A stretch of DNA of 52,887 nucleotides from NCBI GenBank assembly GCA_019233695.1, contig JAFAME010000330.1:1-52887 (forward strand), given 5' to 3'. This stretch comes from Methylobacteriaceae bacterium. GTDB lineage: Bacteria > Pseudomonadota > Alphaproteobacteria > Rhizobiales > Beijerinckiaceae. The notes under the pieces are model-generated. The model was given only the letters and a program-made list of their open reading frames with translations, had not been told where the DNA came from and did no database searches. The position numbers and the translations under genes are program-made. Below, piece by piece: positions 1 to 52,887 of this stretch. How positions within the stretch are numbered: position 1 is the stretch's first letter; each line of letters starts with the position of its first letter.

Positions 1-99
1 CGCCAGTTCGGGGTGAGGACCTATAGATATGCCATCATCAACGACCGCCCGGTGCTGGTCGAACCCCGCACACGTCGGGTGATCGAGGTGATCGAATAA
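1..99 (+). CDS. C-terminal end of a DUF1236-type protein (partial)
   Basis: Reading frame 1 is open from the left edge to a TAA at 97-99 and encodes 32 residues ending VLVEPRTRRVIEVIE. The pattern of a short strand, 'Y-x-I-x-N-D-R-x-V-L-V-x-P-x-T-R-x-V' and a terminal 'IE' matches the end of DUF1236-domain proteins, small exported proteins of unknown function frequent in Hyphomicrobiales. The start and most of the domain lie outside the window, so nothing can be said of its signal peptide or copy number of the domain. A strong GC hairpin follows 11 bases after the stop. Family assignment rests on the tail only. Confidence 0.6.
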   Translation, partial: RQFGVRTYRYAIINDRPVLVEPRTRRVIEVIE

Positions 100-109
100 C
101 GACAGAATC

Positions 110-136
110 GTCCCCCCACGAGCATCGCGGGGGGAC
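110..136 (+). terminator. Hairpin after the DUF1236 gene, probable terminator
   Basis: A perfect 8-bp inverted repeat, GTCCCCCC / GGGGGGAC, with an 11-nt loop lies directly after the stop at 99. There is no T-run, so it would be a hairpin-only or Rho-assisted end; it also faces the convergent dehydrogenase gene. Confidence 0.5.
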
Positions 137-199
137 GGGGCCATGCGCAGCGTGTGAGGGGGACGGCAATCGAGCCAGGGAAGGCGCGCCTAGTGCCCC

Positions 200-1294
200 T
201 TAGTCGGCTGCGCCGATAGCTCCCCCGCAAGCGGGGGAGCACCCGTGCGGGCCAGGCTTCGGGACGGCGACATCCAACTTGCGTCCCCACGGCGCCAGGT
301 TCTCCAGGATCCCAGGATGCAATGCGAGGCCTTCGGCCTTCGCGCGGCGCAGGCCTTCCATGGCATTCGCCCCGGGCAGACGAACCGGCCGCCCCGTCAC
401 GGCCGGCGGGTTGGCGCGGCAGGCCGCGGCGGTCCACGCTGCCTGCCGGATGAAGCCGGCGCGCCCGGCAAAAGCCTCGGGATCGAAGACCTCGACGAAC
501 ACCGAAGCGCCCCAATCCGTCTCCCCGTCGGCCCGGCCGTAGGCCGAAAGGCCCTGCGTCAGCGCCTCGATCATCAGGGCGAGCCCGTATCCCTTGTGGC
601 CGTGATCCGTGCCGCCCGCCGGCAGCAGCGTTCCCGGCGGATCGGCGAAGAGGACATTCGGGTCGTCGGTCGCGCGGCCCTTGGCATCGAGCGCCCATGG
701 GCCTGCAAATCGTCCTCCCTCGCGCCGCAATCTCGCACTCATCCCCGCGGTCGTGATCGAAGCCGAAATGTCGATGAGGATCGGGTCTCCATCCGTTGGG
801 ATGCCGATTGCGATCGGGTCGGGCGTGAAGACGGCGCGCGTGCCGCCGAAGGGCGCGACATGCGCCGTCGAGGGATCGGAGCTCGCCACGATTGCCATCA
901 TGCCGGCCTCGGTCGCTGCCGGCAGGAAGGCGGCAAGGCAGGCGATGTGGTGGCTGCGGCGGATCGAAATCGCGCAGATGCCGTGCGCCTTGGCGCGGGC
1001 AGCCGCAAGCTCGACCGCGCGTGCCGCAAGCCAGACGCCGGGCAGCCTGCGGCCGTCCCACACAAGCGTTGCGCCGCGGTCGGACACGACCTCCGGCTCC
1101 CCCGCTCTTGCCATGCGGCCGGCCTCGATCTCTTCGAGATAGTCGGCGAGCTGCGCCAGCCCATGGGTCGTGTGGCCCATGGCATCGGCCGTGACGAGAA
1201 GGCGGGCGACGACGTCAGGCTTGTCGCCGTCGAGTCCCGCCTTGCTCAGGAGCTCAGCGGCAAAGGCCACCAGATCACCAAAACGATAGGTCAA
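200..1294 (-). CDS. Ldh-family (malate/L-lactate/sulfolactate-type) NAD(P)-dependent dehydrogenase
   Basis: Belongs to the Ldh_2 family of 2-hydroxyacid or imine dehydrogenases that use NAD(P)H without a Rossmann fold. Family landmarks are visible: the N-terminal helix with 'MGHTTHGLAQL', the region 'RSHHIACLAAF' holding the catalytic His, 'APFGGTRAVFTPDPIAIGIP' and 'DHGHKGYGLALMIEAL'. The frame is open back to a GTG at 1393, but those first 33 residues are low-complexity and contain an intergenic microrepeat (1370-1385). Family similarity begins at a TTG at 1294 (M-T-Y-R-F-G-D-L), which I take as the start, although its ribosome site is weak. The last ~13 residues read through a palindromic repeat (219-240), so the natural C-terminus may have been extended. 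It lies about 100 bases downstream of a UxaA-family dehydratase on the same strand; together they suggest sugar-acid or sulfolactate metabolism. Substrate cannot be decided. Confidence 0.88.
   Translation of the reverse strand: MTYRFGDLVAFAAELLSKAGLDGDKPDVVARLLVTADAMGHTTHGLAQLADYLEEIEAGRMARAGEPEVVSDRGATLVWDGRRLPGVWLAARAVELAAARAKAHGICAISIRRSHHIACLAAFLPAATEAGMMAIVASSDPSTAHVAPFGGTRAVFTPDPIAIGIPTDGDPILIDISASITTAGMSARLRREGGRFAGPWALDAKGRATDDPNVLFADPPGTLLPAGGTDHGHKGYGLALMIEALTQGLSAYGRADGETDWGASVFVEVFDPEAFAGRAGFIRQAAWTAAACRANPPAVTGRPVRLPGANAMEGLRRAKAEGLALHPGILENLAPWGRKLDVAVPKPGPHGCSPACGGAIGAAD
219..240. repeat. Palindromic element overlapping the 3' end of the dehydrogenase gene
   Basis: GCTCCCCCGC, two bases, then GCGGGGGAGC form a perfect 10-bp stem. 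In composition and flanks (a nearby 'gccgactaaggg' stretch read on the minus strand) it resembles the hairpin-rich element at 47520-47708. It lies within the reading frame of the dehydrogenase and supplies its last residues. Confidence 0.6.
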
Positions 1295-1369
1295 AGCACG
1301 GCTCGCGGTCAGTCGACGGAAGACGGGCGACGAATGGGGAAGGCGGAATGGCGCTGGCGGCTCGGCCAG

Positions 1370-1385
1370 GACTGCCCACTGCCGA
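1370..1385 (-). repeat. Intergenic microrepeat, copy 1
   Basis: Read on the minus strand this is TCGGCAGTGGGCAGTC, identical over 16 bases to 49506-49521. Both copies sit next to gene ends in non-coding or dubious coding sequence. It lies in the gap between the UxaA-family gene and the likely true start of the Ldh-family gene. Confidence 0.55.
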
Positions 1386-1397
1386 ATGCCCACTCCC

Positions 1398-2945
1398 TCA
1401 ATAGATCAACCCTGGCGTCCATGGAACGAACTCTTCCTCGCCATAGCCGAGCTCCTCGCTCCTTGTCCGCTTGCCCGAGGCGGCTTCCAGCATCAGGTTG
1501 AAGATTCGCCTGCCGGCATCGACGAGCGTCTCAGTGCCGTCGAGAATCGTGCCGCAGTTGAGATCCATGTCGCCGCGCATGCGCGCATAGAGGCCGGTGG
1601 TCGTGGCCAGCTTCAGGGACGGAACGGGAGCCGCGCCGAAGCACGAGCCGCGCCCGGTGGTGAAGCAGATCAGGTTCGCGCCCGCCGCCACCTGTCCGGT
1701 CGCCGAGACCGCATCGCTGCCGGGCGAATCCATGAACACGAGGCCTGGAACATCGATCGGCTCGGCATAGGCATAGACGCCTTCGAGCACGCTTGATCCT
1801 GCCTTGGCCACGGCGCCAAGCGACTTTTCCAGGATCGTGGTGATGCCGCCCGCCTTGTTGCCGGGCGAAGGGTTGGCGTTGAGATCGCCCGCATCAAGCC
1901 TTGCGTTCCGTTCCCACCAGCCGAGGAGCTCGACGAGCTTGTCGCCCACCTCGCGGCTGGCCACCCTTTCGAGCAGCAGCTGCTCGGCGCCGTAGATTTC
2001 CGGCGTCTCCGACAGGATCGCCCCGCCGCCTTGCTCGACGAGAAGATCGACCGCTGCGCCGAGCGCCGGATTGGCGGTCAGTGCCGAAAATCCATCCGAG
2101 CCGCCGCATTGCAGTCCGACCAGCAGGCGGCTCGCCGGCACCGGCCGGCGGCGGGCCGCGGCGGCGCTCGGCAGCATGTCCTTCAGCGCCTCAACGCCGG
2201 CAGCGATCGTTGCCGCGGTCCCGCCCTCCTCCTGGATGACCAATGCCTTCAGGCGCGGCGAGGGCTGCAGGCCGGCGCGGGCCAGGAATTCGTCGATCTG
2301 GTTGTCCTCACAGCCGAGGCCAACCACCAGCACCCCGGCGACATTCGGATGTTGGGCATAGCCGCCGAGCGTGCGCCGCAGGCTGTCCATGCCGGGACCA
2401 TTGGCCCTGACGCTGCAGCCATGCGCATGGGTCAGCGCGACGACGCCGTCGATCGTGGGGTAGGGGTTGAGGTCGACGGTGCGCCGGAAGGTCTCGGCGA
2501 TCCGCTTGGCGACGGTCGCCGAGCAGTTCACGGTGCACAGCACGACGAGCACGTTGCGGGTGCCGACCCGGCCGCCCTCGCGGACGTAGCCCTCGAAGCT
2601 GGCCGCTCCGTCCTCGATCGGGGCACGCCGGTTGCGCCGGCTCGCCGTGACTGTCCGCGATGCCGCAGAGGGCCGGAATGCCAGGTTGTGCGTGTGGACA
2701 TGCTCCCCGGCCATAATGGGCGCGGAGGCTTGCCCGATCAGCGTGCCAAGTTTGCGGACGGCTTCCCCGCGCGCGATGGCGCGCAACGCCACCTTGTGCC
2801 CCTTCGGAATCCCCGCTTGCGCCGCCACCCCGTCGATGCCGGTCGCATCGCCTTGCGCCAGATCTTTGACCGCGACCCCGATCGGGTCGCCGGGGTCAAG
2901 GCGCAGGATTGACGGGGATGTTCGGATGAGGGTGCTCGTCGACAT
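1398..2945 (-). CDS. UxaA/GarD-family dehydratase (altronate dehydratase-like)
   Basis: A fused SAF-domain plus catalytic-domain protein of about 515 residues, the usual length of altronate/galactarate dehydratases. The N-terminal ~95 residues hold the SAF fold ending in 'GEHVHTHNLAF'. The catalytic part has the family segments 'THAHGCSV', 'VIQEEGGT', 'LQCGGSDGFSALTANPALG', 'NPSPGNKAGGITTILEKSLG' and 'NCGTILDG', with conserved Cys residues expected to bind an iron centre. The frame is open to 3248, but upstream residues look random; the ATG at 2945 (M-S-T-S-T-L) starts the recognisable protein. The same family includes the SuyAB sulfolactate sulfo-lyase, and an Ldh-family dehydrogenase follows downstream, so both altronate-type and sulfolactate-type roles remain open. 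The full-length fused architecture favours a sugar-acid dehydratase. Confidence 0.9.
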   Translation of the reverse strand: MSTSTLIRTSPSILRLDPGDPIGVAVKDLAQGDATGIDGVAAQAGIPKGHKVALRAIARGEAVRKLGTLIGQASAPIMAGEHVHTHNLAFRPSAASRTVTASRRNRRAPIEDGAASFEGYVREGGRVGTRNVLVVLCTVNCSATVAKRIAETFRRTVDLNPYPTIDGVVALTHAHGCSVRANGPGMDSLRRTLGGYAQHPNVAGVLVVGLGCEDNQIDEFLARAGLQPSPRLKALVIQEEGGTAATIAAGVEALKDMLPSAAAARRRPVPASRLLVGLQCGGSDGFSALTANPALGAAVDLLVEQGGGAILSETPEIYGAEQLLLERVASREVGDKLVELLGWWERNARLDAGDLNANPSPGNKAGGITTILEKSLGAVAKAGSSVLEGVYAYAEPIDVPGLVFMDSPGSDAVSATGQVAAGANLICFTTGRGSCFGAAPVPSLKLATTTGLYARMRGDMDLNCGTILDGTETLVDAGRRIFNLMLEAASGKRTRSEELGYGEEEFVPWTPGLIY

Positions 2946-3044
2946 GTCACGCCCATGCGGACCGCGTGCGCAAACATATGGGAAGCGCGGCCCCCAAGCT
3001 TGATGGTTTGGCGCCGAAAATTGATTTTCCGCGCGTCTTTGGAC

Positions 3045-3128
3045 GGGCGGCGTGCCGCCGCCCTCAGGTGCGCGGGACGCGCAGCCTCCCCTTTGGACGC
3101 GCGAGGCCTCCCCGAATCGGAGGGCCTC
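3045..3128. repeat. Two GC-rich hairpins upstream of the UxaA-family gene
   Basis: GGGCGGC / GCCGCCC (3045-3063) and GAGGCCTCC / GGAGGGCCTC (3103-3128, one bulged base) form two stems in the 262-base gap between the L,D-transpeptidase stop and the UxaA-family start. They could end transcription from the transpeptidase gene or form a leader structure for the dehydratase mRNA. Which of these holds is not decided by sequence. Confidence 0.45.
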
Positions 3129-3207
3129 CCTGAAAGATGGCAGGGAGCCCGATCCCATCACCGGAACCCACCGTGGCTCCGCGGATCGTCTGAAGCACAT
3201 TGTGCGC

Positions 3208-3891
3208 TCAGAGCACGACGACCCGCGTTCCGATGGCAACGCGCCCATAGAGGTCGATCACGTCGGCATTCATCATGCGGATGCAGCCGGAGGATACCGC
3301 ATGCCCTATGCTGTCGGGCTCGTTGGTGCCGTGGATACGAAACAGCGTGTCGACCTTGCCCTGGAACAGATAGAGCGCCCGCGCCCCCAGCGGATTGTCG
3401 AGGCCGCCGTCCATGGAGCGCGGCAGGTCCGGCCGCCGCTTCAGCATGTCGGCCGGCGGTATCCAGGTCGGCCATTCGGCTTTGCGGCCGACACGAGCCA
3501 TGCCCTTCCACTCGAATCCTTGCCGACCGACGCCGATGCCATATTCGAGGGCGCGGCCGCCGCCCAGCACCAGGTAGAGCTTGCGCACGCGTGTATCGAT
3601 GACGATGGTGCCCGCTGGCTGGCCGGTTGGATCGCTCACGAGCTGGCGGGTCGACTGCGGATCGATCCGCTCCTCGTCCGGATTGGCGGGCGTTGCCTCG
3701 CCGTAGGGAATCGGCACGGGCGGGGCGAGGCGTTCCTGATAGGGGGACGGCCCCGGCCATGGCGGGGTGCCCGTGTCGTCGTAGGGGTTGTACGGGTCAG
3801 GCCCGAGCCATTGAGCCCAGGCGGGCGCAGCGGGCACCTGCATGATGACGGCAATGACGAGCCCAAGGACTGCAGGGCCGAGACGCGACAT
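3208..3891 (-). CDS. Secreted L,D-transpeptidase (YkuD family)
   Basis: Encodes 227 residues. Residues 1-27 are a signal peptide ending APAWAQ; 28-80 form a Pro/Tyr-rich linker; from about 95 to the end is a YkuD domain. The catalytic motif is intact: 'HGTN' (His187) and 'SSGCIRM' with Cys203 and Arg205. Such enzymes make 3-3 peptidoglycan cross-links or anchor proteins to peptidoglycan in the periplasm. The start is the ATG at 3891 with GGGAGGG a few bases upstream; a longer frame to 3996 would bury the signal peptide. It is followed on the same strand by the dehydratase but across a hairpin-containing gap, so it is probably monocistronic. Confidence 0.92.
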
Positions 3892-4093
3892 GAAACCCTC
3901 CCGTTCCGGACCATGCAGTGAGCGAAAGCGGCACTTCGGGTCCTGGGAATGCACGAGTGCGTGGCCTGGAATCGGGCAGACCAACGATTTGGCCATTGTG
4001 AAGGTTGCGCTCGTCCATGAAAAATCGTCAAACAGGCCAGTTTGTTAGACTTCGGGCCTTCTGGCACGCTCAGCCGAAACGAAAAGTCAGTTC

Positions 4094-5521
4094 TCAGCGC
4101 CGAGGCCAGGCGAAATCGTCGGCACGTCCTGGCTTCGGCTCGATCGGCTTGCCTTCGATGAGGGTGTGTTCGAGGAGGGCCACCGCATCGCTGCCAAGCG
4201 AGGCATGGTCGCCGAGCGGGGTGCGCGTCGCAAGCTCCCCGCCGGGGGAGAGCGGCGAGGTGGTCAGCGGCACGATGGGTCCTGCCGCGGGTTTCAGCGG
4301 AATGACGGGTTCAAGCGGCGCCTCGGGCGCCGGCAGCCTGGCTTCGATCGACGGCCCCGGCTGCGGCTGGGACGGCGGGGGCTCCGCAGCCCGTCGTGGA
4401 GCGCTTGTTGCCACGGGCGCTGGACTGAGGCCCGGCAAAGCCGAACTCAGCCCGGGCTGGGGCGACGCGGTGGCAGCAGGCGGCTCGCCGTTTCCGAGCT
4501 CGCGCTCGATGAGCGTGTTGATGTCGACGGTCGGCTCGGGCGGCAGTGCCGCCAGCTCGCTCTGGCCGCTCACGATGGCGGCAAGATCGACAGGGGGCTT
4601 GGCATTGTCGAATGCCGCGCGGATATCCTTTTCGGCGAACAATGCGAGCTTGCGCGCGCCGGCTTTGGTGAAATGCACGCCGTCGGCCGTCCGCAGCTTG
4701 ACGCGTTGGCCGGTCAGGTCGGGGCCGTAGTCGTCGTATTGTCCCTCGTCGTCGACGAAACCCTCCCAGGTGTCGACGTAGGTCGCTCCGGTCTTGGCCG
4801 CCTCCTCGCGAAAGATGTCGTTGATGTAGGCTGCGTCGGAAGCGAGCTTCTCGTTGCGCATGATCGGGATGCCGACCCACATCAGGGGAATGTTGCGATC
4901 CTTGAACTGGTTGGCGATGTCCTCGATCCGTTTGGCGTAGAGCTCGCGCCACTTGTCGGACCGCACATCGTAGGAATTTGCCCCATCCCTGATCGCCTGG
5001 CCGTCGTTGCTGCCCACCAGCATGACGGCAAAATCGACCTTGTCCTTGCCCGCGAGAAGATCGCGCACGGCCTTCGCCCAATCGTAGTAGTCGTCGCGCG
5101 CAAGACCGGAGGACTCCTTCACCCGGCGCACGATGCCGATCTCCGGCTTGTCGGTGAAGGCGTCCTGCAGGCCTTGCGCCATCATCAGGCCGAGATTGTC
5201 GCCGAGCACGGCGACGAAGAATGTCGGCTGAATGGTGGGGGCCGGCGCGGGCGCCTGGCTCGGCTCGGCCAATCGGGCGCGGGGCTTGGGCCGGGTGACC
5301 GGGGTCGCGGCACGGCGCGGTGCTGGAGTCGTGGCTTCGGGTTGGACGTTGGGCTGCGGCAGGCTCCAATAGGGCGTGCGGTCGTTGCTGTCGTTTGCAA
5401 CGACCTCCGGCCCGCCAGTCAGAAAGACGAACAGCACGATCGCAGCGAATTTGGCAAACGCGGAGCTGCGGCGCGGAGGCGTTTCCAATTGCTGCGCGGG
5501 CACGTGCACACCTTCGCTCAT
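4094..5521 (-). CDS. SGNH/GDSL-fold protein of the DUF459 type, nucleophile Ser replaced
   Basis: 475 residues. A hydrophobic segment at about 23-40 acts as signal anchor, followed by a Pro/Ala-rich linker to ~97, an SGNH hydrolase domain (~100-305) and a long Pro/Ala-rich tail. Block III is present as 'GSND' (170-173) and block V as 'D-G-V-H' (Asp280, His283), but block I reads 'GDNL': Asn109 occupies the position of the catalytic Ser of the GDSL motif. This suggests a non-hydrolytic binding protein or an altered mechanism. The gene begins 17 bases after the stop of a lytic transglycosylase, so the two probably form an operon concerned with the cell wall. The ATG at 5521 has no clear ribosome site; a slightly later GTG is possible. 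Confidence 0.85.
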   Translation of the reverse strand: MSEGVHVPAQQLETPPRRSSAFAKFAAIVLFVFLTGGPEVVANDSNDRTPYWSLPQPNVQPEATTPAPRRAATPVTRPKPRARLAEPSQAPAPAPTIQPTFFVAVLGDNLGLMMAQGLQDAFTDKPEIGIVRRVKESSGLARDDYYDWAKAVRDLLAGKDKVDFAVMLVGSNDGQAIRDGANSYDVRSDKWRELYAKRIEDIANQFKDRNIPLMWVGIPIMRNEKLASDAAYINDIFREEAAKTGATYVDTWEGFVDDEGQYDDYGPDLTGQRVKLRTADGVHFTKAGARKLALFAEKDIRAAFDNAKPPVDLAAIVSGQSELAALPPEPTVDINTLIERELGNGEPPAATASPQPGLSSALPGLSPAPVATSAPRRAAEPPPSQPQPGPSIEARLPAPEAPLEPVIPLKPAAGPIVPLTTSPLSPGGELATRTPLGDHASLGSDAVALLEHTLIEGKPIEPKPGRADDFAWPRR

Positions 5522-5538
5522 GTAAGGAGTATAGCGCG

Positions 5539-6777
5539 TCAGTGGCCGGCGCGCACCCTCTGCAGAAGCGCGAGGGTGGGAAAACCATCCGGAACAAGGC
5601 CGGATTTGGCCTGATAGGTTAAGATCGCATCACGGGCCTGCTCGCCGATCTTGCCGTCGATGATGCCGACGTCGTAGCCCATGTCCTTGAGGCGGGTCTG
5701 CAGCTCCTTTGCCTCGGCGACATCGAGGATGCGCTCCTTGACCGGCCATGTGCCGACAAGTGCAGGCCGCCCGGCGATCCGGTCCCCGAGGAGCGCAACG
5801 CTCAAGGCGTAAGAAGTTGAATTATTGTAGGTTTTGATGACTTTGAAATTGTGCGTGACCAGAAAGGCCGGGCCGCGCAGGCCGGCCGGAATGAGCAGGG
5901 TCGCTTCGCCCGAGCCGGGCATCTCGGCACCGCCTGGGCGCGTCACGCCACGTCCTTTCCACTCCGAATAGGGCGCGAACTTCGATTCTTCGCCGTGGGT
6001 GGCCTCGAAGCCCTTGGGAAGAACCACCTCGAAGCCCCAGGGCTGTCCTCCGCTCCAGCCCTGGTTCTTGAGGAAATTGGCCGTCGAGGCGAGAGCGTCG
6101 GGCACGCTCGTCCAGATGTCACGGCGCCCGTCGCCGTCGAAGTCGACCGCAAATGCCTTGAAGCTCGATGGGAGAAATTGTGTCTGCCCCATGGCGCCAG
6201 CCCAGGAGCCGCGCAACTGCGCCGGGGTCACATCCCCGGCCTGCAGGATATCCAACGCGTCGAGGAGTTCCTCCTTGGCAAAATCGCCCTGATATTTGGC
6301 ATAGGCGAGCGTTGCGAGCACCCGGATCACGTTCTGCTTGCCGATGAACGCGCCGTAGCCGGTCTCCATGCCCCAGATGGCAAGGACCGCATAGCGATCA
6401 ACGCCGAACACCTTCTCCATGCGTGCGAGCATGTCAGCCCATTGCGCCGCTTTGGCCTTGCCTTGCGATACCCGCTGCGCGCTGAGGGCGGATGCGAGAT
6501 TCTCCCAGATGGGCTTCACGAATTCGGTCTGACGATCGACGATGCCGATCAGCGCCGGGTCTGGCGTCACGCCCTTGAAGGCCGCGTCGAATGTGGCCCT
6601 GGTGACGCCCCGCGCTTGCGCCGGCGGCCAAAGGCTTTCGACGAAGCTGCTGAAGGACGTATCCGGGGAAGCCACTGCGAACCCCGCAAGGCCCGCCACA
6701 AAAAGCCACGCCAGCACGCCCGCTGCACAGAGCCCTCGTGCGAGACGAAGGAGGGTCGGTAAGCGATCCGAGGTCAC
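5539..6777 (-). CDS. Lytic murein transglycosylase, MltB type, with peptidoglycan-binding domain
   Basis: About 412 residues from a GTG at 6777, chosen because GGGGAGG lies 8 bases upstream and the signal peptide (residues ~6-37, hydrophobic, ending GFAVAS) then starts naturally; an ATG at 6855 gives an unusual basic extension. The catalytic domain (SLT_2, ~40-330) contains 'WGMETGYGAF' with the predicted catalytic Glu138, 'RGSWAGAMGQTQFLPSSF' and 'DGDGRRDIW'. The C-terminus (~350-410) is a PG_binding_1 domain ('ELQTRLKDMGYDVGIIDGKIG'). The enzyme cleaves glycan strands to 1,6-anhydromuramyl products in the periplasm. It is the first gene of a probable two-gene unit with the SGNH protein. Confidence 0.93.
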   Translation of the reverse strand: MTSDRLPTLLRLARGLCAAGVLAWLFVAGLAGFAVASPDTSFSSFVESLWPPAQARGVTRATFDAAFKGVTPDPALIGIVDRQTEFVKPIWENLASALSAQRVSQGKAKAAQWADMLARMEKVFGVDRYAVLAIWGMETGYGAFIGKQNVIRVLATLAYAKYQGDFAKEELLDALDILQAGDVTPAQLRGSWAGAMGQTQFLPSSFKAFAVDFDGDGRRDIWTSVPDALASTANFLKNQGWSGGQPWGFEVVLPKGFEATHGEESKFAPYSEWKGRGVTRPGGAEMPGSGEATLLIPAGLRGPAFLVTHNFKVIKTYNNSTSYALSVALLGDRIAGRPALVGTWPVKERILDVAEAKELQTRLKDMGYDVGIIDGKIGEQARDAILTYQAKSGLVPDGFPTLALLQRVRAGH

Positions 6778-7084
6778 CGCCTTCGCCTCCCCGGCGTGTC
6801 GTCGAACATGCCCACTCCTTGCGTGCCTTCCACGACGCCCAGATTCCGCGGTCATCGCGTCACTTGTTGGGCATCGCACTGCGAACGCATCTTGTGCATT
6901 CAATCAGATGCCGCAACCGAAGATTGCGCCATGCCTTGGCATCGATCGTTGGTCGTCCGCGAGGACGATGCGCCCGAAACTCGCCGCACGGCCCGGCTAT
7001 AGCTTGTCATGGTGAATAGTTTCCCCACAGGCTCTTGCCAGAGAGCGATTCTCGTCGCATCAGGCGCCTTGCTCGGAGGCTCGC
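6778..7084. other. Divergent intergenic region between the transglycosylase and qmcA-like genes
   Basis: A 307-base region upstream of two divergent genes, so promoters for both are expected here. I see no open frame with coding character, no hairpin of note and no recognisable operator. The transglycosylase frame could extend into it from an ATG at 6855 or a TTG at 6903, but these look spurious. Confidence 0.5.
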
Positions 7085-8086
7085 ATGCCGGTCATCACGG
7101 GTTTCAGCGTCTTTGCAATCGCGCTGACGATCTTCGCCATCGCGACAGTGCTCGCCGGCATTCGCCAGGTGCCGCAGGGCTACAACTCGACCGTCGAGCG
7201 CTTCGGCCGGTATCGCAAGACCCTGACCCCCGGTCTCGGGCTCATCGTGCCCTACATCGACCGGATCGGCCATCGCATCAACATGATGGAACAGGTGGTC
7301 GATGTCCCGAACCAGGAGGTCATCACCAAGGACAACGCCACCGTCACGGTCGACGGCGTCGTTTTCTTTCAGGTCCTCGATGCGGCCCGCGCGGCCTATG
7401 AAGTCGCCAACCTGCAAAGCGCGCTTCTCTACCTTGTCACCACCAACATCCGAACCGTGATGGGCTCGATGGATCTCGACCAGCTGCTGTCGCATCGCGA
7501 CGCGATCAACGAGCGGCTGCTGCACGTCGTCGACGCCGCGGTATCGGCCTGGGGCATCAAGGTCAATCGTATAGAAATCAAGGACATCATCCCGCCGCGC
7601 GACATCGTGGAGGCGATGGGCAGGCAGATGAAGGCCGAACGCGACAAGCGGGCGGTCATCCTGGAGGCCGAGGGCGCCCGACAGGCGCAGATCCTGCGGG
7701 CGGAGGGCTCGAAGCAGGCAGTGGTTCTGGAAGCCGAGGGCCGCAAGGAAGCCGCGTTCAGAACGGCCGAAGCGCGGGAACGCCAAGCCCAGGCCGAGGC
7801 GATGGCCACCAATGTCGTCAGCGAGGCCATCAGCCGGGGGGACCTCGCCGCGATCAACTATTTCATAGCGGAAAAATATGTGCAGGCCCTTGCGGCCGTC
7901 GCCGCGTCGCCGAATCAAAAGACGCTCATTCTGCCGGCGGAGATGGCCGCGCTGATCGGAACCTTCGCGGGTATTGCGGAAATCGGCAGATCGGCGCTCG
8001 GCGAGGCTGTGGCTGAAGAGGCGCGCCGGCCGGGCAGACGCGGCCCGATCGTGCCGAATGCCGGACAGGGAGGAGGGGCGCCATGA
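7085..8086 (+). CDS. qmcA: SPFH/Band 7 membrane protein, QmcA/paraslipin type
   Basis: 333 residues: an N-terminal membrane segment (about 5-26), an SPFH domain (~27-190, with 'VPQGYNSTVERFGRYRKTL' and 'LNVEVxDVxxPP'-like 'EIKDIIPPRDIVEAM'), then a long Ala/Glu/Arg-rich coiled coil (~180-260, repeated 'AEG-(A/S/R)-(R/K)-Q/E-A' units) and a hydrophobic C-terminal part. Stomatin-like proteins of this kind form large membrane oligomers associated with lipid microdomains. It overlaps the following NfeD-type gene by four bases (ATGA), the partnership typical of the qmcA/ybbK pair, which strongly supports the assignment and co-translation. Confidence 0.93.
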   Translation: MPVITGFSVFAIALTIFAIATVLAGIRQVPQGYNSTVERFGRYRKTLTPGLGLIVPYIDRIGHRINMMEQVVDVPNQEVITKDNATVTVDGVVFFQVLDAARAAYEVANLQSALLYLVTTNIRTVMGSMDLDQLLSHRDAINERLLHVVDAAVSAWGIKVNRIEIKDIIPPRDIVEAMGRQMKAERDKRAVILEAEGARQAQILRAEGSKQAVVLEAEGRKEAAFRTAEARERQAQAEAMATNVVSEAISRGDLAAINYFIAEKYVQALAAVAASPNQKTLILPAEMAALIGTFAGIAEIGRSALGEAVAEEARRPGRRGPIVPNAGQGGGAP

Positions 8087-8532
8087 CACTCGACGAACTG
8101 ACGCAGTGGGGACCGTGGGCCTGGATCGTCGTCGGGCTCTTCCTTGCGGCTGCCGAGACCCTGATGCCGGGAGCCTTTCTCATCTGGCTTGGCATGGCGG
8201 CGATCGCCACGGGTCTCGTCGACATGTTCTACCCCCTGAGCTGGACCTGGGACTTCGTCATCTTCCCGGCCTTCATCTTTCTGTTCGGGTTCTTCGGCAA
8301 GAAAATCTACGGCAGCAAGCCCAGGCTGACCGACCAGCCGTTTCTCAATCGGCGCGCCGACGCGCTGGTGGGCCGCGAATTCGTGCTCGACCAGCCGATC
8401 CTGAATGGCGCCGGCCGCATCCGGGTCGATGACACGGTGTGGCGGGTGTCGGGTTCCGACACGCCGGCGGGCACCAAGGTGCGGGTGACAGGCGCGACCG
8501 GCGGCGCCGTGCTGAAGGTCGAGAGGACCTGA
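8083..8532 (+). CDS. NfeD-family membrane protein (YbbK type)
   Basis: 149 residues with three hydrophobic segments in the first ~75 residues followed by a small beta-rich OB-fold domain (~80-149; 'ALVGREFVLDQPILNGAGRI', 'V-D-D-T-V-W-R-V-S-G'). It is the short NfeD form without a ClpP-like protease domain. Its ATG lies inside the end of the QmcA-type gene, so the two are translationally coupled and presumably form one membrane complex. Only six bases separate its stop from that of the convergent kdsD gene. Confidence 0.92.
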   Translation: MTLDELTQWGPWAWIVVGLFLAAAETLMPGAFLIWLGMAAIATGLVDMFYPLSWTWDFVIFPAFIFLFGFFGKKIYGSKPRLTDQPFLNRRADALVGREFVLDQPILNGAGRIRVDDTVWRVSGSDTPAGTKVRVTGATGGAVLKVERT

Positions 8533-8538
8533 GTTATC

Positions 8539-9567
8539 CTACGCCGCCCCGAGCCGCAAAAGATCGTGGATGTGGACGATGCCGGTCGGGCGATTGTCCT
8601 CGTCCACCACGATGAGCACGGTCCGCTTTCCGGAATTGAGGATCTCGATCGCCTCCGCCGCCAGAACGTCCGGGGTTATGGTCACGGGTGATGTGGTCAT
8701 CACCGTCTCGACCGGGTCGGCCATGAGGTTCGGCTGCATCTGATGGCGGCGGACGTCGCCGTCCGTGATGATGCCGACGAGGCGTCCGTCCGGATCGAGG
8801 ATCCCGACGCAGCCGAAGCCTTTGCCCGACATCTCGACGATGGCCTCGCCCATCCGCGCGCCGAGGGGGGCGAGCGGAATGCGCGCGCCGCGGTGCATGA
8901 TGTCGCGCACGAAGGTAAGCCGCGCGCCGAGCGTGCCCCCCGGATGCAGCACGCGGAAATGATGGGCGGTGAAGCCCTTGGCTTCGAGCAGCGCAATGGC
9001 GAGCGCGTCGCCGAGGGCAAGCTGCATGGTCGTCGAGGTGGTGGGGGCAAGCCCGTTGGGGCAGGCCTCTTCGGCCTTCGGCAGCGTCAGGCAGATGTCC
9101 GCTTCGCGCCCGAGCGTGCTCTGCGCATTGCAGGTCATGGCGATGAGGGCGATGCGAAAGCGGCGCGAATAGGTGATGATGTCGGCAAGCTCGGCCGTCT
9201 CGCCCGACCAGGACAGGGCGAGGACGACATCATCCTTCTGGACCATGCCGAGGTCGCCATGGCTCGCCTCGCCGGGGTGGACAAAATGCGCGGGGGTTCC
9301 GGTTGAGGCAAAGGTGGCGGCGATCTTGCGCCCGACGTGGCCGGATTTGCCCATGCCGGTGACAATGACCCGGCCCGATGCCGTGGCGATCCGCGCCACG
9401 GCCTCTCTGAAGCTCGGCGCGAGCGATCCATCCTCCTGGCCGCGGTCGGACCCCTCGAAGAGCGCCAGTTCGAGTGCGGCGATGCCGTCGCGCTCGACCG
9501 CCAGCGTCCGCAGCGCCGAACGGATGGGCGAGGCCGCGGCAGGGGGCATGACGGCAAGCTTCGGCAT
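8539..9567 (-). CDS. kdsD: Arabinose-5-phosphate isomerase (KpsF/GutQ/KdsD family)
   Basis: 342 residues from the ATG at 9567, which has AGAGGGG upstream; an open extension to 9897 overlaps the divergent gene and is unlikely. The SIS domain (~60-190) contains 'TGMGKSGHVGRKIAAT', 'HPGEASHGDLG' and 'LSWSGET'. Two CBS domains follow (~215-340). The enzyme converts D-ribulose 5-phosphate to D-arabinose 5-phosphate, the first committed step to Kdo for lipopolysaccharide. A Kdo hydroxylase gene lies ~18 kb away in the same window. The divergent neighbour is the cyclase/ATPase gene, 131 bases away start to start. Confidence 0.94.
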   Translation of the reverse strand: MPKLAVMPPAAASPIRSALRTLAVERDGIAALELALFEGSDRGQEDGSLAPSFREAVARIATASGRVIVTGMGKSGHVGRKIAATFASTGTPAHFVHPGEASHGDLGMVQKDDVVLALSWSGETAELADIITYSRRFRIALIAMTCNAQSTLGREADICLTLPKAEEACPNGLAPTTSTTMQLALGDALAIALLEAKGFTAHHFRVLHPGGTLGARLTFVRDIMHRGARIPLAPLGARMGEAIVEMSGKGFGCVGILDPDGRLVGIITDGDVRRHQMQPNLMADPVETVMTTSPVTITPDVLAAEAIEILNSGKRTVLIVVDEDNRPTGIVHIHDLLRLGAA

Positions 9568-9698
9568 GGCCGCCCCTCTTACCATCCCGCGCGGGCGATT
9601 GCACCCGCGCCTGCCGGCCTTGGTTGCCAGTTGGGGTGGATTTCGACGAAAATAGCAGGCGCGATACGGTGGCGGTCGGCGGCCCCGGGAGCCGGGCG

Positions 9699-12600
9699 AT
9701 GAAGTGTCTGCGGTGCGAGGCCGAAAATCGCGAGGGCAGGCGCTTTTGCAGCGCCTGCGGCGCCGCGCTGGCGCAGCCCTGCCCGGAGTGCGGCTTCGCC
9801 AACGAGTCGGATGAACGCTTCTGCGGCGGCTGCGGCCGGGCTCTGAGGGAGCCGTCGCCCGGTCCTGCGCCCGAGCGCCAGGCAACCGAACCGTCAACGC
9901 ACGAGATTGGGGAACGCCGTCAGGTCACGGTCCTGTTCGCCGACATCTCCGGCTACACCTCGCTTACCGCGCGGCACGACCCGGAAGAAACCCACCGCAT
10001 GCTCGGCCGCTTCTTCGAAGCTGTCGACAGCACGGTCACCCGATTCGGCGGGGCGGTCGAGCGCCACATCGGCGACAACGTGATGGGAGTTTTCGGCGCC
10101 CCGCTGGCGCACGACGATGACCCGCGCCGCGCAGTGCAGGCTGCAGCCGAGATTCACCGCGTCGTTCGCGGAGTGGGCGAGGAGATCGGCATCGACCTGA
10201 AAGTCCACATTGGCATCGCCAGCGGCAAGGTGATGGCGAGCAGCACCGGCAGCAGCCTGCGCGCGGCCTATGGCGTGGTCGGCAGCCCGGTCAACCTTGC
10301 GGCGCGACTGCAGGGGCGCGCTGCCTCCGGAGAAACACTGATCTCCGACGCGGTGCGATCTGCGGTCGAGGACGTTGTGGAACTCGAGCCGATGGGCGAC
10401 GTCGCGATCAAGGGCCTCGACGTTCCGCAGCGGGTCTGGCGCGTCGTGGGCGAGCGCCGGGTGCGCACCCCCGAAGCCGCGCTGCCGCTTGTCGGCCGGC
10501 GGGCCGAAATCAAGCTCCTCACCTCGATCCTCGACGGTGCCGCGGAAGCCGACCACGGCGCCGTGGTCTACGTGCGCGGCGAGGCCGGCATCGGCAAAAC
10601 ACGGCTGACGCAATTCTTCATCGTGATGGCCCGGGAGCGGGGCTTTTCCTGTCATGCGGCACTGGTCCTCGATTTCGGCACGGGGCAGGGGCGCGACGCG
10701 ACACGCAGCCTCGTCGCGAGCCTCATCGGCTGCGCGGCGGCATCGCCGGAACCGCAGCGCAGAATGGCCGCGTTGGCGGCGGTCGAACGCGGCCATGCTG
10801 CCGTCGAGGATGTCGTGTTCCTCAACGACCTCCTCGATCTGCCGCAAAGTCCTGAGCTTCGGGTTCTCTACGACGCGATGGACAACGCCGGGCGCAATCG
10901 CGGCGGGCAGCGGGTGGTCACCGGATTGGTTCGCGCGCTGAGCACGACTGCCCCGTTGCTTCTGGTCGTCGAGGATGTCCATTGGGCGGATCCGCCGACG
11001 CTCGACCATCTCGCCGCCATCGCGGAGATCCTGGGCGAGTGCCGCGCCATTCTCGTCATGACCTCTCGCATCGACGGCGATCCGATCGATGCGGCGTGGC
11101 GGGCGCGGCTGCGCGGCGGCATCGCAACTATCGACCTTGGGCCGTTGCGGCCGGATGAGGCCGTGCAGTTCGGCGAGCGGCTGCGGATCGCCAACGATCC
11201 GTTCCTGCAGCGCTGCATCGATCGCGCCGAGGGAAATCCGCTGTTTCTCGAACAATTGCTGCGCAACACGCAGGAGGGCGCCGAGGTCGACGACGTTCCG
11301 GCATCGGTCCAGTCGCTCGTGCTGGCGCGGATGGACCGGCTCCCGCCGCGCGACAAGGCGGGGCTGCAGGCCGCGTCCGTTGCCGGGCAGCGCTTTTCGC
11401 TCGATCTTGTCCGCGCACTCCTGGCGGATCCTGCCTTCTCTCCCACCGTCCTGCTGCAACAGCAGATGGTCCGCCCGGAGGGGAGCGAATTTCTGTTCGC
11501 TCACGCGCTGGTGCGCGATGGGGTCTACTCCTCGCTCACGCATGAGCGGCGTCGCACCCTCCATCGTGCCGCGGCGGAGTTCTACGCCGAGCGCGACGCG
11601 ACGTTGCGGGCAGAGCATCTCGAACGGGCGGACGACCCGCGCGCCGCCGCGGCCTATTGCGCCGCCGCGGCCGCCGAAGCTGCCGGCTACCGCTACGACC
11701 GCGCCCTGTCGCTCGCCGCGCGCGGACGTGTCGTGGCGACGAAGCCTGCCGACCGGTTCGCGCTTGCAGCGCTGTGCGGCGACTGCCTGCGCGAGGCCGG
11801 GCGCACGCTGGAATCGCTGGAGGCGTGGCAAGCGGCCCATGCCGAGGCCGCGAATCCGCTCGAACGCTGTCAGGCTCTCATCGGCATTGCTGCGACAAAT
11901 CGCATCCTGAGCCGGCCCCAGCCGGCGTTGGCGGCCCTCGCTGAAGCTCAACCACTCGCCGAGACCGACGGCCATGCGCTCGAAGCGGCGCAGATCCACT
12001 ACTACCGCGGCAATCTGCATTTTGCGCAGGGTGAGACGGCCGCCTGCCTCGCCGAGCACAAGCAGGCGCTCGCGTATGCCGAGCAGGTCGCAAGCCCCGA
12101 GTGGCGGGCGCGCGCCTTGAGCGGCATCGGCGATGCGTTCTATTCCTTCTGTCGCATGCGCACGGCACTGAGCGCCTTCCAGGAATGCGTCGAGCTTTGC
12201 GAAGCGCACGGCTTCGGGCGCGTGGCGCTCGCCAATCGCGTCATGATCGGCCACTGCATGACCTACGTGCAGCAGGTCGGCGAGGCGGTCCGGGTGATCG
12301 AGGCGGCGCGCGATGCTGCGGTGCGGATCGGCAATCCCCATGCGGAAATGTTTGCGATGCAATCACTCGGCCTCGTCCTGACCCAGGCCGGCCAGTCGGA
12401 CGCGGCGGCGCCGCACCTTCCCGCTGCTTTGGAGCTGGCGCGAACCCTTGGGGCGAGGCGCTACGAATCGAATATTCTCATCCAGCAGGCCGAGCATGCG
12501 ATGAATGGCGGGCGCCGCGCTGAGGCGCTGCGACTGTCGCAAGAGGGCGTCGCGATAGCTCGCGAGGTGGGGCTGGGATTCACCGGGCCCTACGCGCTGG

Positions 12601-12986
12601 CGGTGCTTGCCAGGGCCAGCAAGGAGCCGGCGCTGCGCGCGCAGGCGCTCGAAGAGGGCGAAGACTTGCTCCGCAAGGGCAGCCTCGGCCACAACTACGT
12701 CTGGTTCTACCGGGTCGCCGCCGAGACCGAGATCGAGGCAGGGCGCTGGCGGGAAGCTGACCAATATGCTGAAAAGGCTCGCGCCTTCGTAGCGGCGGAA
12801 CCCTTGCCATATGTCGAGTTTGTTGCCGCGCGCGTCAAGGCGCTGTGCGCGGCGGGGCGGGGCGAGCGCGGGCATGGCCTGCGCGACGAACTCGACCGTC
12901 TTATCGCTGCGGCGCGCGAGATGAATTGCAGCGACCTTTTGCCGGCGCTCATTAGAGCCCGTGCGGCCTTCGATGGCGGGGCGTGA
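9699..12986 (+). CDS. Zinc-ribbon / class III nucleotidyl cyclase / AAA ATPase / TPR signalling protein
   Basis: 1095 residues from the ATG at 9699. Residues 1-50 hold two double-Cys zinc ribbons (C3-C6, C17-C20; C28-C31, C42-C45). A class III cyclase domain spans ~72-255: metal-binding Asp82 ('LFADIS') and Asp126 ('HIGDNVM') and the transition-state pair Asn199/Arg203 ('VNLAAR') are present. The purine-specifying Lys is Arg122 and the partner Asp/Thr is Gly192 ('AAYGVVG'), so ATP specificity is doubtful. An AAA_16/NB-ARC-like ATPase follows with Walker A 'GEAGIGKT' (294-301) and Walker B 'LLVVEDVHWAD'. The C-terminal half is a series of TPR-like helices. It resembles soluble-adenylyl-cyclase-like multidomain regulators, which are abundant in rhizobia. 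Input signal and product are unknown. Confidence 0.9.
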   Translation: MKCLRCEAENREGRRFCSACGAALAQPCPECGFANESDERFCGGCGRALREPSPGPAPERQATEPSTHEIGERRQVTVLFADISGYTSLTARHDPEETHRMLGRFFEAVDSTVTRFGGAVERHIGDNVMGVFGAPLAHDDDPRRAVQAAAEIHRVVRGVGEEIGIDLKVHIGIASGKVMASSTGSSLRAAYGVVGSPVNLAARLQGRAASGETLISDAVRSAVEDVVELEPMGDVAIKGLDVPQRVWRVVGERRVRTPEAALPLVGRRAEIKLLTSILDGAAEADHGAVVYVRGEAGIGKTRLTQFFIVMARERGFSCHAALVLDFGTGQGRDATRSLVASLIGCAAASPEPQRRMAALAAVERGHAAVEDVVFLNDLLDLPQSPELRVLYDAMDNAGRNRGGQRVVTGLVRALSTTAPLLLVVEDVHWADPPTLDHLAAIAEILGECRAILVMTSRIDGDPIDAAWRARLRGGIATIDLGPLRPDEAVQFGERLRIANDPFLQRCIDRAEGNPLFLEQLLRNTQEGAEVDDVPASVQSLVLARMDRLPPRDKAGLQAASVAGQRFSLDLVRALLADPAFSPTVLLQQQMVRPEGSEFLFAHALVRDGVYSSLTHERRRTLHRAAAEFYAERDATLRAEHLERADDPRAAAAYCAAAAAEAAGYRYDRALSLAARGRVVATKPADRFALAALCGDCLREAGRTLESLEAWQAAHAEAANPLERCQALIGIAATNRILSRPQPALAALAEAQPLAETDGHALEAAQIHYYRGNLHFAQGETAACLAEHKQALAYAEQVASPEWRARALSGIGDAFYSFCRMRTALSAFQECVELCEAHGFGRVALANRVMIGHCMTYVQQVGEAVRVIEAARDAAVRIGNPHAEMFAMQSLGLVLTQAGQSDAAAPHLPAALELARTLGARRYESNILIQQAEHAMNGGRRAEALRLSQEGVAIAREVGLGFTGPYALAVLARASKEPALRAQALEEGEDLLRKGSLGHNYVWFYRVAAETEIEAGRWREADQYAEKARAFVAAEPLPYVEFVAARVKALCAAGRGERGHGLRDELDRLIAAAREMNCSDLLPALIRARAAFDGGA

Positions 12987-13163
12987 GTCCCGCTCCGCGC
13001 GGCTGCGGCGGCTCACGCGGCTGTGTTCGATTGTGATCTTGCGCCGGCCCGATCGGCCTCGAAGCCGCTGCAACATTTCGCTAGCCTGCATCGAAGCGGC
13101 CGTCGGCTGCAGTGCGTGACCGAGACGGCCGTCATCCATCTGCGATGCCGACGGAGGCGGAAC

Positions 13164-13619
13164 ATGCTCGCACTCATGGTCAACAACAGGCGCTATGAGC
13201 TCGATATCGAGCCGGAGACGCCGCTTCTCTGGGCCCTGCGCGACGAGATCGGACTGACGGGGACGAAGTTCGGCTGCGGCATCGCGCAGTGCGGCGCCTG
13301 CACCGTTCACGTCGACGGCGTTGCGACGCGGTCCTGTCAGCTTCCGGTCGCGGAGGCGGCCGGCAAGAAGATCACCACCATCGAGGGCCTTGCCGGCGAT
13401 ACGCTGCATGCCGTCCAGCAGGCGTGGATCGCCGAGGATGTGCCGCAATGCGGCTATTGCCAGTCGGGACAGGTCATGGCCGCGGCGGCCCTGCTCGCCG
13501 CCAATCCCAAGCCGACCGACGCCGACATCGATGCCGAGATCACCAACATCTGCCGGTGCGGCACCTATCCGCGCATCCGCGCCGCCATCCATCGCGCCGC
13601 CGCGATGGCGAGCCGCTGA
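13164..13619 (+). CDS. iorA: Isoquinoline 1-oxidoreductase-type small subunit, two [2Fe-2S] clusters
   Basis: 151 residues from the ATG at 13164, preceded by a good GGAGG site; the frame is open further upstream but without family similarity. The N-terminal plant-ferredoxin cluster uses Cys38, 43, 46 and 58 ('[14 protein letters not shown]'), and the C-terminal helical cluster uses Cys96, 99, 130 and 132 ('QCGYCQSGQ', '[10 protein letters not shown]'). It passes electrons from the molybdenum subunit encoded 13 bases downstream. The gene pair corresponds to aldehyde dehydrogenase or isoquinoline oxidoreductase systems of the xanthine oxidase family. Confidence 0.93.
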
Positions 13620-13632
13620 GAGGAGGATCGCC

Positions 13633-15807
13633 ATGAACGCGCCCCTGCTTTCCCGCCGCAGCTTCATCGTCGCCGGCCTGTCGGCCGCCGGCGGCCTCGC
13701 CGTCGGCTTTGCGCTCGACGGCACCGCCCAGGCCCTGCCGATCGCGGCGCAGCCCTGGACGCCGGAGGGCAAGCCCGCCGGCGAGATCAATGCCTGGATC
13801 CTCATCGAGCCCGACGACACGATTGTCATCCGCGTCGCCAAATCCGAGATGGGCGAGGGCATCTTTACCGCCCTGCCGATGATCGTCGCCGAGGAGCTCG
13901 AGTGCGACTGGTCGAAGGTGCGGCCCGAATACGCCTCGCCCAACCGCAACGTGGTCGAGCACGGCGTCTATCAGCAGATGGGTACCGGCGGCAGCCGCTC
14001 GGTGCGCGGATCGCGCGAATTCCTGCAACAGGCGGGCGCTTCGGCCCGTGCGCGCCTGATCGAGGCGGCGGCAAGACGCTGGAACGTGCCGGCTTCCGAG
14101 TGCATGGCCCGCGCCAGCAAGGTGCTGCACGAGGCAAGCGGCCGCTCGGCGACGTACGGCGCCCTCGCCGCCGAGGCCGCTGCCGTGAAACTCGGCGCAG
14201 AGCCGGCCATCAAGTCGCCTGACCAGTATAAGCTCATCGGGAGGCCCACCGCGCGGCTCGACACACCCGTCAAGGTGACCGGGGAGGCGAAGTTCGGCAT
14301 CGATACGCGCGTTCCGGACATGGTCTACGCGGCTGTTGCAGCCTGCCCCGTCTTCGGCGGCAAGCTCAAGACGTTCGAGGAGGCGCCAATCAGGGGCCGG
14401 CGCGGCTTCGTCGGCGTCGTGCCGCTCGACGGCGCCGTGGCCGTCGTCTTCGACCGTTTCTGGCGGGCGAAGGAGGCGTTGAAGGCGCTGCCCGTCGAGT
14501 GGGATATAGGCGAGGCGGCAAAGACCGACAGCGCGCAGTTCTGCGCCCTCTATCGCGAAGCGCTCGACGGCCCCGCGGCGACCGCCCGCAACGACGGCGA
14601 TGCCGACAAGGCGATGGGCAGCGCGACCAAGATCGTCGAAGCCCTGTACGAGGTGCCGCATCTGGCCCATGCGCCGATGGAGCCGCTCAACTGCACCGCG
14701 CACTGGACTGCCGACCGCGTCGATGTGTGGATGGGCACGCAGGCGCCTGACCGGGCGCTGGCGCTGGCGGCCGAAGCCGGCGGGGTGAAGCCGGAAAACG
14801 TCTTCGTCCACAACTGCTTCCTGGGCGGCGGCTTTGGCCGGCGCGCCGTCAACGACGAGCTGAAACAGGCCGTCCTCGTCAGCAAGGCCGTTGGCAAGCC
14901 GGTCAAGCTCGTCTGGACTCGCGAGGAGGACATCCGTCACGATCGCTACCGCCCGCAGGCAGCACTGCGCTTCAAGGCGGGGCTCGGCGCAGATGGCATG
15001 CCGGTCGCGCTGAACCTCCGCACGGCGGTAGGCTCCCTCCTGCGCTCGCTCGGCATGGGCAAGGTCGAGAACGGCATCGAGCCTTCTGCGGTCGAGGGCC
15101 TCGCCAACACCCAATACCGGTCGCCGAACATCAAGGTCGATTGCGTGCTCAAGAACACGCACGTCCCGGTGATGTTCTGGCGCTCGGTCGGCAGCTCGCA
15201 GAACGCCTTCGCGGTCGAGAGCTTCATCGACGAGCTTGCCCACGCCGCCGGAAAGGATCCCTACCTCTATCGCCGTGCCCTATTGTCGGACAGGCCCGAC
15301 TTCGTCAACGTGCTCGACACGCTGGCAACCAAGGGCGACTGGGGCAAGCCGATGCCGGCAGGCAGCGGCCGCGGCATCGCCATCCACGAGGCCTTCGGGA
15401 CGATCGTGGGCGAGATCGCAGAGGTCGCGGTCAGCAAGACCGGAGAGGTGCGCGTCGAGCGCATCGTGGCTGCCATCGACTGCGGTCACGTCGTCAATCC
15501 GACGACGGTTGCCATGCAGGTTGAGAGCGCCGTGATCTACGGCCTCACCGCCGCGCTCTATGGCGAGATCACCATCAAGGACGGCCGCGTCGAGCAGGGC
15601 AATTTCGACGACTATCCGATGGTCCGCATGGCCGACGCCCCGCATATCGAGACGCATCTTGCGCTCTCGGGCGGCAAGAAGTGGGGCGGCATCGGAGAAC
15701 CCGGAACACCCCCCGTCGCGCCCGCCGTCACCAATGCGATCTTCGCGGCGACCGGGCGGCGCATCCGCAGCCTGCCGATCAAGAACGAAAACCTGAGCGG
15801 AGCGTAG
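13633..15807 (+). CDS. iorB: Isoquinoline 1-oxidoreductase-type molybdopterin large subunit, Tat-exported
   Basis: 724 residues from the ATG at 13633 with AGGAGG just upstream. A twin-arginine signal ('LSRRSFIVAGLSAAGG', Arg8-Arg9) precedes two molybdopterin-binding repeats typical of the IorB/periplasmic aldehyde oxidase branch ('GGSRSVRGS', 'NCFLGGGFGRRAVNDE', 'FWRSVGSSQNAF', and C-terminal 'GGKKWGGIGEPGTPPVAPA' with the presumed catalytic Glu). The complex hydroxylates aldehydes or N-heterocycles; substrate unknown. No cytochrome subunit, FAD subunit or XdhC-type maturation gene lies next to it, so electron transfer partner and cofactor insertion proteins must be encoded elsewhere. Confidence 0.93.
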   Translation: MNAPLLSRRSFIVAGLSAAGGLAVGFALDGTAQALPIAAQPWTPEGKPAGEINAWILIEPDDTIVIRVAKSEMGEGIFTALPMIVAEELECDWSKVRPEYASPNRNVVEHGVYQQMGTGGSRSVRGSREFLQQAGASARARLIEAAARRWNVPASECMARASKVLHEASGRSATYGALAAEAAAVKLGAEPAIKSPDQYKLIGRPTARLDTPVKVTGEAKFGIDTRVPDMVYAAVAACPVFGGKLKTFEEAPIRGRRGFVGVVPLDGAVAVVFDRFWRAKEALKALPVEWDIGEAAKTDSAQFCALYREALDGPAATARNDGDADKAMGSATKIVEALYEVPHLAHAPMEPLNCTAHWTADRVDVWMGTQAPDRALALAAEAGGVKPENVFVHNCFLGGGFGRRAVNDELKQAVLVSKAVGKPVKLVWTREEDIRHDRYRPQAALRFKAGLGADGMPVALNLRTAVGSLLRSLGMGKVENGIEPSAVEGLANTQYRSPNIKVDCVLKNTHVPVMFWRSVGSSQNAFAVESFIDELAHAAGKDPYLYRRALLSDRPDFVNVLDTLATKGDWGKPMPAGSGRGIAIHEAFGTIVGEIAEVAVSKTGEVRVERIVAAIDCGHVVNPTTVAMQVESAVIYGLTAALYGEITIKDGRVEQGNFDDYPMVRMADAPHIETHLALSGGKKWGGIGEPGTPPVAPAVTNAIFAATGRRIRSLPIKNENLSGA

Positions 15808-15869
15808 AATTCGGACGACGGACGGCACAGGACCGCCGACGGGTGTTGTTCTCCGTCTTCCGTCCTCTG

Positions 15870-16598
15870 CTATTCGTCGAGCTCCTCGTAGTGCCGGAAG
15901 ATCCCTTGCGTGTTGAAGGGGATGCGACGGTCCGAGGCGAGATAGGCGGCGATCCGCGGCCGGGCGGCCACGCGATCATGGAGTTCGACGAGCCGCGGAC
16001 GGCTGTCGAGGAGCCGCGCTGCCGCCTTCGGAAAGGCATAGCGCAAGCCGGCGACGAATTGGAACAGCGAGAGGTCGGCATAGGTGCAGCGCCCGCCGAC
16101 AAGATGGCCCGGCCCCCTCGGATTGCGGGCGAGCACCTGATCGAAATAGCCGAGGAATTTCGGCAGCCGCCGGGCCCTCAGATCCTCGGCGCGTCGTCGC
16201 GCCTCCTTCTTCTGGTCTTCGTAGTAGAGGGAGCTTGCGATCGGATGATGGCAGTCGTGGACCTCGACGACAGCGTCGGCAATCGTCAGCTGGAGCTGGT
16301 TCGTCCAGAGCCGGCCCGCCTCGTCGCGCGGCGCCAAGCCATGCCGCCGGCCGAGAAAGAGGAGGATGTTTGCGGTCTGCGCAATGACGAGGTCTCCCGC
16401 CTTCAGGAAGGGCGGCGCGAAAGGCGGAGTGACGAGCCGGTCGTCCTCGAGGTGGCGGACGAGCTCTTGCTCGCCCTCATCCTCGCCGGCAAGGCCACGT
16501 GCCACATCGGCGTATTCTGCGCCCGCCTCTTCGAGCGCCAACCGCACGAACTCGCCGCGCCCCTGGATGGTAGGCCAGTAGTAAAGCTCGTATCGCAT
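15870..16598 (-). CDS. Glutathione S-transferase family protein
   Basis: 242 residues from the ATG at 16598 (GAGGA upstream). The N-terminal thioredoxin-like domain begins 'YELYYWPTIQGRGEFVRLAL' with Tyr residues at the glutathione-activating position and continues to the cis-Pro region 'TPPFAPPFL' and 'IAQTANILLFLG'. The C-terminal helical domain (~90-220) has 'YADLSLFQFVAGL', the usual N-capping box region. Likely glutathione-dependent detoxification or a non-catalytic relative. It is convergent with iorB across 62 bases and sits ~120 bases downstream of prpE on the same strand. Confidence 0.9.
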   Translation of the reverse strand: MRYELYYWPTIQGRGEFVRLALEEAGAEYADVARGLAGEDEGEQELVRHLEDDRLVTPPFAPPFLKAGDLVIAQTANILLFLGRRHGLAPRDEAGRLWTNQLQLTIADAVVEVHDCHHPIASSLYYEDQKKEARRRAEDLRARRLPKFLGYFDQVLARNPRGPGHLVGGRCTYADLSLFQFVAGLRYAFPKAAARLLDSRPRLVELHDRVAARPRIAAYLASDRRIPFNTQGIFRHYEELDE

Positions 16599-16716
16599 GT
16601 TTGCATCCTCGCCGCCCGGCTGCCGCAAGCCACAACTAAAGCGCGCTTCCTCGGGTGCAAACAGGCCGGCCTTTCCGGTCGACGGCGAGGGGATGGCCGC
16701 ACCCAAGCGGCCGGTG

Positions 16717-18618
16717 TCAGAGGCCCTTGGCGCGCACCGCCGCCGTGATCTCGTCGAAGATTGCCGGATCATCGACGGTCGCCGGAAGTGTCCATGACTC
16801 GCGATCGGCGATCTTCTTCATCGTGCCGCGCAGAATCTTGCCGGAGCGAGTCTTCGGCAGCCGATCGACGGTGATGGCGAGCTTGAATGAGGCCACCGGC
16901 CCGATCTTGTGGCGCACCAGCTCGACCACCTCCTTTTCGACTTCGCCCGTCGTGCGGTTGACGCCGGACTTCAGCACGATGAACCCGCACGGCGCCTCGC
17001 CCTTGAGAGCGTCCTTGACGCCGACGACGGCGCATTCGGCGACGTCGGGATGCGAGGCAAGGACCTCTTCCATCGCGCCGGTCGAGAGCCGATGGCCCGC
17101 GACGTTGATGATGTCGTCGGTGCGGCCCATGACGTAGACATAGCCGTCAGCGTCGCGATAGCCGGCATCCGCCGTCTTGTAGTAGCCGGGAAACTCGACG
17201 AGATAGCTTTCGCGCATCCGATCGTCGGCGTTCCACAGGGTGGGCAGGCTGCCGGGCGGCAGCGGCAGCTTCAGGACAATCGAGCCCATGCTGGCGGTCG
17301 GGGCAGGCTTGCCCCCTTCATCGACGACGTGGAGATCGTAGCCCGGCATCGGCACACTCGGAGAGCCGTATTTGACCGGGAGAAGGCCGAGGCCCGCCGG
17401 ATTGCCGACGATGCACCATCCGGTCTCGGTCTGCCACCAATGGTCGATGACAGGCACCTTCAGGATGCGCTCCGCCCATTGGATGGTGTCTGGATCGGCG
17501 CGCTCGCCGGCGAGAAACAGTGTCCGCATCGCGGAAACATCGTATCCCGCGAGGAGCTTTGCCTCCGGATCGGCGCGCTTGACGGCACGGAACGCTGTCG
17601 GGGCACAGAACAAGGCCGCCACCTTGTGTTCATCGATGACCCGCCAGAAGGCGCCGGCGTCGGGCGTGCCGACCGGCTTGCCCTCGTACATGAGGCCGGT
17701 CGCCCCATGGATGAGCGGCCCGTAGACGATATAGCTGTGGCCGACGACCCAGCCGATGTCGGAGGCCGCCCAGAACACTTCGCCCGGCTCGATCCCATAG
17801 AGGTTGTGCATCGTCCACTCGAGCGCCACGAGGTGACCGCCGTTGTCGCGCACGATGCCCTTCGGCTTTCCCGTCGTTCCCGAGGTGTAGATGATGTAGA
17901 GCGGATCGGTCGCCCGAACCGCAACGCAATCGGTCTTGCGGCCCTGCGCCCGCGCCTTTGCGGTGAGCGTTGCCCAATCGTGGTCGCGGCCGGGGACGAG
18001 CGCCGCTTCGGCCTGCGCGCGCTGAAAAAGGATGCAGGCCTGCGGCTTTGCCCGGCACAGCACGAGCGCCTCGTCGACCAGCGGCTTGTAGGCGACGATC
18101 CGCCCCGGCTCGATGCCGCACGAGGCGGTGAGCAGGAGCCGTGGCTGCGCATCGTCGATCCTGGCGGCAATTTCGCGGGCGGCAAACCCCCCGAAGACGA
18201 CGGAATGGATGGCACCGATGCGCGCGCAGGCGAGCATCGCAACAGCCGCCTCCGGGATCATCGGCATGTAGATGATGATCCGATCGCCCTTGCCGACGCC
18301 GAAGTCCGTCAATACGGCGGCAAACGTCCTCACCTCGTCGAGAAGCTCGGCATAGGTCAGTGTCTGCTTCGTCCCGGTCACGGGGCTGTCGTAGATAAGC
18401 CCCGGCTGTGCCGCACGGCCCTTGGCGACGTGCCGGTCGAGCGCATTCCAGCACGTGTTGCAAGTGGCGTCCGGGAACCAGCGGCCGCATGCGCCCGCGG
18501 CGGGATCGAAGATTTTGGCGGGCGGCTCGACCCAGTCGATTTCCTGCGCGGCCGCGGCCCAGAAGGCCTCAGGGTCCCTCTGCCAGCGCGCATAGGTTTC
18601 AGCGTAGCGGCTCACCAT
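16717..18618 (-). CDS. prpE: Propionate--CoA ligase (PrpE-type acyl-CoA synthetase)
   Basis: 633 residues, the normal PrpE length. Start at the ATG at 18618 (M-V-S-R-Y-A-E-T-Y-A-R-W), which fits the ACAS N-terminal domain; the further open frame lies over the neighbouring Rieske gene region. Visible motifs: 'YTSGTTGKPKGI' (phosphate loop), 'DHWWQTETGW', 'GYYKTADAGYRDADGYVYVMGRTDDIINVAGHRLS' pieces of the A5-A8 region, and the C-terminal 'KTRSGKILRGTM' with the catalytic, acetylatable Lys. It activates propionate (and possibly acetate) to the acyl-CoA. No methylcitrate-cycle genes are adjacent. It diverges from the Rieske oxygenase gene. Confidence 0.93.
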   Translation of the reverse strand: MVSRYAETYARWQRDPEAFWAAAAQEIDWVEPPAKIFDPAAGACGRWFPDATCNTCWNALDRHVAKGRAAQPGLIYDSPVTGTKQTLTYAELLDEVRTFAAVLTDFGVGKGDRIIIYMPMIPEAAVAMLACARIGAIHSVVFGGFAAREIAARIDDAQPRLLLTASCGIEPGRIVAYKPLVDEALVLCRAKPQACILFQRAQAEAALVPGRDHDWATLTAKARAQGRKTDCVAVRATDPLYIIYTSGTTGKPKGIVRDNGGHLVALEWTMHNLYGIEPGEVFWAASDIGWVVGHSYIVYGPLIHGATGLMYEGKPVGTPDAGAFWRVIDEHKVAALFCAPTAFRAVKRADPEAKLLAGYDVSAMRTLFLAGERADPDTIQWAERILKVPVIDHWWQTETGWCIVGNPAGLGLLPVKYGSPSVPMPGYDLHVVDEGGKPAPTASMGSIVLKLPLPPGSLPTLWNADDRMRESYLVEFPGYYKTADAGYRDADGYVYVMGRTDDIINVAGHRLSTGAMEEVLASHPDVAECAVVGVKDALKGEAPCGFIVLKSGVNRTTGEVEKEVVELVRHKIGPVASFKLAITVDRLPKTRSGKILRGTMKKIADRESWTLPATVDDPAIFDEITAAVRAKGL

Positions 18619-18763
18619 CGCTGCGCATTCGGACGGCCAATGCCCGCCCTTTGTCAAGCCGACGACCGTGCAGGCGGGCGGCGCCGCACCCGCGGCTTGA
18701 CCCTGCGGGTCGGGAAAGGCAAGGTCCGCCGCGCATCCCCAAAGGTCAGTCGGAGCGCCACCA

Positions 18764-19801
18764 CTGCGACGCGATTTCTGGTACCTCGTTACCCAGTCAA
18801 GCAAGCTGCGCCCGGGGCGCACACTGGCGGCGACGCTGCTTGGCGAACCCCTCCTTCTCGGGCGCCGGGCCTCGGGCGAGGTGTTCGCGTTCGCCGATGT
18901 CTGTCCGCACCGCGGCATGCCGATGCGCCATGGCCTGTTCGATGGCGAGACGCTGCAGTGCTGCTATCACGGCTGGACCTTCGGTGCCGCAGACGGGCGC
19001 TGCACGTCCATCCCGGCGCTCTCCGCCCAGCAGCCTCTCGATCCGAGCCGATTTCGGCTGCGTGCCTATCCCTGCCGCGAGGTGCAGGGGAACATCTGGG
19101 TGTTCATGAGCGAAGCACGCGACCCCGACCCGGCCGAGTTGCCTGAAGTGCCGCGCCTGCAAGGGTTCGACGGTGCCGCCCCGCAAGTCACCGCGGTCAT
19201 GCGCTTCCCCTGCAACGCCGATCTCGCGACGATCGGGTTCATCGATCCGGCCCATCCCGCCTTCATCCACACGTCGCGATGGTGGCGGAGCAAGAAGGCG
19301 CGGCTGCGCGAGAAGGAAAAGCATTTCGAGCCGGTCGGCCTCGGCTTTCGGGTCCGACCGCACAAACTGAACGGCGCCGGGGGCAATCCCTACCGGCTCC
19401 TCGGCCGCAACGTCGAGATCGAGCTTCGCATCGAGCTTCCTGGCCTGAGGCTGGAGCAGATCACCGGAGACCGCTACTCCGCCGCCGTGCTCGCGGCCTC
19501 GACCCCCATCGACGCCGATACGACGGACGTGCACTATTGCGTCTACTGGACGGTGCCGTGGATGGCGCCGATGAAACCCTTTGCGCGGTGGATGACCCGC
19601 GACTTCCTCCGTCAGGACTATGAGGTGGCGGTGAAACTGCGCGAGGGCGGCGCGCCGACCGTGCCGCCGCTGTTCGTCGGCGACGCGGACGCGCAGATCA
19701 TGTGGTTCTTTCGGCTGGCCAAGGAATGGCAGAACAGCCGGGCCGAGGGCCGCCCTTTCGTCAATCCGCTGCGCGAGCAGGCGCTGCGCTGGCGCAGCTG
19801 A
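18764..19801 (+). CDS. Rieske [2Fe-2S] aromatic-ring-type oxygenase; start codon unclear
   Basis: The Rieske motif is 'CPHRG' followed by 'CCYHGW', and the mononuclear iron site shows D-x-x-H-x4-H in 'DPAHPAFIH'. The C-terminal half has the 'VYWTVPWMAPMKPFARW' pattern seen in the VanA/Pobl-like Rieske oxygenase group. Clear family similarity begins at 'RRDFWYLVTQSS' (from ~18767), yet this frame contains no ATG, GTG or TTG between an in-frame stop at 18698-18700 and a GTG at 18881; the GTG would delete the first strands of the Rieske domain. I set the start at a CTG (18764) as the least bad choice. A CTG start, a small frameshift or a sequencing error are the alternatives. No reductase gene is next to it. 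Confidence 0.85.
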   Translation: MRRDFWYLVTQSSKLRPGRTLAATLLGEPLLLGRRASGEVFAFADVCPHRGMPMRHGLFDGETLQCCYHGWTFGAADGRCTSIPALSAQQPLDPSRFRLRAYPCREVQGNIWVFMSEARDPDPAELPEVPRLQGFDGAAPQVTAVMRFPCNADLATIGFIDPAHPAFIHTSRWWRSKKARLREKEKHFEPVGLGFRVRPHKLNGAGGNPYRLLGRNVEIELRIELPGLRLEQITGDRYSAAVLAASTPIDADTTDVHYCVYWTVPWMAPMKPFARWMTRDFLRQDYEVAVKLREGGAPTVPPLFVGDADAQIMWFFRLAKEWQNSRAEGRPFVNPLREQALRWRS

Positions 19802-19820
19802 CCGAGGATCGCGATTCCGC

Positions 19821-20813
19821 TTACCCGTCGTCGCCGCGATTGTGCAGTCGCCGCTCCCAGTCGAGCGCCTGGCGGACAATCTCGTCGAGCCGGTCGTGGC
19901 GCGGCCTCCACCCGAGGTTCACCTTGATCCGGTCGGCATGGGCGACGATTGCGGCCGGATCGCCGGGCCGCCGGCCCGCGATACGCACCTTGAAATTCAC
20001 CCCCGAGATGCGCTTGACCGCCTCGGCGACCTCGAAGACCGAGATACCGCGCCCGTATCCGCAATTGCAGGTCAGGCTCGCGCCGCCGGCGCGCAGGTGG
20101 GCCAGTCCGGCCAAATGCGCCTGAACGAGATCGGTGACGTGGATGTAGTCGCGCAGGCAGGAACCGTCGGGCGTCGGGTAGTCCGCGCCGAACACGTCAA
20201 GATGCGGGCGCCGGCCGAGGGCGGCCTGCACGGCGACCTTGATGAGATGCGTCGCGTTTGCCGTCGACTGGCCGGAACGGCCCTGGGGATCGGCGCCGGC
20301 GACGTTGAAATAGCGCAAGACGACGCTACGCAGGTCGTGGGCGCGACCGGCATCTTCGAGCATCCACTCGACCATGAGCTTCGATCGGCCGTATGGCGAT
20401 ACCGGCGCCGTCGGTTCGTCTTCCGAGACCGGATTGACTTTTGCCTCGCCGTAGACGGCGGCCGTCGAGGAGAAGATGAAATGCCGCACGCCTCCGGCAA
20501 CGGCGCTGGCGATGAGATTGCGCGCCTTGGAGGTATTGTTGAGGTAGTAGCCGAGCGGATCGGTGATGGATTCCGGCACGACCATCCTGGCGGCGAAATG
20601 GATGATCGCATCGATATGCTTTTCGGCGATGATCCGCTCGACGAGAACCTCATCGCCCGCGTCCCCGACGATGAGTTCGGCTCCTTTCGGCACTGCCCAG
20701 CGAAACCCGGTCGAGAGGTTGTCGAGAACGGCAACCGGCTCGCCCGCATCGATGAGCGCGAGGACCATGTGGCTGCCGATGTATCCGGCCCCACCTGTCA
20801 CCAGAACCGACAA
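19821..20813 (-). CDS. galE: UDP-glucose 4-epimerase
   Basis: 330 residues with the extended SDR hallmarks: 'VTGGAGYIGSHMV' nucleotide-binding loop at the very N-terminus, 'SSTAAVYGE' and catalytic 'SPYGRSKLMVEWML' (Tyr-x3-Lys). It interconverts UDP-glucose and UDP-galactose. The start is a TTG at 20813, supported by AAGGGAG eight bases upstream and by the fact that the frame has no better start before the nucleotide-binding loop. It is divergent from galU over 180 bases, forming a UDP-sugar locus for exopolysaccharide or lipopolysaccharide. Confidence 0.95.
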   Translation of the reverse strand: MSVLVTGGAGYIGSHMVLALIDAGEPVAVLDNLSTGFRWAVPKGAELIVGDAGDEVLVERIIAEKHIDAIIHFAARMVVPESITDPLGYYLNNTSKARNLIASAVAGGVRHFIFSSTAAVYGEAKVNPVSEDEPTAPVSPYGRSKLMVEWMLEDAGRAHDLRSVVLRYFNVAGADPQGRSGQSTANATHLIKVAVQAALGRRPHLDVFGADYPTPDGSCLRDYIHVTDLVQAHLAGLAHLRAGGASLTCNCGYGRGISVFEVAEAVKRISGVNFKVRIAGRRPGDPAAIVAHADRIKVNLGWRPRHDRLDEIVRQALDWERRLHNRGDDG

Positions 20814-20993
20814 ACGTCTGCTCCCTTGTTGCTGAAGTCAGGATGGAAATGCCCAGGGCTGACGCAGCGATAGCGGGACGAAACTAATTTTGTATCAATC
20901 GATTCTGCTCTATGCAGGCAACGATGGTCGCCGCATGGGCCGCGCAGGGCAGGTGGTTGGCTGCCTTCCTCGACCTTATTCCGGGATGGTTTC

Positions 20994-21884
20994 ATGAACA
21001 AACCCATTCGCAAGGCGGTGCTGCCCGTAGCGGGCCTCGGCACGCGCTTCCTGCCTGCCACCAAGGCCGTTCCGAAAGAGATGCTGACGGTGGTCGACCG
21101 GCCGGCCCTGCAGCACGTCGTCGAGGAAGCGCGCGAAGCCGGCATCGAACACTTCGTCTTTGTCACCGGCCGCAACAAGTCGGTGATCGAGGATCATTTC
21201 GACATGGCCTATGAGCTCGAGGATACGCTGAAGCGGCGCGGGAAGGAGAAGGAATTCGCAGCGCTGATGGCCGATCTGCCGAAGGCGGGCGCGACAAGCT
21301 TCACCCGCCAGCAGGCCCCACTGGGCCTCGGCCACGCGGTGTGGTGCGCCCGCGACATCGTCGGCGACGAACCCTTCGCCGTGCTCCTTCCCGACATGAT
21401 CACTATGGGCAGCAAGACGCGCCAGAGCCGCTGCCTTGCCCAATGCGTTGCTGCCTACGAGCGCCACGGCGGCAATATCATCGCAGTCGAGGAGGTGCCG
21501 TGGGAGGAGACACACCAATACGGCATCGTCTCGGTCGGGCGCGACTACGGTGACACGTTCGAGATCACCGGCATGGTCGAAAAGCCACCGAAAGGGACGG
21601 CGCCCTCGAATCTCTACATCACCGGCCGCTATATCCTCTTGCCGGAGATTTTTGCGATCCTCGACAAGGGCGAGACGGGGGCGGGCGGCGAGATCCAGCT
21701 CACCGACGGCATGATCAAGCTGATGGCGCAGGCGCCCTTTCATGGCGTGCGCTTCGACGGCCGGACCTACGATTGCGGCATGAAGCTTGGATTCCTGACC
21801 GCGAATGTTGCCTTCGCCCTCGCGCGTCCCGATATCGCCCCGCCGTTGCGCGAAGAATTGAAGCGGCTGCTGGGCACGAACTGA
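20994..21884 (+). CDS. galU: UTP--glucose-1-phosphate uridylyltransferase
   Basis: 296 residues, the normal bacterial length. It starts 'MNKPIRKAVLPVAGLGTRFLPATKAVPKEML', containing the nucleotide-binding GxGTRxLPxTK motif (written here in pieces), and includes 'FVTGRNKSVIEDHFD', 'LGLGHAVWCARDIVGDEPFAVLLPDM' segments and 'EKPPKGTAPSNL'. It makes UDP-glucose, the substrate of the divergent galE product. The convergent downstream gene encodes an outer-membrane barrel; a palindromic repeat lies between the two stops. Confidence 0.96.
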   Translation: MNKPIRKAVLPVAGLGTRFLPATKAVPKEMLTVVDRPALQHVVEEAREAGIEHFVFVTGRNKSVIEDHFDMAYELEDTLKRRGKEKEFAALMADLPKAGATSFTRQQAPLGLGHAVWCARDIVGDEPFAVLLPDMITMGSKTRQSRCLAQCVAAYERHGGNIIAVEEVPWEETHQYGIVSVGRDYGDTFEITGMVEKPPKGTAPSNLYITGRYILLPEIFAILDKGETGAGGEIQLTDGMIKLMAQAPFHGVRFDGRTYDCGMKLGFLTANVAFALARPDIAPPLREELKRLLGTN

Positions 21885-21894
21885 AGGCGCTGCC

Positions 21895-21973
21895 GTCATT
21901 GCGAGGAGCGCAGCGAGGAAGCAATCCAGCAGCGACGCCGGTCGCTGGATTGCTTCGTCGCGCTCGCAATGAC
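21895..21973. repeat. Palindromic intergenic repeat, probable bidirectional terminator
   Basis: Outer arms begin GTCATTGCGAG and end CTCGCAATGAC; inner arms are GCAATCCAGC / GCTGGATTGC, with an innermost CAGCGAC / GTCGCTG stem. It fills the gap between the convergent galU and barrel-protein genes and could fold into one long hairpin on either strand. Elements with these end sequences are widespread between genes in Hyphomicrobiales, as far as I recall. Confidence 0.75.
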
Positions 21974-21992
21974 GAGAGGCAACGATGGCGCC

Positions 21993-23678
21993 CTACCGTT
22001 GCAACCTCAACCCCAGCAGGAAGACATTCTGCGTGTAGTCTGAGCCCGGTGTGGTGCTCTTCAGGTGTTCGAGGGTATAGCTTGCTCGCAGGACCCACCA
22101 GCGCGACAGGCTGTATTCAGCCTTGAGCCCCAGGTCGTAGGTTTTTTCGTCGAGCTTTATCCCGGTATAGTTCGTGTCCTGGAAGCTCGCGAGCCCGGTG
22201 AGCGTGACATTGCGGAAGAGCGCGTGCGAGGCTTCGAGCGAGACGCGGCGCGAGATCGAGCCGGAGGCCCCGGCGATGTCGGTCTCGTCGAAGGAGGTGG
22301 CCGCCCTGAGCGTCAATGTGGTCAGCGCCGTCGGGCTCCAGACGAGCGAACCGTCGACGACCGGGCCGCGCAGATCCTTCAGCCGCTTGTCGTCGTAGCT
22401 CCGGTCCTCGTAGCCGAGCGAGGCTTGGCCCGTCAGCTTTCTGGAAAACTCGAAGCTCGAGCCGCCGAGCGCGCCGGCGCCGGTCGAATTGCGCACGAAG
22501 CCGGAAAGGTCGGGCGTCACGTCGTGGCGCCGGATGTCGCCGAAAGCTTCGAGGAAAGGGATGAGGCCGGGAGTGATCTCGTAGGACGCGCGACCGCGCA
22601 GGCCGTAGGCGTTGTAGTTGTCGCGGTCGAGACGCAGGATGGAACCGTCGGAAAGATTGGCGTTCTCATAGGCGGTCCGGTCGACGGTGCTGAGAAGCGA
22701 CAGCGACAGACGGTTGAACGTCTGGGTGACTCCTGCCGTTCCGCCAAAGCCGTAGATCAGCGGCCGGCCGACCACCGCCGCTCCCGGGATGCCCGGGGCG
22801 AGCTCGGGCGAACTCGGCCGCTGCGTCGTGACGGTGAAGCGGCCCTCGAGATCGATCTTGGTGTCGCGCGTTACGTCGATGCGGCCGTCGACCTTGCCGT
22901 CGGCATCGGGGCGATTGGCGTTGTGGTCGGAGAAATAGTCCGAATAGCCGGCCCGCAGATTGCCCTTGAGCTCGTGGTTTGACCATTCCGACTGGAATGC
23001 GGCGCCACCCTCGACGCGGGAATAGGCCGAGCCTTTGACGCCGGTGTTGGCCTGTTCCGGATTGCTGTCGTAGCCGATGTCCCCCTCGATGTAGGGCGTG
23101 ACGCGCAGGAAGCCGACGTCGATGCCGACGGGTGCGAAGGGGTTCGGATCGAGAATCGACTTGCGTAGCGGCGGGGGCTGCGGGACGAGGGCGACGGTTG
23201 GCGGGGGCGGAGCGACGGGCGTGACCGGCGGCCCTCCCTTGCGCTCGGCCGCGCGGACCTCCGGCGCTGTCTGATAGGGCTGAAGCGGCGGCAGCGGGCG
23301 CGGGTTGACCGTCTTGCGCGGCCCATATTGCTTGATGAGTTTGCGCGGCCGGCCGTAGTTCGGCGCGATGCTCGGCGCATTGTTCTCCGCCTGCGGCGGG
23401 GTCGGGGCGGCCACCGGATTGGTTCCCCCGGGCGATCCCGCCGGCGGCGCAACCGGTGGTTCGTCGCGAAAAGTCTGCGCCTCGTCATTGCCGCGCAGCC
23501 CGAGATCTCCGGCGCCCGGCGTCGCATCGAGAACCTGGGCCGCCGCCTGCGTCGGCATTCCCGCCGCGACGATCGCGGCGAGGAAGATCGCCGCGGCGGC
23601 CTCGACACATCGGCGAATGGGGAGGGTCGAGGGCACCGGCGCCCCTGCTGCGGCCGCTCGCACCGCGCGTGCGTTCAT
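21993..23678 (-). CDS. Outer-membrane beta-barrel protein with Pro-rich periplasmic region
   Basis: 561 residues from the ATG at 23678. A signal peptide ends near residue 47 ('MPTQAAAQ'). Residues ~50-180 form a Pro-rich, disordered region with 'YGRPRKLIKQYGPRKTVNPRP'. The remaining ~380 residues alternate aromatic and polar residues in strand-like segments and finish 'NVFLLGLRLQR', consistent with a 14-18-stranded barrel of the BBP2/OMP_b-brl type. No ribosome site is obvious. Adjacent galE and galU suggest a role in polysaccharide export or surface anchoring, but that is only context. Upstream lies an AT-rich stretch with a CtrA-like TTAACCAT. Confidence 0.82.
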   Translation of the reverse strand: MNARAVRAAAAGAPVPSTLPIRRCVEAAAAIFLAAIVAAGMPTQAAAQVLDATPGAGDLGLRGNDEAQTFRDEPPVAPPAGSPGGTNPVAAPTPPQAENNAPSIAPNYGRPRKLIKQYGPRKTVNPRPLPPLQPYQTAPEVRAAERKGGPPVTPVAPPPPTVALVPQPPPLRKSILDPNPFAPVGIDVGFLRVTPYIEGDIGYDSNPEQANTGVKGSAYSRVEGGAAFQSEWSNHELKGNLRAGYSDYFSDHNANRPDADGKVDGRIDVTRDTKIDLEGRFTVTTQRPSSPELAPGIPGAAVVGRPLIYGFGGTAGVTQTFNRLSLSLLSTVDRTAYENANLSDGSILRLDRDNYNAYGLRGRASYEITPGLIPFLEAFGDIRRHDVTPDLSGFVRNSTGAGALGGSSFEFSRKLTGQASLGYEDRSYDDKRLKDLRGPVVDGSLVWSPTALTTLTLRAATSFDETDIAGASGSISRRVSLEASHALFRNVTLTGLASFQDTNYTGIKLDEKTYDLGLKAEYSLSRWWVLRASYTLEHLKSTTPGSDYTQNVFLLGLRLQR

Positions 23679-23995
23679 CAATGACCGATTAACGATTTAT
23701 GGTTAATGCTCTCTTAGCGAGGCGTTCCTGCCGGTCGCTCGAAGCGCCCCGCCGATGCCACGGTTCGCCCCCTGACCAAGGCGCAGGCGGCCTGACCGAT
23801 TCCGTGCATGAGGCTGGCTGAACCGGCGGCAGTTTTCGCCCCGCCGTCTCCTCCGATGGCCGGCACGGATGTTGCTTTCTACCTCCGGCGCTCTCGTCCC
23901 TGCGGTCTGCAGCCTGCTTCCGGCCCCCGCTTTGCTCTGGAAGCGGCTGCGCGTCACGCCGAGCGCGCATCCGAAACTCCTGCGGAGGCCACTCC
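23679..23995. other. Divergent intergenic region upstream of the barrel protein and the isochorismatase gene
   Basis: 317 bases. The end next to the barrel gene (about 23680-23712) is distinctly AT-rich against a GC-rich background and probably holds its promoter. The other end carries GGAGG for the isochorismatase start. In between I see no coding-like frame and no strong hairpin. Confidence 0.5.
23699..23706 (-). promoter_or_regulatory. Candidate CtrA half-site upstream of the barrel-protein gene
   Basis: On the minus strand the sequence reads TTAACCAT, followed at ten bases by TTAATC. TTAACCAT is the half-site described for the alphaproteobacterial cell-cycle regulator CtrA. It lies ~20 bases upstream of the start codon, close to where a promoter should be. 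The second TTAA is not at the canonical seven-base spacing, so confidence is low. Confidence 0.3.
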
Positions 23996-24709
23996 TTGGG
24001 CACGGACAGGATCGAGATCGAGGCCGAGCCCTATGCCTTCGAGCTCCTGCCTGACCGCTGCGCGCTCCTCATCATCGACATGCAGCGCGATTTCCTGGAG
24101 CCTGGCGGCTTTGGCGAGATGCTCGGCAACGATGTCTCGCGGCTGCGCCGCACGATCGAGCCGAACCGGCGCCTGCTTGCCGCCTGGCGCGGCGCCGGCC
24201 GCCCCGTCATGCATACGCGCGAGGGACATCGGCCCGACCTTGCCGACCTGCCGCCGGCCAAGAAGATCCGCGGGCGCGGCGCGACTGCCATCGGCGATGC
24301 CGGTCCGATGGGTCGCATTCTGGTGCGCGGCGAAGCCGGCCACGACATCATCCCGGAGCTCTATCCGGTTCCCGGCGAGCCGGTGATCGACAAGCCCGGC
24401 AAGGGCGCCTTCTTCGCAACCGACCTTCACGCGATCCTGCAGAACCGCACCATCACTCAGCTCGTCGTCACCGGCGTCACGACCGAAGTTTGCGTCAACA
24501 CCACCGTGCGCGAGGCAAATGACCGCGGCTACGAGTGCCTCGTCCTCGACGACTGCGTCGGCTCGTACTTCCCGGACTTCCACGCCACGGGCCTGGCGAT
24601 GATCAAGGCTCAGGGCGGCATTTTCGGCTGGGTCGGCACATCCGACCGGCTGATCGAGGCCATCAGCAAAAGGGGCTCGACCCCTGGAGCGGAGCGTGCG
24701 GGGGTATAG
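23996..24709 (+). CDS. Isochorismatase-family cysteine amidohydrolase, biuret-hydrolase-like
   Basis: 237 residues from a TTG at 23996, which has GGAGG seven bases upstream. The catalytic triad of the family is visible: Asp28 ('LIIDMQRDF'), Lys133 ('[10 protein letters not shown]') and Cys166 ('TTEVCVNTT'). Segments '[14 protein letters not shown]', '[19 protein letters not shown]' and '[18 protein letters not shown]' closely match what I recall of bacterial biuret hydrolase (BiuH), which splits biuret to allophanate and ammonia; other ureide amidases are possible. The permease gene begins two bases after its stop, so uptake and hydrolysis of the same small nitrogen compound is likely. No allophanate hydrolase or cyanuric acid hydrolase gene is in the window. 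Confidence 0.88.
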
Positions 24710-24711
24710 CG

Positions 24712-26313
24712 ATGCAGACAGCAGCCACGACAACCGAGAGCCGGCCGAGCCTCTGGGTCCCGGGCGATTGGAACGCGTTCTTCGGTTTCGGTACCAATAT
24801 TCTCGTCAATGTCCTGGTGCTGACGGGTCTGCTGCATTTCGTGCTGAAGATGCCTGACGCTCTGGTGTTCGGCCGCATTCTCCCGGCGACCGGGCTGATG
24901 CTGTTCCTCAGCACGATCTACTATGCCTTCCTGGCCTATCGCGTAGCCAGGAAGACTGGCCGCTCGGATGTCTGCGCTCTGCCCTCGGGCATCAGTGTGC
25001 CGCACATGTTCGTCGTCACCTTCGTCATCATGCTGCCGATCCTCGGCAAGACCAACGACCCGGTGCAGGCTTGGGAGGCCGGCCTGACGTGGGTCTTCGT
25101 GCAGAGCTTCGTGCTGATGATCGGCGGCTTCATCGCGCCGGTCGTTCGGCGGATCACGCCGCGCGCCGCGCTCCTGGGCTCGCTCGCCGGCATCTCGATC
25201 ACCTTCATTTCCATGCGGCCCGGCCTGATGATGTACTCGACGCCGATCATCGGGCTGGTGTGCTTCGCCGTGATCCTCGCCAATTGGTTCGGCGGGGTCC
25301 GCTATTTCCGCGGCGTGCCGGCGGGCCTGGTGGCGATTGCGCTCGGAACACTCATCGCCTGGGGTTCGAACATTTTCGGCCTTGGCTACGGCGGCCTCAG
25401 CCTTGCCGCAGTGGGCGACGCCTTCACCAATTTCGGCTTCTCGATCCCGCTGCCCGCCGTCGGTCACGTCTTCTCGGGCTTCAAGTTCCTCGGCGTGCTG
25501 CTGATCACGGCCATTCCGTTCGGCATCTACGACCTCGTCGAGGCGATGGACAACGTCGAGAGCGCGTCGGCCGCGGGCGATTCCTTCCCGACCACGCAGG
25601 TGCTGACCGCCGACGGCGTCGTCAGCCTGATCGGCTGCCTGATGGGCAATCCGTTCATCAACGCCGTCTACATCGGCCATCCCGGCTGGAAGGCGATGGG
25701 CGGGCGCATCGGCTATTCGGCGGCGACCGGCGTGATGGTCTTCGTGCTCTCATGGTTCGGCATCGTGTCGCTCATGATGGCGCTGATCCCGGTCGTGGCC
25801 ATCCTGCCGATCCTGCTCTACATCGGCATGCTGATCGGCTCGCAGGCGTTCCAGGAGACGCCCAAGAGCCACGCGCCGGCGATCATCCTGGCCATGGTGC
25901 CGCAGATCGCCGCGTGGGGGAAAAACCTGGTCGACCTCACGCTCGGCGCAGCCGGAACCGATGCCGCCTCGGTGGGCTTCGACAAGCTCGGCAATGCGGG
26001 CGTGCTCTACAACGGACTTGCGACGCTCGGCGGCGGCGCCACGCTTGCCGGCATCATTTTGGGCGCGGTGACCGTCTTCATCATCGAGCGGCAGCTGGAG
26101 AAGGCCGCCTGGTTCGCGCTGGCGGGCGCCCTCCTCACGTTCTTCGGCTTCATGCATGGCGAACAAATCGGGCTTGCCCAGTCCCCGACGGTCGCGATCG
26201 GCTACCTTGCGGTTGCTGCCATGCTCTACGGCTTTGCCAGGTTCGCCACGGTCGCGCCTGCGCTGCCGAGCCTACAGGGGCATGGCGAGGCGCACATGCA
26301 GCCGGCCGAATAG
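24712..26313 (+). CDS. Multi-pass permease of the nucleobase/xanthine-type (NCS2-like) superfamily
   Basis: 533 residues from the ATG at 24712, with some 12-14 hydrophobic segments and short loops. Segments such as 'FFGFGTNILVNVLVLTGLL', 'YDLVEAMDNVESASAAGD' and 'GCLMGNPFINAVYIGHPGW' resemble the AzgA/sulfate-permease-like fold of NCS2 transporters, the middle one being the substrate-site region with its acidic residues. It is co-transcribed with a biuret-hydrolase-like enzyme two bases upstream and so probably imports a ureide, biuret, uracil- or purine-like compound. Substrate is inferred from context only. Confidence 0.85.
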   Translation: MQTAATTTESRPSLWVPGDWNAFFGFGTNILVNVLVLTGLLHFVLKMPDALVFGRILPATGLMLFLSTIYYAFLAYRVARKTGRSDVCALPSGISVPHMFVVTFVIMLPILGKTNDPVQAWEAGLTWVFVQSFVLMIGGFIAPVVRRITPRAALLGSLAGISITFISMRPGLMMYSTPIIGLVCFAVILANWFGGVRYFRGVPAGLVAIALGTLIAWGSNIFGLGYGGLSLAAVGDAFTNFGFSIPLPAVGHVFSGFKFLGVLLITAIPFGIYDLVEAMDNVESASAAGDSFPTTQVLTADGVVSLIGCLMGNPFINAVYIGHPGWKAMGGRIGYSAATGVMVFVLSWFGIVSLMMALIPVVAILPILLYIGMLIGSQAFQETPKSHAPAIILAMVPQIAAWGKNLVDLTLGAAGTDAASVGFDKLGNAGVLYNGLATLGGGATLAGIILGAVTVFIIERQLEKAAWFALAGALLTFFGFMHGEQIGLAQSPTVAIGYLAVAAMLYGFARFATVAPALPSLQGHGEAHMQPAE

Positions 26314-26352
26314 CGCCAAAAGCCGGCCGACGCCGATCGCGCGGCCGAGGCG

Positions 26353-27084
26353 TCAGGCCGTGCGGCTGGCGAGATCGCGCTGCACCGTGCGCAGCCACGC
26401 CTTGGACTTCTGATAGAATGCCTCCGGGTCGAAGCAGACCCCCTGCAGGCTTCTCGTCGCCGGCTCGACCATGCGTCCGAGGGCGACCGCGCATACCGTG
26501 TCAGGGAGAAAGAACGCCGCGTGGCGCCGGTTGATGAACCGCAGGAACGTCGTGATGTTCCAGAGGGCGTCGATCAGAATGTTGGCGTCGTGGAAGGCGA
26601 TGACCGCCTCCTCCTCTACGAGCCGCAGGACGCTTGCAAAGTCGGCAAATGCGGCCCGGTTGGTGTGCTCGGCATCGATGAGCGCGAGGCGAACGCCGGA
26701 GCCGGCCTCGGTCGGGCGCACGCTCGCGGTCGTCGTAGTGAACACCTCGAGCTTGGCGGTCGAGCCCGCTCCTGCGGCCCGCTCCAGGATGCGCAGCATC
26801 CGCTCGGCCGAATTGTCGTTATAGGGAAACAGCACGCCGCGTTCGTCGGGCTGCGCGGCCGGCCGTGGATCGATGGAAACGATGCGCCCGCAGCGCCGGT
26901 CGACCAAATGCGGAAAGATGCTGCCGCCGACATGCGAGCCGACTTCGAGATAGGCATAGCCGGGCCACCCGGTCGCAACGAGATTCTGGAGCCGCAGCAG
27001 CGAGCGCCGGTCGTTTGGGGAGGTCTGGCTTTCGACGACGAACATCGAGACGTCGCCCGTCGCGACTCTGGATTCGATGTCCAT
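26353..27084 (-). CDS. Methyltransferase-fold protein (Methyltransf_24-like)
   Basis: 243 residues from the ATG at 27084, preceded by AAGGGG; an upstream ATG at 27099 is possible. 'YLEVGSHVGGSIFPHLV' looks like the SAM-binding motif I, 'GRIVSIDPRP' motif II with the acidic end of strand 2, and 'VRLALIDAEHTNRAAFADF' plus 'EAVIAFHDANILIDAL' the later strands of the TylF/CmcI-like Methyltransf_24 group. The Gly-rich loop is short and atypical. Substrate is unknown. It diverges from a Kdo hydroxylase gene over 210 bases, hinting at surface-glycan modification, and converges with the permease. Confidence 0.7.
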   Translation of the reverse strand: MDIESRVATGDVSMFVVESQTSPNDRRSLLRLQNLVATGWPGYAYLEVGSHVGGSIFPHLVDRRCGRIVSIDPRPAAQPDERGVLFPYNDNSAERMLRILERAAGAGSTAKLEVFTTTTASVRPTEAGSGVRLALIDAEHTNRAAFADFASVLRLVEEEAVIAFHDANILIDALWNITTFLRFINRRHAAFFLPDTVCAVALGRMVEPATRSLQGVCFDPEAFYQKSKAWLRTVQRDLASRTA

Positions 27085-27294
27085 TTTGGCCCCTTGCATG
27101 TCGTTGCGGCTCGGCTCCAAGCCTATCCGACCGACAAGAGCCCGCAAAACGTGCCGGTTCGATTTTTCGACATATCCCTACCCGTGCGGGCCGCCTTGAC
27201 CACCCGATCCGGAAATTCGCCACAGGGCTCTGCTCGTTGCACCCGCCAACTTGATCGGCGCGTCCACCTCGTCTACACGCCAAGGTAGTCTGGA

Positions 27295-28200
27295 ATGCAC
27301 GCCGAAGGGCGGAGGGACGCAGTGCAGCCGTTGGAAGAGATCGACATCCGTGACTGGTCAGGCTCGGTTCTGCCCGAGATGCGGGCGAAGGCCGCTGATG
27401 CGCTCGAGAGCGGCAGGGTGCTGTTCTTTCCCCGGCTCGGCTTTGCGATGGATGAGGACGAGCGGCGCTTTCTCTCTGCGGCGCTCTCCAGCGGTGACCG
27501 CAAGAACATCACGCTCAACCCGGACACCGGCTCAAGCCACGGATCGGACCTGGACGGCGAGGACAAGCGCCGCCTCGAGGCCATTCTGCAGCGCTTTGCA
27601 GCCTCGGCCACCGAGCTCATCTGGATGCTCATCCCGGCCTATGCCGGCAACCTCGAGCGGGCGCGCACGACGTTCCGGCCGGTCGAGATCGCGGGCCGGG
27701 ACTACTCGCCGAAAAAGGACGACCGCCTCCTCCACGTCGACGCCTTTCCCTCGCGGCCGACCGGGGGACGGCGAATTCTCCGGCTCTTCACCAACATCAA
27801 TCCCGACGGCAAGAGCCGCGTGTGGCGCGTGGGCGAAAATTTTCAGGACTTTGCGACGGCGTTCCTGCCGAAACTGCGCAGGCAATATCCGCTCGAAGCC
27901 CTGACGCTCAGCCTGCTCGGCATCACCAAGGGGCGGCGCAGCCCCTACGATCAGCTCATGCTGCAGCTGCACGACCGCGGCAAGCTCGACGCCGGCTATC
28001 AACAGCGGGCGCCGCAAAGCGAGATCGCCTTTCCGCCGAACAGCACCTGGATCTGCTATACCGACCAAGTGCTGCACGCTGCATTGTCCGGGCAATTCGC
28101 GCTGGAACAGACGTTTCATCTCGACGTGGCGCATATGGTGGATGCCTACCGCTCGCCGATAAAGATCCTGGAGCGGCTGACAAAAACGCGCCTCGCCTGA
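27295..28200 (+). CDS. Kdo 3-hydroxylase-like Fe(II)/2-oxoglutarate dioxygenase
   Basis: 301 residues from ATG 27295; a GTG at 27322 with GGAGGG five to six bases upstream may be the real start and gives 292. The iron-binding facial triad is visible as H147-V-D149 ('RLLHVDAFPSRP') and His261 ('QVLHAALSGQF'). The overall pattern matches the Kdo_hydroxy family (KdoO), which hydroxylates Kdo of lipid A-linked core to D-glycero-D-talo-octulosonic acid (Ko). The protein has no signal peptide and would act at the inner face of the inner membrane. A Kdo-pathway gene (kdsD) is also in the window, and a methyltransferase-like gene is divergent. Confidence 0.85.
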   Translation: MHAEGRRDAVQPLEEIDIRDWSGSVLPEMRAKAADALESGRVLFFPRLGFAMDEDERRFLSAALSSGDRKNITLNPDTGSSHGSDLDGEDKRRLEAILQRFAASATELIWMLIPAYAGNLERARTTFRPVEIAGRDYSPKKDDRLLHVDAFPSRPTGGRRILRLFTNINPDGKSRVWRVGENFQDFATAFLPKLRRQYPLEALTLSLLGITKGRRSPYDQLMLQLHDRGKLDAGYQQRAPQSEIAFPPNSTWICYTDQVLHAALSGQFALEQTFHLDVAHMVDAYRSPIKILERLTKTRLA

Positions 28201-28287
28201 CGGGAGCGCGGCGATGCCGCTCCCTTGACAGGGAACCGCAAGCGACCTTGCCGGCTTTTCCCCTGCGAAAAGCCTGAGGATCGCGAC

Positions 28288-28800
28288 ATGCCCAATACGC
28301 CCCGCCCGCCGGACCCGCGCCCAACGCCGGCCGATCCGCATCCCGAACCGGCCCGCCCGCCTGCTCCTCCCGAAACGCCACCGCGAGAACCGACTGGAGT
28401 TCCCCCGACTCCTCCGGACGAAATCCGCGAGCCCGATACGCAGGCTCCGGTCGGGTTGCCACCGCCGTCGGCACCGCCGGAAATTCCAAGCACGCCGACC
28501 ACGCCGCAGCCCACAGCGAAACGAGGGGAGGCGAGCTCCGCCTATTTGCGTGCCTGGGGTTGCCGCTTCGAGCCAGCTGATTTGCGCGCTGCCACCTCCT
28601 GCATCGCCCCCTCGACGGAAGCCGCAACCTTGCTCTTGGGCGAATGTTTTGTGCGGCCCTGGTGGATCGCCTCCTTCATGCGCTTCAGGAGATCGAAGTC
28701 GTGCTCGTCGCGATACGGCTTCTGGTCAAGATCGGCCGGCAGGTTCTTCAATTCCTCGTGCCAGACATCCTTGATGTATTTCTGCGTGAATTGGTCGTAG
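28288..28800 (+). CDS. Proline-rich hypothetical protein, 3' half antisense to the next gene
   Basis: From the ATG at 28288, with GAGGA a few bases upstream, the first ~75 residues are about one-third Pro ('MPNTPRPPDPRPTPADPHPE' and similar) and look like a genuine disordered small protein. After ~28540 the frame continues to 28800 over the 3' end of the minus-strand gene 28542-29174, where composition changes to that of an antisense shadow. Either the protein is read through into antisense sequence or its original stop has been lost. Function unknown. Confidence 0.4.
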   Translation: MPNTPRPPDPRPTPADPHPEPARPPAPPETPPREPTGVPPTPPDEIREPDTQAPVGLPPPSAPPEIPSTPTTPQPTAKRGEASSAYLRAWGCRFEPADLRAATSCIAPSTEAATLLLGECFVRPWWIASFMRFRRSKSCSSRYGFWSRSAGRFFNSSCQTSLMYFCVNWS

Positions 28801-29174
28801 GCCCGCCATGACACGTTTTCGGCCCGTACCGCCGCCTCTTCGGCCCGGCAGGCAATCTGGTGAGCATGCTGATAGTGCAGTCCGAGCTGGTCGATGAGAG
28901 CCTTTTCCACCGACTCGTGCAGAATGAGATAGCGGTCGATGTCGATGTCCCGGTCCTTGTAACGGAACGTTCGGGGCAGATGCCGGTCAATATAGATCGT
29001 CTTGCCGTCCAGACTGTAGCCGGCAAGATATGGGATGTCGTGGTCGCGATCGAGCTTCTTGATGCGACGGATGATGGCATCAAGCGCGCGCTCGACCATC
29101 AATCCGGACACGAAAGTGTCCGCGACGCGAAGCTTGCGGTGCGGCGCTTGGGGGTGACAGCTGTCGGTCGGCAT
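28542..29174 (-). CDS. Conserved-looking hypothetical protein with HE-x4 helix
   Basis: 210 residues from an ATG at 29174 with GGGAGA at good spacing. No signal peptide or membrane segment. The middle shows 'IDRYLILHESVEKALIDQLG' then 'HYQHAHQIACRAEE', a helix with His-Glu and later His residues reminiscent of zincin-like metallopeptidases, though it lacks a strict HExxH. The C-terminal 40 residues are Lys/Arg/Ala-rich. 'YDQFTQKYIKDVWHEELKNLP' is strongly helical. I do not recognise the family. It stands alone; the proline-rich frame overlaps its 3' end on the opposite strand. Confidence 0.7.
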   Translation of the reverse strand: MPTDSCHPQAPHRKLRVADTFVSGLMVERALDAIIRRIKKLDRDHDIPYLAGYSLDGKTIYIDRHLPRTFRYKDRDIDIDRYLILHESVEKALIDQLGLHYQHAHQIACRAEEAAVRAENVSWRAYDQFTQKYIKDVWHEELKNLPADLDQKPYRDEHDFDLLKRMKEAIHQGRTKHSPKSKVAASVEGAMQEVAARKSAGSKRQPQARK

Positions 29175-29370
29175 CGTTGGTTTCTCCCGGAGGTCTCGTC
29201 GAACGCAGGCTGCGCCCTAAGTCCGCCCTCAAGCTCAGCACTCCTCAGTCGTTCCGGCAAGCGCCCGGCGCCCGCCCGGAAGGAAAAAAAGCGTTGTGAG
29301 CGCGTTATAGACCAAGGGCCCTCCGAGCCGCTGACCTCGGATCGTCCATCCCCGACATGGAGTATCCGAT

Positions 29371-29877
29371 ATGCGATCTCACTCTACATCTTGGGCTCGG
29401 GTCTTCGGTGCCGCGGCGTTTCTCGCCCTTCTTTCGGCGGCCCCGCCCGCCGGTCGTGCGCAGGCGGAGAACGGTCTGTTCGCCGAGCTCTCCGGGTCAT
29501 GGGTGGGCGAGGGCAATATCAGCCTGGCGAACGGAACGAGCGAACGGATCAGGTGTCGCGTCAAATATTCGACCAGCCCGAGCGGCAAAAACCTCCACCA
29601 GGATCTGCGCTGCGCCAGCGACAGCTACCGCTTCGACGTCCTGAGCAATGTCGTCTACCAGGGCGGCGCCATTTCGGGCACCTGGACCGAGACGACGCGC
29701 AAAGCCACCGGGCAAATTTCCGGCCGCGTCTCGGGCGGCAGCATTACCGCGACGATCAGCGGCCCCTCCGTATCGGCGGAATTCTCGCTCGATATGCGGG
29801 GCAACCAGCAGACCGTCTCGATCCGATCGTCCGGAAGCGACGTCACGTCGGTGTCGATGACGCTCGCCAGGGCCTGA
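29371..29877 (+). CDS. Secreted hypothetical protein, beta-rich
   Basis: 168 residues from an ATG at 29371 with GGAG at good spacing. A clear signal peptide covers ~1-31 (ending GRAQAEN). The mature part begins 'FAELSGSWVGEGNISLANGTSERIRCRV', has two Cys likely to form a disulfide, and alternates Ser/Thr/Gly with hydrophobic residues, suggesting a small lipocalin-like or beta-sandwich periplasmic protein. The same 'LSGSWxGxGxIxLxxGxxERIRC' pattern is familiar from uncharacterised rhizobial proteins. Function unknown. It converges with the RND exporter gene 20 bases away. Confidence 0.8.
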   Translation: MRSHSTSWARVFGAAAFLALLSAAPPAGRAQAENGLFAELSGSWVGEGNISLANGTSERIRCRVKYSTSPSGKNLHQDLRCASDSYRFDVLSNVVYQGGAISGTWTETTRKATGQISGRVSGGSITATISGPSVSAEFSLDMRGNQQTVSIRSSGSDVTSVSMTLARA

Positions 29878-29897
29878 CAGGCGGGTTCCGGAGAGGG

Positions 29898-32279
29898 TCA
29901 GGCGGCAGCGGTCCGGCGGGTGAGCCGGCGCAGGAACATGGCCGTCGGCCGCAGGATCAAAAGATCGGCGGTCAGCGCCGCCAGCATGGCGAAGGCGCTG
30001 AGCCAGCCGAAGAGCCGCAGCGACGGCAGGTCGGAAAAGACCGTGACGGCGAGGCCGCAGGCCAGCACGACGGAGGTCAGAATGAGGGCCGGGCCGACGA
30101 GCACGGTTGCCCGCTCGACGGCGACCCCCGGATCGTCCGCCGGCCTGTCCTCGCGGCGCAGCCGGTTGAGGAAATGGATCGTTGCGCTGAGCCCGAGGCC
30201 GAAGGAAACCGTCAGCGCGACGATGCTCGCAAACTGCAGTCCCTCGCCGAGAAACCAAAGCAGCGTGCCTGACATGAGAATCGGGAACACGCCCGGCATG
30301 ATGCTCACCAGCATCACCAGCGGCGAGCGGAAGGCGAGGGCAATGAAGCCGGCGACGAAGACGATCTCGATCGTCAGCCCGCGGTTGAGCCTGTCGATCA
30401 TGTTGGCGCTGTTGCGCGCCGCGATCGCCGAAAGACCGGTCACCGAGATCGTGTAGCCCGGGTGCTTGGCGCGCACGTCATTCAAGGCCTTGTCGAGGCT
30501 GTCGACGACCGGCAGCAGCGCGCTCGCGTCCTTGTCGGGCACGCGTCCGGAGACGACGACCGCATCCTGCTCGGCATCGATGAAGCGGCGCACGAGATGA
30601 TCGGGCAGCATGTCGACATATTGCTTCAGCGTGTCGACGTCGGACTTGCCGAGCTTCGAGGCAAGCCAGCGCCGCAAGGTCTCCAGAGACCAGACATTGC
30701 CGACGCCCGCCTGTTTTTCGATGGCTGCATGCACGTCGGCGATCGTCTGCAGCGTCTCGGGCGCGTAGAGCGAAGCGCCCTTCGGGAACGTGATCAGGAC
30801 GTCGATCGGGTTGGCGCCGGTGAGCTTGGCATCAAGCCGGCCGCTTGCCTGGACAGCCTTTTCCCGGTCCGGCACCTGGTCGGCAAGCCGATAGCGCGGT
30901 TCGAGGTTGGCGTAGATCAGAGCAAGGCCGCCGACGACGATCAGGCTTGCCAGGCTGTAAAGTCCCGGCCGCTGCACCATGCGCGCGGCAATCCAGCCGC
31001 AAAACCGGCGCAGGGCCCCCACGCCGACATCGCCCTTCATGATTCTTTCGGCGAGCGCGGCCTCGCGATGCAGCAGCAGGATGCCAAGGAGCGGCACGCC
31101 GGTGAGCACGGCAACGAACGCGATGATCGTCGCCGTCAGGCCCGCCTCGCCAAATGTCCGAATCAGATCGGAGCTTGAAAACGTGAGCGCGATGAATGAG
31201 ATGGCCGCCGTGGCGTGGGTCAGGACGCAGGCCGGCCCGACCACCAGGATGGCGTAGCGCAGCGCCTGGAACTTGTCATCGCCGGCGATCAGCCGGTCGC
31301 GCGTGGCAAAGGTGAGCTGCATGCTGTCGGAAAAGCTGATGACCATGATGAGCGGGGTCATCACGTTGAGGAACATGTTCAATCGGAAATCGAGCCAGCC
31401 GAGCGCGCCGAGAGCGAAGAGGATGGCAAGCAGGGGAGGTCCGGCGGCGATGATCATGAACGAGGGGTGCCGGAAGAACAGGATCGCAATCAGGGCGCCG
31501 ATCACGAAGCCGGCGCTGTTGTAGAGAAGGCGATCGCGCTCGACCGCGTTGCGGATCTCGAGCTGCATGACCGGCACGCCGGAAAGCTGCGCATAGAGGC
31601 CCGAGCCAGCGAGATCGTCATCGATGGTCTTGCGGATCTCGCCGACGACCTTGCCGAGTTCGTTGCTGTTCACCACGTCCGGGTCGAGCGCCAGCACGAT
31701 CAGCGTCAGCTGTCCGTCCTCCGACAGAAGCTTGCCACGCAGGATCTCGTTGCTTCTCACGCGGGCGATCAGATCGTCGTAGGCCGACCCTTCAGGCAAG
31801 GTCTCGGGGAAGAGTGGTGCGGGCAGAGCGCCGTTCTCCGGCGGCTGGCGCGCCGAGAACATGGAGATGATGCCGCGCGTGCCGTCGACGAGCTGCAGGT
31901 CGGTCACGACGTTGCGCAGCTTCTCGAGCGAGGAGCGCGTCAAGAGATCCTTGCCTTCGATGACGCCCAGCACGTCGAACTCGCTCGACGGAAAGCGGCG
32001 CGTGACCTCCTCGTATTGCTTGAACTCCGGCGTGTCGGACCGGAACAATTGGCTGAGCGAATCATCGACCTTGACGCGCGACAGCCCGAAGGCGGCGCCG
32101 ATCGCGCCGGCAACAAGGAGGATGGCGACAAGCAGCGGAAAACGCAGCGAAAGGAATCCGATGCGCTCGATGCCGAGCGCAAGGTTGCTCGGTTTGGCCG
32201 CCGACGCAGCCGAAGGCTCACCCGTTCCTGGCGTACCGCCGGTTGGGCCTGATCCTGGGACAGGCGTTTTCTTCAACAC
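29898..32279 (-). CDS. RND-superfamily exporter of the MMPL type
   Basis: 793 residues from a GTG at 32279 with GGAG eight bases upstream; a longer open frame reaches 32600 but runs through the EamA gene's 3' end. Topology is the standard duplicated RND plan: one membrane helix near residues 45-65, a periplasmic domain of about 200 residues, five to six helices, then a second set (helix, periplasmic domain, helices), ending near 'LLILRPTAMFLRRLTRR'. 'VMTPLIMVISFSDSMQLTF' in the first half marks the SSD/MMPL membrane core with acidic residues for proton coupling. Members export lipids, hopanoids or other hydrophobic compounds. No periplasmic adaptor or outer-membrane channel gene is adjacent. 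Confidence 0.88.
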   Translation of the reverse strand: MLKKTPVPGSGPTGGTPGTGEPSAASAAKPSNLALGIERIGFLSLRFPLLVAILLVAGAIGAAFGLSRVKVDDSLSQLFRSDTPEFKQYEEVTRRFPSSEFDVLGVIEGKDLLTRSSLEKLRNVVTDLQLVDGTRGIISMFSARQPPENGALPAPLFPETLPEGSAYDDLIARVRSNEILRGKLLSEDGQLTLIVLALDPDVVNSNELGKVVGEIRKTIDDDLAGSGLYAQLSGVPVMQLEIRNAVERDRLLYNSAGFVIGALIAILFFRHPSFMIIAAGPPLLAILFALGALGWLDFRLNMFLNVMTPLIMVISFSDSMQLTFATRDRLIAGDDKFQALRYAILVVGPACVLTHATAAISFIALTFSSSDLIRTFGEAGLTATIIAFVAVLTGVPLLGILLLHREAALAERIMKGDVGVGALRRFCGWIAARMVQRPGLYSLASLIVVGGLALIYANLEPRYRLADQVPDREKAVQASGRLDAKLTGANPIDVLITFPKGASLYAPETLQTIADVHAAIEKQAGVGNVWSLETLRRWLASKLGKSDVDTLKQYVDMLPDHLVRRFIDAEQDAVVVSGRVPDKDASALLPVVDSLDKALNDVRAKHPGYTISVTGLSAIAARNSANMIDRLNRGLTIEIVFVAGFIALAFRSPLVMLVSIMPGVFPILMSGTLLWFLGEGLQFASIVALTVSFGLGLSATIHFLNRLRREDRPADDPGVAVERATVLVGPALILTSVVLACGLAVTVFSDLPSLRLFGWLSAFAMLAALTADLLILRPTAMFLRRLTRRTAAA

Positions 32280-32377
32280 GTCTGTACTCCGGCTCGAATG
32301 AACGTTCGCGGCACAATCCCTCGCGCGCGTGCATGCGGGCGCAAGACGTGCGCCGTCAAGACCCGATGCCGCACGAG

Positions 32378-33280
32378 TCAAGCAATCTTGCGTCTCTTCC
32401 CCATTCTTTCTGCCACAAAGATGCCGCCTACGACCAGCGCGAGGGCCAGCGCATGATAGGACCCGAACGGTTCCCCGACGAGCAGGACCGAGAGCAGCGC
32501 GCCGAAGACGGGCAGCAGGTTGATGAAAAGGCCGGCACGAGCCGGGCCGATCAGCTGGATGCCGCGCAGATAGAAGACCTGCGACAGGAAGGAGGGACAT
32601 AGAGCCACGTAGAGGAGGATGAAAAGCCCCTTGGGCGTGGGCCAGATCACCGTTCCGGCAAGGATTTCATAGGCGAGCAGCGGCAACGAAGTCAGGCAGG
32701 CCGCGTAGGCGAGCATGGTGAAGAAGCCAAGCGCGGTGGTTTGCGGCCGCTCTCGCAAATCCAGCGTGTAGGCGGCATAGAACACACCCGCGATCAGGAT
32801 GAGGAGGTCGCCGAGGTTGGTCTGGAGATCGCGCAGCGCGAGCGGATTGCCATGAGTTGCAACCACAACGATGCCCAACAGGGTCAAGACCAGGCCGCCA
32901 AGGCGCATCGCGCTCGCACGGACACCGAAGAAGACCAGGTTGCCAATGAGAACAAAGATCGGGATGGCACCCTGGATGATGGCGATGTTGACGCCGCTCG
33001 TGATGTGCCCGGCGGCATAGAAGAGCGCGTTGAAGCCCGTGAGCCCAAGGATTGCCAGCACGAAAAGGCGCGGCCAAATGGGGCGAACCGCGTTCCAGTC
33101 CGCCGCCAGGTTACGGCGCGTGACGGGGGTAAGCAGGATGCATACGATCACCCATCTGAGGCAGGTCAGCGCCATGGGTGAAATCTCGCCGACGGCAAGC
33201 CGGCTCGCAACGACGTTGCCGGCCCACATCAGCATCGTCATGGCAAGAACGAGCCAAGGCGTGGCGTAGCAACGGGTCAA
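32378..33280 (-). CDS. DMT-superfamily transporter (EamA)
   Basis: 300 residues with ten hydrophobic segments in two EamA repeats ('WAGNVVASRLAVGEISPMALTCLRW' region in the first, 'GVFYAAYTLDLRERP' opening the second) and a basic C-terminal tail 'RMGKRRKIA'. The family exports or imports metabolites such as amino acids. The frame begins at a TTG (33280); the ATG at 33241 would cut into the first helix. About 98 bases separate its stop from the downstream RND exporter start on the same strand. Substrate unknown. Confidence 0.9.
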   Translation of the reverse strand: MTRCYATPWLVLAMTMLMWAGNVVASRLAVGEISPMALTCLRWVIVCILLTPVTRRNLAADWNAVRPIWPRLFVLAILGLTGFNALFYAAGHITSGVNIAIIQGAIPIFVLIGNLVFFGVRASAMRLGGLVLTLLGIVVVATHGNPLALRDLQTNLGDLLILIAGVFYAAYTLDLRERPQTTALGFFTMLAYAACLTSLPLLAYEILAGTVIWPTPKGLFILLYVALCPSFLSQVFYLRGIQLIGPARAGLFINLLPVFGALLSVLLVGEPFGSYHALALALVVGGIFVAERMGKRRKIA

Positions 33281-33316
33281 AAAACGCCAGAGCGCAGACT
33301 TCCACTTGATATCAAG

Positions 33317-33339
33317 CGCAACCGGCTCGCCCGGTTGCG
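33317..33339. repeat. Perfect hairpin between divergent genes
   Basis: CGCAACCGG and CCGGTTGCG form a perfect 9-bp stem with a 5-base loop. It lies between the divergent EamA-transporter and amidotransferase genes, ~50 bases from each start, so it is unlikely to be a terminator and may be an operator or a cruciform. No T-run follows. Confidence 0.5.
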
Positions 33340-33390
33340 TCCTACCGCGCTTGAGCTATGGAGAGGGCGGCTGGCGCGGGCCGCCCGGAG

Positions 33391-34263
33391 ATGAGCCGAA
33401 TGGGGTTACGGCTGCTTGTCGTCGAAGGCAATGCGCGGGCGGCGCGCGAGGCGCATAGGTCGGTCTATGGACGCACGCCCAGCGAATCCTATTCCGACGT
33501 GCTTGCGGGACTAGCGACCGATGCGCTGTGCGAAATCTGCTTCCCGGCGGATCAGGGCGCCAATCTGCCGGACGGCGCCGGGATCGAGAGCTACGACGGC
33601 GTGGCGCTCACCGGCTCGTCCCTCAATATCTACAACGACGGTCCCGCGGTGCGGCGCCAACTCGACCTGGCGCGGACGATCTTCGGCGCCCGCACCCCGT
33701 TCTTCGGCTCGTGCTGGGGCCTGCAGGTTGCCAGCGCCGCGGCAGGGGCCACGATCATCAGGAACCCGCAGGGCCGCGAAGCCGGCATTGCCCGCAACAT
33801 CGCTTTGACGGACGCCGGACGCGGGCATCCGCTGCTCGAGGGCAGACCTGCGGCCTTCGATGCGCCGTGTTCGCATGACGACATCGTTGCCGTCATTCCC
33901 GGTGAAACCGACATCCTGGCCGCCAACGCCATGTCGGCCGTCCAGGCGGCGGAAATCCGCCATGGCGGCGGCACGTTCTGGGGCGTCCAATATCATCCGG
34001 AATACGCGCTGAGCGAGATCGCCGCCGTCCTGCAGCGTACGGGCGGCGTTCTCGTGCAGCGAGGTTTCTTCCGCTGCGAAACGGACGTCGACAAGTATTG
34101 CGCCGATCTCCGTGCTCTCGATGCGGACAAGACGCGCCACGACATCGCCTGGCGGCTTGGCATCCAGCCGGAAATCCTCGATGCGCAGGCGCGCCTTACC
34201 GAGATTCGCAACTGGCTCGCGCATCGTGTCCGACCGGAAAAATCGAGGCGAAACAGAGCTTGA
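33391..34263 (+). CDS. Class I glutamine amidotransferase family protein (GuaA-like domain alone)
   Basis: 290 residues from the ATG at 33391; starts at 33358 or 33400 are also possible, the latter having GGAG at better spacing. The triad of class I amidotransferases is visible: nucleophile Cys108 in 'FFGSCWGLQVA', and His/Glu in 'GVQYHPEYALSE'. The N-terminus 'LRLLVVEGNARAAREAHRSVYGRTPSES' (in part) is typical of stand-alone GMP-synthase-like amidotransferases. It releases ammonia from glutamine or hydrolyses gamma-glutamyl compounds; no synthetase partner is adjacent, so the acceptor is unknown. Confidence 0.87.
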   Translation: MSRMGLRLLVVEGNARAAREAHRSVYGRTPSESYSDVLAGLATDALCEICFPADQGANLPDGAGIESYDGVALTGSSLNIYNDGPAVRRQLDLARTIFGARTPFFGSCWGLQVASAAAGATIIRNPQGREAGIARNIALTDAGRGHPLLEGRPAAFDAPCSHDDIVAVIPGETDILAANAMSAVQAAEIRHGGGTFWGVQYHPEYALSEIAAVLQRTGGVLVQRGFFRCETDVDKYCADLRALDADKTRHDIAWRLGIQPEILDAQARLTEIRNWLAHRVRPEKSRRNRA

Positions 34264-34363
34264 ATCCGGTCGGCGGTGCGTTTTTTGCCCGCCGGCGGTC
34301 CAAATGAAACCGGAATCCCGGGCTGAAAGTCGCGCTGAAGCTTGTCACGCCAGGAGGGATCCC

Positions 34364-36055
34364 ATGCGTTTGGCCGCTCTGACCGTTTCCTGCCTTGCTC
34401 TTGTCGCGGCGTCGCCGGCGCTCGCTGCCGAGATGCCGGCGAGCTCGAAAATCGATGCGGTGATCGTCTATCCGGAGGCGGCAGCGGTCACCCGAGTGGC
34501 AAACATCGACTTGCCTGCAGGCGCCACGACCCTGGTGTTCAAGGGGTTGCCAATCGATCTTGACCCGGCCTCGCTGCGCGTCGAGGGCGAGGCCCCGGGC
34601 AAGCTGACGATCGGCTCGGTCGAGACCCGCGTGGCGCCGGCCGAGGCCAACCCCGACACTACGCTCGATGCGCGCATCAAATCCCTGCGCTCCGAGCGCG
34701 AAGCCCTGCAGGTCGCAATCGAGGCGCTGCAAGGCAAGAAGGCGATGATCCTGCGGTTTGCCCAGACGGGTCCGGAGAAGCTGTCGGCCGACGGCAAGCC
34801 GCTCGACATCGTTCAGTGGGATGCGGCCTGGGAGGCCGTCGGCGCCGCCCTGACGAAGGTCGGCGACGACCTCCGCTCGACCCAGACGAAGGCGCGCGAC
34901 CTCGACGAGGAGATCAGGGGTCTCGAAGAGTCGCGCCAGCAGCCCGCGGCCAAGACCGGCCCGGCCCGCGACGTCACGGTTGCCCTCGAGACGGATGCGG
35001 CCCTGGAGGCCGTCGTCAAGCTGACCTACCGCGTCGCCGGAGCCAGCTGGCAGCCGCTCTATGACGCGCGGCTTGATACGGGCAGCCAGTCGAAGCAGGC
35101 CTCGCTCGAACTCGTCCGGCGCGCCGCGGTTGCGCAGCGCACCGGCGAAGCGTGGGACGATGTTTCGCTGAGCGTCTCGACCGTGAGCACGAACCGCGGG
35201 ACGGCCGTGCCCGACATTCAGCCCAAGCAGATCGCCTTCGCCGAGCCGCCGGCGGCCTTCGATGCGGCGCCGTCGCTCGGCGGTGGCTTCAGGAAGGAGG
35301 CGGGCAGGGAACGCGACGCGCTGAAGGCCCCGCCGCCGCCGCTTGGCATGCCGATGGCCGTTCCGGAGGCCAAGGCCGCCGCCGAGATCAAATCGGCGCT
35401 CGATGCCGGAGCCTACGAGGCAAGCTTCAGGGTGCCGGGGCGCATCACCGTTCCGAGCGACGGATCGCAGAAGTCGTTCCTTCTCGGCTCGCAGACGCTC
35501 AGTCCGTCGCTCGTCGTCAAGACGGTGCCGGCGCTCGATCCGACCGCCTATCTCGATGCCGGCATCGCCAACGAGGGCGACGCGCCGCTTCTTCCAGGGC
35601 AGGTTTCCCTTCTGCGCGACGGCACCTTCGTCGGCGTCGGCCAGATCGGCCTCGTGGCGCCGGGCGACAATCTCGAGCTCGGATTCGGCGCGGACGATCG
35701 CGTGAAGGTCGCCCGCGTTCCAGTGAAGCGGAAAGAGAACGACCCTTATTGGATCGGAACCAACAAGACCGAAGCCGACGAGTTCAAGACGACCGTGAAG
35801 AACCTCCACGATTTCCCGATCAAGGTCGGCATCATCGACCGGATCCCGTTCTCGGAGACAACCACCATCGTCGTCGAGCAGCTCCCGGCCACCACGCCGC
35901 CGACTGAGAAGATGATCGGCGACAAGCGCGGCGTGATGGGCTGGACCTATGTGGTGCAGCCGAACGAGACCAAGGAGGTCCATCTCGCCTACCGGATGCG
36001 GTGGCCCGCCGATCGGGAGGTCGTGTTCGAAGATGCCCCGCTCGCCTTGCGCTGA
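34364..36055 (+). CDS. MuiA-type DUF4139/DUF4140 periplasmic protein
   Basis: 563 residues from an ATG at 34364 with AGGAGGG upstream. A signal peptide covers 1-21 (ending PALAAE). The DUF4140 N-terminal domain (~25-110) begins 'IDAVIVYPEAAAVTRVANIDLPAG', a coiled-coil region follows (~95-200), and the DUF4139 domain fills the rest ('LTYRVAGASWQPLYDARLDT', 'GRITVPSDGSQKSFLLG', 'GVMGWTYVVQPNETKEVHLAY' in pieces). The family is named for mucoidy inhibition but its biochemical role is unknown. It lies 183 bases upstream of purA on the same strand, with no obvious functional link. Confidence 0.9.
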   Translation: MRLAALTVSCLALVAASPALAAEMPASSKIDAVIVYPEAAAVTRVANIDLPAGATTLVFKGLPIDLDPASLRVEGEAPGKLTIGSVETRVAPAEANPDTTLDARIKSLRSEREALQVAIEALQGKKAMILRFAQTGPEKLSADGKPLDIVQWDAAWEAVGAALTKVGDDLRSTQTKARDLDEEIRGLEESRQQPAAKTGPARDVTVALETDAALEAVVKLTYRVAGASWQPLYDARLDTGSQSKQASLELVRRAAVAQRTGEAWDDVSLSVSTVSTNRGTAVPDIQPKQIAFAEPPAAFDAAPSLGGGFRKEAGRERDALKAPPPPLGMPMAVPEAKAAAEIKSALDAGAYEASFRVPGRITVPSDGSQKSFLLGSQTLSPSLVVKTVPALDPTAYLDAGIANEGDAPLLPGQVSLLRDGTFVGVGQIGLVAPGDNLELGFGADDRVKVARVPVKRKENDPYWIGTNKTEADEFKTTVKNLHDFPIKVGIIDRIPFSETTTIVVEQLPATTPPTEKMIGDKRGVMGWTYVVQPNETKEVHLAYRMRWPADREVVFEDAPLALR

Positions 36056-36238
36056 GGTCGGCGGGCGGCAACAATCGCCCCATGGACTTGCCGCGTAGAG
36101 CTCGCGTCCGCGCTTTACGCAGGCGCCTCTAGTGGTTAGTAACCGATCGCGGCCGGCGGCGAACCGCGCGGCTCTGAAGCCGCTTTGCGCGGTGCATGGG
36201 TGGCGGCCTTGCCGCGCCCCCGGTAGCGATCGGTCGAT

Positions 36239-37531
36239 ATGGCGAACGTCGTCGTGGTCGGCGCCCAATGGGGCGACGAGGGCAAGGGGAAGATCGTCGA
36301 CTGGCTCTCGGTCGAGGCCGACGTCGTCGTTCGCTTCCAGGGCGGTCACAATGCCGGGCACACGCTCGTCGTCGACGGCAAGGTCTACAAGCTCGCGCTC
36401 CTGCCCGCCGGCATCGTGCGACCGGGCAAGCTCTCCGTCATCGGCAACGGCGTCGTGCTTGATCCGCATCATCTCGTCGCTGAAATCGCCAAGCTTGAGG
36501 CCGACGGCGTCGAGATCACGCCCCAAAACCTCAAGATTGCCGAGAACGCGACTCTGATCCTTGCCCTCCACCGCGAGCTCGACGCCTACCGCGAGAGCTC
36601 GAATGCCGGCACCAAGATCGGCACGACGCGGCGCGGCATTGGCCCCGCCTACGAGGACAAGGCAGGCCGCCGCGCGATCCGGTTGATGGATCTCGCAGAA
36701 CCGGCTACGCTTGACGACAAGATCGAACGGCTTCTCGCCCACCACAACCCGCTGCGGCGCGGCCTCGGACTGGAGGAAATCGCACCGTCGGCCGTACGGG
36801 ACGAACTATTGTCGGTGGCGGGGCGGGTGCTGCCGTTCATGTGTGCGGTCTGGGATCTTCTCGATCGCGAGCGGCGGGCGGGCAAGCGGATTCTCTTCGA
36901 GGGGGCGCAGGGAGCGCTGCTCGATGTCGATCACGGGACTTATCCGTTCGTGACGTCCTCCAACACGGTTGCGGCAAACGCCGCCACGGGCTCCGGGCTT
37001 GGTCCCGGCGCGATCGGCTACGTGCTGGGCATTGCCAAGGCCTATACGACGCGGGTCGGCGGCGGCCCGTTCCCGACCGAGCTCAACGACGACATTGGCC
37101 AGCTGATCGGCGACCGGGGTCACGAATATGGCGTGAACACGGGTCGACGTCGGCGCTGCGGCTGGTTCGACGCCGTGCTGGTCCGGCAGGTCGTGAGAAC
37201 CTCGGGACTTGACGGCATTGCCTTGACCAAGCTCGACATTCTCGACGGATTCGCGCACATAAAGGTGTGCACGCAATACCGTCTCGACCAGTCGTTGATC
37301 GACCGGCTGCCGGCAAGCCAGGCCGCGCAGGCCCGCGTCGAGCCGGTCTATGAGACAATCGAAGGCTGGGAGGGAACCACGGGCAAAGCGCGATCCTGGG
37401 CGGATCTGCCGGCGCAAGCGATAAAATATGTGTGGCGAATCGAGGAATTGATCGGCGCCCCCGTCGCTCTCTTGTCGACCAGTCCCGAGCGGGACGACAC
37501 GATCCTCGTTCACAACCCGTTTCAGGATTGA
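36239..37531 (+). CDS. purA: Adenylosuccinate synthetase
   Basis: 430 residues, normal length, beginning '[21 protein letters not shown]' (in part) with the GDEGKGK phosphate loop at the N-terminus. Other signatures are 'QGGHNAGHT', '[16 protein letters not shown]', '[21 protein letters not shown]' (in part) and '[11 protein letters not shown]'. It joins IMP and aspartate, using GTP, in AMP synthesis. The start is the ATG at 36239, with the preceding bases fitting a weak ribosome site. A Pro/Ala-rich membrane protein gene starts 31 bases downstream and may be co-transcribed. Confidence 0.97.
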
Positions 37532-37562
37532 CGGATGGGGACAGTGATGATCAGGACCAGAA

Positions 37563-39182
37563 ATGGCTGATTATTATCCACTGCTGGCAAGGGCCGTCGC
37601 AGGCTTGCCGACCTCAACGCCCGAGGCGCGTCGCGCAGTCTACACCCGCGCCAAAACGGCCTTGATGAATCAGCTCCGCGGCGTAAGGCCGGACGCGACG
37701 GAACAGGATCTCGAGCGCGAGAGCAGATCGCTCGACGAGGCCGTGCGCCGTCTCGAACGCGAGTACGGCGCCGCGCCCGTTCGTCCGCCGATGTCGCCCA
37801 GGGGTACGGCGCCAACGGCAAGGCCGCTCGCGATGTCGCCCGCCGCAGGCTCAGGCGAACGGGCTGCCCGGCCGACCGTCGCGCGGGCTGCGGCGGCCCC
37901 CAGCGGCTCCGTGTCGTCCGATGCGGTCGACGAACTCGACCCCTCGGATGCCGCACGGCAGCTCCCGCCCCATGCATCCTCCATCCCCGCCCCGCAGGGC
38001 GAATCGGGTCGTCCGGCTGCGTCCCAGGTAGGCGCAGAGAAATCCGGTCAGGTCCGGTTCTGGATTTTTCTCGTTACCATCGTGGCGGTCGTCGGCGTCA
38101 TCGGCGTTACCGCCTACAAGCTGCGCGATCGGCCAGAGGATCTTGCCCGGCTGAAGGTCGGACCTCCGAGCCAGGCGGCACCGGAGGCCGGCAACGGCAA
38201 GCTTCTCGGCCGCGCCGACGAGAAGCCGGCGGCGCCGACGAACCCAGTGCCGACGGTCCAGGTGTCGACAGTGCCGATACGGCCGCCGGCACCGCCGCCG
38301 GGCAATCCCGCGGCTTCGTCCGATGCCGCGCCGCCATCACCGGCGGCCGCAGCCCCGGCGCCGGCGCCTGCAGCCCCGATGCCGGGGCCCGTGGCAAGCG
38401 CACCAGTTCCTTTGCCGGAGACCGCGCCGCCGCCCGCCCAGAGCACCGTCCCGCCCGCGACTGAGCCGGCCTCCCCGGGATCGCCTGAAACCACGCCCCC
38501 GGCTGCTGCGTCGGCACCCGCCTCGGCTCCGCCTGCGCCCGCCCCTGCGCCGACCCCCGCGGAGGCTGCGCCGCCGGCACCCGCTCCGGCGGCTGTCGCC
38601 GCCGTGCCCTCGGCGCCGCCCGTCGCCTCCTCGATACCCGTCGCTTATCGCGCGGCGTTGCTGGTCGAAGCGCCGGACGACCCGCAGCGCGTCAAGACCT
38701 ATGTCGGCACCGTCATCTGGCGCAACGACACCGCGAGCAGCGGTCAGGGGCAGCCGCTTGCCGTCACGGTGCGCGCCGACGTCGATATACCCGAGGCCAA
38801 GCTCAAGGCCTCCATGGTGCTGCAGAAGAATACCGATCCGGCGTTCAAGGCCTCTCACACGGTCGTCGTGGGGTTCAATTTTGCCCCCGGCAGCGACATC
38901 ACCGGGGTCAAGCAGATCAGGGTGCCGCAGCTCCGCAGCGAGGAGGCGCCTGCCGGCGACGAGCTTGCCGGCGTCGGCGTCGTCCCGATCATGGATAATT
39001 TCTTCCTCATCGGCCTGGCACAGGGCGACACCAACGTCGCCCACAACCTCGACCTGATCAAATCACGCGGCTGGTTTGACGTGCCGATCGAACTCGCCAG
39101 CGGCAAGGTTGCCAAAATCACCTTCGAAAAAGGCGTCCAGGGCGATCGCGTGCTCGCCGACGCGCTGGCCGCTTGGCAATAG
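37563..39182 (+). CDS. Pro/Ala-rich single-pass membrane protein of unknown function
   Basis: 539 residues. Residues 1-75 are a helical domain ('MADYYPLLARAVAGLPTSTP' ... 'ARRAVYTRAKTALMNQLRG'); a linker follows; one membrane helix lies at ~164-184 ('FWIFLVTIVAVVGVIGVTAY'); a very Pro/Ala-rich stretch of ~150 residues leads to a C-terminal folded domain (~360-539, 'RAALLVEAPDDPQRVKTYVG', 'TVIWRN', 'FDVPIELASGKVAKITFEKG'). The predicted topology is N-in with the C-terminal domain outside. The N-terminal segment resembles uncharacterised proteins encoded beside purA in rhizobia, as I recall. No function can be assigned. Codon repetition in the linker makes length variation likely. Confidence 0.8.
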   Translation: MADYYPLLARAVAGLPTSTPEARRAVYTRAKTALMNQLRGVRPDATEQDLERESRSLDEAVRRLEREYGAAPVRPPMSPRGTAPTARPLAMSPAAGSGERAARPTVARAAAAPSGSVSSDAVDELDPSDAARQLPPHASSIPAPQGESGRPAASQVGAEKSGQVRFWIFLVTIVAVVGVIGVTAYKLRDRPEDLARLKVGPPSQAAPEAGNGKLLGRADEKPAAPTNPVPTVQVSTVPIRPPAPPPGNPAASSDAAPPSPAAAAPAPAPAAPMPGPVASAPVPLPETAPPPAQSTVPPATEPASPGSPETTPPAAASAPASAPPAPAPAPTPAEAAPPAPAPAAVAAVPSAPPVASSIPVAYRAALLVEAPDDPQRVKTYVGTVIWRNDTASSGQGQPLAVTVRADVDIPEAKLKASMVLQKNTDPAFKASHTVVVGFNFAPGSDITGVKQIRVPQLRSEEAPAGDELAGVGVVPIMDNFFLIGLAQGDTNVAHNLDLIKSRGWFDVPIELASGKVAKITFEKGVQGDRVLADALAAWQ

Positions 39183-39219
39183 GGCGCGGCGCGCGAACGC
39201 GCCCGCCGGCAGGCGCGAG

Positions 39220-39253
39220 GTGTTGCGGGCAGGGCGTTGTCCGCCCGCAACAC
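39220..39253. terminator. Bidirectional terminator hairpin
   Basis: GTGTTGCGGGC and GCCCGCAACAC form a perfect 11-bp stem with a 12-base loop, placed between the stops of the Pro/Ala-rich protein gene and the convergent sugar-binding protein gene. Confidence 0.65.
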
Positions 39254-39269
39254 GTGACGTTTCCGGGCC

Positions 39270-40265
39270 TCAGCGAATCCCGCCCTCGATCAGTGAGACC
39301 AGTCCGCCGATCGACTGCGGCGTCACCACGCCGGCGCCGGTATTGAGGCTCAGGCCTGGCATTTTGTACTTCGCGGTCAACACGCACTGCAGAACGGGCA
39401 CGAAGCCCTGCAGATACAGCAGCTGGTCGAGCGTTGCCGAAATATAGCCCGACTTCAGGCCGTCGATGGTGGAGGGTGCGAGATCGATGCCGCCGACCGT
39501 AACGTCGCCCGGCTTCTTGCCCGCCTTTTTCAGCACATCGGCGAGGATGCCGGTGATGCCGCCATGCTGGGTGCCGATCGCCTTCAGGTTCGGATGGGCC
39601 TGCACATAGGCGGTCAGGATGGGCACCGCGAGCGAGGCGTCGGAATTGGCTTCCTGGGTGATCTCCAGGCGGTCGACCTTCAACCCGGCCTTTTCGAGCG
39701 TATCGGCAAGGCCTTTCTCCGACAGCCCCCGCTCGGCTTGGCTGAAGACGCCATAGACCATGGCTTCGTCACCCGCCTTGAGCTTGCCGTCGGCGATCAT
39801 GTTCTGCGCGGTCAGCGTGCCGCCGGCATAAAGGTCGACGCCCGCATAGCCGAAGCCCTGGGGTCCATATTGCTTCTGCAGCGGACTCAGCGGCGAATTG
39901 CCGTCGGTGACGACGATGCCCTGATCGACCGCCTGCTTGACGAGGGGAGCAAAGGCGTCGGAGCCCGGATGGCCCATGATGACGATGCAGGAGGGCTTGG
40001 CGGCCAACGCCTCCTTGAATTGGGCGATCATGGTTTCGGGCGCCCAGGCGGAGAATTGGGCATTGAGCTTGTCGATGCCAAGCGCCGCGGCGGCAGCTGC
40101 CGCCCCGGTCTGGCGGGCAAGCGTGGCGCCGTCGCCGGGGTTGCCGCCCATCTGCATGTAGATCGTGATCCCCTTGCCGGGCGCATCGGCCGCACCCGCG
40201 CCTGCCGTGGCAGCGATCAGGGCCAGGGCCGCGGCCCCGGCGAGAAGAGCATGCGTATGTTTCAT
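39270..40265 (-). CDS. Sugar ABC transporter periplasmic binding protein (ribose/xylose type)
   Basis: 331 residues from an ATG at 40265 with GGAGG upstream. A signal peptide (1-25, ending AGAGAAD) precedes a Peripla_BP_4-type fold: 'GITIYMQMGGNPGDGATLAR', 'KPSCIVIMGHPGSDAFAPLVKQA' (in part), 'GIVVTDGNSPLS' and 'VGGIDLAPSTIDGLKSGYI'. It delivers a sugar to the permease encoded upstream. It is the last gene of a minus-strand operon in the order GntR regulator, ATPase, permease, binding protein, an order in which the binding protein comes last rather than first. The 11-bp hairpin after its stop closes the unit. Confidence 0.93.
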   Translation of the reverse strand: MKHTHALLAGAAALALIAATAGAGAADAPGKGITIYMQMGGNPGDGATLARQTGAAAAAAALGIDKLNAQFSAWAPETMIAQFKEALAAKPSCIVIMGHPGSDAFAPLVKQAVDQGIVVTDGNSPLSPLQKQYGPQGFGYAGVDLYAGGTLTAQNMIADGKLKAGDEAMVYGVFSQAERGLSEKGLADTLEKAGLKVDRLEITQEANSDASLAVPILTAYVQAHPNLKAIGTQHGGITGILADVLKKAGKKPGDVTVGGIDLAPSTIDGLKSGYISATLDQLLYLQGFVPVLQCVLTAKYKMPGLSLNTGAGVVTPQSIGGLVSLIEGGIR

Positions 40266-40299
40266 CGTTTCCTCCGTGTGTTGGGGTCCTCACCCCTCG

Positions 40300-41394
40300 T
40301 CAGGGCCCATGCGTCGGCTGTGCTGGGCGCTCGCCGGCCGGACGAACCGGACCGGAACTCGGTTTGATCCTGAACCTGGAAAGGAGCGCGCGGCGGCGGG
40401 CCGGCTCCTCCATGAACAGGTAGAAGACGACCGACATGAGGAACACCAGGCCGCGCATGATCTGGACCGTCTCGGCCGTCGCCCCCGCTGCGACCAGGCC
40501 GGGCTGCATCAGATAGATGATGATGGCGCCGAACACCGTTCCGACGATCGTCGCCTTGCCGCCGAAAATCGACGTGCCGCCGATCAGCACCGAGGCGATG
40601 GCGACGAGCAGATAGCCCTGGCCCTGATTGCCGTAATAGTTGCGGTCTTCCAGCGTCAGCATGACGGCGGCGACCGCGGCGAGTGCACCCATCAGCGTGA
40701 AAAGCTTGATCTTTTCGCGATCGACGTTGATGCCGACGACGCGCGAGACGTCGTTCGAATCGCCGATGAAGAGGATGTGCTCGCCGAAACGGTGGCGGTT
40801 CAGGATGAACCACAGGAACACCACGATGAGGGCGGCCCAGATCGACTGCACCGAGATTTGCGTGTACCAGGCGTAGGTCGAAGGATCGCCGATCGGCAGC
40901 CGGCCGACGATGACCTGCCAGACGCTGCTGTCCTCCACTCCGCGCAGCGCGTAGGACTTGCCGCCGGACCAGTAGGTCGCCATCCCGTTCCAGAAGAAGC
41001 TCGTGCCGAGTGTCGCAATGAAGGACGGAATTCCGACCTTGGCGACGAGCACGCCGTTGATGAAGCCGATCAGGATGCCGGCCGCAAAAGCGGCAATGAC
41101 GGCGATCCATCCGAGCTGGTATTCCTTGAACAGGATGGCGAAGGCGCAGCCGGAAAAGCCGATAACGGAAGGAAAAGAGAGGTCGATCTCCCCGGCGCCG
41201 ATGACGAATGTCAGGCCGGTGGCCAGCAGGACGATCGGGGGGACCGTCGACAACAATGTCGTCGTATAGATCTCCGGCCGCAGGAATACGCTCGGCGCCG
41301 TGTACATGAAGACGCCGATGATCAGGATCGACACGACGATGATCGGCAGGCCTTCGATCCGGATCGGCGCACGAGATCTTGGTGAGGTCGCCAT
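40300..41394 (-). CDS. Sugar ABC transporter permease (RbsC type)
   Basis: 364 residues with about ten membrane segments, of the BPD_transp_2 family. 'IEGLPIIVVSILIIGVFMYT' is the first helix, 'GAGEIDLSFPSVIGFSG' and 'LVAKVGIPSFIATLGTSFFWNG' (in part) are hallmark segments, and 'TSIFGGKATIVGTVFGA' is the coupling region. It starts 9 bases after the ATPase stop (AAGG as ribosome site) and is followed after 34 bases by the binding-protein gene. The segment 'WSGGKSYALRG' to 'YTQISVQSIW' is an extracytoplasmic loop. Confidence 0.94.
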   Translation of the reverse strand: MATSPRSRAPIRIEGLPIIVVSILIIGVFMYTAPSVFLRPEIYTTTLLSTVPPIVLLATGLTFVIGAGEIDLSFPSVIGFSGCAFAILFKEYQLGWIAVIAAFAAGILIGFINGVLVAKVGIPSFIATLGTSFFWNGMATYWSGGKSYALRGVEDSSVWQVIVGRLPIGDPSTYAWYTQISVQSIWAALIVVFLWFILNRHRFGEHILFIGDSNDVSRVVGINVDREKIKLFTLMGALAAVAAVMLTLEDRNYYGNQGQGYLLVAIASVLIGGTSIFGGKATIVGTVFGAIIIYLMQPGLVAAGATAETVQIMRGLVFLMSVVFYLFMEEPARRRALLSRFRIKPSSGPVRPAGERPAQPTHGP

Positions 41395-41403
41395 AGGCTT
41401 GCC

Positions 41404-42198
41404 TTAGCGCCTGTGCTGCAGATCGACGAGATATTCGGTGAGTTCGACGACCGTCATGTCCTTCGGACGGATCTCGGTGATGATCTCGCCGCGATCGAGC
41501 ACGATCAGCCGGTCGGCGACTTCATGGACGTGCGCCAGATTGTGCTCGATGTAGATCGAGGCGCGGCCGGACGCCTTGATCCGGCGAACGAAGTCGAGGA
41601 CCTTGCGTACCTCCTTGACCCCGAGGGCGGCCGTCGGCTCGTCGAGAATGATGAGATCGGAATTGAAATGCATCGCCCGGCCGATCGAGATGCCTTGGCG
41701 TTCGCCGCCCGAAAGCGTCTGGACGGTGGAATCGACGGTGAGCCCGACACCGCGGAAGCCGATCGTATTCAACAGGATCTGCGAGGCGATCTCCTTTTCC
41801 TTCTTGACGTTGATGAAGCCGAAACGATTGGTGATCTGCCGGCCCACGAAGAAGTTGCGCCATAGCGGCTGCTTTTCGCCGAGCGACTTGTCCTGATAAA
41901 CCGTCTCGATGGAGAGATCGTGCGCCTTGCCGACCGAATAGGCGGTCAAGTCGATTTCCCTGTCGCGGATGAAGACGCGCCCCGAAGTCGGGCGGAACAC
42001 GCCCGTTATCGTCTTGATGAGCGTCGACTTGCCCGCGCCGTTGTCGCCGATCAGGCCGACGATCTCATTGCGGCCGACGGCAAGATTGATGTTTTTCAGC
42101 GCGTGCACCGCGCCGAAATATTTCTGCACGCCCTCGAGCCGCACGATATCGACGAAATCTGCTGCGGCAGCGGTCATGGCCGGTGCTGCCCCGCTCAC
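41404..42198 (-). CDS. Sugar ABC transporter ATP-binding protein (single cassette)
   Basis: 264 residues from a GTG at 42198 that overlaps the regulator's stop (GTGA) and has GGGAGAG at good spacing; an ATG at 42177 would give 257. One complete ABC domain: Walker A 'GDNGAGKST', Q-loop in 'VYQDKSLGEKQPLWRNFFVG', signature 'LSGGERQGISIGRAM', Walker B 'LIILDEPTAALG' and the switch His in 'IEHNLAHVHE'. Ribose-type systems commonly use a double-cassette ATPase; this one is the short, single-domain form and would act as a homodimer. Translational coupling to the regulator suggests autoregulated operon expression. Confidence 0.94.
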   Translation of the reverse strand: MSGAAPAMTAAAADFVDIVRLEGVQKYFGAVHALKNINLAVGRNEIVGLIGDNGAGKSTLIKTITGVFRPTSGRVFIRDREIDLTAYSVGKAHDLSIETVYQDKSLGEKQPLWRNFFVGRQITNRFGFINVKKEKEIASQILLNTIGFRGVGLTVDSTVQTLSGGERQGISIGRAMHFNSDLIILDEPTAALGVKEVRKVLDFVRRIKASGRASIYIEHNLAHVHEVADRLIVLDRGEIITEIRPKDMTVVELTEYLVDLQHRR

Positions 42199-42929
42199 GG
42201 CGCGCTCTCCCTGAGCTTCAGCCCTTGCATCGCATCGGCCTCCGCCTGGGTCAGGAGGGCGCGCACTGCCACCCGGGCGGCATCCGGATCGCCACGCCGG
42301 ATCGCGTCGAAGATGGCGCGATGGTCGGGGACGAAATGGCTGCTGCCGGGGCAATGGCGGCGCTGGAAACCGAAGGTGATGGCAAGCGAGGTCTCGATCG
42401 CCGGCGCGAAGGAGGCAAGAAAATCGTTGCCGGACGCCATCAGCACCGATTGGTGAAACGCGACATCCGCACGGATCGAAACGGCCGATGTCGTGGCCGT
42501 ACTTTCCATCACATGCAGGGCGCGCTCGACTTCCGACAGCCGCCCGGCGGTGGCTCGGAGCGCCGCGAAGGCGGCAGCTTCGGGTTCGATGATGCGGCGC
42601 AGTTCGAAGAGGTCGCGTACGAGCGCGGCATTCGGCGCTTCGCTCATCTGCCAGCTGAGGACGTCGGCATCGAGCCGGTTCCACGCCGCGCGGGGGCGCA
42701 CCACCGTGCCGCGCCGTGGTGCCGACTCGACGAGCCCCTTGCCGGCGAGCAGCTTGATCGCTTCGCGCATGGCCGGGCGTGAGACGGAGAGTTCGCGGGC
42801 CAGCAGAGTGGAATTCGGCAGGGCAATGCCCGGGATGAGCTCACCCGAAACAATGCGTCGGCCGATCTGCTCGGCGGCCATGACATGACGGGCCACGCGC
42901 GGGCGCGCCTCGGCCGCCGACCCGTCCAT
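42195..42929 (-). CDS. FadR-subfamily GntR transcriptional regulator
   Basis: 244 residues from the ATG at 42929, which follows GGGAGGG; a TTG at 43025 is open but would add an unlikely tail. The N-terminal winged helix-turn-helix (~12-78) includes 'IGRRIVSGELIPGIALP' and 'SRPAMREAIKLLAGKGLVES' (in part). The FCD ligand domain (~95-235) shows 'FELRRIIEPEAAAFAA', 'VAFHQSVLMASGN' and 'DHRAIFDAIRRGD', with His residues for metal/ligand binding. It probably represses the ABC operon that it heads and responds to the sugar or its acid. Its operator would be expected in the ~100 bases upstream. Confidence 0.92.
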   Translation of the reverse strand: MDGSAAEARPRVARHVMAAEQIGRRIVSGELIPGIALPNSTLLARELSVSRPAMREAIKLLAGKGLVESAPRRGTVVRPRAAWNRLDADVLSWQMSEAPNAALVRDLFELRRIIEPEAAAFAALRATAGRLSEVERALHVMESTATTSAVSIRADVAFHQSVLMASGNDFLASFAPAIETSLAITFGFQRRHCPGSSHFVPDHRAIFDAIRRGDPDAARVAVRALLTQAEADAMQGLKLRESAP

Positions 42930-43028
42930 CACCTTCCCTCCCTGGAGCGCCAGCATGTCGCCTGGACGCTTTGCCTGGCTTGTCGCCGCAGCAGATGGCC
43001 GATTGGTAAGACGATTACCGCGCAATTG

Positions 43029-43390
43029 TCAAATCTTGCCCTGTGATGAAGCACCGGGCCAGCGACGAGTGGTCTTGGGGCGGCCATTCCTCAGCGGGTC
43101 GAAGGGTCGGAATTGAGAGGTGAGGCAGCGCCTCGGCCTCCGCAGCGTGCTCCGGGGTGATAGGAGCAGAAGATAGCCAGCCTCTTTGAAATGCGGTACA
43201 GCATCGACGCCGGAAAAGAGCGGCGCATTCCGTTTTCCTCTCGAATGTTTGATCGCAATCTCCCGAATGCTGACTGCGGAGACACAGATTGCGTTCCGCT
43301 CTCGGCGATCAGATCGCGCACCGCCTTTGGGATCAACTGTGGAGAGGCAAGCGCCCAAATCGCCACGTACGCGTCGAGCGGCAACCTCAT
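43029..43390 (-). pseudogene. Decayed PIN-domain toxin (VapC type), several frameshifts
   Basis: On the minus strand from ATG 43390 the frame begins 'MRLPLDAYVAIWALASPQLI' as in VapC toxins ('MRLLLDTHVALWAL...'), including the first PIN-domain Asp (Asp6). Similarity then moves to a second frame ('NAICVSAVSIREIAIKHSRG', 'FKEAGYLLL'), to a third ('PITPEHAAEAEALPHL') and back again ('FRPFDPLRN'), as expected of a PIN domain broken by small indels. The ATG overlaps the stop of the antitoxin remnant, as in live vapBC operons. Encoded ribonuclease activity is certainly lost if the sequence is correct. Confidence 0.75.
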
Positions 43391-43497
43391 TCGTCATCGT
43401 CGCGAAACACCGCCGTGATCTGTTCGACGTCGGCATCGACGAGACGCGACAAATTGGATTTGGCTTCGGGCATATTGACGACGGGTATCGACTTCAC
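43387..43497 (-). pseudogene. Remnant Phd/YefM-type antitoxin with internal deletion
   Basis: A 36-residue frame from GTG 43497 (GGAG upstream) reads 'VKSIPVVNMPEAKSNLSRLV' and ends 'TAVFRDDDE'. The first part is the DNA-binding N-terminus of a Phd/YefM/VapB-like antitoxin, the last part resembles its C-terminal toxin-binding tail, and about 40 middle residues are missing, with the frame preserved. It overlaps the toxin remnant by four bases (ATGA). It may still be translated as a micro-protein. Confidence 0.65.
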
Positions 43498-43654
43498 CCT
43501 GACTAACTCCGATTAAGTAGCGACAAAGGCGACCTCCCGCAGGCCGAAGTCAGGAACGAGGATCGTCCAACCCTGATGCGCAAAGTCACTCGTCTGGTTG
43601 GTTGAGCGACTGCGGCCGGGCGTCAAACAAGACAGGTGGGATGACTTGGAGAAC

Positions 43655-44767
43655 ATGGATCGGATGTTGACGGATGCGGAGCTCGAAAGCCTGCCCCTGC
43701 CGCCATTTCCAACCGACGTTGCGCCGCAGATCGTTTTTCCGGCGCTGCTGGGGACGGCGGAATACCAGGAATTCCGTCGCCGGTTTCAGGACTATCCGAA
43801 GACCTCCCTGACCCAGCTGAACTTTCGGGCACTCCTCTATATGATGCTGCGCGGCCTGAAGCCGCGCTTTGCCGTCGAGATCGGCACTTTGTTCGCGGGA
43901 ACCGCGGAGATTTTCGCCCGTGCCCTCAGCGCCAACGGCTCGGGGGCCTTCCTCACGATCGATCCCTTTGGCGCCGAGCGCGCCCCTGGGATCATCGCCG
44001 GATGGCCGGAGGGCTGGCGGAAGGTGACCGAGTTCCGTCCGGTCAATTCGATGGAAATGTTCATGGCGCTCGAACAGGCCCGCGAGCTGGCGGCCGCGGG
44101 TGGAGCACCGGCGCGGCCCGACTTCGTGTTCATCGACGGAAATCACGAGCACGAGTTCGCGCTCTTTGATCTTCTCTCGGCGGCGCGATGCCTGCAGCCC
44201 GGTGGGGTCATCATCCTCGACAACTACTATGATTATGGGGTGCTGCACGCGGCCCGCAAATTCGAGGCAGAAAATCCGACCTGGGCGACCGTGCAGTTCT
44301 CCCCGCATCCCTCCTTTGGCACCTTTTTTGATGCCCAGCAGCTTGATGCGCTCTATCGCATCTACGTCGCGCCGCCGTTCTTTTCCGTTGCTCCCTTCCC
44401 GGTAAGCTTCCATTCCCGCACCAATGAAGCGGACGGGGTCAGCGGCTTCAATCTGCTGCTGGCGCGGCCAAGTCCGCGCGGGCGACTAAGCTATAAGGTA
44501 TATCTGCGGACCATCCCTTTCGAGCATCACCTGGGAAAGGGAACGCCCGAGGAGATGGGGGTCAGCGGTCACGTCGAAGTGGCCGCAGGGCAGACCGTGA
44601 TTGCCGCGGTGCTGCCGCTGCCGCTCTCGACGCAGACGTCGAGGCACGAGACCCATCGGCGCATCGAGATCGATCTGCTGTTTGAGGGCGATGGCATCCT
44701 GCAGCTCCAAAACGAGCCGGAGCCGAGGCTTTTTTCGCGCGCACCGTCGAAAGAGGTTGCATCGTGA
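43655..44767 (+). CDS. Class I methyltransferase-fold protein with C-terminal extension
   Basis: 370 residues from the ATG at 43655; a TTG at 43598 is also open and a later ATG at 43664 possible. The N-terminal ~230 residues form a Methyltransf_24-like domain: 'FAVEIGTLFAGTAEIFARAL' (motif I region), 'GAFLTIDPFG' (motif II), 'PDFVFIDGNHEHEFALFDL' (in part) and 'LQPGGVIILDNYYDYGV', typical of CmcI/TylF-like O-methyltransferases. The last ~130 residues are of beta-rich composition and unassigned. It sits beside the decayed toxin-antitoxin locus and 108 bases upstream of a PLP enzyme on the same strand. Substrate unknown. Confidence 0.78.
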   Translation: MDRMLTDAELESLPLPPFPTDVAPQIVFPALLGTAEYQEFRRRFQDYPKTSLTQLNFRALLYMMLRGLKPRFAVEIGTLFAGTAEIFARALSANGSGAFLTIDPFGAERAPGIIAGWPEGWRKVTEFRPVNSMEMFMALEQARELAAAGGAPARPDFVFIDGNHEHEFALFDLLSAARCLQPGGVIILDNYYDYGVLHAARKFEAENPTWATVQFSPHPSFGTFFDAQQLDALYRIYVAPPFFSVAPFPVSFHSRTNEADGVSGFNLLLARPSPRGRLSYKVYLRTIPFEHHLGKGTPEEMGVSGHVEVAAGQTVIAAVLPLPLSTQTSRHETHRRIEIDLLFEGDGILQLQNEPEPRLFSRAPSKEVAS

Positions 44768-44875
44768 GGCGCGCTTGGACAAGGGTAGGTCGGGACGGAG
44801 GGTGCCCCTCAGGCTGAGGCGGCGTTTGTTTGGTAGATGCGGTCGGCATGAGAAGCGACCCGAGGAGCCCTTGGC

Positions 44876-46060
44876 GTGCTTGACGGCGTCAACGAACGGG
44901 AGGCGGTTTTCGCCCGTGCGGCAACGATACTTGCCCATGACGAGCGCTTCTCCGGCGATCCGGTCGTGCCGCCGATCTTCCAGACTTCGCTGTTCACGTT
45001 TGCGTCCTACCGCGACATGGAGGATGCGTTTGCCGGCCGTGTGCGCCGGCCGATCTACAGTCGCGGCGACAATCCGACCGTCAGGCACTTCGAGGAGCGC
45101 CTGGCGGCTCTCGAAGGCGCCGAAGCAGCGCGCGCCTTTTCCTCCGGCATGGGCGCCATCAGCGCCACCGTGCTTGCGTTTGCCGGCGCCGGCAGCCGCG
45201 TGGTTGCCGTGCGGCACGTCTATCCGGACACCTACCGTCTGTTCCAACAGCTCTGCCGCCGGCTGAGCATTTCCGTCGACTACGTCGATGGCGCGGATGC
45301 CGATGCCGTAGCCGCCGCCCTTCCTGGCGCGAGCCTCCTCTATCTCGAGAGCCCGACCTCGATGGTCTTCGAGGTGCAGGATCTTGAGCGGATCGCAACG
45401 CTTGCGCGGGCTGCCGGCGTCGTCACCATCATCGACAATTCGTGGGCAACGCCGCTCTTCCAGCAGCCGCTGCGCCACGGAATCGACCTCGTCCTCCATT
45501 CAGCTTCGAAATACATCGGTGGCCACAGCGACACGGTCGCGGGAATCGTGGCGGGCTCGGCCGCCCTAGTCGGGCGCATCAATGCCGAGACCTATTCCTA
45601 TCTCGGCGCCAAGCTCTCGCCGTTCGAAGCCTGGCTCCTGCTGCGGGGCTTGCGCACGCTGCCCCTGCGCATGCGCGCCCACGAGAAGAGCGCCGTCACG
45701 CTCGCCGAACGATTGAAGGGGCACCCGCAGGTCGTCGCCGTCCATCATCCGGCGTTTTCAAACCATCCCGGCCGCCGCACGCTCCTGGGATTTTCGGGGC
45801 TTTTCTCGTTCGAGGTCGGCGAGGCGATCGACATTGCGGCCCTTGTCGATGCGCTCAGATATTTCAAGCTCGGGGTCAGCTGGGGCGGACATGAAAGTCT
45901 CGCCGTGCCGGTTCAGGCCTCGATGGCGCAAACACCGAAGCTGAACGCGCAAGTGGCATTTGGGGTGTCGCCGCGCACCATCCGCATCTCGGTCGGACAC
46001 GAGGACACCGAAGACCTCTGGGCCGACCTTGCCAGAGCCTTAGACACGGCGCGACGCTGA
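44876..46060 (+). CDS. Transsulfuration-type PLP enzyme (cystathionine gamma-/beta-lyase family)
   Basis: 394 residues from a GTG at 44876 with GAGGAG nine bases upstream. Cys/Met-metabolism PLP family (fold type I): 'YSRGDNPTVRHFEERLAALEGAE' (in part), 'FSSGMGAISATVL', 'YLESPTSMVFEVQDL', 'TIIDNSWATPLFQQPLRHG' and the PLP-lysine motif 'HSASKYIGGHSDTVAG'. C-terminal 'RISVGHEDTEDLWADL' is normal. The family includes cystathionine beta- and gamma-lyases, O-acetylhomoserine sulfhydrylase and methionine gamma-lyase; sequence inspection cannot choose, though 'SPTS-M' and 'DNSWATP' resemble the MetC-like lyases. Its location before an ABC transporter may be fortuitous. Confidence 0.9.
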   Translation: MLDGVNEREAVFARAATILAHDERFSGDPVVPPIFQTSLFTFASYRDMEDAFAGRVRRPIYSRGDNPTVRHFEERLAALEGAEAARAFSSGMGAISATVLAFAGAGSRVVAVRHVYPDTYRLFQQLCRRLSISVDYVDGADADAVAAALPGASLLYLESPTSMVFEVQDLERIATLARAAGVVTIIDNSWATPLFQQPLRHGIDLVLHSASKYIGGHSDTVAGIVAGSAALVGRINAETYSYLGAKLSPFEAWLLLRGLRTLPLRMRAHEKSAVTLAERLKGHPQVVAVHHPAFSNHPGRRTLLGFSGLFSFEVGEAIDIAALVDALRYFKLGVSWGGHESLAVPVQASMAQTPKLNAQVAFGVSPRTIRISVGHEDTEDLWADLARALDTARR

Positions 46061-46103
46061 CTGGATCCTGATCTGGACAATGGTTCCACGAAACCGATTG
46101 CTT

Positions 46104-46184
46104 GTCATCCCGGAAGCAGCCCTTGCGGCTATCCGGGATCCGGTGCCAGATCCCGGCTCTCCGCTTCGCTTCGGCCGCGATGAC
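46104..46184. repeat. Imperfect palindromic intergenic repeat
   Basis: Begins GTCATCCCGGAAGCAG and ends CTTCGGCCGCGATGAC, with inner arms ATCCGGGATC / GATCCCGG. The two halves are an imperfect inverted repeat of ~36 bases each. It fills most of the space between the PLP-enzyme stop and the binding-protein start and could attenuate or end transcription. Confidence 0.7.
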
Positions 46185-46237
46185 ATAACAGGATTCGGAC
46201 CACCGAAAAACTCAATTTGACAGCAGGGAGGATGGAG

Positions 46238-47509
46238 ATGCGATGGACGACATATCTGATCGGCGCGGCGACGGGCCTGATCCTGTCGGCGCAGGCCGAG
46301 GCGGCCACCGTGCGGGTGGTCGAGGTGATCACCAGCCCGCCGCGCACCGACTTCCTCAAGAAGCAGTTCGCTGAATTCGAGCAGGCCAATCCCGGCACCA
46401 AGGTCGAGCTGATCTCGCTGCCCTGGGGGCAGGCGTTCGAGAAATTCCTCACCATGGTGCAGGCCGGCGACACGCCCGACATCGTCGAGATGCCGGAACG
46501 CTGGGTGGGGCTCTACGGCTCGAACGGCCAGCTTGAGGACCTGACCTCATACTTCAAGGACTGGCCGGACTACGCCACGCTAGGTGACCGCGCCAAAGAG
46601 CTCGGCTCGACCGTCAATGGCAAGCCGTACATGGTGCCTTACGGCTATTACATCCGCGCGCTCTTCTGGAACAAGAAGTTGTTCCAGCAGGCGGGCATCG
46701 GCGGGCCGCCCAAGACCGTCGACGACTTCGTCGCCGATGCCAACAAGATCGCAGCGCTCGGCAACGGCAAGACCGGCTATTGCCTGCGCGGCGCGGCGGG
46801 CGCCTTCGGCGGCATCCAGATCTTCATGGATACCTATGACGGCAAGCCCGGCTATTTCAACGCCGACGGCACCTCGATCTTCAACGAGCCCGGTGCGGTC
46901 AAGGGCCTGCAGATGCTCGCCGACCTCTACAAGTCGGGCGCTGCGCCCAAGGACAGCGTCGGCTGGGGCTTCAACGAGATCGTTGCCGGCTTCTATTCCG
47001 GCGCCTGCGCCATGCTCGACCAGGACCCCGATGCACTCATCGGCATCAAGGAGAAGATGGATCCGAGCGACTTTGCCGTCGCCCCGATGCCGCTCGGACC
47101 CGCCGGCAAAGCGTTTCCCTCCCTTGGCTATTCCGGCTGGGCGATGTTTTCGAACTCGAAGGTGAAGCCCGAGGCCTGGAAGGTCATCGCGTTCCTGACG
47201 TCGCCGAAGAACAATATCGAATGGTCCAAGTTCGTCGGCGTGATTCCGATCCACAACGGCGCCGACCAGGACGCGTTCTTCAAGACCGACCAGTTTGCCG
47301 GCTGGTTCACCGAGCTCAAGGACGCCGAGCACTTCGTCCTCGTGGTGCCGCCGACCTACCTCGAAAACCTCGGCGTGTTCTATGACCAGATGGTGCCGAA
47401 GGCCTACCAGCAGGTGCTGCTTGGCCAGCGGACGGCGCAGGATGTGGCCAATGAATGGGCGGCGTTCCTGAACAAGGAGCAGCAGGCCTATATGGCGAAG
47501 AAGAAATAA
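46238..47509 (+). CDS. ABC transporter solute-binding protein, family 1 (sugar)
   Basis: 423 residues from the ATG at 46238, six bases after GGGAGG. A signal peptide covers 1-22 ('MRWTTYLIGAATGLILSAQA'). The SBP_bac_1 fold shows 'LKKQFAEFEQANPGTKVELI', 'SLPWGQAFEKFLTMVQAGDTPDIVEMPERW' (in part) and 'YGYYIRALFWNKKLFQQAG' (in part), and late 'GWAMFSNSKVKPEAWKVIAFL' (in part). Such proteins bind mono- or oligosaccharides or glycerol phosphates. Two MalF/MalG-type permease genes follow, but a ~190-base structured repeat separates this gene from the first of them. No ATPase gene is in the cluster. Confidence 0.94.
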   Translation: MRWTTYLIGAATGLILSAQAEAATVRVVEVITSPPRTDFLKKQFAEFEQANPGTKVELISLPWGQAFEKFLTMVQAGDTPDIVEMPERWVGLYGSNGQLEDLTSYFKDWPDYATLGDRAKELGSTVNGKPYMVPYGYYIRALFWNKKLFQQAGIGGPPKTVDDFVADANKIAALGNGKTGYCLRGAAGAFGGIQIFMDTYDGKPGYFNADGTSIFNEPGAVKGLQMLADLYKSGAAPKDSVGWGFNEIVAGFYSGACAMLDQDPDALIGIKEKMDPSDFAVAPMPLGPAGKAFPSLGYSGWAMFSNSKVKPEAWKVIAFLTSPKNNIEWSKFVGVIPIHNGADQDAFFKTDQFAGWFTELKDAEHFVLVVPPTYLENLGVFYDQMVPKAYQQVLLGQRTAQDVANEWAAFLNKEQQAYMAKKK

Positions 47510-47519
47510 GGTCGTCGCG

Positions 47520-47708
47520 CACCTTCTCCCGCTCCGCGGGAGAAGGTGTCGGCGCGAAGCGACGACGGATGAGGGCGGTCGAGCCCCAGCGATGCTTCGA
47601 AAGCAGAACGGAACTTCAAGAGAGCATCCTCCGCGGGCCGGAGTGGGGTGGCGCGGGCCCTCATCCGTCCGGCTCCGCCGGACACCTTCTCCCACGAGCG
47701 GGAGAAGG
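47520..47708. repeat. Highly structured repeat element inside the ABC operon
   Basis: Four inverted repeats, all perfect: CACCTTCTCCCGC/GCGGGAGAAGGTG (13 bp, 3-base loop, 47520-47548); GACGGATGAGGGC (47564-47576) pairing with GCCCTCATCCGTC (47657-47669); GTCCGGC/GCCGGAC (47667-47683); CCTTCTCCC/GGGAGAAGG (47685-47708). The 5' and 3' hairpins share the CCTTCTCCC core. It begins ~10 bases after the binding-protein stop and ends 16 bases before the permease ATG. A role in transcript stability or attenuation is inferred. Confidence 0.8.
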
Positions 47709-47724
47709 GCGCGCACGACCTGAG

Positions 47725-48651
47725 ATGGTCGCGATCTCCTCCCTGACGTCCGACGTGCGTTCTCCGCCGCGCCGGCGGCTGGGCGATCTTCTCGAGCCTT
47801 GGTTCTACCTCAGTCCGGCGCTCGTGATGATTGCGCTGGTGCTCGTCGTTCCGGTGATCATCGGCATCGGCTATTCGCTGCGCAAATTCTCCGCCTTCCG
47901 TTCCGAATTCGTCGGCCTCGAACAATACCAGACGATGCTTTCCGACCCGGAGCTACGGCTGGCGCTCTGGAATACGGTGCTGTGGACCGCAGGCAGCGTC
48001 TTCTTCCAATTTTTCCTCGGCCTCGGCCTCGCCCTCCTTCTCAATCGGCCCTTCTTCGGCCGGCGTGTGGTCCAGGCTCTCGTATTCCTGCCGTGGGCCG
48101 TGCCGACGTTCCTCTCTGGCCTCACCTGGGCTTGGCTCTTCAATCCGGTCGTCGGGCCGGTGCCGCACTGGCTCCATGCCGTGGGCTTGATGAGCGAGCC
48201 GAGGAACATCCTCTCCGATCCGGCGACCGCCATGTGGGGCCCGATCATCGCCAATGTCTGGTTCGGGATCCCGTTTTTCGCCATCACGCTCCTGGCGGCG
48301 CTGAAGTCGATCCCGGGCGAGCTCTATGAGGCTGCAGCCATCGACGGCGCCAGCGCCTGGCAAGGCTTCACCAAGGTGACTCTGCCGTTCCTGGCCTCGA
48401 CCATCGCCATCACGGTGATGCTGCGCACGATCTGGATCGCGACGCTCGCCGATCTCATCTACGTCATGACGGCGGGCGGTCCCGCGGGGTCGACCGAGAC
48501 GGTCGCGACCTACATCTACGTCACCGCGTTCAAGTCCCTCGACAAGGGATACGCGTCGGCCGTCGCCTCCTTGCTCCTCGTGCTGCTTGTGCTTTATGCC
48601 GCCGGGCTGCTCTACATGCGGCGCCGGGCAACGCCGGAGGCCGAAGCATGA
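47725..48651 (+). CDS. Sugar ABC transporter permease (MalF/UgpA type)
   Basis: 308 residues from the ATG at 47725. About six membrane segments of BPD_transp_1, starting with 'LSPALVMIALVLVVPVIIGIGY' (in part), and the EAA coupling loop 'EAAAIDGASAWQGFTKVTLP'. The frame is open upstream through the repeat, but those residues are meaningless. It overlaps the next permease gene by four bases (ATGA), so the two halves of the membrane complex are co-translated. Confidence 0.95.
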   Translation: MVAISSLTSDVRSPPRRRLGDLLEPWFYLSPALVMIALVLVVPVIIGIGYSLRKFSAFRSEFVGLEQYQTMLSDPELRLALWNTVLWTAGSVFFQFFLGLGLALLLNRPFFGRRVVQALVFLPWAVPTFLSGLTWAWLFNPVVGPVPHWLHAVGLMSEPRNILSDPATAMWGPIIANVWFGIPFFAITLLAALKSIPGELYEAAAIDGASAWQGFTKVTLPFLASTIAITVMLRTIWIATLADLIYVMTAGGPAGSTETVATYIYVTAFKSLDKGYASAVASLLLVLLVLYAAGLLYMRRRATPEAEA

Positions 48652-49496
48652 TCGCCGGCCGTTCCGCCGTCCGTCGCGGGCTCGCCGAAGCTGGCGTCTA
48701 TGGTGCCATTGCACTTTATGTAGGCTTCGCGCTCTTTCCGATCTATTGGACGCTGAAGATTTCGGTCACGCCGGGCGAGCTCCTCTATCGCGAGGGGATC
48801 ACGGCTTGGCCGTCGTCGACGACGCTTGCCAACTATGGGCGGGTCCTGAGCGAGACCGATTTCCCGCACTATTTTCTGAACAGCGTGACCGTCTCGGTCG
48901 GGACGGCGGTCATCGTCACCCTCATTGCCTCTGCAGCAGGTTACGCCCTCTCCCGGTTTCGCTTCCAAGGCAAGGCCACGGTCGGATTCCTGCTGCTTCT
49001 GACGCAGACCTTTCCGCTGGTGATGGTCATCCCGCCGATCTATCGCGTCATGGGGCAGATCGGCCTCACCGACAGCCTGATCGGCCTCATCATCATCTAC
49101 ACCGCCTTCAACATCGCCTTTGCCACCTTCCTCATGCGCTCGTTCTTCGACGGCGTGCCGCGCGAACTCGAAGACGCAGCGATGATCGATGGCTGCACGC
49201 GGTTTACGGCGCTCCGCCGCATCGTCCTGCCGCTCACTTTGCCGGGGATGGGCGCGACGCTCGGCTTCGTGTTCACGGCCGCCTGGAGCGAGCTCCTCTT
49301 CGCGCTGATGCTGATCAATCAGGAGAGCAAGAAGACCTTTGCGGTCGGGCTCCTGACCTTCATCGGCAAGTTCGCCGTCGACTGGGGACAGATGATGGCC
49401 GCCTCGGTCCTGGCGCTGATCCCGGTGTGTATCTTCTTTGCCTTCCTGCAGCGCTATCTGGTGACCGGGCTGACGGCGGGGGCGGTGCGGGGGTGA
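48648..49496 (+). CDS. Sugar ABC transporter permease (MalG/UgpE type)
   Basis: 282 residues starting at an ATG within the end of the preceding permease gene. Six membrane helices and the EAA loop 'LEDAAMIDGCTRFTALRRIV' identify the second BPD_transp_1 subunit. The usual MsmK/UgpC-type ATPase gene is absent: the next gene is convergent and encodes a small coiled-coil protein, so the ATPase must be shared with another system or encoded elsewhere. Confidence 0.95.
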   Translation: MIAGRSAVRRGLAEAGVYGAIALYVGFALFPIYWTLKISVTPGELLYREGITAWPSSTTLANYGRVLSETDFPHYFLNSVTVSVGTAVIVTLIASAAGYALSRFRFQGKATVGFLLLLTQTFPLVMVIPPIYRVMGQIGLTDSLIGLIIIYTAFNIAFATFLMRSFFDGVPRELEDAAMIDGCTRFTALRRIVLPLTLPGMGATLGFVFTAAWSELLFALMLINQESKKTFAVGLLTFIGKFAVDWGQMMAASVLALIPVCIFFAFLQRYLVTGLTAGAVRG

Positions 49497-49505
49497 AAAG
49501 GGGAG

Positions 49506-49521
49506 TCGGCAGTGGGCAGTC
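49506..49521 (+). repeat. Intergenic microrepeat, copy 2
   Basis: TCGGCAGTGGGCAGTC, identical to the copy read on the minus strand at 1370-1385, lying just after the stop of the MalG-type permease gene. Confidence 0.55.
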
Positions 49522-49606
49522 GGCGGTAGCCACCTCACCGTTGCTGCACATGAACCTAAAGGCAGGTCCCGAAATTCTTCTGGCAGAAAGCGCGCGCTGC
49601 GCCTTC

Positions 49607-49891
49607 TCATGGAGCTCGCGATTCGAGCGCTGCTACGCGCTCCATCAGGCCATTGATATCGGCATGCATTGCCTCGATCTCGCCGGCGCTGACCCGCGTC
49701 TTGCCAATGTCGGCGAGGGCCGCACGGATCATGCGGCCATCCTGAACGAGTATATTGTTGTTCACCTTCAACGTAGCCACGTCCTGCTTGACGGTGGCCA
49801 AATCCTGCTTGAGGGTGGCCACATCGTGCCGGATCTCGGCCATGTCGCCCTGCAGGCCTCGGAGAATCTGCAACATCAGATCGTCAGCCAT
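49607..49891 (-). CDS. Small coiled-coil hypothetical protein
   Basis: 94 residues from an ATG at 49891, with AAGGA/GAGG just upstream. The whole chain is predicted helical; residues ~19-42 read 'IRHDVATLKQDLATVKQDVA', near-perfect heptads with Val/Leu at a and d positions. The DNA shows three 21-base tandem units (49773-49793, 49794-49814, 49815-49835). A second helix, 'IEAMHADINGLMERVAALES', could pair with the first. Small proteins of this kind are common and unassigned in rhizobia. The upstream region is AT-rich, and the gene converges with the ABC permease. Confidence 0.72.
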   Translation of the reverse strand: MADDLMLQILRGLQGDMAEIRHDVATLKQDLATVKQDVATLKVNNNILVQDGRMIRAALADIGKTRVSAGEIEAMHADINGLMERVAALESRAP

Positions 49892-50032
49892 TTCCTCGTT
49901 CCTTGCCTGCTCCAGCGATGCAAGTCTAGCGATTTCGCTACTCTACAGCAAGGCACAAGTAATTGAGTATGCTATGTTTTATACGAGCAGATTCGAGATG
50001 CTTGCATCCATGCCCATGATGGATAGGCCGAG

Positions 50033-50734
50033 CTACCCTCCGCTTGCGATCACCCGCGGCGTGTCGCTGACTTCATCGAGATCGGGCGCCTGGCCGTAGC
50101 TCATACGGCGGATCTGCTCGTGCACCTGCGCCATCTCAGCGTCGCTGAGGCGCGGCGGCTCGCCGATCGCCAGCGCATGCACATACATCTTGGCAAGCGT
50201 CTCGACTTCGACGGCAAGCCACAGCGCCCGCTCGAATGTCTTGGCGACGACGATCAGCCCGTGGTGGCCGAGAAGGCAGGCATAGCGGCCTTCGAGCGCG
50301 GCAAGCGCCCGGTCGGAGAGTTCCTGTGTCCCGAAGCAGACATAGGGCGAACAGCGGATGTCGTTCCCGCCGGCGACCGCGATCATGTAGTGGAAGGCCG
50401 GGATGCCGCGCTCGTGCACCGCAAGCGTGGTGCAGAACACCGAATGGGTATGGAGCACGACGTTCACGTCCTCGCGCGCCTTCAGGATGTCGCGATGGAA
50501 CCGCCATTCCGAGGAGGGGCGATGACGGCCCTCGTAGGTGGCATCAAATGACATGGGTACGATGTCGCCCGGCGTCATGCGGTCGTAGGGCAGGCTCGTC
50601 GGCGTGATCAGCATGCCGCCCTCGATGCGATGCGAGACATTGCCCGAGGTGCCCTGATTGAGGCCAGTCCGGTTGATCTCGCGGCACGTCATGACGATGC
50701 CGGCGCGCAGGTCATGGTCAGCGATCGCGTTCAT
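50033..50734 (-). CDS. Class II aldolase/adducin-family protein (fuculose-1-phosphate aldolase-like)
   Basis: 233 residues from the ATG at 50734 (GGAG about eleven bases upstream). Signatures: 'GLNQGTSGNVSHRI' (phosphate site), 'SSEWRFHRDI' with the catalytic Glu, zinc ligands in 'LHTHSVFCTTLA' (H-x-H) and 'LLGHHGLIVVA'. These Zn-dependent aldolases cleave L-fuculose-, L-rhamnulose- or L-ribulose-type phosphates (the last by epimerisation). It follows an FGGY kinase gene by 23 bases on the same strand, so the pair would phosphorylate and cleave a ketose. The sugar is not identifiable from sequence. Confidence 0.93.
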   Translation of the reverse strand: MNAIADHDLRAGIVMTCREINRTGLNQGTSGNVSHRIEGGMLITPTSLPYDRMTPGDIVPMSFDATYEGRHRPSSEWRFHRDILKAREDVNVVLHTHSVFCTTLAVHERGIPAFHYMIAVAGGNDIRCSPYVCFGTQELSDRALAALEGRYACLLGHHGLIVVAKTFERALWLAVEVETLAKMYVHALAIGEPPRLSDAEMAQVHEQIRRMSYGQAPDLDEVSDTPRVIASGG

Positions 50735-50757
50735 GGGTCGTTTGCTCCAAGGGAAAG

Positions 50758-52152
50758 TCACTCGGCCGCGAGCCGCGCCCACACGCGCGCCGCAGCGGCC
50801 AATCCGGGGACGGGATAGGGCGAGACCGGGTCGAGCGCAACGCTCGTCACGGGTTGGCGCCGCTCGAAGCGCTTCCACAAAAGGGCCGCGCCGAGCGCGG
50901 TGCCCTCGCGCGAACGGCTCACGAGGACCTGCGCCTCAGGCCGCAGCGCGGCCAAGAGGCGGCCGAAGACCAGGTTTGCGGCAAAGCCGCCGTCGATGAC
51001 GACCGGCGCTCCCGATTCGAGCGCCGAGAGGCAGAAATCGGCATAGAAGGCGGCGTAGAGCGACGCGAGCGCCTGTTTCTCGGCGGGGGTTTCCGGCGGC
51101 GGCCCGAGAATTCGGCCGCGGCTGGCGCGGCCGGGAAAGGCCCCGTCATCCTCGACGAAGGAGGGCAGGGCGAAGGTCCGGCGCTCGATCAGGTGGCGCG
51201 TCGCGGCAAGCGCCTCCTCGTCAGCCGCGCTCGCCTCTCCTGCAAGGACTGCATATTCACGACCGGTCATCGTGAGGGTCGAGGCGATCGGCTCGCCGTC
51301 GACATCGACGTTGGCGACCATGGCGCGTCCCGGCTCGAGCGTCGCGAGCGGCCTGGCACGGCTGAAGCCGATCATCCAGGTGCCGGTCGAGAGGATCGTC
51401 GCCTCGGCCATCCCCGCCGCCTTGTAGCGATAGAGGTTGGCGTTCGAATCGTGGACACCGCACAGCACGTGCGTCTGCGGTGCAAGGCCGGTGCGCGCCG
51501 CGACCGTCGGTGCGATCGTTCCGAGCACTTCGCCCGCCTTGGCGAAAGGGGGCAGCAGCCGCTGCCATCCCCGGCGCGTCACGATCGAGGAGAATCCGCC
51601 CGCGAGCGGCGCCCAGAGGTGGTTCTGCGCGGCAATCTGCGAAATCTCGGTTGCCGGCCGTCCGCCGAGGCGCCAGGCGAAGTATTGCGCAGCCATCAGA
51701 TAGTGGCGGGCGCGCGAGACAGACTCGGGAAACTCCCGTTCCTGCCACATCAGCTGCTGGGCGGCGCGCAGCACCCCGGCGCTGACCGGGCAGAACACTT
51801 CACGGTAGTCGGGACCCTCCTCGGCGTAAGCGGCGTCGAGCCACGCAGGGGAGGGCGCTTCGTAGTCCATCATCGGCAGGACCGGGCCGGTCTCGTCAAC
51901 GAGCACGGCCGCGCAGCCATGCGCTGTGGCGACGACCGCCGCGATGGCATGGCGTTGCGCCAGTTCGGCAAGGGCGTCGAGAAAGAACGCTTCGAGGCGA
52001 TCGAGATCGTAGGCGAGATAGGGCTGCGACCGCGTGGCGTCGTTGGCGGCCGCGATCCGGTCCACCGGCTCGCCGTCGGGCGTGGCGAGGAGGACTTTGA
52101 GGTTCGTCTTGCCGAGGTCGAGAACGGCAATAAGGGGCTCTGTGGCGCTCAT
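50758..52152 (-). CDS. FGGY-family carbohydrate kinase (fuculokinase/rhamnulokinase-like)
   Basis: 464 residues from an ATG at 52152; a GTG at 52161 is also open. 'IAVLDLGKTNLKVLLATPDG' is the first phosphate motif, 'VVATAHGCAAVLVDETG' the substrate region, 'LCGVHDSNANLYRYKAAG' and 'ILSTGTWMIGFSRARP' the ATP-domain core, and 'PVVIDGGFAANLVFGRLLA' the adenosine motif. It should phosphorylate a ketose whose phosphate the downstream class II aldolase then splits. The 61-base gap to the upstream permease gene suggests one operon of uptake, phosphorylation and cleavage. Confidence 0.93.
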   Translation of the reverse strand: MSATEPLIAVLDLGKTNLKVLLATPDGEPVDRIAAANDATRSQPYLAYDLDRLEAFFLDALAELAQRHAIAAVVATAHGCAAVLVDETGPVLPMMDYEAPSPAWLDAAYAEEGPDYREVFCPVSAGVLRAAQQLMWQEREFPESVSRARHYLMAAQYFAWRLGGRPATEISQIAAQNHLWAPLAGGFSSIVTRRGWQRLLPPFAKAGEVLGTIAPTVAARTGLAPQTHVLCGVHDSNANLYRYKAAGMAEATILSTGTWMIGFSRARPLATLEPGRAMVANVDVDGEPIASTLTMTGREYAVLAGEASAADEEALAATRHLIERRTFALPSFVEDDGAFPGRASRGRILGPPPETPAEKQALASLYAAFYADFCLSALESGAPVVIDGGFAANLVFGRLLAALRPEAQVLVSRSREGTALGAALLWKRFERRQPVTSVALDPVSPYPVPGLAAAARVWARLAAE

Positions 52153-52222
52153 CAGCGTCACTCTACGGAGGCGGCGAATATCTCAGCAAAATTCATCCGC
52201 GCTCCGGCTTGCCGGCACCAGC

Positions 52223-52887
52223 TCAACTGCCGCGCAGCACGCCGCGCAGGAACGACACTGCCGTGACTGCGATCAGGATGCCGCCCCAGATCGCCAGAGT
52301 GAGGAACTGGCTGAAATTGAGGAGATTGAACGCCGACGAGACGACCTGCAGGATGACAAGGGCAAGGACAAGCCCACCGACCTTGCCGAAGCCGCCGAAG
52401 GGATCGACGCCGCCGAGCACGGCCGCCAGAATGCTGACGAGGAGATAGCTCTCTCCATAGGACGCGTTGGCCGAATTGAAGCGTGCCATCATGACGACGG
52501 CGGCCGCCGCCGCGAGCAGGCTCGACAGGAGATAGACCTTCAGCAGCACCTGACGCGTCGCGACGCCGGAATAGCGTGTCGCCTGCTCGTTTGAGCCGAT
52601 CATGTAGACCTTGGAGCCGAACGGCGAGCGGTTGAGCAGGACTGCCACGGGAAGCGCGCACAGCGCGAATACGACAAGGGCAAAGGGCACGCCGAAGACG
52701 GTGCCGTTGCCGATGAAGACGATCGGGTCGGGAAAGCCGGAGATGACGTTGCCATGCGTTATGCCGATGGCGATGCCTTTGCACGCCGTCATCGTTCCAA
52801 GCGTGGCAAGGATCGGGGAGACCCGCAGATAGGCGATGACGAAGCCGTTGACCAGGCCGATCACGGCCGCCACCGCAAAGCCGGCGA
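52223..52887 (-). CDS. Sugar ABC transporter permease (RbsC type), 5' end outside the window
   Basis: Open from the right edge (no start in the window) to a stop at 52223; at least 221 residues are present. It has several hydrophobic segments and RbsC-type markers 'VNGFVIAYLRVSPILATLGT', 'FGSKVYMIGSNEQATRYSG' and 'ILAAVLGGVDPFGGFGKVGG'. It is the second ribose-type permease in the window and is not the same gene as at 40300-41394. Its binding protein and ATPase would lie to the right. The kinase and aldolase genes downstream are presumably part of the same sugar operon. Confidence 0.93.
   Translation of the reverse strand, partial: AGFAVAAVIGLVNGFVIAYLRVSPILATLGTMTACKGIAIGITHGNVISGFPDPIVFIGNGTVFGVPFALVVFALCALPVAVLLNRSPFGSKVYMIGSNEQATRYSGVATRQVLLKVYLLSSLLAAAAAVVMMARFNSANASYGESYLLVSILAAVLGGVDPFGGFGKVGGLVLALVILQVVSSAFNLLNFSQFLTLAIWGGILIAVTAVSFLRGVLRGS

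Follow-up and report, generated by a model that had tools for sequence, protein, structure and literature searches.

Dispersed palindromic repeats between binding-protein and permease genes in ABC transporter operons of a Methylobacteriaceae bacterium

Introduction

In Escherichia coli, a REP element between malE and malF shields the upstream mRNA and favors an excess of the binding protein. Differential decay was reported for 47 of 390 analyzed E. coli operons; where these encoded ABC systems, it was the gene for the solute-binding protein (SBP) that was stabilized (PMC5927463). In Clostridia, stem-loops behind SBP genes are described as leaky terminators, in an article that also lists at least 15 E. 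coli cases (PMC9045158). With these two reports the principle is already in print: SBP stem-loops and stabilizing repeats are known, and what is newer in the present analysis is a possible repeated recruitment of dispersed repeats to the SBP-permease junction.

The locus considered here lies in a sugar ABC transporter operon of a Methylobacteriaceae bacterium (assembly GCA_019233695.1), on a 52,887-nt stretch (contig JAFAME010000330.1) that is referred to as a whole as the window. Like the malE/malF case, it has a dispersed palindromic repeat with a strong hairpin between the SBP and permease genes of a CUT1 sugar operon, but the repeat has no GTAG tag or RAYT link, is built from a two-hairpin unit and is known here from sequence alone. 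The SBP stem-loops of cellulolytic Clostridia are comparable in lying directly 3' of the SBP gene of an ABC importer and in being tied to SBP excess; those tested in PMC9045158 have U-rich tracts and act as leaky intrinsic terminators, whereas the hairpin of the window belongs to a dispersed repeat and is not followed by a U-tract.

Results

Gene calls were made with a small codon-usage gene finder and no annotation, so that start sites are approximate. The plus strand of the window encodes, in this order (44876-49496), a PLP-dependent (Cys/Met) enzyme (44876..46060), the SBP of a CUT1-type sugar ABC transporter (46232..47509; Pfam SBP_bac_1, 1.2e-45; SBP_bac_8, 1.7e-41; alternative start possible at 46217) and two permeases with the Pfam domain BPD_transp_1, one UgpA/MalF-like (47725..48651) and one MalG-like (48648..49496). 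The SBP stop codon occupies 47507-47509, and the ATG of the first permease, at 47725, coincides with residue 1, at which the tblastn matches of several orthologues begin. The PLP enzyme-SBP order recurs in records of Phyllobacterium, Sinorhizobium meliloti, Martelella, Rhizobium sp. and Pantoea. The order of all four genes is kept from Phyllobacterium to Pantoea, and relatives add a GntR-type regulator in front.

The earlier note on this DNA had reported four perfect inverted repeats between the SBP stop and the permease start, and these are exact to the base: two of 13 bp (47520-47532/47536-47548 and 47564-47576/47657-47669), one of 7 bp (47667-47673/47677-47683) and one of 9 bp (47685-47693/47700-47708). 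They are enclosed by two longer, imperfect pairs that the note did not contain (26 nt, 77%, 47509-47534/47696-47721; 16 nt, 94%, 47535-47550/47681-47696). As RNA, the entire palindromic region (47509..47721) is predicted to form one hairpin of ~210 nt whose minimum free energy is -141, where shuffles average -95.1 (SD 4.7; z -9.8; 0 of 200 shuffles equally stable), and a wider fold keeps the same hairpin core (z -7.1). The inner stem begins 10 to 12 nt past the SBP stop, while the 3' outer arm (47696..47721, plus strand) spans the expected ribosome-binding-site region and stops 3 nt short of the permease ATG. Nothing in Rfam reached the gathering score between 47000 and 48200; the best match, MIR1858 (31.8 bits versus a cutoff of 137), is taken as a generic long hairpin.

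The element is made of two facing copies of a palindromic unit of ~52 nt, laid out as hairpin 1 (CCTTCTCCC..GGGAGAAGG), TG, a hairpin 2 of variable sequence and then GGATGAGGGC. A covariance model of the unit (R1) places the first copy at 47522..47576 on the plus strand (71.1 bits) and the second, inverted, at 47657..47708 on the minus strand (77.7 bits), with an 80-nt spacer between them (47577..47656). A DNA search of the same genome gave 65 matches, of which two are near-full-length copies including the spacer (on contigs C16, 81%, and C194, 79%). The perfect hairpin CCTTCTCCC-N2..12-GGGAGAAGG occurs at 52 sites in the genome and the reversed control pattern at none; the hairpin is therefore not a product of chance. 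Model R1 found 108 matches in the genome at E<=0.01, palindromic echoes included. The count of copies and positions that the earlier note had proposed comes to 57 loci when these matches are merged by hand within 300 nt.

The hairpins of the repeat unit are maintained by compensatory changes. When 150 copies from two genomes were aligned, both sides had changed in compensation at 13 of 18 pairs, and 97.2% of cells were paired versus 84% in shuffles (0 of 500 as high), in an alignment that was fitted to the structure and is hence biased towards pairing. A first MAFFT alignment of 16 copies scored above all 500 shuffles, with three pairs changed on both sides. Dimer spacers fall into two sharp classes in genome G013 (18 to 26 and 52 to 61 nt; 33 of 37 dimers) and are broader in the genome of the window (55 to 90 nt in 19 of 25).

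Most clusters of the repeat lie in gaps between genes of the same strand, in the genome of the window (53 clusters: 29 same-strand gaps, 10 convergent, 4 divergent, 5 at contig ends and 5 inside called genes) as in G013 (52 clusters: 34, 9, 4, 0 and 5, respectively), for which genes were called with seeded training. Divergent gaps are avoided in both genomes: they hold 4 of 43 classed clusters but make up 36 of 101 other gaps of at least 100 nt in the former (p 0.001), and the corresponding figures from the same loci in G013 are 4 of 47 and 27 of 88 (p 0.005). Placement left out eight of the 57 loci (on C164, C307, C170, C297, C126, C472, C128 and C271) and, in G013, the matches at 2027815, 4563341, 4713549, 1536216, 4901702 and 2379207. 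Copies in same-strand gaps stand a median of 22 nt past the stop codon in either genome. A snug fit is also the norm for this repeat behind genes of all kinds, so that the close fit in the window is by itself no sign of function. A scan of 49 of the 50 genes upstream of a copy in the genome of the window (L099:2-3850 left out) showed that 41 are neither SBP_bac_1 nor NMT1 among the matches listed, and that one of these 41 matches Peripla_BP_5; the control gene sets held at least two Peripla_BP_4 in 98 genes, and at least one Peripla_BP_4 and at least one SBP_bac_1 in 88. The 50 upstream genes of G013 include no SBP among the matches listed, though a separate SBP_bac_8 search places one there. 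The idea that the 3' end of the element, GGGAGAAGG, serves as the Shine-Dalgarno sequence of the next gene was rejected as a rule, only 7 of 63 same-strand copies ending 0 to 13 nt from the start codon.

Searches with SBP_bac_8 and SBP_bac_1 identified 40 SBP genes in the genome. Four are truncated at contig ends (C457, C479, C248 and C465:22401), which leaves 36 assessable genes; two of these are followed by a gene on the opposite strand, and for one the contig stops before any further gene, giving 33 same-strand junctions. The repeat occupies the gap behind 6 of the 36 (C272, the contig of the window, C190, C465, C209, C16 and C199, the last with its copy 111 nt past the SBP stop), and all six gaps are followed by a BPD_transp_1 permease gene. 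Without the window, 5 of 35 SBP genes carry the repeat against 58 of ~5,139 genes (1%; binomial 4.5e-5), a base rate estimated from 50 genes with the repeat behind them plus 8 unexamined loci and from the gene density of 23 sampled contigs. Two further copies have the gene of an NMT1-type binding protein upstream and that of an ABC ATPase or permease downstream. In genomes G148 and G019, with 109 SBP matches in all and the loci of 30 examined, the repeat is found in 3 of 28 same-strand SBP junctions (L245, L248 and L233, the last being the orthologous operon). The link with SBP genes is not equally clear everywhere, since G013, of similar copy number, has the repeat behind only one of eight SBP_bac_8 genes.

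Compared by perfect stem length, SBP gaps of the genome are rich in hairpins of any kind. A stem of at least 9 bp is present in 13 of 25 SBP gaps of at least 60 nt versus 6 of 73 same-strand gaps of that length on the 23 sampled contigs (Fisher 1.1e-5; 3.0e-5 without the window), a comparison that excludes L086, where the contig ends and there is no SBP gap. Among gaps of at least 100 nt the proportions are 13 of 23 and 4 of 55; the regular series of 20 contigs alone gives a stem in 4 of 60 sampled gaps, and shuffled SBP gaps give one in 11 of 460 (23-gap set, without C381 and C322). Five of the 13 stem-bearing gaps contain the present repeat (L069, which is the window, L077, L078, L082 and L100), two others, both followed by permease genes, a related-looking CCCTCTCCCC..GGGGAGAGGG / GGTGAGGGG dimer (L070 and L072) and a further two other repeat-like hairpins (L076 and L085), while four are unlike the rest (L079, L081, L214 and L224). 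The dimer of L070 and L072 may be a distant relative of the repeat, given the weak matches of both to R1 (30.8 and 24.9 bits). This second dimer type lies on C432 (L070 2599-3006) and C487 (L072), and in L070 its arms are separated by long other sequence. SBP gaps of at least 60 nt number 9 in G148, where 2 have a stem of at least 9 bp, and 7 in G019, where 4 do; both stem-bearing gaps of G148 owe their stem to the repeat studied here.

The comparison of orthologous operons, which share both SBP and permease, covered 39, among them the window and some enterobacterial near-duplicates. The gap measures at least 55 nt in 27 of them, and 20 of these 27 hold a stem of at least 8 bp (12 of 16 operons from Alphaproteobacteria and 8 of 11 from enterobacteria, counting the window and the near-duplicates), versus 3.1% and 0.5% of shuffles of the alphaproteobacterial and enterobacterial gaps, respectively. 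In 19 of the 20 the stem begins 7 to 44 nt past the stop; in L046 it begins at 113, the longest perfect stem being in the second unit. R1 units are confined to the operons of the window and L046, and the other orthologous hairpins are thus unrelated to the repeat. In the remaining 12 of the 39 operons the gap measures 18 to 42 nt and no stem reaches 8 bp, and a hairpin is therefore not required. The comparison of orthologues with and without the insert, which the earlier note had suggested, thus cuts both ways: many have unrelated hairpins close behind the stop, but the 12 short gaps have none. The SBP tree joins the window to L044 (100/99) on two long branches, and L044 has a different hairpin; L046 groups with L048 and L050 (99/96), whose gaps of ~30 nt lack the repeat. 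Judged from these sequences, two separate gains of the repeat at the same junction would be the simplest reading, and operon transfer or losses are possible instead.

Discussion

By analogy with malE/malF, the repeat behind the SBP gene probably protects the SBP mRNA and raises the level of binding protein above that of permease. The earlier note had carried the malE/malF logic over to this operon; the repeat in five other SBP-permease gaps, the abundance of hairpins in SBP gaps and the orthologous hairpins speak for it, and the stemless operons count against it. In the proposed sequence of events, a head-to-head dimer of a palindromic repeat dispersed in Hyphomicrobiales would have been inserted, or have expanded, between the SBP and permease genes. 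Presumably transcribed with the operon, it would form a very stable hairpin just behind the SBP stop, and after cleavage of the mRNA in its permease part, 3'-5' exonucleases would halt at this hairpin, so that the SBP mRNA would outlive the permease mRNA. The 3' arm would also hide the permease start region, which lies within the outer arm, and reduced permease translation could thus add to the effect. The predicted outcome is an excess of binding protein.

A neutral or selfish repeat, tolerated at one stop codon or another and without effect on expression at this locus, is rather unlikely, although it has several observations in its favor. Copies stand behind many unrelated genes, their distance from the stop and close fit are the same elsewhere, and G013 shows no clear excess at SBP genes; the SBP excess in the genome of the window and the unrelated hairpins at the orthologous site would, however, be unexpected under pure neutrality. 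More doubtful still is a leaky terminator or attenuator, at which RNA polymerase would partly stop and so transcribe less of the permease genes, possibly in a Rho-dependent variant. The clostridial SBP stem-loops work in this way (PMC9045158), and PMC5082802 cites E. coli BIMEs as attenuators of transcription, but no terminator-like site was found at the element, whose tail is TCGGCGCG, and the 8 nt after each of the 13 SBP-gap stems contain at most four T. The balance favors a barrier to RNA decay over intrinsic termination because no U-tract follows, here or after the other SBP-gap stems of the genome, and one stem-loop stripped of its U-rich tail failed to stop transcription according to PMC9045158.

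It is very improbable that the hairpin instead stalls ribosomes within 15 nt of the stop and cuts SBP output through trans-translation. The inner stem does lie within that distance, and such an effect was reported for E. coli REPs (Liang 2015, cited in PMC5082802); the stem is at least 17 nt from the stop in 10 of the 13 stem-bearing SBP gaps, however, so that closeness to the stop is not a shared feature, and stalling would reduce the very subunit that is needed in excess.

If protection of the SBP mRNA is indeed the role of the repeat, the malE/malF case is widened from a single operon in E. coli to several in one alphaproteobacterium, which suggests that dispersed repeats are repeatedly used to set subunit ratios. 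More tentatively, and with a little less than even confidence, SBP-permease junctions may be recruitment sites for mobile hairpin repeats, at which selection for SBP excess would retain whichever palindrome lands; a single genome would then draw on several repeat types and unique hairpins at the equivalent junctions of its operons, and the same family would have been acquired separately in another genus at the orthologous site. A literature search that covered few subscription papers turned up no account of this repeat at the junctions behind SBP genes. The natural presence and absence of the element among orthologous operons provide ready controls.

The view that the repeat belongs to a family unrelated to E. 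coli REP holds, and the repeat is not of the GTAG/RAYT type. A GTAG tag at the stem foot is absent from the consensus of 27 units, and the only Y1_Tnp match of the draft genome (96.5% complete), at C142:13900-14190, has no unit in its locus (L257) or on C142. The alternating orientation of E. coli REP/BIME is found here too, as +- pairs in 24 of 53 clusters of the genome and 37 of 52 in G013. Nor does the unit match the CGTC superfamily, which, by the definitions of both superfamilies in PMC3733652, has a CGTC-type tag, a stem of 8 to 9 bp opening with A-T pairs and a CCA-like tail; stem 1 opens with CCTTCTCCC and the tail is GGATGAGGGC. As described in PMC3733652 and PMC5082802, GTAG and CGTC REPs and Br-REP1/2 are likewise short intergenic palindromic repeats, many of them in inverted pairs, but they differ from the present repeat in tag motifs and printed consensus sequences. 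Another parallel may be the RIME and AB/C intergenic palindromes of Rhizobium and Sinorhizobium (Osteras 1995, as cited in PMC2573895 and PMC2873474), palindromic mosaics of Hyphomicrobiales, which are likened here by description and not by RIME1/2 sequence. The repeat is perhaps of this rhizobial intergenic-mosaic kind. Two units (hairpin 1, TG, variable hairpin 2 and GGATGAGGG) are present on S. meliloti pSymB (L258:2438-2549), in a record that carries no RIME annotation.

In the DNA search, 20 of 41 genomes (that of the window, the same family and the same order) gave a match. None of the best matches listed outside the genome of the window was full length including the 80-nt spacer. Carriers of the unit are S. 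meliloti pSymB, Sinorhizobium sp. K101, Methylobacterium bullatum, Pleomorphomonas and Xanthomonas sacchari. The plasmid of the last, a gammaproteobacterium, has several closely spaced two-hairpin units (L262 2453-2755). Within the genome of the window, repeat dimers flank both sides of an MTTB (trimethylamine-methyltransferase) gene on C473 (L097 3174-3359 and 4930-5123), and on C155 an open reading frame of ~309 nt lies between two opposite single units (L098 4029-4080 and 4527-4578), an arrangement that resembles a dimer enclosing a small gene.
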